Source: Chloroflexota bacterium
GTDB lineage: Bacteria > Chloroflexota > Limnocylindria > Limnocylindrales > CSP1-4
Direction of reading: 5' to 3'
Length of the DNA stretch: 40,037 nucleotides
NCBI GenBank assembly: GCA_021783595.1
Contig: JAJXTS010000006.1
Coordinates: forward strand, 1-40,037
The stretch's first letter is position 1. Every line of letters starts with the position of its first letter. Under the pieces are notes generated by a model that worked only from the letters and a program-made list of their open reading frames with translations, searched no databases and was not told where the DNA came from. The position numbers and the translations under genes are program-made. This document shows, piece by piece, positions 1 through 40,037 of the stretch.

Positions 1-80
1 AGCACCGCCGGGCGCGGTGCCGGGCGGCGGCGCGGCGGCCGGGCGGCGGCGGGTCGGCGGGATCGGCCCGTGCGCCGTGC

Positions 81-1745
81 CTACCAGGGCAGGCCCTTCG
101 ACGCCGCGAACACCTGGCTCAGCACCACCCTGCCCGAGCCCAGCGGGTCCATGAGGTTGGGCTGCGCGTAGTCGAGCACCAGGTGCGGGTGCATCCAGGC
201 CTGCACGAGGCGCGACCCCGAGAACGTCAGCTCGAGCGAGATGCCCTCCATCGTGGGCTCGGACCAGGTCTGGTCGAACGTGAAGTTGCCCAGCGCGTAC
301 CAGATGGGCTTGCCCTTGTAGACCTCCATCCCCTGCGCCCAGTGCGGATGGTTGCCGATCACGAGGTCCGCGCCGGCGTCGATGGCGTCATGGGCCAGCG
401 CCCGCTGCGTGGCCGTGGGGGTCGCGGTGTACTCGACGCCCCAGTGCGGCCACACGATGACCACCTGCGCCCCGGCCGACCGCGCGGCCGCGATGTCGTG
501 CCGGAGCCACGCGGCGGTCATGCGGGCGGAGCCTGCCCTGGTGGCGGTGGCGTTGTAGACGGGCGCCACCGTGTCGTACGAGAGGAGGGCGACCTTCACG
601 CCGCCAACCGTCACGACGGACGGCGCGTGGGCCGCCGCCGTGTTCGCGCCGGCGCCCCCGTGGAGCAGGCCGTACTGCGTCAGGTACCGCATGGCCTGGA
701 GCACGCCGGCTGGCCCGAAGTCGCCGACGTGGTTGTTGCCCATCGACACCCAGTCGAAGCCGGCGTCCTTGACCCCGGCGAGGTAGGCCGGGTTGCCGGT
801 GAACACGGTGCCGCTCGTGTGGAACGTCCAGTCCGTGACGGCAACCTCCTCCATGTTGGCGATCGCGAGGTCAGCCCCGCTGATCAGCGACCGCACCGCG
901 CCCGCGTGGCCCGTCCGCTTGGCGTACGGCAGGTCCCAGCCGAACTCCGAGCAGTTGGCGCAGTGCCCGGTGATCGTCACGGTGCCGCCGCCGTAGAGGT
1001 AGTCGGGGTTGTTGCCGTGGGTCATGATGGCGAGCGCCGCGCCGCGGTCGAGGCCGAGGTCGCCTGCGGCGTACAGCGTCCACGCGCTCCCGGGGTCGTA
1101 GGCGGCGACCCCCGGCTGCGGCGCGAGGGGCGCGTGAAGCGGCCACGCCTCGAGCGAGGCCAGGCGGGTCTCGCCGAACAGCGAGGCGGAGCCCCAGCCG
1201 AGCGCCCGCACGCCCGGCCCAACCTGGTCGGCGCGCAGGAAGCCGAGCCACCCGGGGTGCCCGGCGAGATCCGCCATCAGCGTGTCCGCGGTGGCGGCCC
1301 GGACCAACCGCCCGCCCAGGGCGGTGGTGTCCACACCCAGCGCCCGGAGCTCGGCATCGGCGTCGGCAGCGACGAGGACGAGCGCGGAGTAGGGCGACGC
1401 CCCGCTCGCGATCCCGGCGACCTCCGCGGACCGCGTGGCCGAGCGCCCCGACCGGAACGAGGTCACGGGCACGAACGCGACGTCGGCGACGGGCGCCGCC
1501 GAGAGCGACGGGGCGGGCGGCGCCGAGGGGCCGGGCGAGGCGGTGGCGGACGACGCGGCTGGCGGGGTCGAGGCTCCGGCGCCCATGGCAGGGCTCGTGG
1601 GCAACGCGCCGATGGCGGGCCTCGAGGGCAACGCGCCGGATCCGCACGCGGCAACCAGCAAAAGGGCGGCGGCGATGGCCGCCGCCGGTCGGCGGGCGCG
1701 CACGACGCGAGGCACGTCGGGAACAGACCGGCCGCGAGTGATCAC
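81..1745 (-). CDS. CapA-family (PGA_cap / metallophosphoesterase-like) lipoprotein
   Basis: ORF of 554 aa with lipoprotein-like N-terminus (LLLVAACGSG), and CapA-type motifs GDLGLDRG, NMEEVAV, SMGNNHVGDFG, IVWPHWGVEY, VIGNHPHWAQGMEVYKGKPIWYALGNFTFDQ. Confidence 0.85.
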   Translation of the reverse strand: MITRGRSVPDVPRVVRARRPAAAIAAALLLVAACGSGALPSRPAIGALPTSPAMGAGASTPPAASSATASPGPSAPPAPSLSAAPVADVAFVPVTSFRSGRSATRSAEVAGIASGASPYSALVLVAADADAELRALGVDTTALGGRLVRAATADTLMADLAGHPGWLGFLRADQVGPGVRALGWGSASLFGETRLASLEAWPLHAPLAPQPGVAAYDPGSAWTLYAAGDLGLDRGAALAIMTHGNNPDYLYGGGTVTITGHCANCSEFGWDLPYAKRTGHAGAVRSLISGADLAIANMEEVAVTDWTFHTSGTVFTGNPAYLAGVKDAGFDWVSMGNNHVGDFGPAGVLQAMRYLTQYGLLHGGAGANTAAAHAPSVVTVGGVKVALLSYDTVAPVYNATATRAGSARMTAAWLRHDIAAARSAGAQVVIVWPHWGVEYTATPTATQRALAHDAIDAGADLVIGNHPHWAQGMEVYKGKPIWYALGNFTFDQTWSEPTMEGISLELTFSGSRLVQAWMHPHLVLDYAQPNLMDPLGSGRVVLSQVFAASKGLPW

Positions 1746-1821
1746 GGCCGCAATCTACTGCGCCGCGCGGCCGGCGCCCAGACCGTTCGCTCGCCGGCGG
1801 GCGAAGGAGGGCGAAAGAGAG

Positions 1822-1851
1822 ACGCCCCGTCCGGGCGGGCGGACGGGGCGT
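1822..1851. terminator. Perfect 12-bp inverted repeat, probable terminator of the minus-strand tRNA-Asp
   Basis: ACGCCCCGTCCG-GGCGGG-CGGACGGGGCGT just downstream (minus sense) of tRNA-Asp. Confidence 0.6.
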
Positions 1852-1867
1852 ACGGAGAAGCGAGAGA

Positions 1868-1944
1868 TGGCGGACCCGACCGGATTCGAACCGGCGATCT
1901 CCAGCGTGACAGGCTGGCATGTTGGGCCGCTACACCACGGGTCC
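1868..1944 (-). tRNA. tRNA-Asp (GTC)
   Basis: Reverse complement GGACCCGTGGTGTAGCGGCC...CCAGC CTGTCAC GCTGG...GGTTCGAATCCGGTCGGGTCCGCCA: acceptor GGACCCG/CGGGTCC, T-loop TTCGAAT, anticodon GTC, encoded CCA. Confidence 0.95.
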
Positions 1945-2033
1945 TCGGCCGGTGGCGGATCATAGCAGGCGGCCCCCATTGTGGCCAGCGCCCGCAGCCG
2001 ATCCCGCGCTATCGGGGCTATGCTCGGCGGGCC

Positions 2034-3122
2034 ATGCCCACCACGATCGACCTGCGCTCCGACACCGTCACCCACCCGACCGCAGCGATGCGCCGCGCGA
2101 TGGCGGAGGCCCCCGTCGGCGACGACGTCTTCAGCGACGACCCCACCGTCAACGCGCTGGAGGCCCGCGCCGCCGACCTGCTCGGCAAAGAGGCCGGGCT
2201 GTTCGTCGCGAGCGGCACCATGGGCAACCTCGTCTCGCTCATGGCCCACCTGCCCCGCGGCCACGAGGCCATCGCCGGCGCCACCACGCACACCGTGATG
2301 GACGAGGCCGGCGGGCACGCGGTGGTGGTGGGCGCCACGATCCGCGCCATGGCCGAGCGCCTGGACGGCACCATGGACCCGCAGGCGATCGAGGACGCCT
2401 TCCGCGACCCCCACGACCTCCACGAGCCGATCACGGGACTCGTCGTGCTGGAGAACACCCACGCCCACACCGGCGGGCGCCCGCTGTCGCTCGGCTACGA
2501 GCGCGAGGTGGCGGCGATCGCCCACGAGCGCGGGGTCCCGCTGCACATCGACGGGGCGCGCTTCTTCAACGCCGCGATCGCGCTGGGCGTGGGCGCGCGG
2601 GACCTGGCCGAACCCGCCGACTCCGTCACCTTCTGCCTGTCGAAGGGCCTGTCGGCCCCGATCGGCTCGGTCGTCGTGGGCAGCGCCGCGTTCATCGCCC
2701 GCGCCCGGCGCGCCCGGAAGCTGGTCGGCGGCGGCATGCGCCAGGTGGGCGTGCTGGCGGCGGCCGGGCTGGTGGCCCTGTCCGACGGCCCGGACGGGAT
2801 GGTCGCCCGCCTCGCGGACGACCACGCCAACGCGCGCCGCCTCGCCCAGGGACTGGCCTCGCTCGACGGCGTCTACTCCCCCGGCGGGCTGGGCCAGGCG
2901 GGGGACGGGCCGCTCGACCCCGAGCGCGCCGTGACCAACTTCGTGCTGTTCCGCGTCCGGCGCAACCGCGCTGCGTTCATGGGGGCCCTCGAGGCGCGCG
3001 GGGTCCTGATGGTCCCCTATGCCGGCGGCTCGATCCGCGCGGTCACCCACCACGGGGTGGAGGCCGCGGACGTGGACCGCGTCGTGGGCGCCGTCGCCGA
3101 CGCGCTGGCGGCCTCGGCCTGA
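2034..3122 (+). CDS. Low-specificity L-threonine aldolase (beta-eliminating lyase family)
   Basis: [16 protein letters not shown]..., [45 protein letters not shown] (PLP lysine region). Confidence 0.93.
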
Positions 3123-3168
3123 GCGCACGACTGCCGGGCCGAGCCGGCCCGCACCCGATGGGGGAACG

Positions 3169-4848
3169 ATGACCGACCTGCGCTCTCAGCTGACCCTGCC
3201 CCGTCCCGTCCCCGCCCCCGACGCCGGCCCGCTGGACGAGCGCCTCTACGACCTGGTCGAGGCCCGGGCCCGCCGCCTGTTCCACGCCAACCCCATCCTG
3301 GCGAGCTACTTCGGCGTCCACGCGGAGGACGCGCGCCTCGGCGACCCGTCGCTCGACGCGACCGAGGGCGAGATCGCCGCGGAGCGGGCCCACCTCGCCG
3401 CGGTCGAGGCGCTCGACTCGTCGGGGCTCTCCGCCGAGGCCCGCTTCGAGCGCGACCTGGAGCTGCACAACGTGCGGCTGGAGCTGTTCGGCCTCGACGA
3501 GCTCCGGCTCTGGCAGCGCAGGCCGACGGCGGCGGCCGACGTGGGCGACGCGATCTTCCTGCTGTTCGCCCGCGGCGCCGCGCCGCTGGCCGAGCGCCTG
3601 GCCCGCATCGCCGACCGGCTCGAGGCCGTCCCCGCATACCTCGAGGCGGCGCGGAGCCGGACGACGGGCGCTCCGGTGGCCACGTGGCAGGCGACCGACG
3701 TGCGCAACGCCGAGGACTTGCCCTACCTGTTCGCCGAGGTGCGCTCGGCCGCCGAGGGCGTGCTGCCGAAGGGCGAGCTCGCCCGCCTCGACCGGGCGGC
3801 CGCCAACGCCCGGGGAGCGATGGAGGCGTGGGCCGGCTGGCTGCGCGACGGCCTCGCGCACGCCGACGACAACTGGCCGCTGGGCGCCGAGCACTACGAC
3901 GAGCTGCTCCGGCTGCGCGCCCTCGGCGACCTCGACACCGACGCGATCCTCGCGATCGGCGAGGAGCAGCTGCGGCGCAACCACGAGGCCCGACGGGCCG
4001 CGGCGTCCGAGGTGGACCCGCGCGCGGACGAGCCGGCCGTCATCGACCGCCTCAAGAACGACCACCCGGCCACGTTCGGCGCAGCGCTCGAGGGCTACCG
4101 CGACGCGATGCGCCGATCCCGCGCCTACCTGATCGAGCACGGCCTGGTCACCGTCCCCGGCGACGAGACGATCGAGGTCATCCCGACGCCTGAGTACCTG
4201 CGCAGCGTCATGCCGTTCGCGGCGTACTTCGCGCCCGCGCGCTTCGACGCCGACCAGCGCGGCCTGTACGTTGTCACGCCCGCGGTGGACGACGACCCCA
4301 ACGCCATGCGCGAGCACTACTGGGCGTCGATCAGCAACACCAGCATCCACGAGGCGTACCCGGGGCACCACCTCCAGCTCCACGTGGCGAACCAGCACCC
4401 GAGCGTCACCCGCATGCTCACCGACGCCCCCGAGTTCGTGGAGGGCTGGGGCATGTACTCCGAGCAGATGATGCGCGAGGAGGGCTTCGACGCCGGCCCC
4501 GCCTTCCGGACCGCCATGCACACCGACGCCATCTGGCGCGCCTGCCGGATCATCCTCGACGTGCGGATGCACCGCGGGGAGATGGGCGAGGACGAGGCCA
4601 CGGACTTCCTGGTGGAGCACACCGCATTCGAGACCGCCAACGCGCGCGCCGAGGTCCGCCGCTACACGTACACGCCCGGCTACCAGCTCAGCTACCTGCT
4701 GGGCAAGGTGCTGATCCTGGGCCTGCGCGAGGAGGAGCGGCGCCGGCTGGGCGCGGAGTTCAGCCTCAAGCGGTTCCACGACGCGCTGCTGCGCAACGGC
4801 TCGCTGCCGCTCAGCTTCCACCGCCGCCTGCTGCGGGCCGGGGGCTGA
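3169..4848 (+). CDS. DUF885 domain-containing protein (peptidase-like)
   Basis: Internal ATG of ORF 3019..4848; motifs SNTSIHEAYPGHHLQLHVANQ, EGWGMYSEQMM, YTYTPGYQLSYLLGK typical of DUF885. Confidence 0.88.
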   Translation: MTDLRSQLTLPRPVPAPDAGPLDERLYDLVEARARRLFHANPILASYFGVHAEDARLGDPSLDATEGEIAAERAHLAAVEALDSSGLSAEARFERDLELHNVRLELFGLDELRLWQRRPTAAADVGDAIFLLFARGAAPLAERLARIADRLEAVPAYLEAARSRTTGAPVATWQATDVRNAEDLPYLFAEVRSAAEGVLPKGELARLDRAAANARGAMEAWAGWLRDGLAHADDNWPLGAEHYDELLRLRALGDLDTDAILAIGEEQLRRNHEARRAAASEVDPRADEPAVIDRLKNDHPATFGAALEGYRDAMRRSRAYLIEHGLVTVPGDETIEVIPTPEYLRSVMPFAAYFAPARFDADQRGLYVVTPAVDDDPNAMREHYWASISNTSIHEAYPGHHLQLHVANQHPSVTRMLTDAPEFVEGWGMYSEQMMREEGFDAGPAFRTAMHTDAIWRACRIILDVRMHRGEMGEDEATDFLVEHTAFETANARAEVRRYTYTPGYQLSYLLGKVLILGLREEERRRLGAEFSLKRFHDALLRNGSLPLSFHRRLLRAGG

Positions 4849-4852
4849 TCCC

Positions 4853-5554
4853 GTGGACCTGTACCCGTCGATCGACGTCGTGGGCGGGCGCTCGCGGATC
4901 GTCCACTGGCCCGGGGCGTCGGCCGGGATCGGCTCGCCCACGGACCGGCCAGACCGGATCGCGGCGCAGTTCGTGCAGCAGGGCGCCCGGCTGATCCACC
5001 TGGTGGACTTCGACGGGGCGCGCCGCCGGCAGCCTGCGAGCCTCGACGTCATCGGGGCGGTCGCGGCCAAGGTCGCGGTGCCGCTCCAGGTGGCAGGCGG
5101 GCTCGAGGATGCCGACCACATCCGCCTCGCGTTCGCCGCCGGCGCCACGCGCGTCGTGCTCAGCACGGACATCGCGGAGCGACCCGAGGCGCTTCGCGAG
5201 TGCGTCGCCGTGGCGGGCGACTGGCTGGCCGTGGGCCTGGACCCGCGCCCGGAGCGGCTGGCCGCGTTCCCGTGGCGCCGCGGCACGCCGCCCACGCCGG
5301 CCGGTCTGGTGGACGAGCTGGCCGCCCAGGGCGTCCGCCGCGTGGTGCTGGCCGCCGGCGGCAGCGCGCCTGACCCGACGCTCCTCGCCACGCTCGTGCG
5401 GCGAGGCGACCTCGACGTGCTCGTCGCGGGCGGCGCGGCCGACCTCGACGGCATCCGCCGCCTGCGGGACGCCGGGGTGGCCGGCCTGATCCTGGGCGAG
5501 CCGCTGCTCACCGGGGCGATCGACCTGCCGGGCGCGCTCGAGGCTGCGGCGTGA
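4853..5554 (+). CDS. HisA/HisF-family TIM-barrel protein (ProFAR isomerase-like)
   Basis: YPSIDVVGGRSRIVHWPG..., IHLVDFDGARRRQP, PLQVAGGLEDADHIRLAFAAGATRVVLSTDI; GTG start, 4 bp after the upstream gene. Confidence 0.75.
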   Translation: MDLYPSIDVVGGRSRIVHWPGASAGIGSPTDRPDRIAAQFVQQGARLIHLVDFDGARRRQPASLDVIGAVAAKVAVPLQVAGGLEDADHIRLAFAAGATRVVLSTDIAERPEALRECVAVAGDWLAVGLDPRPERLAAFPWRRGTPPTPAGLVDELAAQGVRRVVLAAGGSAPDPTLLATLVRRGDLDVLVAGGAADLDGIRRLRDAGVAGLILGEPLLTGAIDLPGALEAAA

Positions 5555-5723
5555 CGCCCGCGGCCACACGCCGGAGCCTCGTGGCGACGCACGCGCCCCG
5601 CGCGGGCGCCGCCCGGGGTCGCCGCGCGGCTCCCTTCCGCCGATCACGCTAGGATCGGCGGGACCCGGCGCGCCGGATTCAGGACCGGCCACGCCCTCCC
5701 CGCACGAGGACCCACACCGCCCC

Positions 5724-6485
5724 ATGCGCCTCAACCGAGCGGCCGCGACCATGGCCGTCGCCCTCCTCATCGCCGGCTGCTCCGGCTCCGCGGCTCCCGC
5801 GGCCACCTCCGCGGCTTCGTCGCCGGCCCCGTCGGCCGCGACTTCACCCGCCCCCGCTTCGCCCGCCGCGGCTTCGTCCGCGCCGGCCGCATCGCCGTCA
5901 GGTGCCGCGTCCCCCGCCGCGGCGGCCTCGCCCGACCTGTCGTCCTGCCCCACCTCGCAGCCGGCGCCCCTGGCGTCGGGCCAGACGCGGACCGTGACGC
6001 TCTCGACCTCCAAGGGCGACATCGTCATCCGGGTCGAGGGCGCCCTGTCGCCCATCGCCGCGGGCAACTTCGTGGCGCTCGCCCAGTGCGGCTACTACAC
6101 GGGCGTCGTGTTCCATCGCCTGGTGCCCGGCTTCGTGATCCAGGGCGGCGACGGCCAGTACGGCCGCGAGCCGGCGGTGAACATGGCGAGCGTCGGCACG
6201 GGCGGCCCCGCCTACACGATCCAGGACGAGCCGGTCACCGCGAACTACACGCGCGGGACCGTCGCGATGGCCAAGACCGGCCAGCCCAACAGCGCCAACT
6301 CGCAGTTCTTCATCGTCCTCGCGGACCTGACGGGGAGCCTGCCCAAGAACTACCAGATCTTCGGCCACGTCACGTCCGGCATGGACGTCGTGGACGCCAT
6401 CGCCGCCATGCCCAACTCGGGCGGCCCCAGCAACACGGCGCTCCAGCCCGTGGCGATGGACAAGGTCACCGTCAGCAACCCGTGA
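5724..6485 (+). CDS. Peptidylprolyl isomerase (cyclophilin), lipoprotein with Ala/Pro/Ser-rich linker
   Basis: LLIAGCSGS lipobox, about 55-aa A/P/S linker, cyclophilin motifs VFHRLVPGFVIQGGDG, NSANSQFFIVLAD, FGHVTSGMDVVD. Confidence 0.93.
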   Translation: MRLNRAAATMAVALLIAGCSGSAAPAATSAASSPAPSAATSPAPASPAAASSAPAASPSGAASPAAAASPDLSSCPTSQPAPLASGQTRTVTLSTSKGDIVIRVEGALSPIAAGNFVALAQCGYYTGVVFHRLVPGFVIQGGDGQYGREPAVNMASVGTGGPAYTIQDEPVTANYTRGTVAMAKTGQPNSANSQFFIVLADLTGSLPKNYQIFGHVTSGMDVVDAIAAMPNSGGPSNTALQPVAMDKVTVSNP

Positions 6486-6543
6486 CAGGCAACCCAGACC
6501 CGTTTCGGCCGGTGCCCGCCGGCCCCGCGCAGAGGAGCACCCC

Positions 6544-7038
6544 ATGACCCGTGCCGTCATCGCCACCCACCTCGGCGACATCGAGGTGGACCTGTTCACC
6601 GAGAGCGCGCCGAAGGCGTCCGCCAACTTCGTCAAGCTCGCCAAGGACGGCTTCTACGACGACGTCGTCTTCCACCGCGTCATCCCGGGCTTCGTGATCC
6701 AGGGCGGCGACGGCCAGTACGGCAAGAAGTCGGCGCTCGACACGGGCCGGGTCGGCACCGGCGGGCCCGGCTACCGCTTCGAGGACGAGCCGGTCAAGGG
6801 CGACTACGTCAAGGGCGCGCTCGCGATGGCGAACGCCGGCCCCAACACCAACGGCTCGCAGTTCTTCATCTGCGCCGCGGACCTCACCGGCCGCCTGCCC
6901 AAGAACTACACGCTGTTCGGCCAGGTGACCAAGGGCCTCGACATCGTGGACCAGATCGTGGGCGCGCCGCGCAACTCGCGCGACCTGCCCGACAGCCCGG
7001 TCGCGATGACCGCGGTCACGATCCAGGACGAGGCCTGA
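6544..7038 (+). CDS. Peptidylprolyl isomerase (cyclophilin), cytosolic form
   Basis: VVFHRVIPGFVIQGGDGQYG, NTNGSQFFICAADLTGRLPKNYTLFGQV; no signal peptide. Confidence 0.95.
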   Translation: MTRAVIATHLGDIEVDLFTESAPKASANFVKLAKDGFYDDVVFHRVIPGFVIQGGDGQYGKKSALDTGRVGTGGPGYRFEDEPVKGDYVKGALAMANAGPNTNGSQFFICAADLTGRLPKNYTLFGQVTKGLDIVDQIVGAPRNSRDLPDSPVAMTAVTIQDEA

Positions 7039-7170
7039 CCCGGAAACGCCGCCGGTCGTCACGCTCTCGGGCCCTTGCCGGAAACATTGCGACTCGGAAT
7101 CGGTTAAGGCTTTTTTACCGAACCGAACACTAAATCCCTTCCCTAATCCACAGCGGACCGCTAGGATATG

Positions 7171-7341
7171 CCTCGCTGTCAGTCAGCGAGCGCTGCCCCA
7201 GCACCGCGATCATGGGTAGGTTGGGTTAGGGTAGTCGGTGAAGCCGACGCGATAGATGATCACGGAGCGTGGCAGAAGGTCCGTCTAGGCGGACACCTTC
7301 ACCGGGACAGCTTCCGAGGCGGCCCGCAAGGGCCGCCTCGG
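7171..7341 (+). ncRNA. Candidate structured intergenic RNA (class not identified), ending in a strong hairpin
   Basis: Intergenic between 7038 and 7448; hairpins CTCGCTG-tcagt-CAGCGAG, CCGcGATCAT/ATGATCaCGG, GTCGG-tgaag-CCGAC, GAAG-GTCCG..CGGAC..CTTC; no good ORF. Confidence 0.4.
7314..7341 (+). terminator. 12-bp perfect hairpin with GCAA tetraloop
   Basis: CCGAGGCGGCCC-GCAA-GGGCCGCCTCGG followed by GCGTTTAAGG. Confidence 0.6.
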
Positions 7342-7447
7342 GCGTTTAAGGCAAACTGTCGCCGGATCCGCGGCCACCCGTCGCGCCCTCGTCCCGATCC
7401 TGAGCCGAACCGGCGCCCGAGCCCGAGGCGCCCGCCTGGAGCACCCG

Positions 7448-8050
7448 ATGCCGCACACGACCGCGAGCCGTCGCCTCGCCGCCAGCCTGCTTGGCCTCGC
7501 CGCCCTGGTCGCCGCCTGCGGCGGCACGCCCGCCGGGACCACGTCGCCCGCCGCGTCGGTCGGGGCGGCGGCGCCGGGCGGGACGGCCGGGGCTTCCGGG
7601 GCGCCGGCGTCGGGCGGCATCGCGTCGCCGGCCGACATCGTCAACGTGGGGATCGGCGCGCCGTACTCGCTCGCCGACCTGCCGGCCGCCCGGGCGGACG
7701 CCATTCAGGCTGGCATCGCGAAAGACCTGGGCGCGTTCGCCAAGGCCGTCCACGTGACCGTCAAGGCCGTGCAGCAGAACGGCACGGCGGCCGCCTACCT
7801 CATGGTGGTGGCGTTCCCCCGCGGCACGCTCAGCGACAACATCTACTCGCAGATCATCACCGACCTGTCGATGGGCGCCGAGTCCACCTTCACCTCGACG
7901 CTGATCGGGGCGGTGCCCGTGTCGTTCGGGACCATGAACGGCGGCTCGGTGGCGGTGTTCCGCCAGGGCGACCTGGCGCTGATCACGCTGTCACCGCAGT
8001 CCACGGACCTGACGCAGATCGAGACCGCGCTCGTGCAGGCGAACGGCTAG
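7448..8050 (+). CDS. Hypothetical secreted lipoprotein
   Basis: MPHTTASRRLAASLLGLAALVAACGG lipobox; 200 aa; no recognised domain. Confidence 0.7.
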   Translation: MPHTTASRRLAASLLGLAALVAACGGTPAGTTSPAASVGAAAPGGTAGASGAPASGGIASPADIVNVGIGAPYSLADLPAARADAIQAGIAKDLGAFAKAVHVTVKAVQQNGTAAAYLMVVAFPRGTLSDNIYSQIITDLSMGAESTFTSTLIGAVPVSFGTMNGGSVAVFRQGDLALITLSPQSTDLTQIETALVQANG

Positions 8051-8757
8051 GGGGCGCCCGGGCCGGGCTTCCCGCCCGCGGCCCCGCCGGTCCACCGGTA
8101 CCGGTGCTCGGGCCGGCCCTGCGAGCCGTAGCGCATCGCGAGCCCCACGAGGCCCCGGCGCACCAGGTGGTCGAGGTACCGGCGCCCCGTCACGCGGCTC
8201 ACGCCGGTCAGCTCGGCCACCTCGGCGGCGGAGAGGTCGCGATCCGCGTCGTGGATCGAGGCGGCGACGAGCTCCAGCGTCGCCTTCGACATCCCCTTGG
8301 GGAGGTCCTCGGCGGAGTCGGCCCGCAGCAGGCCGAGGATCTGGTCCACGGAGCCCTGGTCGAGGGCCTCCGGCTCGGCCAGGCGCTGGCGGGCCGCGGC
8401 GTACCGCTCGAGCCGCTCGCGGAACAGGCTGAACGGGAACGGCTTGACCACGTAGTGCACCACGCCCCACTGGAGCGCGGCCCGGAGGGTCTCGACGTCC
8501 CGGGCCGCCGTGACGGCGATGACGTCCATGGGCGCCATGCCCGGCCCGCGGAGCGCGCGCAGCACCTCGAGCCCCGGACGATCGGGGAGGTACATGTCGA
8601 GCAGCACGAGATCGGGGGCCAGCGCGCGCGCCTGCCGCACCGCGTCGGCGGCGGTGTGGGCGATCCCGACCACCTCGAAGCCCGGCACCCGGGCGACGAA
8701 CGCCTCGTGCACCTCGGCGACGCGGAAGTCGTCCTCGACGACGAGCGTCCGGATCAT
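8047..8757 (-). CDS. CitB/DcuR-type response regulator
   Basis: MIRTLVVEDDFRVAEVHEAFVARVPGFEVVG..., LVLLDMYLPDRPGLEVL, HYVVKPFPFSLFRERL, C-terminal winged HTH (LSAAEVAELTGVSRVTGRRYLDHLVRRGL). Confidence 0.92.
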   Translation of the reverse strand: MIRTLVVEDDFRVAEVHEAFVARVPGFEVVGIAHTAADAVRQARALAPDLVLLDMYLPDRPGLEVLRALRGPGMAPMDVIAVTAARDVETLRAALQWGVVHYVVKPFPFSLFRERLERYAAARQRLAEPEALDQGSVDQILGLLRADSAEDLPKGMSKATLELVAASIHDADRDLSAAEVAELTGVSRVTGRRYLDHLVRRGLVGLAMRYGSQGRPEHRYRWTGGAAGGKPGPGAP

Positions 8758-10331
8758 GCGGCGGTCGCCGTTCGGAAGGGCAGCAGCACGCGGAACTCCG
8801 TGTAGGGATCCGTGGACACGCACTGCCAGCCGCCGCGACGGGCGATCAGCTGGCGCACCAGGGCGAGACCCAGACCGTGGTGGGCGGTGTCGCGCTTGGT
8901 GGTGTAGCCCTCGCGCCAGATGTCGGCGAGGTGCTCGTCGCTGATGCCCGGCCCCGAATCGCGCACCCGGATCTCCACGCCCACCTCCGTCGCCCCGACC
9001 CCGAGCTCGACCCACGCTCCGGGCGTGCCCGCCGCCGCGTCCACCGCGTTGTCCACCAGGTTGCCGACCACCGTGACCAGGTCCCGCTCGTCGGCCGCCC
9101 CGGGCGCGAGCTCCGCGTCCCCCGCGAGCCGGAACTCCACGCCGCGCTCCACCGCCACCGACGCCTTGGCCAGCAGAAGGGCGGCCAGGGTGGGCTCGCT
9201 GATGCGCTCCCTCACGCGGTCCACGAGCTCCTGGTGGACGTGGGTCGCGCTGGCGATGAGGCCGACGGCGTCGTCGACCCGGCCGAGCTCGATCAGGCCG
9301 CTCACGGCGTGGAGCTTGTTGAAGAACTCGTGGGCCTGGGTGCGCAGGGCGTGGGCCATGCTTCGCTCCGTGTCGAGCTCGCGGATGACGCGCTCCAGCT
9401 CCGTGCGGTCGCGCAGGGTGGAGACGGCCGCGACCTGCTCGCCCCGGACCACGGTCGTCGCTCGGTTGACCACGAGCACGCGGTCGCCCGCGACCACGAA
9501 CTCGTCCTTGCCGGGGCGCTCGCCGGAGAGCACGTCGAGGACGGCGCTGGCGGGCATGACCTCGGCCAGGCGCTTGCCAAGGTGCGGGGCGTCCAGGCCC
9601 AGGAGCCAGACCGCCTCGTCGTTCATGAGCGTGATCCGGTTGTCGGCGTCGGTGACCACCACGCCCTCGCGGATGCTGTGCAGGACCGCCTCGCGCTGCT
9701 CCAGCAGCAGGCCGATCTCCCGCGGGCCGAGCCCGGACGTCTGGCGCCGGACGCGCCGCGCCATGAGCAGCGAGCCGATCGTCCCGAAGGTCAGGGCGAG
9801 CAGGGTGCTGAGCAGCAGGATCGGCGTGGACTGGGCGATGGACGCGTTGACGGCATCCTCGAGGAAGCCCACCGAAACGAGCCCGATCACCTTCCCGGAG
9901 CCGTCGCGGATTGGGACCTTGGCTCGCACGGACGTGCCGAGCGTGCCCGTCTGGACGCCCACGTAGTTCTCGCCCGACAGCGCCTGCGACGGGTCCGTGG
10001 ACACGCGCTGGCCGATCAGCTGCGGGTTCGGGTGCGAGTACCGGATGCCGTCCTTGTTGGCGACCACCACGAAGGATGCGCCGGTGCTCTTGCGGATCGC
10101 CTCCGCGATGGGCTGGATGGTGGCGGCTGGGTCTGGCTGGCCGAAGGCCTCGAACACGTCGGGCATCTCCGCGACGGCCTGGCCGATGGACAGGGACCGC
10201 TGCTCGAACTCGGACACGGCGCGCCAGCTGATGATCGCGAACGAGATCGCGGCGCCCACCACGACGGCCAGCGTGACGAGCACGACCTGGACAAGGAGGA
10301 CCTGGTTGGCGAGCGACCGCAGCTTGCCCAT
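8754..10331 (-). CDS. DcuS/CitA-type sensor histidine kinase
   Basis: Two TM segments flanking a PAS-like sensor domain, HALRTQAHEFFNKLHAVSGLIELG phosphoacceptor, VVGNLVDNAVDAAAG N-box, DSGPGISDEHLADIW, GLGLALVRQL; overlaps the RR gene by ATGA. Confidence 0.92.
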   Translation of the reverse strand: MGKLRSLANQVLLVQVVLVTLAVVVGAAISFAIISWRAVSEFEQRSLSIGQAVAEMPDVFEAFGQPDPAATIQPIAEAIRKSTGASFVVVANKDGIRYSHPNPQLIGQRVSTDPSQALSGENYVGVQTGTLGTSVRAKVPIRDGSGKVIGLVSVGFLEDAVNASIAQSTPILLLSTLLALTFGTIGSLLMARRVRRQTSGLGPREIGLLLEQREAVLHSIREGVVVTDADNRITLMNDEAVWLLGLDAPHLGKRLAEVMPASAVLDVLSGERPGKDEFVVAGDRVLVVNRATTVVRGEQVAAVSTLRDRTELERVIRELDTERSMAHALRTQAHEFFNKLHAVSGLIELGRVDDAVGLIASATHVHQELVDRVRERISEPTLAALLLAKASVAVERGVEFRLAGDAELAPGAADERDLVTVVGNLVDNAVDAAAGTPGAWVELGVGATEVGVEIRVRDSGPGISDEHLADIWREGYTTKRDTAHHGLGLALVRQLIARRGGWQCVSTDPYTEFRVLLPFRTATAA

Positions 10332-10458
10332 CCGCCACAACTTATCACCGCGCCGTTGGGCCGCCGCGACCACAAAGACGAATACCTCCCAATCGACCGC
10401 AAGCGTGACAGGGCCCGTCGTGGCGGGTTCCATACGGTCCCGAGGAGGGTCCAAGAGC

Positions 10459-11295
10459 GTGCAGCAACCGGGCAGTCAGGCACTGTCAACCGACGCGGCC
10501 ATCGTTCTGCGCAACGTCAGCAAGCGGTTCGTCAGTCCGGAGGGCAAGGCCTTCACGGCCCTCGAGGGCGTCGACCTGACGGTCGCCCCGGGCGAGTTCT
10601 GCGCCGTGGTGGGCCCCACGGGATGCGGCAAGTCCACCACCCTGGCGCTGATCAGCGGGCTCGAGCCGCCGAGCCGCGGCGAGGTCAGCGTGCTGGGCCG
10701 GCAGGTCAAGGGCGTCCAGCACTCGGTCGGGTACATGTTCCAGCGCGACGCCGTCTTCCCCTGGAAGACCGTGCTCGACAACGTGGCGGCCGGCCCGCGC
10801 TTCCGCGGCATGGGCGGCGGCGAGGCCACCAAGCGGGCTCGCGATTGGATCGCCCGCGTGGGGCTGTCGGGTTTCGAGCACCACTACCCGCACCAGCTCT
10901 CGGGCGGGATGCGGAAGCGGGTCGCCCTCGCGCAGACGCTGATCACCGAGCCCCGGATCCTGCTCATGGACGAGCCGTTCAGCGCCCTCGACGTGCAGAC
11001 GAGGGCCCTCATGGAGAACGAGCTGCTCGACCTCTGGGCGGCCACGGGGGCGTCGGTGGTGTTCGTGACGCACGACCTCGAGGAGGCCGTCGCGCTGTCC
11101 GACCGCGTGGTGGTCATCACCGCGGGGCCGGGCACGGTCAAGGCCATCTACCCGGTCAACCTGCCGAGGCCGAGGAACATCCAGGAGATCCGGTTCGAGC
11201 CGGAGTTCATGCGCATCTACGAGGAGATCTGGAGCGGCCTGAGAGATGAGGTCCTCGTGAGCTACGAGCGCGCCAAGCACCTGCTCGCGTCGTGA
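10459..11295 (+). CDS. ABC transporter ATP-binding protein (TauB/SsuB type)
   Basis: GPTGCGKSTTLALISGLEPPS Walker A, LSGGMRKRVALAQTL, ILLMDEPFSALD; GTG start. Confidence 0.93.
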   Translation: MQQPGSQALSTDAAIVLRNVSKRFVSPEGKAFTALEGVDLTVAPGEFCAVVGPTGCGKSTTLALISGLEPPSRGEVSVLGRQVKGVQHSVGYMFQRDAVFPWKTVLDNVAAGPRFRGMGGGEATKRARDWIARVGLSGFEHHYPHQLSGGMRKRVALAQTLITEPRILLMDEPFSALDVQTRALMENELLDLWAATGASVVFVTHDLEEAVALSDRVVVITAGPGTVKAIYPVNLPRPRNIQEIRFEPEFMRIYEEIWSGLRDEVLVSYERAKHLLAS

Positions 11296-11299
11296 TGCC

Positions 11300-12190
11300 A
11301 TGACCGCCACCGTCAACTCCCAGTCCGTCGAGCTCGCCGGCGACCTCGACCTCGTCCGGGCACGGGCACGGGCGCGCCGCCGATGGATGGTCCTCTTCCT
11401 CCGGATCGCCGTGGCCGTCGGCCTGGTGAGCACGTGGGAGCTGGGCACGCGCATCGGCTGTTACGGCAGCGACACCGCCACCTGCCTCATCGACAGGTTC
11501 TACTACGGCCAGCCGACCGGCATCGCCGCCCAGCTGGCGACCTGGGTCCGGGACGGGACCTCGTCCGGGCCGCTGTACGCGCAGATCTACGTGACGCTCC
11601 TCGAGACGGTGCTCGGGTTCCTGATCGGGAGCGCCCTGGGCATCGTGTTCGGCGTCCTGCTCGGCCGCGTCCCGCTGCTGGCCGATGTCGCCGGCCCGTA
11701 CATCAAGGCCCTCAACGCGATGCCCCGCGTCGTGCTGGGGTCGATCTTCATCATCATCCTGGGCTTCGAGATCTGGTCCAAGGTCGCCCTCGCGGTCGTG
11801 CTGGTGTTCTTCGTCGTGTTCTTCAACGCCTTCCAGGGCGTCCGCGAGGTTGACCGCGACCTCGTCTCCAACGCCCGGATCCTGGGCGCCAACCCCCGCC
11901 AGGAGTTCGGCCACGTGCTCCTGCCGTCCGCGCTCTCGTGGATCATCGCGAGCCTCCACACGAGCCTCGGCTTCGCGCTCGTCGGCGCCATCGTGGGCGA
12001 GTACCTCGGTGCGCGGCAGGGGGTCGGCCTGATGATCGCCACCGCCCAAGGCACGTTCAACGCCAACGGCGTCTACGCGGCGATGCTCATCCTCGCCGTG
12101 CTCGCGATCCTCGCCGAGGCGTTAGTAACGCGGTTGGAGAACCGCCTCATCCGATGGCGCCCCAACACCGTCACGGACGTGACGTTCTAG
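11300..12190 (+). CDS. ABC transporter permease (TauC/SsuC type)
   Basis: Multiple TM segments, EAA-like loop NARILGANPRQEFGHVLLPSALSWIIASL. Confidence 0.93.
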   Translation: MTATVNSQSVELAGDLDLVRARARARRRWMVLFLRIAVAVGLVSTWELGTRIGCYGSDTATCLIDRFYYGQPTGIAAQLATWVRDGTSSGPLYAQIYVTLLETVLGFLIGSALGIVFGVLLGRVPLLADVAGPYIKALNAMPRVVLGSIFIIILGFEIWSKVALAVVLVFFVVFFNAFQGVREVDRDLVSNARILGANPRQEFGHVLLPSALSWIIASLHTSLGFALVGAIVGEYLGARQGVGLMIATAQGTFNANGVYAAMLILAVLAILAEALVTRLENRLIRWRPNTVTDVTF

Positions 12191-12231
12191 TCCGGGCAGC
12201 AAGGGTCCAGGGAAAGCAGGAGGAGGAACCA

Positions 12232-13302
12232 ATGCGTCATCGCGTCGCGGCCGTGGTAGCCGCGCTCGGCCTGGTCGCCGCCGCGTGCGGCGGCTCGTCA
12301 TCGGTCACCCCCAGCGCCGCACCGGCCACGCAGGCCGCCGGCCAAGCCGCGAGCTCGGCGCCCAGCCAGGCCGGGCCCGCCGCCGCCGTCACCATCATGG
12401 TCGGCGGGATGTCCAAGCAGATCTACCTGGTCAACAAGCTGACCGAGGCGCTCGGGTACTTCAAGGACCAGGGCGTCGACGTCACCTTGGTGGACGAGCC
12501 GAGCGGGACCGACACCGAGACCGAGGTGGTCTCCGGCCACGCCAACATGGGCTCCGGATCGTACGACCACACCATCGACCTCCAGGCGCAGGGCAAGATC
12601 ATCACCACGGTCCTCAACATGACCTGGACGCCGGGCGAGTTCGTGATGGTGTCCACGGCCAAGGCGGGGACGATCACCAGCCCCAAGGACTTCAAGGGCG
12701 CCAGCATCGGCGTCACATCGCTCGGCTCCGGGACCCACACCCTGATGCGGGCGATGGTGGTCGAGGCCGGCCTCAAGGTCGATGACGCCAACTACGTCAA
12801 GGCAGGCGCCGGCGACACGTTCATCGCGGCCATGAAGCAGGGCCAGATCGACGTCGGCATCACGACGCAGCCCACCGTCCTCCAGATCGAGAAGCAGGGC
12901 GTCGGCAAGCTGCTGGTGGACCTGTCCAAGCCCGACACGACGCAGGCGGCCCTGGGCGGACCGTACCCGTTCATCTCGCTCTGGGCGCGCGCCGACTGGA
13001 TCGCGGCCAACAAGGCCACCGTGCAGAAGGTCGTCAACGCCTACGCCAAGACCCTCAAGTGGATCCAGGCCCACACGGCGTCCGACATCGCCGGCCAGCT
13101 GCCGCCCGACTACTACGCCGGCGACCAGGCCGGGTACGTCCAGGCGCTCACCGACAGCATCAAGATGTTCAACCCGGACGGGAAGCTGACCCAGGCGCAG
13201 CTCGACTCCGTGTTCAAGATCAACAAGCTGTTCAAGACGGGCCTCGACAGCATCGACCTGTCGAAGACGTACGACCCCGAGTTCCTCAACAACGCCCAGT
13301 AG
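12232..13302 (+). CDS. ABC transporter substrate-binding lipoprotein (NMT1/TauA/SsuA type)
   Basis: VAAACGGSSS lipobox; KQIYLVNKLTEALGYFKDQGVDVTLVDEPSGTDTETEVVSGHANMG. Confidence 0.92.
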   Translation: MRHRVAAVVAALGLVAAACGGSSSVTPSAAPATQAAGQAASSAPSQAGPAAAVTIMVGGMSKQIYLVNKLTEALGYFKDQGVDVTLVDEPSGTDTETEVVSGHANMGSGSYDHTIDLQAQGKIITTVLNMTWTPGEFVMVSTAKAGTITSPKDFKGASIGVTSLGSGTHTLMRAMVVEAGLKVDDANYVKAGAGDTFIAAMKQGQIDVGITTQPTVLQIEKQGVGKLLVDLSKPDTTQAALGGPYPFISLWARADWIAANKATVQKVVNAYAKTLKWIQAHTASDIAGQLPPDYYAGDQAGYVQALTDSIKMFNPDGKLTQAQLDSVFKINKLFKTGLDSIDLSKTYDPEFLNNAQ

Positions 13303-13316
13303 CCAGCCACCACGCC

Positions 13317-13351
13317 GAGGCCGGGCGACAGCTCCCCCGTCGCCCGGCCTC
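13317..13351. terminator. Hairpin between the two substrate-binding protein genes
   Basis: GAGGCCGGGCGAC...GTCGCCCGGCCTC, 13-bp stem. Confidence 0.6.
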
Positions 13352-13369
13352 ACGTCTGCCGAGGGTGCC

Positions 13370-14611
13370 ATGAAGGCCTTGTCGCGTCCGATCCTCGTCG
13401 CCACCGTCGCGGCACTGGTGTCCGCGTGCGGGGCAGGCACGGCCTCGCCGGCCGCCTCGCCAGCCGCGACGGCCCCGTCGCCGGCCGTGGCGGGCGCCTC
13501 GGCCTCGCCCTCGATCACCATCGGGCTCCTGGTGCCCTTCACCGAGTCCGCGATCAACAGCGACCGCGGCGTCGCCCAGCGGCGCGCCGCGGAGCTCTAC
13601 GTCGCGCAGCACGGCGGCACCGTCGGCGGGCAGACGGCCGGGTTCGCCTACGAGGACGAGTCGATCAACGGCCAGCTCGACGTCACCAAGGCCCAAGAGC
13701 TCGTCCAGCAGCACGCCGTCGCGGTGCTCGGGCTCCTCGGCGACGACGGTGCGACGGCCGTGCGCGCCTACGCGGACAGCACCAAGGTGCCGCTGCTCAT
13801 CACCGGCGCCAGCGGCGATTCCATCACCCGCGCGGCGGCGAGCCCGTACGTGTTCCGCGCGTCCTACAGCAACTGGCAGCTGTCCGAGCCGCTGGGCGAG
13901 TGGGCAGCCCGCAAGGGGGCCGCCAAGGTCTACCTCGTCCACGCCCCCGACACGTTCGGGACGGAGTCCGCGGCCGCCTTCGCCGCGGGTCTGGGCAAGG
14001 CCGGCGGCACCGCGACGGCGAACGTGGCGGCCCAGCCGGGTGCCGACTGGGCGAAGGTCGTCGCGGCCGTCAAGGCGCAGCCCGCCAAGGCCGTGTTCGC
14101 GGCCTTCGAGGGCGCCGACGCCGTCTCGTTCCTCACCGCGTGGGCCGAGGCCGGGATGAGCGCCGCCGGGTACTCGCTCTACGGCCCCGGCACGCTGACC
14201 GACACGACCGTGCTGGCCAGCGTCAAGGACGCGGCCGCCGGCGTCACCACCTCGATGTTCTGGGCCGACTCGGCCGGCGGCGCCGACCTCCGGGCCCTCA
14301 TGGCCGCCTTCCCCAAGGCCTACCTTGACGATGCCGGCAACCCCGCGCCCGTGACCGCGGACGTGGTCGCGATGTGGGACGCCATGACCGCCCTCGGCCA
14401 GGCGGTGCAGGCGGCCGGGACCGGGTCCGACGCGCTCGCCAAGGCGGTCGCGGCCGAGACAGTGGCGGGAGTCCGCGGGTCGTTCGCGTTCGACCCCGCC
14501 ACCCACAACGTGGTCCAGGACATCTACATCCGCAAGGTCGTTCTGAGCGCGGGCGCCGCGTCGAACGCCATCGTGGACACCGTGCCGCAGGTGGCCGACC
14601 CGGGCCACTGA
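13370..14611 (+). CDS. Branched-chain amino acid-type (Leu/Ile/Val) substrate-binding protein
   Basis: ITIGLLVPFTESAINSDRGVAQRRAAELYVAQHGG..., periplasmic binding protein type 1 fold motifs. Confidence 0.88.
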   Translation: MKALSRPILVATVAALVSACGAGTASPAASPAATAPSPAVAGASASPSITIGLLVPFTESAINSDRGVAQRRAAELYVAQHGGTVGGQTAGFAYEDESINGQLDVTKAQELVQQHAVAVLGLLGDDGATAVRAYADSTKVPLLITGASGDSITRAAASPYVFRASYSNWQLSEPLGEWAARKGAAKVYLVHAPDTFGTESAAAFAAGLGKAGGTATANVAAQPGADWAKVVAAVKAQPAKAVFAAFEGADAVSFLTAWAEAGMSAAGYSLYGPGTLTDTTVLASVKDAAAGVTTSMFWADSAGGADLRALMAAFPKAYLDDAGNPAPVTADVVAMWDAMTALGQAVQAAGTGSDALAKAVAAETVAGVRGSFAFDPATHNVVQDIYIRKVVLSAGAASNAIVDTVPQVADPGH

Positions 14612-14663
14612 CGGGCCGAGCGGGCGGGGGCGCGCACGTGGCCGCCCGTCGCGCTGCGGCCGA

Positions 14664-15128
14664 TCAGCGCGTGACGACCACCCCGTCCTCGTCGGACCAC
14701 AGCTCGGCTCCGGGCCGGAAGGTCGCGCCGCCGAACGAGACGGTCACGTCGGCCTCGCCGATCCCGGCCTTGCCGCTCCGGCGGGGCTGGGAGCCGAGCG
14801 CCTTGACGCCGACGTCGATCCCCGCCAACGTCGCCGCGTCCCGGACGGCGCCGTTGATCACCACGCCCTCCCAGCCGTTGCGGGCCGCCAGGCCGGCCAT
14901 GACGTCCCCGAACAGGGCGGTCCGCAGCGAGCCGCCCCCGTCAACCACCAACACCCGGCCCGCGCCGGGCTCCTCCAGCACGCGCCGGACGAGGACGTTG
15001 TCGTCGGCGCACCGCACGGTGCGGACGCGCCCGGCGAACGCTCGCCTGGCGCCGAACTGCCGGAACTGGAGCTCGCAGGAGTCGAGCTCGCCACCTCGCT
15101 CGTCCATCCGATCGGCGGTTGTCGTCAT
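14664..15128 (-). CDS. RraA-family protein (RNase E regulator / HMG aldolase fold)
   Basis: MTTTADRMDERGGELDSC..., RVLVVDGGGSLRTALFGDVMAGLAARNGWEGVVINGAVRD. Confidence 0.88.
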   Translation of the reverse strand: MTTTADRMDERGGELDSCELQFRQFGARRAFAGRVRTVRCADDNVLVRRVLEEPGAGRVLVVDGGGSLRTALFGDVMAGLAARNGWEGVVINGAVRDAATLAGIDVGVKALGSQPRRSGKAGIGEADVTVSFGGATFRPGAELWSDEDGVVVTR

Positions 15129-15229
15129 GCCCCGTCCTCCTCTCGCGCCGCCCCGAGACCGGTCACGCGCCGTTCCGGCGACGGTCGCCCGTCCTGTTGC
15201 CCCCACGCCGCGCCGAGGATCCGCCACCC

Positions 15230-16342
15230 ATGACTGAGCAGTCCCCCGACCCGCGCTACGTCCTCGGCCTGCTGGCCGGGGACGGCATCGGCCCCGAGAT
15301 CGTCCCCGTCGCGGCCGCCGTGGCCGGGGCGGCGATGGCGGCCGTCGGCCGGCCCCTCGCCTGGGTGCCGCTGCCGATGGGCCGCGCGGCCATCGAGACG
15401 CACGGCTCCCCCCTGCCCGAATCCACGCTGGAGCAGCTCGCCGAGACCGACGGCTGGCTGATGGGTCCGCACGACAGCGCGAGCTACCCCGCGCCGCACG
15501 GCGCCGCCCTCAACCCGAGCGGCACCGTCCGCAAGCGGTTCGCCCTGTACGCGAACGTCCGGCCGGCGCGGACGTACCCGGGGCTCCCGGCCGTCGCGCG
15601 CGACGCGGACCTGGTCATCGTGCGGGAGAACAGCCAGGGCCTCTACGGCGACCGCAACATGCACGCGGGCTCCGGCGAGTGCATGCCCACGCCCGACGTC
15701 GCGCTGGTCACGGGCGTGGTCAGCCGCGACGCCACGGCGAGGATCGCGCACGCGGCCTGCGAGCTCGCGATGCGGCGGCGGCGCCACCTGACCATCGTCC
15801 ACAAGGCCAACGTGCTCCGGCTCACGACCGGGCTGTTCCGGGACGTCTGCCGCGAGGTCGCGGCGGGCTACCCGGGCCTCGCCGTGGACGACCAGCACGT
15901 GGACGCCATGACGGTTCACCTGGTTCGCCACGCCTCCTCGTTCGACGTGGTGGTCACCGAGAACATGATGGGCGACATCCTGTCGGGCCTGGCCGCCGAG
16001 CTGTGCGGGTCGCTGGGCATCGCGCCGTCGCTCAACGCCGGGGCCGCGACGGCCATGGCGCAGGCCGCCCACGGCTCGGCGCCCGACATCGCCGGCCGCG
16101 GGATCGCGAACCCGGCGGCCATGATCCTGTCGGCCGCCATGCTGCTGGACTGGCTCGGCCGCCGGGATGGCGACGCCGCCACGGTCCTCGCGGGCCGTCG
16201 GGTCGAGGCGGCGGTGGCGGCGGCCATCGGGGACGGGGTCCGCACGCCCGACCTCGGCGGCACCGCGTCCACGGCGGGCTTCGGCGAGGCCGTCATCGCC
16301 CGGCTGGCCGCCGGCGACGGGCCGCCCGCGCTCACGGCCTGA
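15230..16342 (+). CDS. Isocitrate/isopropylmalate dehydrogenase family protein
   Basis: LLAGDGIGPEIV, LMGPHDS, VRENSQGLYGDRN, VVTENMMGDILSGLAAELCGSLGIAPSLN, HGSAPDIAGRGIANPAAMI. Confidence 0.93.
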   Translation: MTEQSPDPRYVLGLLAGDGIGPEIVPVAAAVAGAAMAAVGRPLAWVPLPMGRAAIETHGSPLPESTLEQLAETDGWLMGPHDSASYPAPHGAALNPSGTVRKRFALYANVRPARTYPGLPAVARDADLVIVRENSQGLYGDRNMHAGSGECMPTPDVALVTGVVSRDATARIAHAACELAMRRRRHLTIVHKANVLRLTTGLFRDVCREVAAGYPGLAVDDQHVDAMTVHLVRHASSFDVVVTENMMGDILSGLAAELCGSLGIAPSLNAGAATAMAQAAHGSAPDIAGRGIANPAAMILSAAMLLDWLGRRDGDAATVLAGRRVEAAVAAAIGDGVRTPDLGGTASTAGFGEAVIARLAAGDGPPALTA

Positions 16343-16375
16343 CGCCGGCGCGGCCCGGCGCGGACGTGGCGTGGC

Positions 16376-18958
16376 TCATGCCGAGGCCAGCTTGCGCACG
16401 AGGTAGGGCAGGATCCCGCCAGCGCGGAAGTACAGCCGCTCCCGGGGCGTGTCCAGGCGCACCCGAGCGCGGAACGCCCGGTCGTCCGCCCGCACCTCGA
16501 CGGTCCCGGCGTCACCGCCGGCGATGCCGGTGATCGCGTAGGTCTCGCGCCCGCTCAGGTCCAGGGCGGCGCGGCCCTGCCCCGGCTCGAACTCCAGCGG
16601 CAGCACGCCCATCATCAGCAGGTTCGAGCGGTGGATGCGCTCGAAGCTCTCCGCGAGCACCGCCCGGACCCCCAGCAGCCGGGGTCCCTTCGCGGCCCAG
16701 TCGCGCGACGAGCCCACGCCGTAGGAGGAGCCGGCGAGCACGATCAGCGGCACCCCCTCGCGGCGGTACCGCTCGGCGGCGTCGTAGATCGACACCTGGT
16801 CGCCCGACGGGATGTGCGCGGTCCAGCCGCCCATGCGCTGCGGGGCGAGCGCGTTGCGGAGGCGCACGTTGGCGAAGGCGGCCCGCGCCATCACCTCGTG
16901 GTTGCCGCGCCGGGTGGCGTACGTGTTGAGGTCGGCCGGGGCCACGCCCAGCCCGGCGAGGTAGCGTCCCGCGGGCGTGTGCTCGCCGATCGCGCCGGCC
17001 GGCGAGATGTGGTCGGTCGTGACGCTGTCGCCGAGCACCGCGAGGCAGCGCGCGCCGACGATCTCGTCCACGGCGGGCGGCTCGCCAGTGCCGCCGTCCA
17101 CGAACGGCGGGCGGCGGAGGTAGGTCGAGGCCGGGTCCCACGCGTACCGGGCGGAGGCGGGAGCGTCGAGCTCCTGCCACCGGGCGTCGCCCCGGAAGAC
17201 GTCCCGGTAGGCGCGCGTGAACAGTTCCCGCCGGATCGACGCGGCGACCAGCGCGTCCACCTCGGCCGCCTCGGGCCAGATGTCGCGCAGGTAGACAGGC
17301 TCGCCGTCGGGCGCCACGCCGACGGGCTCCCGCGTCAGATCGACGTCGATCGCCCCGGCGAGCGCGTAGGCGACGACGAGCGCCGGCGACATCAGGTAGT
17401 TCGCGTGCACGGCCGGGTGGATCCGGGCCTCGAAGTTCCGGTTGCCGGAGAGCGCGGCGCAGGCGAGCAGCTGGTCCGTCTCGATGGCGGCCGCGACGGG
17501 TTCGGGCAGGGGTCCCGAGGCGCCGATGCAGGTGGTGCAGCCGTAGCCCACCAGGCCGAACCCGAGGGCGTCGAGCGGCGCCTCGAGGCCCGCCCGGCGC
17601 AGGTACTCGGTCACGACGCGCGAGCCCGGCGCGAGGCTCGTCTTGACCCACGGGCGAGGGCGCAGTCCGCGCTCCGCGGCCCGCCGGGCCAGCAGGCCCG
17701 CGGTGATGACCCCGGCCGGGTTGGAGGTGTTGGTGCAGCTCGTGATGGCGGCGATCACGACGGAGCCGTCGCGCAGCCGGTCGCGGTCCCGGGACCGAGG
17801 GGCGAACGTGGCGACGAAGCGCTCGGCCGCCTCGCCCAGCGGGATGCGGTCCTGCGGGCGGTGCGGTCCGGCGATGCTCGGCTCGATGCTGCCCAGGTCG
17901 AGATCCACGGCCTGCGAGTAGCTCGGCTCGGCGGCCGGGTCATGCCACAGCAGGTTCCCCCGGCAGTACGCCTCGACGAGGGCGACATGGGCGGGGCGGC
18001 GGCCCGTGTCGCGCAGGTACTCGAGCGTGCGCTCGTCCACCGGGAAGAACCCGCACGTCGCGCCGTACTCGGGCGCCATGTTCGCGATCGTCGCGCGGTC
18101 GGCCACGGTGAGCGCGCCGAGCGCCGGCCCCGTGAACTCGACGAAGGCGCCCACCACGCCCACGCCGCGCAGCAGCTCGGTGACGCGCAGGACGAGGTCG
18201 GTCGACGTGGCGCCGGGCGGCAGGGCGCCCGACAGGCGGACGGCGATGACCCGCGGCAGGAGCAGCGGCACGGGCTCGCCGAGCATCCCGGCGACGGCCT
18301 CGATTCCGCCGACGCCCCAGCCCAGCACGCCCAGCCCGTTGACCATCGTGGTGTGGGAGTCGCTGCCGATGAGCGTGTCGGGGAAAACGACGCCGCCGCG
18401 GCGCGTCACGACGTCGGCCAGGAACTCGAGGTTGACCTGGTGCATGATGCCGCTGTTGGGCGGCACGACCTCGAACCCCCCGAGTGTGCGCTGCGCCCAG
18501 CGGAGGAACCGGTAGCGCTCGGCGTTCCGCCGGTACTGCAGGTCCACGTTGATCTCCATGGCGTCGGGCCGCGCGAACGCGTCAACCTGCAGCGAGTGGT
18601 CGGCCACCAGCACGGCCGGGATCCTGGGGGCTGCGAGCCGCGGGTCGCCCCCGGCCTCGGCGATCGCGTCTCGGATGCCGGCGAGGTCGACGAGCGCCGG
18701 GACGCCGGTGGTGTCGTGGAGCAGCGCCCGGGCGGGATGGAAGTGGATCTCCGCCGAGGGGGCGGCGTCGGGCGCCCAGCGCGCGATCGCCTCGGCCTCG
18801 CCGTCCGCACCGGCCCGGATCACGTTCTCCAGCAGCACGCGGAGGGTGTGCGGGAGCCGCCCCGCGTCCGGCACGACATCGACCAGGCGATGCACCCGGA
18901 TCGCCCCGTTCGCGCGCCGGCCGGGCAGGGCGAGGCTCGACGTCGGGCTCAGTGCCAT
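16376..18958 (-). CDS. acnA: Aconitate hydratase (AcnA type)
   Basis: GSDSHTTMVNGLGVLGWGVGGIEAVAGMLG, ITSCTNTSNP, GYGCTTCIGASG, GSSYGVGSSRDWAAKGPRLLGVRAVLAESFERIHRSNLLMMGVLPLEF. Confidence 0.96.
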   Translation of the reverse strand: MALSPTSSLALPGRRANGAIRVHRLVDVVPDAGRLPHTLRVLLENVIRAGADGEAEAIARWAPDAAPSAEIHFHPARALLHDTTGVPALVDLAGIRDAIAEAGGDPRLAAPRIPAVLVADHSLQVDAFARPDAMEINVDLQYRRNAERYRFLRWAQRTLGGFEVVPPNSGIMHQVNLEFLADVVTRRGGVVFPDTLIGSDSHTTMVNGLGVLGWGVGGIEAVAGMLGEPVPLLLPRVIAVRLSGALPPGATSTDLVLRVTELLRGVGVVGAFVEFTGPALGALTVADRATIANMAPEYGATCGFFPVDERTLEYLRDTGRRPAHVALVEAYCRGNLLWHDPAAEPSYSQAVDLDLGSIEPSIAGPHRPQDRIPLGEAAERFVATFAPRSRDRDRLRDGSVVIAAITSCTNTSNPAGVITAGLLARRAAERGLRPRPWVKTSLAPGSRVVTEYLRRAGLEAPLDALGFGLVGYGCTTCIGASGPLPEPVAAAIETDQLLACAALSGNRNFEARIHPAVHANYLMSPALVVAYALAGAIDVDLTREPVGVAPDGEPVYLRDIWPEAAEVDALVAASIRRELFTRAYRDVFRGDARWQELDAPASARYAWDPASTYLRRPPFVDGGTGEPPAVDEIVGARCLAVLGDSVTTDHISPAGAIGEHTPAGRYLAGLGVAPADLNTYATRRGNHEVMARAAFANVRLRNALAPQRMGGWTAHIPSGDQVSIYDAAERYRREGVPLIVLAGSSYGVGSSRDWAAKGPRLLGVRAVLAESFERIHRSNLLMMGVLPLEFEPGQGRAALDLSGRETYAITGIAGGDAGTVEVRADDRAFRARVRLDTPRERLYFRAGGILPYLVRKLASA

Positions 18959-19335
18959 GCGCCGCCATCCCGGCGGTGGGCCTCGAGCCGGTCGCGCAGC
19001 GCGGCGAACGAGAACGGCTTGAGCAGCACGGAGCGCACCTCTCCGTAGACGGGCGCGAGGTCCCGCAGGCAGGGTCCCGCGGCAACGCCCAGGACCGGCA
19101 GCGGGCGGAGGTCCCGAACGAGGCTGGGCGCCTCCGCGAGGTCGAGGTCGAGCAGGACGAGGTCCGCCTGGCGCAGGCGCGCGAGCGCGAGGGCGGCCGG
19201 CGCGGCCGAGGCCACGCCGCAGGCGGCGAACCCCTCCGTCGCGTCCACGTAGGCGGCGTGCAGGGAGGCGACGAGCGGGTTTCCGTCCACGATCAGGACC
19301 CGAGCGTGATATGTTTCTCTCAACGAAACACTCAT
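18949..19335 (-). CDS. Stand-alone CheY-like receiver domain, related to the N-terminus of the 8047..8757 regulator
   Basis: RVLIVDGNPLVASLHAAYV..., DLVLLDLDLAEAP, VLLKPFSFAALRDRLEAH; ends right after the receiver domain (no HTH), overlaps acnA by 10 bp. Confidence 0.75.
   Translation of the reverse strand: MSVSLRETYHARVLIVDGNPLVASLHAAYVDATEGFAACGVASAAPAALALARLRQADLVLLDLDLAEAPSLVRDLRPLPVLGVAAGPCLRDLAPVYGEVRSVLLKPFSFAALRDRLEAHRRDGGAWH
19312..19330. promoter_or_regulatory. Candidate IclR-type operator (inverted repeat)
   Basis: TGTTTC-tctcaac-GAAACA between the divergent receiver-domain and iclR-like genes. Confidence 0.5.
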
Positions 19336-19357
19336 CTCCTTGAGGTGAACAATAGCG

Positions 19358-20182
19358 GTGTCTGGCCCCGACCGTCAACGCAATCCCGTCGCGCGGGCCT
19401 TCCGGGTGCTCGCCTTCATGGCCGAGCGCCAGGAGGCGTCATGGGGTGTGCGCCAGCTCGCCGCCTCGCTGGGGATGAACGCGAGCACGCTGCACCGGCT
19501 GCTCGGCGCGCTCGAGGCGGAGGGCCTCGTGCGCCAGGAGGCGGAGACAGGGCGGTACGCGCTGGGCATGGGCTTCCTGCGTGTGGTGTGGCTCGCCGCG
19601 ACCCGGGAGTCGCTGGCGGGGATCGCGCTGCCCGCGCTGCGCGGGCTCAGGGACGCGACCGGGGAGACGGCGCTGCTCGGGGTCTACGACCGAGGGGAGG
19701 GGGCGATGATGCTGATCGCGGCCGCGGAGTCGCACCACGCCGTGCGCAACGTGCGGCCGCTCCACACGTGGATGCCCGTGCACGGCGGGGCGTCGGGGCG
19801 GGCCCTGCTGGCGTCGCTGTCCGGCGCGGAGCGCGAGGCCATCCTCGCGGGCCCCCTGGCGGCGGTCACCGACGCGACCGTGACGGACCCCGGGGCGCTC
19901 AGGCGCAACCTCGACGACGTGCGCCGCAGGGGCTACGCGGTGAGCCACGGGGAGCGGGTCGCCGGTGGCGTCGGGATCGCCGCGCCCGTCCTCGCGGGCG
20001 GCGGGCGCCTCGTCGGGGTCGTCGGCATCACCATGCCGGAGCAGCGGTACTCGCCCGCCGACGAGCCGCGGCTGGTGGGCCTCGTCCTCGCGGCGGCGCG
20101 CGCGGTCGCGGGCGCGCTGGAGCCCGGGGCGGGCGACGAAACGGCGAAGAGGACCGGGGCGGGCGCGCCGTCGCTCCGCTGA
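19358..20182 (+). CDS. IclR-family transcriptional regulator
   Basis: RAFRVLAFMAERQEASWGVRQLAASLGMNASTLHRLLGALEAEGLVRQ; effector domain HGGASGRALLA; GTG start. Confidence 0.92.
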   Translation: MSGPDRQRNPVARAFRVLAFMAERQEASWGVRQLAASLGMNASTLHRLLGALEAEGLVRQEAETGRYALGMGFLRVVWLAATRESLAGIALPALRGLRDATGETALLGVYDRGEGAMMLIAAAESHHAVRNVRPLHTWMPVHGGASGRALLASLSGAEREAILAGPLAAVTDATVTDPGALRRNLDDVRRRGYAVSHGERVAGGVGIAAPVLAGGGRLVGVVGITMPEQRYSPADEPRLVGLVLAAARAVAGALEPGAGDETAKRTGAGAPSLR

Positions 20183-20220
20183 TCGGGGCACTGGGCCGGC
20201 ATGCCCTGGAGGGGCGTCGG

Positions 20221-21534
20221 TCAGATCAGCATCTCCGGCCGGCGAACGCCGGGCTCGCTGAACCGGGCCAGCCGAAACCCCTCGATCGGCAGCGGGCTGA
20301 CGCCGTCGACGGCCAGTCCGGCCGCGATCGCGCCCAGGGCCGGCCCGAGGGTGAAGCCGTGCCCGGACAGACCCGTGATGATCGTCAGGCCCTCCGGGCC
20401 GCACGCCCCGTCGATCACGGGCAGCCCGTCGGGCGTCATGTCCACGAGCCCGCCCCAGTAGCGCGCGGGCGTCGCGGCGGCCATCGCGGGGATCACGCCG
20501 GCGAGCCTCGCCAGCGCACGGTCCACCGCGACCCGGTCGGGGCGCGGCTCGGGCGACCGGTCGGGCACCAGCCGAGTGTCCAGCGTGGACATCGTCGCGA
20601 TCTGGCGGAGGATTCTCCGTGCGCCGAGCTGGAGTCGAAGGTGGCTGCGGAAGTCGGCAGCCCGGCTGAGCCAGAACCGCAGCCCGTTGAGGTCGTAGAG
20701 GGACACCTCGTGCCGCACGACGGCGTTGAGCCCGCCGCTGACGACGACCCGGCCCCCCGGGCGCTGGCGCGCACCGAAGCCGAACGCGCGGATCGTCTGG
20801 CGGAAGACGGGCGGGAGCGCCTTCGTCTCGACTTCCGACATCACCACCGGCATGATCGGCACCGCCAGCCCGACGGTGCTCGCCAGATACGGCGTCCAGG
20901 CGCCGCCGGCAACGACCACGGCACTCGCCGCGACCGTGCCGGCAGAGGTCTCGAGGCCGGCAACGCGGCCCGCGCGCTCGATGACCCGCGTCGCCTTCAC
21001 GCCGTAGGCGACGCCCGCGCCGCGATCCAGGGCTCGCCGCACGAAGGCCTCCGTGCCCTTCTCGGGCTGGCACTGGGCGTCGATCGGGCTCCACATCGCG
21101 CCGAGGAACGGTCCCGTGGCCGCCGGCAGGACCTCGCGGGTCTGGTCGGGGTCGAGGAGGGCAACGTCCGCGAGGCCGGACGCGTGAGCCTCGTCCACGA
21201 GGCCGCGCAGCACCGGCAGGTCCGAGTCCCGGGTGGCGAAGTAGAGGTTGCCGCCGACGACGAACTCGAAGTCTGCCTCCTCGGCCGCCTCGCGCCACAG
21301 CCGGAGCGCCTCGACGGCGAGCGGGAACTCTGCCGCGTGGCGGCCCTGCACCCGGAGGCTGCCCTGCGCGCGCCCGGAGCCCTCGTGCGCGGGCCCGTCC
21401 TCCTTCTCGACCAGCAGGACCGACGCGCCGCGCGCGGCGACGGCGGCGGCGGTCGCCGCTCCGGTGATCCCCGCCCCGACGACCACGACGTCGGCCCCGG
21501 ACGGCAGCTCCCGCCCGCCGACCGCCGGGCTCAC
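20221..21534 (-). CDS. FAD-dependent oxidoreductase (DadA/glycine oxidase family)
   Basis: ADVVVVGAGITGAATAAAVAARGASVLLVEKE dinucleotide-binding motif; ARYWGGLVDMTPDGLPVID, ITGLSGHGFTLGPALG; probable GTG start overlapping the upstream stop. Confidence 0.9.
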   Translation of the reverse strand: MSPAVGGRELPSGADVVVVGAGITGAATAAAVAARGASVLLVEKEDGPAHEGSGRAQGSLRVQGRHAAEFPLAVEALRLWREAAEEADFEFVVGGNLYFATRDSDLPVLRGLVDEAHASGLADVALLDPDQTREVLPAATGPFLGAMWSPIDAQCQPEKGTEAFVRRALDRGAGVAYGVKATRVIERAGRVAGLETSAGTVAASAVVVAGGAWTPYLASTVGLAVPIMPVVMSEVETKALPPVFRQTIRAFGFGARQRPGGRVVVSGGLNAVVRHEVSLYDLNGLRFWLSRAADFRSHLRLQLGARRILRQIATMSTLDTRLVPDRSPEPRPDRVAVDRALARLAGVIPAMAAATPARYWGGLVDMTPDGLPVIDGACGPEGLTIITGLSGHGFTLGPALGAIAAGLAVDGVSPLPIEGFRLARFSEPGVRRPEMLI

Positions 21535-22643
21535 GAGGCGCCCCGGGCGTCGAGCCAGGCGACGGCGTCCAGGTCCACCGTCACCCCCAGGCCCGGCCCT
21601 GCCGGCACCGCCACGCTGGAATCGGCGACGTCGATCTGCTCCACGGTGATCTGCTCCCGGTACTTGAGGGGCCCCACGAGGTAGGAGGGGAACGCGAGGT
21701 CGGGCAGGGCCGCCGCCACGTGCAGGCCCATCGCGGTCGCGACGCCCATCTCGAGGACCGAGCCGACCACGGCGCCGACGCCGAACGCGGCCGCGAGCTG
21801 GGCGATCGCCATCGCGGCCGTCGGGCCGCCCACCTTGGAGTGGCCGATGTTCAGGACGCTCGCGGCCCCGGCGGCCACGAGGCGCGCGGCGTCCTCCCTG
21901 GACCGGACGGCCTCGTCGGCGATCACGGTGAACCCGCGGTCCGCGACCGACGGGGGGAGGGCGGGCGGGCGCTCCGCCGACATCGGCTGCTCCACGACGC
22001 GGATGGCGAGCCCGTCGAGCTCCGGCAGAGCGCGCGCGAAGTCGTCGGCTGACCACTGGCCGTTGATGTCGACGAGCAGCCGGGTCGCTGGGCCGACGGC
22101 GTCGCGCACGGCCCGCAGCCGGGCGAGGTCTGCCCGCAGCTCCCCGCGGCCCGCGTACAGCTTCAGCCAGCGGTAGGCGTCGCGCTGCGCCAGGGCCGTC
22201 TCCGCCATCCGCGAGGCATCCTCGTCCCAGCCCACCGAGCCGTGGACCTCGACCCGATCGCGGAAGGCCCCGCCCAGGAGTTGCGACGCCGGGATGCCGA
22301 GAGCGCGACCGGCGAGGTCGATGAGCGCGGTGTCGACCGCCGCCTGCGTGAAGGGCGCGCCGACGAGGGCCGGCCCGATCGCCGACAGCAGCGGCCAGCG
22401 GTCGAGCGGGTCGCGGCCCAGCAGCGCCGGCGCGACGACCTCGGCGACGAGGGCCACCACGGACGCCTGCGTCTCCGACGTGAACGCCGGCACGGGGCAC
22501 GCCTCGCCCCACCCGACGTGGCCCTCGCTGCCCCGGATCGCCACCAAGACGTTGGGCGACGCGGTGCGCGTGGTCTGACCGAACCGGAACGGGACGCGGA
22601 ACGACGCCTTGAGTGGGATTGCCTCGACGGACTCGATGCGCAT
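21531..22643 (-). CDS. Enolase-superfamily (mandelate racemase/muconate lactonizing enzyme) protein
   Basis: MRIESVEAIPLKASFRVPFRFG..., LKLYAGRGELRADLARL, LLVDINGQWS, VIADEAVRSREDAARL. Confidence 0.9.
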   Translation of the reverse strand: MRIESVEAIPLKASFRVPFRFGQTTRTASPNVLVAIRGSEGHVGWGEACPVPAFTSETQASVVALVAEVVAPALLGRDPLDRWPLLSAIGPALVGAPFTQAAVDTALIDLAGRALGIPASQLLGGAFRDRVEVHGSVGWDEDASRMAETALAQRDAYRWLKLYAGRGELRADLARLRAVRDAVGPATRLLVDINGQWSADDFARALPELDGLAIRVVEQPMSAERPPALPPSVADRGFTVIADEAVRSREDAARLVAAGAASVLNIGHSKVGGPTAAMAIAQLAAAFGVGAVVGSVLEMGVATAMGLHVAAALPDLAFPSYLVGPLKYREQITVEQIDVADSSVAVPAGPGLGVTVDLDAVAWLDARGAS

Positions 22644-22698
22644 GGGCGAGTGCTCCTGCCGGTGGACTGGATCAGACCTTACCACTGTGGGCCACGAA

Positions 22699-22779
22699 GT
22701 AGTCCACTCATAACCCACTTCCCCGCCGGGCGCCACCACACACGCTCGATCGCCGCCCCAGCGCGGTACAGTGGTCCAC
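22699..22779. promoter_or_regulatory. Candidate GntR operator half-sites in the divergent intergenic region
   Basis: AGTGGACTAC (minus, 22699-22708) and AGTGGTCCAC (plus, 22770-22779) in the enolase-superfamily/gntR intergenic region. Confidence 0.3.
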
Positions 22780-22793
22780 GCAGGAGGTGGCTG

Positions 22794-23441
22794 TTGCTCG
22801 GATCGCGCCGTCGGTCAGGACTCGTCGTCGAGCAGATCGTCGGCCTCGTGAGGGCAGGCGGGCTGCGGCCCGGTCAGGCGCTGCCCACGGAGCGCGAGCT
22901 CAGCGCATCGCTCGGCGTGAGCCGGACGGTCGTGCGTGAGGCGTTCGCCGAGCTCGAGCGCCGGGGCCTGGTCCGGGCGGTTCGCGGGTCGGGACGCTAT
23001 CTGCGCGATGCCCAGGACCTGCCGCCCGGCGAGCGGGTCCTCGAGACCGCCTCGATCGCCGACATCCTCGAGGCCCGTCGGCTGCTGGAGGTCCAGGTCG
23101 TCGAGCTGGCCTGCGAGCGGCGGACCTCCGACGACTCGCGGAGGATCGCGGAGGCGGCGCGGCAGCTGACGCGCTGGGAGGACAACGTCGCGTTCCATGT
23201 GGCGGTCGCCGCCGCGGCCCACAACTTCGTGCTGGAGCGGTGGATCCGCGAGCAGCTCGAGATCGCCGGCGGGCTCCACCAGCGAGAGCGCTACGAGGAC
23301 GCCCAGGAGATGGACCGCATGCGGGCGGAGCACCTCGAGATCGCTGACGCGATCGCCGCGCGTGACGGGCCGCGGGGGGCCGACGCCATCCGGGTCCATC
23401 TCGAGCGGACGAGGCGCGCCGTCGTCAGCGGCACCGCCTGA
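22794..23441 (+). CDS. GntR/FadR-family transcriptional regulator (FCD domain)
   Basis: VVEQIVGLVRAGGLRPGQALPTERELSASLGVSRTVVREAFAELERRGLVRAVRGSGRYL; FCD-like C-terminus; TTG start inferred from AGGAGG just upstream. Confidence 0.9.
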   Translation: MLGSRRRSGLVVEQIVGLVRAGGLRPGQALPTERELSASLGVSRTVVREAFAELERRGLVRAVRGSGRYLRDAQDLPPGERVLETASIADILEARRLLEVQVVELACERRTSDDSRRIAEAARQLTRWEDNVAFHVAVAAAAHNFVLERWIREQLEIAGGLHQRERYEDAQEMDRMRAEHLEIADAIAARDGPRGADAIRVHLERTRRAVVSGTA

Positions 23442-23571
23442 GGTGGCCGGGGTGCTCGCCCGCCGACGAGCGGCAGCCGGTGGGCCGGCGCTCCGCTGAT
23501 CGAGCCGCGGCTGGTGGCCGATCCGGCCGCGGGCTGTATCCTTGGGGTCCGCGATCCCGGATCGCGGGCGC

Positions 23572-23647
23572 GCGCCTGTAGCTCAGCGGATAGAGCGTCG
23601 GCCTCCGGAGCCGAAGGTCGCAGGTTCGAATCCTGTCGGGCGCGCCA
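23572..23647 (+). tRNA. tRNA-Arg (CCG)
   Basis: GCGCCTGTAGCTCAGCGGAT...TCGGC CTCCGGA GCCGA...GGTTCGAATCCTGTCGGGCGCGCCA; acceptor GCGCCTG/CGGGCGC, anticodon CCG. Confidence 0.95.
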
Positions 23648-24351
23648 TTTCAACCTTCTCGGGCAGCGCCAGCGCCAGACCGTGCGCGTAGGCCGCCTGC
23701 GTCAGCCGGACACCCACGATCTCGGGGCCGGCGACTGTGATCCGGTCGTAGATGGCGTGGAGCACGTCCGCCTTCTCCTTCGACTTCTCGGGGGCTTGGA
23801 GCGACTCGCCGAGGGCGCGCAGCCACTCGACGGCGCGCTCGGCGGGTAGTCCGGCGGCCGTCCGTTCGGTGACCGCGTCCCGCTGCTGGCGGAGTGCCTT
23901 CAGCCGGGCGAGGTATGCCTCGTCGCCGAGCCGGCCGCCGGCGTGCTCGAGCGCGAGCTCGCGGATCTGGCGCTCGATCCGCGCCCGGTCGATCTCGACC
24001 GGCTGCTGGCTGGACCCCAGCGCCGCGGCGACCGAGGCCATGGGTGCGGTCGTCGAGGGCGAGGCCCGCGACCTGCGCCAGGACCGGCGCCTCCCACGTC
24101 GCATCGCCGAGGCGTGCCCTGCGGCCCCATGCCTCGCACGGCTTGGCGCGCTGCTTGCGGTGGCGGCCGCCGGCGAAGGTGCCGTCGTTGCGCAGCCGCC
24201 GCCCGCAGACGCACGCGAGGAGGCCGCCCAGGAGGTCGACCCGGTCGCGGTCCCTCGGTCCGCCGCCGCGGGTCCGGAAGCGTCGCACGTCCTCCACGCG
24301 TGCCCAGAGCTCGTCCGACACCGGCGGGTTCGCGCGCCAGGGCGCGGGCTT
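23585..24351 (-). pseudogene. Serine recombinase C-terminal remnant (copy 1)
   Basis: Homologous to 28137-28835 at protein level (APWRANPPVSDELWARVEDVRRFRTRGGGPRDRDRVDLLGGLLACVCGRRLRNDGTF...; ITVAGPEIVGVRLTQAAYAHGLALALPEKV); frameshift near 24050; no N-terminal catalytic domain. Confidence 0.85.
23632..23647. repeat. att core, tRNA-side copy (attL-like)
   Basis: CCTGTCGGGCGCGCCA = 3' end of tRNA-Arg, identical to 28121-28136. Confidence 0.75.
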
Positions 24352-24363
24352 GAGGGATTTGGC

Positions 24364-24394
24364 GAGCACGGCCCGGGCAACGCGGGCCGTGCTC
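24364..24394. terminator. Terminator hairpin downstream of beta-helix gene 1
   Basis: GAGCACGGCCCG...CGGGCCGTGCTC, duplicated at 32790-32820. Confidence 0.7.
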
Positions 24395-24412
24395 GAGTCG
24401 TTCGCGGTGGAC

Positions 24413-25669
24413 TCAGAAGCCGACCTGCGTCCCGAAGTGATTGTGGAGCCATGTGTTCGGTCCGGCGGTGTCGGTTTGGAGGGCGTCGATCTCGCCGTTC
24501 GCATACGCGGTGTTGTCGGTGAGGGTGTTGCCGGTCGGGCCCTTGTCCAGAACGAAGCCGAAGCTCCCGTTCCTCACGGCGACGTTCCCGGCGAACGTGC
24601 CGCCCGTCGTGGCCTCGAACAGGCCAAAGCCGGCGACGCTGTTCGCGCGCGCGATGTTGCCCTCGACCCTCGGGTTGGCCGCGGTGCCGAAGTCGAAGCC
24701 ACTGTTGCCGTTGCCGGTGGCGGTGTTGCCCGTGAGGCGGGCGTCGGCGGCGAAGTAGACGCGGATGCCGGAGTCGGCGTTGCCGGCGGCGCGATTCTGG
24801 CGGACGGTCGCCCGGTCGGAGCCGTAGCTCACCCAGATCCCCAGCCCTCCGTTGCCGGACGCCGTGTTGCCGATGAATCGGCAGTCGGGGCTCGACTCGA
24901 TGTAGAGGCCGTTCCCGCCGTTGGCTCTGGCGACGTTGGCCTCGATGTCGAGGCTGCTCGAGGCCTGGATGTTGAAGCCGTCGAGCCCGTTGCCCGTCAC
25001 CGTGTTCGCCGCGATCCGACTGTTCGTGACGCCGTTGATGACGAAGCCGAAGTTGACGTTGTCGCGGGCGACGTTGTGGGTGAGGCTGAGGTCCGCCGCT
25101 GGTTCGACGTGGAAGCCGTCGCCATTCCGCGACGAGGTGTTCGAGCTGACGGTCGCCCCAGAGCTGCCGTCCACGAGCGCGAAACCGGCCCACGCGTGGC
25201 CAGTCGCGATGTTGTCCCGGATCAGCGCGCCAGGCGAGTGCTGGAGGACGATGCCGTACGCCCCGCCGTTGCGGATGGTGTTGCCCACGATGACCGCGCC
25301 CGGCGACTCGGGGAGGTAGACGTTGTGGTCCGGGCTGCCCGTGACCGTATTGCCGTCGAGGCGGAGCCCGCGGCTGCCGTACGCGTAGATGCCGGTCGGG
25401 GCGAACCCCGTCACGACACAGTTCCTGATCGTGACGTCGGTTACCTCGTCCGCGCGGATCCCGACGGTGTCCGGAGCGCCGCTGCCGACGACCCTGTGGC
25501 CGGCGCAGTCGAGGGTGACGCCGCTGGCGCCGATGACGACGTTGCCGACGTGGTCGGCCGTCAGGGTCGTGCTGGTCGTGATGAGCAGCTCGCCGGCGCT
25601 GGCGGACACCGGCGCCGCGCCGAGCAGGAGCAGCGCTGAAGCAGCGATGACGACGACAGTGCGTCTCAT
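24413..25669 (-). CDS. Secreted right-handed parallel beta-helix (NosD-like) repeat protein, copy 1
   Basis: Signal peptide MRRTVVVIAASALLLLGAAPVSASA; repeating units such as GIVLQHSPGALIRDNIATGHAWAGFALVDGSSGATVSSNTSSRNGDGFHVEPAADLSLTHN. Confidence 0.88.
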   Translation of the reverse strand: MRRTVVVIAASALLLLGAAPVSASAGELLITTSTTLTADHVGNVVIGASGVTLDCAGHRVVGSGAPDTVGIRADEVTDVTIRNCVVTGFAPTGIYAYGSRGLRLDGNTVTGSPDHNVYLPESPGAVIVGNTIRNGGAYGIVLQHSPGALIRDNIATGHAWAGFALVDGSSGATVSSNTSSRNGDGFHVEPAADLSLTHNVARDNVNFGFVINGVTNSRIAANTVTGNGLDGFNIQASSSLDIEANVARANGGNGLYIESSPDCRFIGNTASGNGGLGIWVSYGSDRATVRQNRAAGNADSGIRVYFAADARLTGNTATGNGNSGFDFGTAANPRVEGNIARANSVAGFGLFEATTGGTFAGNVAVRNGSFGFVLDKGPTGNTLTDNTAYANGEIDALQTDTAGPNTWLHNHFGTQVGF

Positions 25670-25770
25670 GGGTAGGGATCCTCCCGGGACGCCCATCGCG
25701 GGTGGGTCTCGCCAGTGGCTCGGCGTGGTCCTGGCGACCGTGGCGCGGACCGCGCGTCAAAGCCTCCCGC
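25670..25770 (-). promoter_or_regulatory. Conserved structured 5' leader, copy (a), upstream of beta-helix 1
   Basis: GCGGGAGGCTTTGACGCGCGGTCCGCGCCACGGTCGCCAGGACCACGCCGAGCCACTGGCGAGACCCACCCGCGATGGGCGTCCCGGGAG(G); alignable to copies b, c, d. Confidence 0.75.
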
Positions 25771-25832
25771 TACTGGGGAGACGTTGGAAGTCGTCACCTG
25801 TGACATCCAGAGGCAAACGGCTCCCTGTCGCC

Positions 25833-26127
25833 TCAGCGGTGCCATTCGGCACCGGCTCGCGCGAGCACGTCCTGGGACTGGAGGGACCTGGGGAGACCCT
25901 CCGGCTCGGGCCAGCCGCTCCGCCAGGATCCACACGAGCTGGGCTGTCGTCTCCGCGCCCACCTTGGACCGCGCGTTCGCCAGGTGGTGCTTGACCGTCG
26001 AGTGCGACAGGCCGAGCCGGTGGGCGGCCGCCTCTCGGACCCGGCGATCAAGACGGCGACGACGACCTCCCGCTCGGTGGCGCGCTCGGTCGGCCCGAGT
26101 GCGGGCCCTCACGCGGTGAGCCCCGCC
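25833..26127 (-). pseudogene. Small LuxR-type HTH regulator, copy 1 (frameshifted)
   Basis: AAHRLGLSHSTVKHHLANARSKVGAETTAQLVWILAERLA in one frame and LPRSLQSQDVLARAGAEWHR in another; homologous to 27776..28069 and 34194..34592. Confidence 0.7.
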
Positions 26128-26159
26128 GTGGCCAGCCACTCGTCGCGGCCCTCGATCGG

Positions 26160-26205
26160 GATCCGGTAGGTTGCCAACGCGTGTCGGGCCGTCCGGCGCG
26201 CCATT
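26160..26205. repeat. Diverged att-like junction between units 1 and 2
   Basis: GATCCGGTAGGTTGCCAACGCGTGTCGGGCCGTCCGGCGCGCCATT, colinear with GATCTCGCAGGTTGCTAACGCGCGCCCGACACCTGTCGGGCGCGCC at 34613-34658. Confidence 0.5.
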
Positions 26206-26586
26206 GCCTTGAATCGCGACAGGTCGCCGACGCGATGGGCAGCCGGTATTTCGTCGCGCGCGGGAGTCGCCACGACGATGCGGCCGCCGCGGGCCCGCAC
26301 GTCGGCGAACAGACTGGCCGCGAACCCGCCCGTCCGGCGGGCGTCGCCCTCGCCCAGAGTCCGCCGGGGCCCGGGAGCAGCCTCGCGGCGGGGACGGTCA
26401 CACCGCCTCGCTGTAGGTCCGTTGTGGCAGTTCCCCCACTCCGCGACGCGCAGCGGCCCTCGTACTCCCCGCGGGCGGTTGCCGAGGTCGGGGGCGGTCG
26501 ACCAACTCCCGCGTGAAGCGACCGAGCCGTCCGTGGTGTTGCGGAACGCTCGGGGAACGCTCCCCCGCCAACGTTGGCCCCATCAC

Positions 26587-26683
26587 GCGGGATGCTTTGA
26601 CGCGCGGCCCAAGTACTGGCCGCCGGGGCCGCGCCGAGCCACTGGCGAGACCGACCCGCTTGGGGGCGTCCCGGGAGGTATCG
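26587..26683 (+). promoter_or_regulatory. Conserved structured 5' leader, copy (b), upstream of the collagen-like gene
   Basis: GCGGGATGCTTTGACGCGCGGCCCAAGTACTGGCCGCCGGGGCCGCGCCGAGCCACTGGCGAGACCGACCCGCTTGGGGGCGTCCCGGGAGGTATCGATG. Confidence 0.75.
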
Positions 26684-27529
26684 ATGCGCGGGCACCTGCC
26701 CATGTCCATGCTCGCCGCGTTCGCCGCGCTGACGGTCGTCAGCGGCGCCGTGCTCGCGGGCTCCACCTGGAACGTCCCGACGAACGGGGTGTTCTACGCC
26801 TGCTACGACAGCGGCGGGAACGTCAAGTTCATCGACTTCAGCGTGACCAAGAAGTGCCCCTCCAACTGGACGGGCCCGGTGCAGTGGAGCCAGACCGGGC
26901 CGCAGGGCCTCCAGGGGCCCAAGGGCGACACCGGCCTGACGGGCCTGAAGGGGGACACCGGGGCCACGGGGCCCAAGGGCGACACCGGGGCCACCGGGGC
27001 GACGGGGCCCAAGGGCGACACGGGCCTGACGGGCGACACCGGGGCCACGGGCGCCACGGGGCCCAAGGGCGACAAGGGCGACACGGGCCTGACGGGCCTC
27101 ACCGGCGCGACCGGGCCTGCGGGGACCGACGGCAAGGATGGCGTCCCGGGCAAGGACGGCCTGAATGGGACCAACGGCATCGACGGCAAGGACGGCGCGC
27201 CGGGTGCGACCGGGCCGGCCGGGCCCGCAGGCCCCAAGGGCGACAAGGGCGATTCCGGAACGGCTGGGCTCACCACACGTGAGGTCTGGGCCGTCTTTGC
27301 GGTCGCACCAGGCGGGGTCGGATACGGGGGGCCCGACTGTGCTCCGGGCGAATTGGTGACAGGCGGCGGGTTCCAGATCGCCGACGCCACACTCGTGGTT
27401 TATGAGAACAAGGCCCACTTCGACAGCAGCCCCGATCAGCTCAATGGGTGGTGGGCGTCGGCACGGAACGAAGGCTCCCACTCGCAGAATCTCGTCGTGT
27501 TCGCGATCTGCCTCGGGTTCGGTTCCTGA
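26684..27529 (+). CDS. Collagen-like (GXY repeat) secreted protein
   Basis: Signal-like N-terminus, then [43 protein letters not shown]... about 40 GXY triplets, and a C-terminal domain with [17 protein letters not shown]. Confidence 0.92.
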
Positions 27530-27775
27530 TTACTGGTAGCGGAAGATGGGACCTGGGCCCCGACGGGCACGCCGGGGGCCCAGGCTCGATGTGGCAGGTC
27601 ACGCGCACGGGATCCGCGCGCATCGCCTGACCCGGCCCCCGGCGCCGCAGCGGGGGTTCCAACACCTCGGACCATGGGAAGCGCACCGAGGCCCATCCAG
27701 TTGCGGTAACCGTACGGATCCTCCCGGTCGCACGGAGCGTCGCCTTCTCGCGGTCCCAGTAGCGCCACGACCCCG

Positions 27776-28069
27776 TCAAGCAGACCGCTGCTCGTCCGTC
27801 GGGCCCAGGCCCCCGGGCTCGGGCAGCCGCGGCGCCAGGATCCACACGAGCTGCGCCGTCGTCTCCGCCCCCACCTTCGACCGCGCGTTCGCCAGGTGGT
27901 GCTTCACGGTCGAGTGTGACAGGCCGAGCCGGTGGGCGGCCGCCTTCTCCGACCCGGCGACGAGGACCGCTGCGACGACGCCGACCTCGCGGTCCGTGGC
28001 GCGCTCTGCGGCCTCACGGTCAGCCCGGGTCCGGGCCCTCACGCGGTCAAGCCCGCCGCGGCCAGCCAC
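27776..28069 (-). CDS. Small LuxR-type HTH regulator, copy 2
   Basis: DREVGVVAAVLVAGSEKAAAHRLGLSHSTVKHHLANARSKVGAETTAQLVWILA; GTG start; no receiver domain. Confidence 0.75.
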   Translation of the reverse strand: MAGRGGLDRVRARTRADREAAERATDREVGVVAAVLVAGSEKAAAHRLGLSHSTVKHHLANARSKVGAETTAQLVWILAPRLPEPGGLGPTDEQRSA

Positions 28070-29560
28070 TCATCGCGGCCCTCGATCGGGATCGTGCAGG
28101 TTGAAATTGCGCGCCCGACACCTGTCGGGCGCGCCAGAACAACCTTTTCGGGCAGAGCCAGCGCGAGTCCGTGCGCGTAGGCCGCCTGGGTCAGCCGGAC
28201 GCCCACGATCTCGGGGCCCGCGACCGTGATCCGCTCGTAGATGGCGTGCATCAGGTCCGCTCTCTCCTTCGGTGCGTCTGCGGCCTGGAGGGACTCGCCG
28301 AGGGCTCGCAGCCACTCGACCGCGCGCCCGGCCGGTGGTCCCGCGGCCGTCCGCTCCACGATCGCGTCCCGCTGCTGCCGGAGCGCTTTGAGGCGGGCGA
28401 GGTACGCCTCGTCGCCCAGGCTCCCGGCGGCGTGCTCCAGGGCGAGCTCGCGCATCTGGCGGTCGATCCTGGCCCGGTCGATCGCGACCGGCTGGCGGCT
28501 CGAGCCGAGGGCGGCGACGACCGCGCCCATCGTCGCGTCGTCGAGCGCGACGCCGGCGGCCTGGGCGAGCACGGGCGCCTCCCAGACCTCGTCGCCGAGG
28601 CGTGCCTTGCGGCCCCAGGCCTCGCACAGCTCGGGGTGGTGCTTGCGGTGGCGGCCGTCGGCGAACGTCCCGTCGTTGCGCAGTCGCCTGCCGCAGACGC
28701 ACGCGAGTAGGCCGCCCAGGAGGTCGACCCGGTCGCGGTCCCTCGGTCCGCCGCCGCGGGTCCGGAAGCGTCGCACGTCCTCCACGCGTGCCCAGAGCTC
28801 GTCCGACACCGGCGGGTTCGCGCGCCAGGGCGCGGGACGCCGCGTCTCGTCCTTGCCGCGGTGCCGCCGGACCCAGCCGTTGTACAGCGGGTTCATGAGG
28901 ATCATCCGGATGCGCGTGGCGGCAAGGCCGGTCTCGGCCTCGAGCTGGCTCGCGCTGACGTTGCCCAGCGCGTACCTCTCGAACAGGCCGACTGCGACCG
29001 GCATGCGCTCGGGGTCGACCTCGAGGGTGTGCGGCGGGTCGGGCAGGCGGCGGAAGCCGAGGGCGGCGTGGCCGCCGGGGTCGCGCTCCTGGTCGAACTT
29101 GGCGGCGGCTGTACTTCTCCGCCCCGGCGGCCTCGGAGATCAGCTCGTCCCAGTCGGACGGATCCGAGCTCAGGATCTTCCGGTCGCACATCACCAGGGC
29201 GACGCCGTCCGGCTGCAGCTCGTCCTCGAGCAGCTCGAGCGTGCGGCGCAGGTTGCGCTGCCAGCGGTCCGAGTAGCCGGTCAGGAGGAGGTCGAAGCGG
29301 CCCGACCGCAGGTCCTCGACCATTGACGCCATCGTGGCCGAGCGCCAGACGGTGCGGCCGCTGTGCGCGACCTGGTAGACGAGCCCGGTGTCCACGAGGC
29401 CGTGGCGGTCGATGAACCGGTCCTGCTGCTCGCGCTGGCGCGCCGGGCCGTAGCGGTCGTACTGGCCGGCCGTCGACTCCCGGATCCAGCGGGCGACGCG
29501 GAGCCCGCGGACGTCGTCGAGCGAGCGGGGCAGCCGCCGCACGGCGCGGGCCGCCGTCAC
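28039..29560 (-). pseudogene. Large serine recombinase (copy 2), single frameshift near 29100
   Basis: Resolvase N-terminus VARWIRESTAGQYDRYGPARQREQQDRFIDRHGL, recombinase domain VGLFERYALGNVSASQLEAETGLAATRIRMILMNPLYNGWVRRHRGK, Cys-containing segment CVCGRRLRNDGTF, coiled coil; frame changes at AGCCGCCGCCAAGTTC. Confidence 0.88.
28109..28134. repeat. att-like palindrome (attP-like tandem junction)
   Basis: GCGCGCCCGACA-CC-TGTCGGGCGCGC: perfect 12-bp half-sites around a CC dinucleotide; right half is the tRNA-Arg 3' end. Confidence 0.75.
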
Positions 29561-29986
29561 GCCGCGGGGTCCCTTCGTCGGTCTGACATCGGGGTGATGT
29601 TTGCTCTGCCGCCAAGGCGCTCCCGGCGGAGCTGGACCGGGCGGGACGGGGCGCGGGTACTCCCGCCTGCCGCGCCCTCCGAGGGTCTACCCCACCCCCT
29701 GCGCTTCGCGCGCTCGTTGCAGGACCGGCACGACGCCTGCCACCCCGCGGAGGGGTCGCCATCGACGACGTGCGCGGCGACCAGGTCGGACGCGGCGACG
29801 ATGACGGCGCCGCAGCCGTACGCGCAGGGCACGGGGAGCAGCGTGAGCAGCAGCGCACGCGCCCGCTGGTGCGCGGCGCCGTAGCCGCGCGCCTGGCGCG
29901 ACGGGCGCCCGGCGCTCGCACTCGCGGCAGGGCGTGCCCGACAGGACGCGGGCGGGCGGGTGCCCGTTGTCGCAGGTGCGGATCAA
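29557..29986 (-). pseudogene. Phage-type HNH endonuclease with frameshift
   Basis: Frame 1 MIRTCDNGHPPARVLSGTPCRECERRAP, frame 2 GYGAAHQRARALLLTLLPVPCAYGCGAVIVAASDLVAAHVVDGDPSAGWQASCRSCNERAKRRG (HNH-like Cys/His pattern). Confidence 0.65.
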
Positions 29987-30232
29987 GCGGCCGTCCGTCA
30001 GCTGTGCTTGCTACGGCGCGACCGCGAAGCTTGCGGCGAGCGGCGGCGGCCCGCCAGGCTGATGACGACACCCCAGACCGCGCAGAGATTCACCCACGAA
30101 TCGTCGACGAACTGCCCGGGTGCGTCTATTCGCCTGCGGTGCTACGCCTGCAGGGCCGACCTCGAACGCACCGGGCGTCCGGGGGCCGTTCGCCTCTCGC
30201 CAGTCTCTGTCATGCGTCTATGGTGCCCGTCA

Positions 30233-30331
30233 GCGGGAGGCTCTGACGCGCGGTCCGTGTCACGGCCGCCAGGACCGCACCGAGCCACTGGTGAGACCGA
30301 CCCGCGATGAGCGTCCCGGGAAGGTGACGCC
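30233..30331 (+). promoter_or_regulatory. Conserved structured 5' leader, copy (c), upstream of a membrane protein gene
   Basis: GCGGGAGGCTCTGACGCGCGGTCCGTGTCACGGCCGCCAGGACCGCACCGAGCCACTGGTGAGACCGACCCGCGATGAGCGTCCCGGGAAGGTGACGCCATG. Confidence 0.75.
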
Positions 30332-30913
30332 ATGATGACCGGCACGACGGCTTCGCAGAACCGTCGCCCCATCGCCATGGGAACTCGCAAGAGGACGGAC
30401 CGTGCGGCCGCCGTCGTCCTCGGCCTCGGTGGGGTCGCGTTGCTGGCGACAGCCGCGCTCACGTTCGCCCAAGGGCTGCCTGCCATCCTCGGCGCCGAGG
30501 GAGAGCACATGGCCGGCGACGCCACGCTCTGGGTGCTGCTGATCAGCCTTCCGATGACCGGTGGTGGTCTGATCGTGCTGGCGTCCGCGCGCAAGCTGTG
30601 GCGGTGCAGCCGCCTGGGACGGGCGCTCGCACTCGCCTTCGTCGTGTTTGCCGGGCTGGCCTGCGCGCTCGCGGCCGCCGGGTACGGGAACATCCTGTCT
30701 GCGGCGAAGGGGATCCTGCTCGAGTCCGGGAGCTGGTCGCTCTCGTGGCCGATGCTCGGAGTCACCGGCGTCGATGGGGCGACTTACTACGGCTACCTCG
30801 ACAACGTCACCTTCTGGATCCCGGGGATCGTCGCGCTCTGCGCGCTCCTCGTCGCCACATTCCTGCTGGCGGGTTGGATCGCCGGGAGGGCTCGTGGCGT
30901 ACGTTCAGACTGA
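30332..30913 (+). CDS. Small integral membrane protein, unknown function
   Basis: 193 aa with about 4 hydrophobic segments; directly behind leader copy (c). Confidence 0.7.
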   Translation: MMTGTTASQNRRPIAMGTRKRTDRAAAVVLGLGGVALLATAALTFAQGLPAILGAEGEHMAGDATLWVLLISLPMTGGGLIVLASARKLWRCSRLGRALALAFVVFAGLACALAAAGYGNILSAAKGILLESGSWSLSWPMLGVTGVDGATYYGYLDNVTFWIPGIVALCALLVATFLLAGWIAGRARGVRSD

Positions 30914-30923
30914 GGTGGCGGAG

Positions 30924-31061
30924 ATGACAGCTCCACATCGGATGGCCCTCGTCTGCGTTCGATTCGAGGACGCCGGGATCACGGACGTGACCATCCGCTA
31001 CGGGGGCGGCGTCCTCGGAGGTGAGCTGCTCGTCAGCTGCCGCAAGCCGGCCGCGTCGTGA
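30924..31061 (+). CDS. Possible 45-aa small protein
   Basis: GGCGGAG then ATG; MTAPHRMALVCVRFEDAGITDVTIRYGGGVLGGELLVSCRKPAAS. Confidence 0.3.
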   Translation: MTAPHRMALVCVRFEDAGITDVTIRYGGGVLGGELLVSCRKPAAS

Positions 31062-31311
31062 CGGAGCAGAGCTCCAGGCTCGGCACCACCAGCCATCCCT
31101 CAGCGCGCCCGCGGTAGACAAGCTGCTCGGTGGCTAGGCCCGACCGGGCACGCAGATCGGCGAGGTGCCGCTTCGCGGTGCTCGGCCGGACGCCCACCCG
31201 CGCCGCGGCCTCCACCACCGACCCACCGGCCGCCACGAAGGCTGCGAGGACGTCGACCTGGCGGGCCGTCGGCGTCCGCGGGAGCGTGCCGCGCAGGTAA
31301 CCGTCTCTCAC
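31033..31311 (-). CDS. Small HTH (LuxR-like) DNA-binding protein
   Basis: TARQVDVLAAFVAAGGSVVEAAARVGVRPSTAKRHLADLRARSGLATEQLVYRGRAEGWL. Confidence 0.65.
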   Translation of the reverse strand: MRDGYLRGTLPRTPTARQVDVLAAFVAAGGSVVEAAARVGVRPSTAKRHLADLRARSGLATEQLVYRGRAEGWLVVPSLELCSVTTRPACGS

Positions 31312-31496
31312 GACGCCGAGCTCACCCGGCTGCGGGTGATGAGGCCCAGGACCACCGCCGTGACAGCGAGGATCGCGCCGATCTGGTCGGGCGCGAGGTT
31401 GAGGCCGAACGCGACGACAAGGGCGATCACCGCCTGGACGAGGGCGAGCACCATCGCGGGCTCGCGGCCCCAGATCGTGCCGGTCTGGGCTTCCAT
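31308..31496 (-). CDS. Phage holin-like small membrane protein
   Basis: MEAQTGTIWGREPAMVLALVQAVIALVVAFGLNLAPDQIGAILAVTAVVLGLITRSRVSSAS; next to the endolysin relic. Confidence 0.65.
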   Translation of the reverse strand: MEAQTGTIWGREPAMVLALVQAVIALVVAFGLNLAPDQIGAILAVTAVVLGLITRSRVSSAS

Positions 31497-31507
31497 CGCG
31501 TCTCCCG

Positions 31508-32226
31508 TCACTTCACGCGGACGATGTCGCCCGGGCGGATGAGCCCCGGGTTCGCGCGGTACTTCGCGTTCTCTGGGTAGGGAAGCAGCGCCGCGAGCGC
31601 CAGCCCGTGCGCGGAGGCGATCTCGCCCAGGGTGTCGCCCCCCTCGACCGTTACCGTCACGATCGGCCGCCGCAGGATCGCGTTCGCCCGGGCGATCACC
31701 CTCGCCATGTAGCGCTCGCGCGTCGACGCGGGCCAGGGGTCGCTCGCCCGGCTCACGCTGTTGACGTCCGCGTGGGCGAGGACATGAACGCGGTCGACGG
31801 GCAGCCCGGTGGCCCGTGGGCGGCGGCGAGCAGCTGGGCGACGGCCTCGAACTGCGCCGAGGTGAGCGGCTGCGCACCGGCGCCGCAGACCTCGACGCTC
31901 TCGTGGACGAGCTCGTTGAAGTTGACGCCCGGGACCATGTGCGCCTGCGCGACCGCGTCGGGGTGGGCGACGTCGCCCTAGGACCATGCGGCGTACTTGA
32001 CAGGGTCGACGGCGCGGACGACCGTGCCGTCCCGGCCCACGTAGGCGGTTGCCGACGGGCCCATCGAGCCGGCGCGGTTGGCGTAGTTCCGCTCGTCCAC
32101 CGGGCCGGCCTTCGCGTTCGCCGTCTGGTGCAGCACCGCGAGCACCGTCGGCTTGCGGCGCCTGGCGGCCCCGCGGGTCGGGTAGCCGTAGGCGCGGTTC
32201 GTCAGCAGCGCGATGGTTGTCGTCAC
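31508..32226 (-). pseudogene. N-acetylmuramoyl-L-alanine amidase endolysin with C-terminal LysM, interrupted by an amber codon and a frameshift
   Basis: LAVLHQTANAKAGPVDERNYANRAGSMGPSATAYVGRDGTVVRAVDPVKYAAWS*GDVAHPDAVAQAHMVPGVNFNELVHESVEVC...(fs)...HVLAHADVNSVSRASDPWP..., LysM VTVEGGDTLGEIASAHGLALAALLPYPENAKYRANPGLIRPGDIVRVK. Confidence 0.8.
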
Positions 32227-32445
32227 CTAGGGGCCCCTCCACAATGCGGACGCCTCGAGCCCCAGGAGCGCGAGGATCGCGCCCAGGAGGGGCAGGAGGA
32301 TCCCGGGCGAGACGTCGTAGCCGGGGACGGCGACGTCGAGCACGAGCAGCACGACCAGGACGAGCGTGAGCTTGGCCGCGGCGCCGATCCGGGCCGTGCT
32401 AGACGTCCGCCCGCCGGCGCCCGGGGGCGTCGTCATGCCGGTCAC
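32227..32445 (-). CDS. Phage-type small membrane protein (holin-like)
   Basis: AAKLTLVLVVLLVLDVAVPGYDVSPGILLPLLGAILALLGLEASALWRGP; abuts the amidase, GTGA overlap with the upstream ORF. Confidence 0.55.
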   Translation of the reverse strand: MTGMTTPPGAGGRTSSTARIGAAAKLTLVLVVLLVLDVAVPGYDVSPGILLPLLGAILALLGLEASALWRGP

Positions 32446-32564
32446 CGCCCACGCCGGCGCCGGCCGATCCAGGCGTCGACGAGGGGCGGGAGGAGGAAGC
32501 GGTCGAGGGCGCCGCCCATGGCGACGCCGGCGAGGAACGCGAGGATCAGCTCGACGCCGCTCAC
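32442..32564 (-). CDS. 40-aa phage-type membrane peptide
   Basis: GTG start: VSGVELILAFLAGVAMGGALDRFLLPPLVDAWIGRRRRGR; GTGA overlap with the next gene. Confidence 0.4.
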   Translation of the reverse strand: MSGVELILAFLAGVAMGGALDRFLLPPLVDAWIGRRRRGR

Positions 32565-32789
32565 CGCGCCGCCGAGGGGTGGACGGCGCGGGCGTACCCG
32601 GGGTCGCAACAGGCCGGGGGGCCCGGGAGCCGGTGTGGATCGGACCAGCGCGCCGTCATGCCCCCAAGGGTGGCGCGGGTGGGCTGCGGCTACTAGCTGG
32701 CCGATTGGGCCATGCCGTCGGTGTCGGGCACTAAGAAGGCGAGGATCATCACGAACTGTCCCAGGGACGCCTCAGTTCGTGGATGTGGC

Positions 32790-32820
32790 GAGCACGGCCC
32801 GGACAACGCGGGCCGTGCTC
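32790..32820. terminator. Terminator hairpin downstream of beta-helix gene 2
   Basis: GAGCACGGCCCG...CGGGCCGTGCTC, same sequence as 24364-24394. Confidence 0.7.
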
Positions 32821-32838
32821 GAGTCGTTCGTGGCGGCG

Positions 32839-34110
32839 TCAGAAGCCGACCTGCGTCCCGAAGTGATTGTGGAGCCATGTGTTCGGTCCGGCGGTGTCGG
32901 TCTGGAGGGCGTCGATCTCGCCGTTCCCATACGCCCTGTTGTCCTCGAGCGTGTTGCCGCTCGGGCCGCCATCCACGAGGAAACCGAAGCTCGCATTCCG
33001 GTTGGCGACGTTCTCTACAAACGTCCCGCCGGTCGTGCTGTCGAAGAGGCCGAAGCCCGCCCAGGTGTTCGCCCGCGCGACGTTGCCCTTCACCGTCGGG
33101 TTGATGGCGGTGCCGAAGTCGAAGCCGACCGGGTTGCCGCTGGCCGTGTTGCCCACGACGCGAGCATCGGCCGCATGGTAGATGCGGATGCCGTTGTCCC
33201 CGTTGTTGCTGGCGAGGTTCAGGCGGAGAGTCGCTCGGTCGGAACCCGAGCTCACCCAGAATCCGAGAGCACGGTTGTCCGACGCGTTGTTGGCGACGAG
33301 TAGGATGTCGGGAGTGGCCTCGATGTAGAAGCCGTTGTTGTTGGCCTTGACGACGTTGGCCTCGATCGTCAGGCCGCCCGACGCCTGGATGTTGAAGCCG
33401 TCTGCGCCATTCCGGCTGACCGTGTTCGCCACGAACCGCCCGCCGGTCACGCCGTTGACGACGAAGCCGAAGTTGTAGTTGTCGCGAGCGACGTTCCGGC
33501 TGAAGGTGAGGTCCGCGGCTGGCTCGACGTGGAAGCCGTCCCCGTTCCTCGCCGAGGTATTGGAGCTGACGGTCGTCTGCGAGCTCGCGTCCACGAGCGC
33601 GAAGCCTGCCCACTTGTTGTCGGTTGCGGTGTTGCCGGTGATGACCGCGCCGCTCGAGCGCTGGAGGACGACGCCGTAGCCGCCGTAGGGATCGCCAAAG
33701 CCGGAGTCGCGAATGGTGTTGCCCATGACGACGGCGCCCGGCGAGTCCGCGAGGTAGATGGCGTGGCCGGCGCTGCCTAGCACCGTGTTGCCCCTGACGT
33801 GGAGCCCCGTGCTGCCCGCCGCGTAGATGCCGTGCGGGTCGAATCCCGTCACGACGCAGTTCTTGATCGTCACGCCGGTGACGTTGTCGGCCCTGATCCC
33901 GACGAGATCCGCGGTTCCGTCTCCGATGATGCTGTGGCCAGCGCAGTCGAGCGTGATCCCGCTGGCTTGGATCACGACGTTGCCGTCATGGTCTGAGGTC
34001 AGGGTCGTGCTGCTCGTGATCGACAGTTCGCCGCTGCTTGCGAACACCGGGGCGGCGGCGCCCAGGAGGAGCACTGCCGAGACGACGACGACGGTCGCGG
34101 TGCGTCGCAT
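32839..34110 (-). CDS. Secreted right-handed parallel beta-helix (NosD-like) repeat protein, copy 2
   Basis: MRRTATVVVVSAVLLLGAAAPVFASSGE signal; clear paralog of 24413..25669, identical C-terminus ALQTDTAGPNTWLHNHFGTQVGF. Confidence 0.88.
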   Translation of the reverse strand: MRRTATVVVVSAVLLLGAAAPVFASSGELSITSSTTLTSDHDGNVVIQASGITLDCAGHSIIGDGTADLVGIRADNVTGVTIKNCVVTGFDPHGIYAAGSTGLHVRGNTVLGSAGHAIYLADSPGAVVMGNTIRDSGFGDPYGGYGVVLQRSSGAVITGNTATDNKWAGFALVDASSQTTVSSNTSARNGDGFHVEPAADLTFSRNVARDNYNFGFVVNGVTGGRFVANTVSRNGADGFNIQASGGLTIEANVVKANNNGFYIEATPDILLVANNASDNRALGFWVSSGSDRATLRLNLASNNGDNGIRIYHAADARVVGNTASGNPVGFDFGTAINPTVKGNVARANTWAGFGLFDSTTGGTFVENVANRNASFGFLVDGGPSGNTLEDNRAYGNGEIDALQTDTAGPNTWLHNHFGTQVGF

Positions 34111-34207
34111 TACGCATCCCTCCGGGACGCGTCAGCGGGTTGGTCTCGCCAGTGGCTCGACGCGGTCTCGGCGACCGTGGGATGGACCGCGCGTCAGCAC
34201 CTCCCGC
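34111..34207 (-). promoter_or_regulatory. Conserved structured 5' leader, copy (d), upstream of beta-helix 2
   Basis: GCGGGAGGTGCTGACGCGCGGTCCATCCCACGGTCGCCGAGACCGCGTCGAGCCACTGGCGAGACCAACCCGCTGACGCGTCCCGGAGGGATGCGTA(ATG). Confidence 0.75.
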
Positions 34208-34592
34208 TAGAGGAGAGACGGTGCGGGCCGTCAGCCGTTACGTGCCAGAGGCAAACGGCCCTCTGTCGCCTCAGCGGTCCCATTCGGCACCAGCTCGCGC
34301 GAGCACGTCCTGGGAGTGGAATGACCCGGGGAGACCCTCGGGCTCCGGCACCCGCGGCGAGGATCCACACCAGCTGCGCGGTCGTCTCCGCCCCGACCTT
34401 GGACCGCGCGTTCGCCAGGTGGTGCTTGACGGTGGAGTGCGACAGGCCGAGCCGGTGGGCGGCCGCCTTCTCGGACCCAGCCTCGAGGACCGCCGCCACG
34501 ACGCCGACCTCGCGCTCGGCGGCGCGCTCGGCGGCCGCCCGGTCGGCCCGGGTCCGCGCCCTCACGCAGTCAGGCCCGCCGCGGCCAGCCAC
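34194..34592 (-). CDS. Small LuxR-type HTH regulator, copy 3
   Basis: AEREVGVVAAVLEAGSEKAAAHRLGLSHSTVKHHLANARSKVGAETTAQLVWILA; overlaps the start of leader copy (d). Confidence 0.7.
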   Translation of the reverse strand: MAGRGGPDCVRARTRADRAAAERAAEREVGVVAAVLEAGSEKAAAHRLGLSHSTVKHHLANARSKVGAETTAQLVWILAAGAGARGSPRVIPLPGRARASWCRMGPLRRQRAVCLWHVTADGPHRLSSSGRC

Positions 34593-34631
34593 TCATCCCG
34601 GCCCTCGATCGGGATCTCGCAGGTTGCTAAC

Positions 34632-34657
34632 GCGCGCCCGACACCTGTCGGGCGCGC
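34632..34657. repeat. att-like palindrome at the right boundary (attR-like)
   Basis: GCGCGCCCGACA-CC-TGTCGGGCGCGC, followed by CGCAG instead of CAGAAC. Confidence 0.75.
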
Positions 34658-35119
34658 CGCAGCCCCTCGCGGGCCCCCCGTCGGTCGTGGACGGCTCGGA
34701 CCGCCGGCCTGCTGCAGGCTGACGTCTGGAAACCCTGCGGATGGCCGCACGGATGCGCTGCAGGTGGCGGTCTGGATGTCCTGCAACATGCCGTCTGAGA
34801 CCTTGACGCTGCCGATCGGCGGTCCGAGACTCGCCGGCATGCACGACCGCGCGCGCGTGATCGACGCCCAGCTTGCCGGGGCCATCGAGGCTGTCGGAGC
34901 GGCCGTGCTCGAGGGCTCCCGCGCGGCGCCTGCGCGACCCTGCCAGCCCGAACCCGCGCGGGACCAGTGGAAGGGGCCGGGTGTTCGCTGGATCGCGCAC
35001 GTCGGTCTGGCGTGGGCAGTGACCTGCGCCCGAGCTCCCCGCGGGGCCCGTGGCACCGAGGGCGCGCGGCGACACTGGCGTGACCGAGATCGCGCGACGG
35101 CTGGGAAGGAGACCGCCCG

Positions 35120-35560
35120 ATGGAATGGGTTACCCGTGAGCACCCCCACACGGATCGGATCGCCTGTCCCTGGCTGATCCGCCGGTTCATCGACCCCGGC
35201 GCCGTGATCACCTACGTCCCGCACGCCGAGGTGGTGGCCTACGCGGAGCGCGCGAAGGCCATCAGCTTCGATGCCCCCGGGGCGCGCTACACCCACCGCG
35301 ACGGCCTGTGCTCATTCGAGGTGCTCATCGAGGAGTACGGGCTCGGCGGCGATCCCGCGCTCGCCAGACTCGCCAGGGTGGTGCATGGCGCTGACGTGGC
35401 CGAGGATGCGGACGCCACGCCCCAGAGCCGCGGCCTTGAGGCGATCGCGCGGGGCTTCATGGACCTGGGCCTGTCGGACCAGGAGCAGCTCGCGCTCGAG
35501 CTGCCGGTCTACGACGCGCTCTACGCGTGGGCGAAGCGCGAGGTCTCCTCGCCCGGCTGA
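35120..35560 (+). CDS. ChrB C-terminal domain protein (chromate resistance-associated)
   Basis: EWVTREHPHTDRIACPWLIRRFIDPGAVITYVP..., AISFDAPGARYTHRDGLCSFEVLIEEYGL. Confidence 0.85.
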   Translation: MEWVTREHPHTDRIACPWLIRRFIDPGAVITYVPHAEVVAYAERAKAISFDAPGARYTHRDGLCSFEVLIEEYGLGGDPALARLARVVHGADVAEDADATPQSRGLEAIARGFMDLGLSDQEQLALELPVYDALYAWAKREVSSPG

Positions 35561-35660
35561 GGGCGAACGCAGGCGCCAGGGTGCCCTTCCGCTCTGTGGC
35601 TCGAGGACGCGGTGTGGCGCCGAGCACGCGCGGGAGCCCGGGGCCGCCGTCTAGACTGAG

Positions 35661-35769
35661 GTCCGAAGGGGAGTAGTCCGGCCGTCGCCACCGGCGGCCA
35701 GGGGAGATCGACACACCGGCTTCGGCCCGGTCCCCCACCTCGACACCGGGGCGGATGAGACCTTCGACC
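35661..35769 (+). promoter_or_regulatory. yybP-ykoY family (manganese) riboswitch
   Basis: P1 GGTcCGAAGG/CCTTCGACC; GGGGAGTAG 5' motif and GATGAGACCTT 3' motif; upstream of a cation exchanger. Confidence 0.85.
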
Positions 35770-35802
35770 AGGCGACTGGTCGAGGTTTCGCCGCGCCCCA
35801 GG

Positions 35803-35829
35803 GGCGACACCTCGCAGCAGCGGAGGTGT
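35803..35829 (+). promoter_or_regulatory. Hairpin sequestering the Shine-Dalgarno sequence (likely expression platform)
   Basis: CGACACCTC-gcagcagcg-GAGGTGTCG places GGAGG in the 3' arm just before ATG 35838. Confidence 0.6.
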
Positions 35830-35837
35830 CGACGACG

Positions 35838-37103
35838 ATGTGGCGCAGGCTCGGATTCACGGTGGCGTTCGCCCTCCCCGCGATCCTGGCGCGGCTGACC
35901 GGGACGGAGCTCCCGCCCGGCGTCACCGTCCTCGTCTACGGCGCGGGCGTCGTGGCCTCGGCCGTCCTCCTGTCCTGGGCGGCCGAAGCGGCGCAGGTCG
36001 ACATCTCGGGCAGCCTCGCGATCGCGATCCTCGCCCTGATCGCCGTCCTCCCCGAGTACGCGGTCGACCTGTACTTCTCGTTCACCGCCGGCGGCGACCC
36101 GACCTACACGCAGTTCGCCGCCGCCAACATGACCGGGTCGAACCGCCTGCTCATCGGCATCGGCTGGCCGGTGGTGGCGTTCGTCGGCTTCTGGGCGATG
36201 CGGCGGGCACGGCGGCGCGGGGCGAAGACCGGGGCTGGCCCGACTGCGGAGGTGGCCGACCGCGTGCCGGCGATCGTCCTGCCGCCGCGCAACCGCGTCG
36301 AGCTCGCGTTCCTCGCGGTCGCCAGCGCCTACGCGTTCCTCATCCCCCTGACCCGCTCGATCGCCTGGTACGACGCCGTCGTCCTGCTCGCCCTGTTCGG
36401 GGCGTACCTCTTGCGGGTGACCCGCGAGGGTCGCGCCGAGCCCGAGCTCATCGGGGTCGCGGCCGACATCGCCCTCCTTCCGCAGCGCCGGCGGAGAATC
36501 CTGGTCACCGGGCTGTTCATGCTCGCGGCGGCCATCGTGATCATGGCGGCGAAGCCGTTCGCCGACGGCCTCGTGGCGACCGGGAAGACGCTCGGCATCG
36601 ACCAGTTCCTCCTCGTCCAGTGGCTCGCGCCGCTCTCGTCGGAGGCCCCCGAGCTGATCGTCGCAACGATCTTCGCCTGGCGGCTCCGCGCCGCCGACGG
36701 CCTGGGGATGCTGCTCTCGGCCAAGGTCAACCAGTGGACCCTCCTGGTCGGCAGCCTGTGGGTCGCCTACACCCTCGGCGGCGGGGCCGGCGCGCCCCTG
36801 CCGCTCGACGACCGGCAGACCGAGGAGTTCCTGCTGACGAGCGCCCAGGCCCTGCTCGCCTTCGCCGTCCTCGCCGACCTCCGCTTCGGGCTGCGGGAGG
36901 CGGCCGCGATCCTCGGCCTGTTCGTCCTCCAGTTCCCGTTCCCGAACACCGAGGTGCGGCTCGCCTTCTCGGCGATCTACCTGGCCGTCGCGATCGTCCT
37001 CCTCGTGCGGAAGCGGGGCTGGCTGCCCGGCATCTTCGCGGACATCTGGCGATGGGAGCGGCCGTCGCCGGGCCTGCCCGGCGCGGGAGCCGCGGCGGAG
37101 TGA
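35838..37103 (+). CDS. Sodium/calcium-exchanger-family (CaCA) membrane protein
   Basis: TM segments; repeats with ALIAVLPEYAVDLYFSFTAG...NMTGSNRLLIGIGWP and SSEAPELIVATIFAWRLRAADGLGMLLSAKVNQWTLLVGSLWVAY (alpha-repeat-like). Confidence 0.85.
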   Translation: MWRRLGFTVAFALPAILARLTGTELPPGVTVLVYGAGVVASAVLLSWAAEAAQVDISGSLAIAILALIAVLPEYAVDLYFSFTAGGDPTYTQFAAANMTGSNRLLIGIGWPVVAFVGFWAMRRARRRGAKTGAGPTAEVADRVPAIVLPPRNRVELAFLAVASAYAFLIPLTRSIAWYDAVVLLALFGAYLLRVTREGRAEPELIGVAADIALLPQRRRRILVTGLFMLAAAIVIMAAKPFADGLVATGKTLGIDQFLLVQWLAPLSSEAPELIVATIFAWRLRAADGLGMLLSAKVNQWTLLVGSLWVAYTLGGGAGAPLPLDDRQTEEFLLTSAQALLAFAVLADLRFGLREAAAILGLFVLQFPFPNTEVRLAFSAIYLAVAIVLLVRKRGWLPGIFADIWRWERPSPGLPGAGAAAE

Positions 37104-37462
37104 GCGCGGCGACCTCAGCCGGCGCTCCGGGCTCGTTCAGCCGCCCAGGGTCTTGAGGAAGAAGTCCGTCCCGAAGCCCAGGATCCGGCCGCCGGGCTGA
37201 GGAACGCGCGCGGCGACGGGGCCGGGGCCCCACGGCAAGCTGCGCCGTCGCCGCGGACGCCGCTCGTCCCGTCCGCGGACGCTGTCCGACGAGGCGGCCG
37301 AGTGACCGGCCCCGTGCGCTTCCAGGGTCGGCCTCGCCCGGACTGGCAGGGGTGTCGGATCGCCCCGGCCGACCGACACCCCCGGGCCGAGCGCAGCCGC
37401 GACACGGCGACCTGCGATCCGTGGAGAACAGTCCGGAAGGTGGCGCTTGCGGGCCCATGTTC

Positions 37463-37503
37463 GAGCGGGGGGTCTCATCCCCTGGGGAAGAGACCCCCCG
37501 CTC
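37463..37503. terminator. Strong 14-bp inverted repeat, terminator of the large minus-strand gene
   Basis: GAGCGGGGGGTCTC-atcccctggggaa-GAGACCCCCCGCTC. Confidence 0.75.
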
Positions 37504-37598
37504 GTCTGAGGAGCCGCGACTCCCCGGTGTCTGGGGCATCGGGGGTGGGCAGGGGGCCGGGAACCGGACCTCCTGCCCGAGCGCGTGCGGCCGAGCGC

Positions 37599-40025
37599 TC
37601 AGTAGCGGATGGTGTTGGAGTAGTCGGAGTAGGTGCCTGTGCCGAACTGGTTGACGGCAGCGACCGTGAAGGCGTAGGTGCCGCCCGAGAGAGCGCTATC
37701 GGGAACCGTGAACGTGAGCGCCGTGCTCTGGGTATCAAGCGGCGACGACGACACGAGCGTGTAGCCGGCGTTCTTGCCCTTCGCGTAGGAGTACACGTTG
37801 ACGCTGTAGCCGGTGATCGCCACGCCGCCGTTATTCGTGGGTGCGTCCCACGTCAGACTCACGGACTGGGTGGCGGTCTTGCCGCGCCCGGTCTTCTGGA
37901 CGGTGGCGACCACGTTGGTCGGCGCGGCCGGCGCGCCGAGGGCGGTCAGGAAGACGTCGGTGGGCTCGGAATACTGCGCACCGGCGCTTGTGACGTACGT
38001 GACGCGGAACGAATAGTCGCCGACCGTGAGGATCGCGCCGTCCGGGGCGTTCGCGAACGTGCCGACGATATAGGGGGCGGTGAACACGTCGAAGGTGGTG
38101 CCCGGGGTCGGCGTGTAGGACGGATCGACGGTCACGTCGAGGTTCCCGTGCAGGTTCGCTCCGCCCGACGAACCGGACGACACGAGCTGGGAGTACCCGC
38201 TGCCCGGCGTTTCGCCGGCGATGTCGATGCCGAGGGTCGACCCAATGGCCGAATAGACGGACCCGGCGGTGAGCGTGCCGGGGTGGGTGGCGTCGGCACC
38301 GACGATGAGCGTCCCGGAACCCTGGATCGACAGGCTGCCCACGGTTCCGGTGCCCGCGAGGGTCGCCCCCGCATCGACGATGACGGATCCGAGCGCCTGC
38401 GAGACCGCGAGCGTTCCCGCGACCACTTCCGTCGGGGCCGTGTTGCCCGAGTTCGAGAGCGTCACCGTGCCGGTCAGACTGGACGTTCCCACGTGGAGCC
38501 ACGCGCCCGTCACGGGCCCCGAGACGTCGAGCGCGTCACCCGCGGCTGCCGCGAGCGTGCCCGGGTAGGAGGGGGTGCCCACGTTGATCGCCCCCGTCAG
38601 CGTCGCCGTGTGGCCGGTGCCGGTCACCTCGACGAGGCCGCTCGGGATGGCGATCGGCGCGGACAGGGTCATGGTGCCGTCGAGTTGCAGGATCCCGTCA
38701 GTGGACGAGCTCCCCACGGTCACCCCGCTCGTCGCGCCCAGGGCGGAGCCGGCCCTGATCACCAGGGCCCCGAAGCCGAACGTCACCGTCGAGCCGGTGT
38801 AGGTGTTGCCGGCCGCGCTGGCGGGGGCCAGCGTCGCGGTGGCGCCCGAACCCGTGTAGACGGAGACGTTCGCCGCTCCCGCGATGGTCTCGGTCACGGT
38901 GAGAGCCGAGGCTGGGGTGAGGGTGAGCTTGAGCGTGCCGCCGCCGACGGAGTCCGTGATGGTGCCGCTGCCCGTCGTGGCGACGATGGTCTGGCTGTGC
39001 CCGTGCAGGTCGAGGGTCGCCCCGGCCATGACGTTGACGGCACCTCCGGTGCTGACCGCGTTCGCCGCGCCGACCTCCAGGGTGCCGTAGGCGACGGTCG
39101 TCGCGCCGCCCCAGAAGTTGGAGCTGATGACGACATCCCCCGTGACGCCGGTCAGCACGACCGTCCCGGTCCACCCGCTCTGGCCCACGGTCACCGACGT
39201 GTTCCAGCCATTGTCTGCCACGGTCCCCGGGACCTGGAGGACTGCCCCGGTCGCGGCCGCGAGCGTCACGCTGGCGGCCCCGAAATAGACATCGCCGGCC
39301 CAGGTCGCGGTGCCGCTGCCGGTGGCCTCCAAGGTGCCGCCGAGGTACAGGGCGCGCGCAGCAGGGACGGTCACCCCGGCGTCCAGCGCCAGCACGCTGC
39401 CGCCAAACACGTAGACCACACCGGTGCCCGCGGCGCCGTTGGACCCCAGGGTGAGCGTCCCGCCGTAGACATCGATCCCACCAAGGGCCGGGTTGTCCGC
39501 GGACAGGGCGACGCTTCCCGTCCCTCCGCCGGTGTCGTTGATCTGGAGCCCACCAGTCGATGACACCGCGCCGGTGAAGTCGATCGACGCGTCAGCCGCG
39601 ACCGCGACGCCCATGAGGCCATCGGTGCCGGTCACGCCCGCGGCGATCGTCGAGCTGCCGCCGGTCGCGTCGATCGAGATGTACCCGGACGCCGGGCCGT
39701 ACGAGACGCTGAGCGTGTGGGTGCCGCCGAGAGTGTACGAGCCCTGCAGCACGATGCTGTCCACCGAGAGGTCGGCGGTCAGCGCCAGCGCGGCTCCGCT
39801 GGCCGGGACGGTAGCCGGGAAGACCAGCCGCGCGCCGTCCAGGGATGCGCAGCTGCTTCCGGTTGCTGGGATGTAGTTGGCAGGGTCGTTGACGTCCGTG
39901 GCGCCGCTCGCGCCGTTCCACGTGCACACGTCGCCGGCCGCCGCCCGTGCCGCGCCCGGGGTCGCCCCAAGCATCGATGCAACGAGGACGGCGACGACAC
40001 CGGTGGTGCCGATCAGCCTCCGCAT
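37599..40025 (-). CDS. Large secreted beta-strand-repeat (autotransporter-passenger-like) protein with C-terminal fibronectin type III domain
   Basis: Signal MRRLIGTTGVVAVLVASMLGATPGAARA; G/T/A-rich beta repeats (GTLEVGAANAVSTGGAVNVMAGATLDLHGHSQTI); FnIII APTNVVATVQKTGRGKTATQSVSLTWDAPTNNGGVAITGYSVNVY. Confidence 0.85.
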   Translation of the reverse strand: MRRLIGTTGVVAVLVASMLGATPGAARAAAGDVCTWNGASGATDVNDPANYIPATGSSCASLDGARLVFPATVPASGAALALTADLSVDSIVLQGSYTLGGTHTLSVSYGPASGYISIDATGGSSTIAAGVTGTDGLMGVAVAADASIDFTGAVSSTGGLQINDTGGGTGSVALSADNPALGGIDVYGGTLTLGSNGAAGTGVVYVFGGSVLALDAGVTVPAARALYLGGTLEATGSGTATWAGDVYFGAASVTLAAATGAVLQVPGTVADNGWNTSVTVGQSGWTGTVVLTGVTGDVVISSNFWGGATTVAYGTLEVGAANAVSTGGAVNVMAGATLDLHGHSQTIVATTGSGTITDSVGGGTLKLTLTPASALTVTETIAGAANVSVYTGSGATATLAPASAAGNTYTGSTVTFGFGALVIRAGSALGATSGVTVGSSSTDGILQLDGTMTLSAPIAIPSGLVEVTGTGHTATLTGAINVGTPSYPGTLAAAAGDALDVSGPVTGAWLHVGTSSLTGTVTLSNSGNTAPTEVVAGTLAVSQALGSVIVDAGATLAGTGTVGSLSIQGSGTLIVGADATHPGTLTAGSVYSAIGSTLGIDIAGETPGSGYSQLVSSGSSGGANLHGNLDVTVDPSYTPTPGTTFDVFTAPYIVGTFANAPDGAILTVGDYSFRVTYVTSAGAQYSEPTDVFLTALGAPAAPTNVVATVQKTGRGKTATQSVSLTWDAPTNNGGVAITGYSVNVYSYAKGKNAGYTLVSSSPLDTQSTALTFTVPDSALSGGTYAFTVAAVNQFGTGTYSDYSNTIRY

Positions 40026-40037
40026 GGTTCTCTCCCT

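Follow-up and report, generated by a model that had tools for sequence, protein, structure and literature searches.

The window, a stretch of 40,037 nt from contig JAJXTS010000006.1 of a Chloroflexota bacterium (GCA_021783595.1), contains three tandem units of small integrative elements at a tRNA-Arg(CCG) gene. Unit A holds a recombinase C-terminal fragment and a NosD-like protein, unit B carries a collagen-like protein as cargo, and element C has another NosD-like protein and a recombinase whose frame is shifted near 29.1 kb. All three are closed by an HTH gene and then an att site. The features of the array are as follows:

23572..23647, plus strand: tRNA-Arg(CCG), the integration target (ARAGORN; Rfam RF00005; sequence)
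23632-23646: attL core, the 3' part of the tRNA, CCTGTCGGGCGCGCC (sequence)
23632..24348, minus strand: recombinase copy A, a C-terminal fragment in the integrated form, ending ARPTGFEPATFGSGGRRSIR and a stop in antisense tRNA-Arg (BLAST self-match of 87% to copy C; translation)
24413..25696, minus strand: unit A cargo, right-handed beta-helix/NosD-like protein (Pfam PF13229, PF05048)
26166..26205, minus strand: degenerate internal att site at the boundary of units A and B, with the tail ...ALATYRIPIEGRDEWLATAGLTA and its stop at 26109
26684..27529, plus strand: unit B cargo, collagen-repeat protein (Pfam PF01391)
27776..28042, minus strand: GerE/LuxR-type HTH gene (Pfam PF00196, 27.4 bits), the GTG start of which overlaps the recombinase stop (GTGA)
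28039..28120, minus strand: attP-type recombinase tail VGRAISTCTIPIEGRDEWLAAAGLTA and a stop (translation; pN/pS tests)
28039..29539, minus strand: large serine recombinase gene C (Pfam Resolvase PF00239; profile matches)
28098..28145: attP-like junction site; its dyad axis lies on CC at 28121-28122, the candidate crossover dinucleotide (dyad analysis, 43 sites)
28121-28135: shared core CCTGTCGGGCGCGCC of the 28.1-kb site (boundaries from self-alignment)
32839..34110, minus strand: element C cargo, right-handed beta-helix/NosD-like protein (Pfam PF13229, PF05048)
34194..34565, minus strand: distal HTH gene of element C, again with a GTG start that overlaps a tail stop, at 34562
34620..34668: right-hand att site, the attR of element C, in which the tail side joins the chromosomal flank after CCTGTCGGGCGCGCC (34644-34658)

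Comparison of the window with itself by BLAST gave an 87% match between the two recombinase copies (23632-24348 and 28121-28836), and the tail side of the 28.1-kb att site was found again at 34332-34658 (89%) and at about 25894-26173 (83%). At 28.1 kb, two tandem elements meet in a junction that rebuilds an attP-like sequence; the site is not a free circle. Neither recombinase copy in the window is intact: copy A is a C-terminal fragment, and the frameshift divides gene C into an N-terminal piece (29099-29539) and a C-terminal piece (28039-29121) in different frames. A search for the empty attB of this array with its left and right flanks yielded none, because these flanks are too poorly conserved.

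The recombinase matched the resolvase catalytic domain PF00239 with 41-43 bits (cut-off 23.3), and the R.S...Q region, together with the C.CG and the distal C of the zinc ribbon, was invariant in the family alignment. The Recombinase domain PF07508 scored 17.7-19.2 bits, under its cut-off of 21.1, and a search of the window's own genome with this profile therefore returned nothing over the cut-off; relatives were found via protein queries instead. The Foldseek hits include complexes of Bxb1, phiC31 and further serine integrases, with E values down to 1.7e-13 and low global TM, and the predicted fold resembles that of Bxb1/phiC31-type integrases.

The recombinase frame on the minus strand crosses the att core and reads ...ALALPEKVVLARPTGVGRAISTCTIPIEGRDEWLAAAGLTA up to a stop at 28039-28041. 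The core, GGCGCGCCCGACAGG in this frame, encodes ARPTG and is followed by the attP-type tail of 26 residues (VGRAISTCTIPIEGRDEWLAAAGLTA) and a TGA stop. In the tRNA-side copy, the frame reads ...EKVEMARPTGFEPATFGSGGRRSIR and a stop, continuing after the core as FEPATFGSGGRRSIR and terminating in tRNA-Arg(CCG). Both tails had been proposed in a sequence-only reading of this DNA and were reproduced exactly by translation, and the placement of an att site within the 3' end of the gene for a large serine recombinase was confirmed in the window and in relatives. An integrase ORF that runs on past the att core is seen in the window, at loci L007, L027, L054 and L050 and at others, in each case at a junction and not in a closed circle; no terminal overlap was found in the contigs tested for circularity, such as the whole-contig loci L005, L015 and L068.

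Relatives are encoded by 15 loci from genome contigs and in 58 of the 177 genomes of the class. At no fewer than 25 distinct loci, the frame ends ...ARPTGFEPATFGSGGRRSI[HR] (also given as GFEPATFGSGGRRSI[HR]) and a stop inside antisense tRNA-Arg(CCG), and other relatives run in the same manner into tRNA-Arg TCG, CCT, TCT and GCG. Relatives at a greater distance, of roughly 35% identity, terminate within tRNA-Pro(CGG), with ...GRGERI and a stop, and within tRNA-Val(CAC). The length of the integrated tail is set by the target (about 15 aa for Arg CCG, about 5 for Arg TCG, 1 for Pro and several for Val). Integrated tails thus vary in length and sequence between targets, whereas the attP tail is conserved; since the former are dictated by the tRNA, the informative event is the loss of the attP tail. 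In the class genomes, 62 distinct full-tail sites (non-tRNA junctions or attR) were read, with the tail ...IPIEGRDEWLAAA..., and many of the non-tRNA sites are decayed array junctions. Most of the 62 came from the tail profile, which matches 76 of the 177 genomes (a count that includes integrated ends). The non-tRNA ends gathered by recombinase homology alone give the same picture, with an [IVL][PL]I.G-type tail at 13 of 14, and the tail is therefore not due to chance. The tail of L005 is unrelated to the rest.

Intact full-length recombinase ORFs were found with the attP-type tail (L007 and L027) and with a tRNA-derived tail (L001-L004, L006, L009, L026 and L049), and a clean stop ahead of the att core, which the sequence-only reading had named as its refutation, was seen in none of the close relatives whose end could be read. 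The interpretation given in that reading is supported in part: tRNA-integrated and attP-type tails do differ across the family. The attP-like site of the window, being a tandem junction, does not represent a free form. Integration would replace the C terminus of the enzyme, as judged from a comparison across the family in which each element was seen in one of the two states.

When 43 sites were aligned on the core, the symmetry axis fell on GG at most of them, the arms being complementary at positions 1-12 and near 18 bp, and the att sites display the dyad symmetry about a central dinucleotide that is a trait of serine integrases. In genome G104, the attB contig has GGTGATGGCGCGCCCGACAGG between the tRNA and a flank of at least 108 bp; in the attR contig, the identical flank (at least 108 bp) and GGTGATGGCGCGCCCGACAGG are followed by the tail instead of the tRNA, and the two diverge immediately after GG. 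These comparisons support a crossover core centred on GG/CC, in agreement with the CC dinucleotide originally suggested from the window. The presence of attB and attR in one assembly suggests a mixed population or an active element. The pair corresponds to L161 (G104 C49) and L200 (G104 C217), an empty attB and an attR in a single MAG.

We interpret the window as an array at tRNA-Arg(CCG) derived from a clade of serine recombinases with attP in their own gene, in which integration removes the tail and splits int from hth, and this probably constitutes a built-in switch.

At 42 of the 62 sites, an [AG]TGA sequence combines the stop of the tail with the start codon of the gene that follows. The overlapping ORF has 40 codons or more at 35 of the 62 sites, compared with a background rate of 21% among the stops of the same DNA (binomial p value of 2e-9, which is optimistic, as the sites are related and the background includes non-genes), and some tail classes lack the [AG]TGA overlap. 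The next genes at the overlaps include 24 GerE/LuxR-like HTH genes and four of ParB type; a ParB-like gene (PF02195) replaces the HTH gene as the co-translated gene in one subgroup (L027, from 2562 onward, L157, L176 and L177). In the integrated state, the HTH gene lies at the opposite end of the element (34.2-34.6 kb in the window). From this layout, the int-[attP]-hth arrangement is read as an operon that integration would split. Gene order could then itself be the switch, with the HTH protein acting as a directionality factor or as a regulator of int once severed from it, and the tail would be a by-product of translational coupling. The overlaps with ORFs of 40 aa or more, 24 of them HTH genes, and the displacement of the HTH gene in the window are consistent with this explanation. 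However, coupling needs no conserved peptide, IPIEG-type residues are kept at sites without the overlap (L007, L054, L066 and L071), and ParB takes the place of HTH in some elements. We consider this explanation unlikely.

The pN/pS of the tail motif was 0.36 in frame vs 1.33 and 1.40 in the other frames (48 distinct 12-codon sequences), and none of 300 column permutations gave a value as low. A smaller set, in which seven of the eight tails were found without the tail profile or came from the window itself, gave a pN/pS of 0.38, with variation at 20 of 26 third positions vs 10 first and 8 second positions. Over IPIEGRDEWLAA, the variable first, second and third codon positions numbered 2, 2 and 9 of 12, respectively. 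The tail motif lies beyond the attP half-site of about 23 bp and, on the pattern of codon variation, the attP tail is conserved as a protein, with purifying selection extending past the attP arms. An attP tail that is an attP DNA arm only was rejected for tail codons 11-22, in which variation is concentrated in third positions. Part of the tail conservation could nevertheless come from translational coupling or from constraint on the attP arm.

The AlphaFold model of the attP form (L027) has a C-terminal strand (491-494) and a helix (500-511), with pLDDT of about 75-82 over most of the tail. In the model of the integrated form (L026, 88% identical to L027 in the A2 alignment), residues 477-500 have pLDDT below 50 and the last twenty 27-33. 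The models are suggestive of a folded attP tail and a disordered integrated tail, at differing alignment depths (24 vs 15 rows). ORFs overlapping tRNA att sites are common among tyrosine integrases, and the exchange might be a neutral by-product of an int gene that adjoins att and of an antisense tRNA frame that is open by chance, the tail having no role in recombination. The arbitrary length and sequence of the integrated tails would accord with such an origin, but the purifying selection on the attP tail past the attP arms (the third-position excess over IPIEGRDEWLAA and the in-frame pN/pS) and its predicted fold argue against it, and we regard it as quite improbable. That all copies are remnants of a pseudogene array, with no active element and a purely historical tail exchange, is hardly credible: the frameshifted and truncated copies of the window and the many truncated copies elsewhere would fit, but full-length ORFs exist in both forms and one MAG has attB and attR together.

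Under the built-in switch that we favour, the recombinase gene of a circle or tandem junction would extend across attP to encode a conserved C-terminal tail of strand and helix. The stop of this attP form would overlap the start codon of a small HTH gene, so that the two genes make up an int-[attP]-hth operon. A GG/CC crossover in the T-arm of the tRNA would remove the attP tail, the antisense tRNA would supply a replacement tail of about 1 to 16 residues, and the HTH gene would come to lie, through the same crossover, at the other end of the element. The loss of the folded tail and the uncoupling of the HTH gene may lower or redirect recombinase activity after integration, and the insertion would then be stable until excision is licensed, as in an Mx8-like switch. 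Superintegration is predicted to re-arm the older integrase, the array junction giving back an attP-type tail in the chromosome. The tail is thus not a strict reporter of the free state, because an older integrase at an array junction has an attP-type tail again while it is still chromosomal. Sequence comparison documents the anatomy of the array, the core, the stop/start overlap, the family-wide tail exchange and the protein-level constraint on the attP tail. That the tail controls stability or directionality is plausible, given a conserved tail predicted to be folded in one form and disordered in the other, and by analogy we infer a lower activity or changed direction of the integrated enzyme, as reported for Mx8. 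Only tentatively do we extend this to the clade at tRNA-Arg/Pro/Val as a whole, in which tail removal and the severing of int-att-hth might form an intrinsic directionality switch that operates without a classical recombination directionality factor.

The principle of an att site in the integrase gene is not new, as both streptococcal ICEs and Mx8 have it, and, in view of the former, the earlier impression that large serine recombinases are not known to have this arrangement does not hold. In the streptococcal ICEs in rumA, the att site lies inside the serine integrase gene (Ambroset et al. 2016, PMC4701971); integration exchanges 3' parts and changes the integrase C terminus, and the authors proposed a functional difference (PMC4701971). 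These ICEs resemble the Chloroflexota elements in their serine integrase, in the att site within its gene and in the changed C terminus, but they insert into a protein-coding gene, rumA, with a change of frame in both partners, whereas the Chloroflexota elements target tRNA genes. A conserved alternative tail or a coupled HTH gene is not reported for the rumA ICEs, whereas the attP tail of the Chloroflexota elements is conserved. Mx8, which targets a tRNA gene, differs from the Chloroflexota elements in being a phage with a tyrosine integrase. According to excerpts from PMC6070905 and PMC4701971, attP lies inside the Mx8 int gene and integration swaps the C-terminal 112 residues for 13. The modified Int is described as less active in the excerpt from PMC4701971, and in that from PMC6070905 as not inactivated, recombining several att sites at varying efficiency; the exchange was proposed to be a molecular switch (Tojo 1996; Magrini 1999, as cited in the excerpts from PMC6070905 and PMC4701971).

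Serine recombinases targeting tRNA genes are presented as rare in an excerpt from 2011 (PMC3218068), the examples being phiRSM1 (tRNA-Ser) and mycobacterial AICEs (tRNA-Leu). These share a serine recombinase at a tRNA gene with the Chloroflexota elements, but have other targets, and an att site inside int is not described for them in that excerpt (PMC3218068). An excerpt on Islander (PMC4383910, 2015) gives only tyrosine integrases as known to target tDNAs. The SSV-type archaeal integrases share with the Chloroflexota elements an att site inside int and a gene altered by integration. They are tyrosine recombinases with a gene split in its 5' part, near the N-terminal part of the protein, whereas the Chloroflexota enzyme is a serine recombinase with att in its last codons, so that only its last residues change. 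Bxb1, SPbeta and phiC31 have in common with our family the overall large serine recombinase fold, as predicted for the latter, and att sites with dyad symmetry on either side of a central dinucleotide; their attP lies outside coding sequence and their excision depends on a recombination directionality factor. Set against the open-access full-text literature, the new elements are the clade of tRNA-targeting serine recombinases, the alternative tail under selection and the splitting of the int-att-hth operon. The one-way character of integration by serine integrases has long been a question, for which separate directionality factors are the usual answer. A reaction that edits its own enzyme, together with natural pairs of proteins with and without the tail, would make directionality directly testable, and the clade adds widespread tRNA-targeting serine recombinases that would be useful for island finding and for genome-engineering tools.

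No relatives were found in phage or plasmid records. IMG/VR contains two close relatives, L049 and L050, the contigs of which are classed as viral, yet have no matching phage record. The distant relatives (L204-L233, with tRNA-Pro(CGG) and tRNA-Val(CAC) loci such as L211, L216, L217, L220, L221, L229, L214 and L215) make up additional subfamilies of tRNA-targeting serine recombinases, the ORFs of which likewise enter the antisense tRNA, and the tRNA-Pro group all end GRGERI at one common T-loop stop. L057 contains a junction form, GRGERSRDAG..., the stop overlap of which is again ATGA. The window's genome encodes a second, distant serine recombinase (L019/L231, G000 C41), with a 641-aa frame ending ...GRGER at the contig end, which is likely a tRNA-Pro integrant. 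Long tandem arrays occur elsewhere (L065/L175 in G091 C10, L071 in G021 C33, L189 in G014 C199 and L183 in G055 C186), with tail sites every 2-12 kb and many units apparently without a recombinase, in a cassette-like manner.

Four c-di-GMP-II-GAG riboswitch aptamers (RF03169, 71-78 bits) were identified in the window, at 25692-25776 (minus strand), 26581-26665 (plus), 30227-30310 (plus) and 34129-34213 (minus), each preceding one cargo gene of the array (two NosD-like, one collagen-like and one for an unknown 193-aa protein). The same leader is also present elsewhere in the window's genome and in seven other genomes of the genus, and the mobile cargo therefore appears to be tied to the c-di-GMP regulon of the host.
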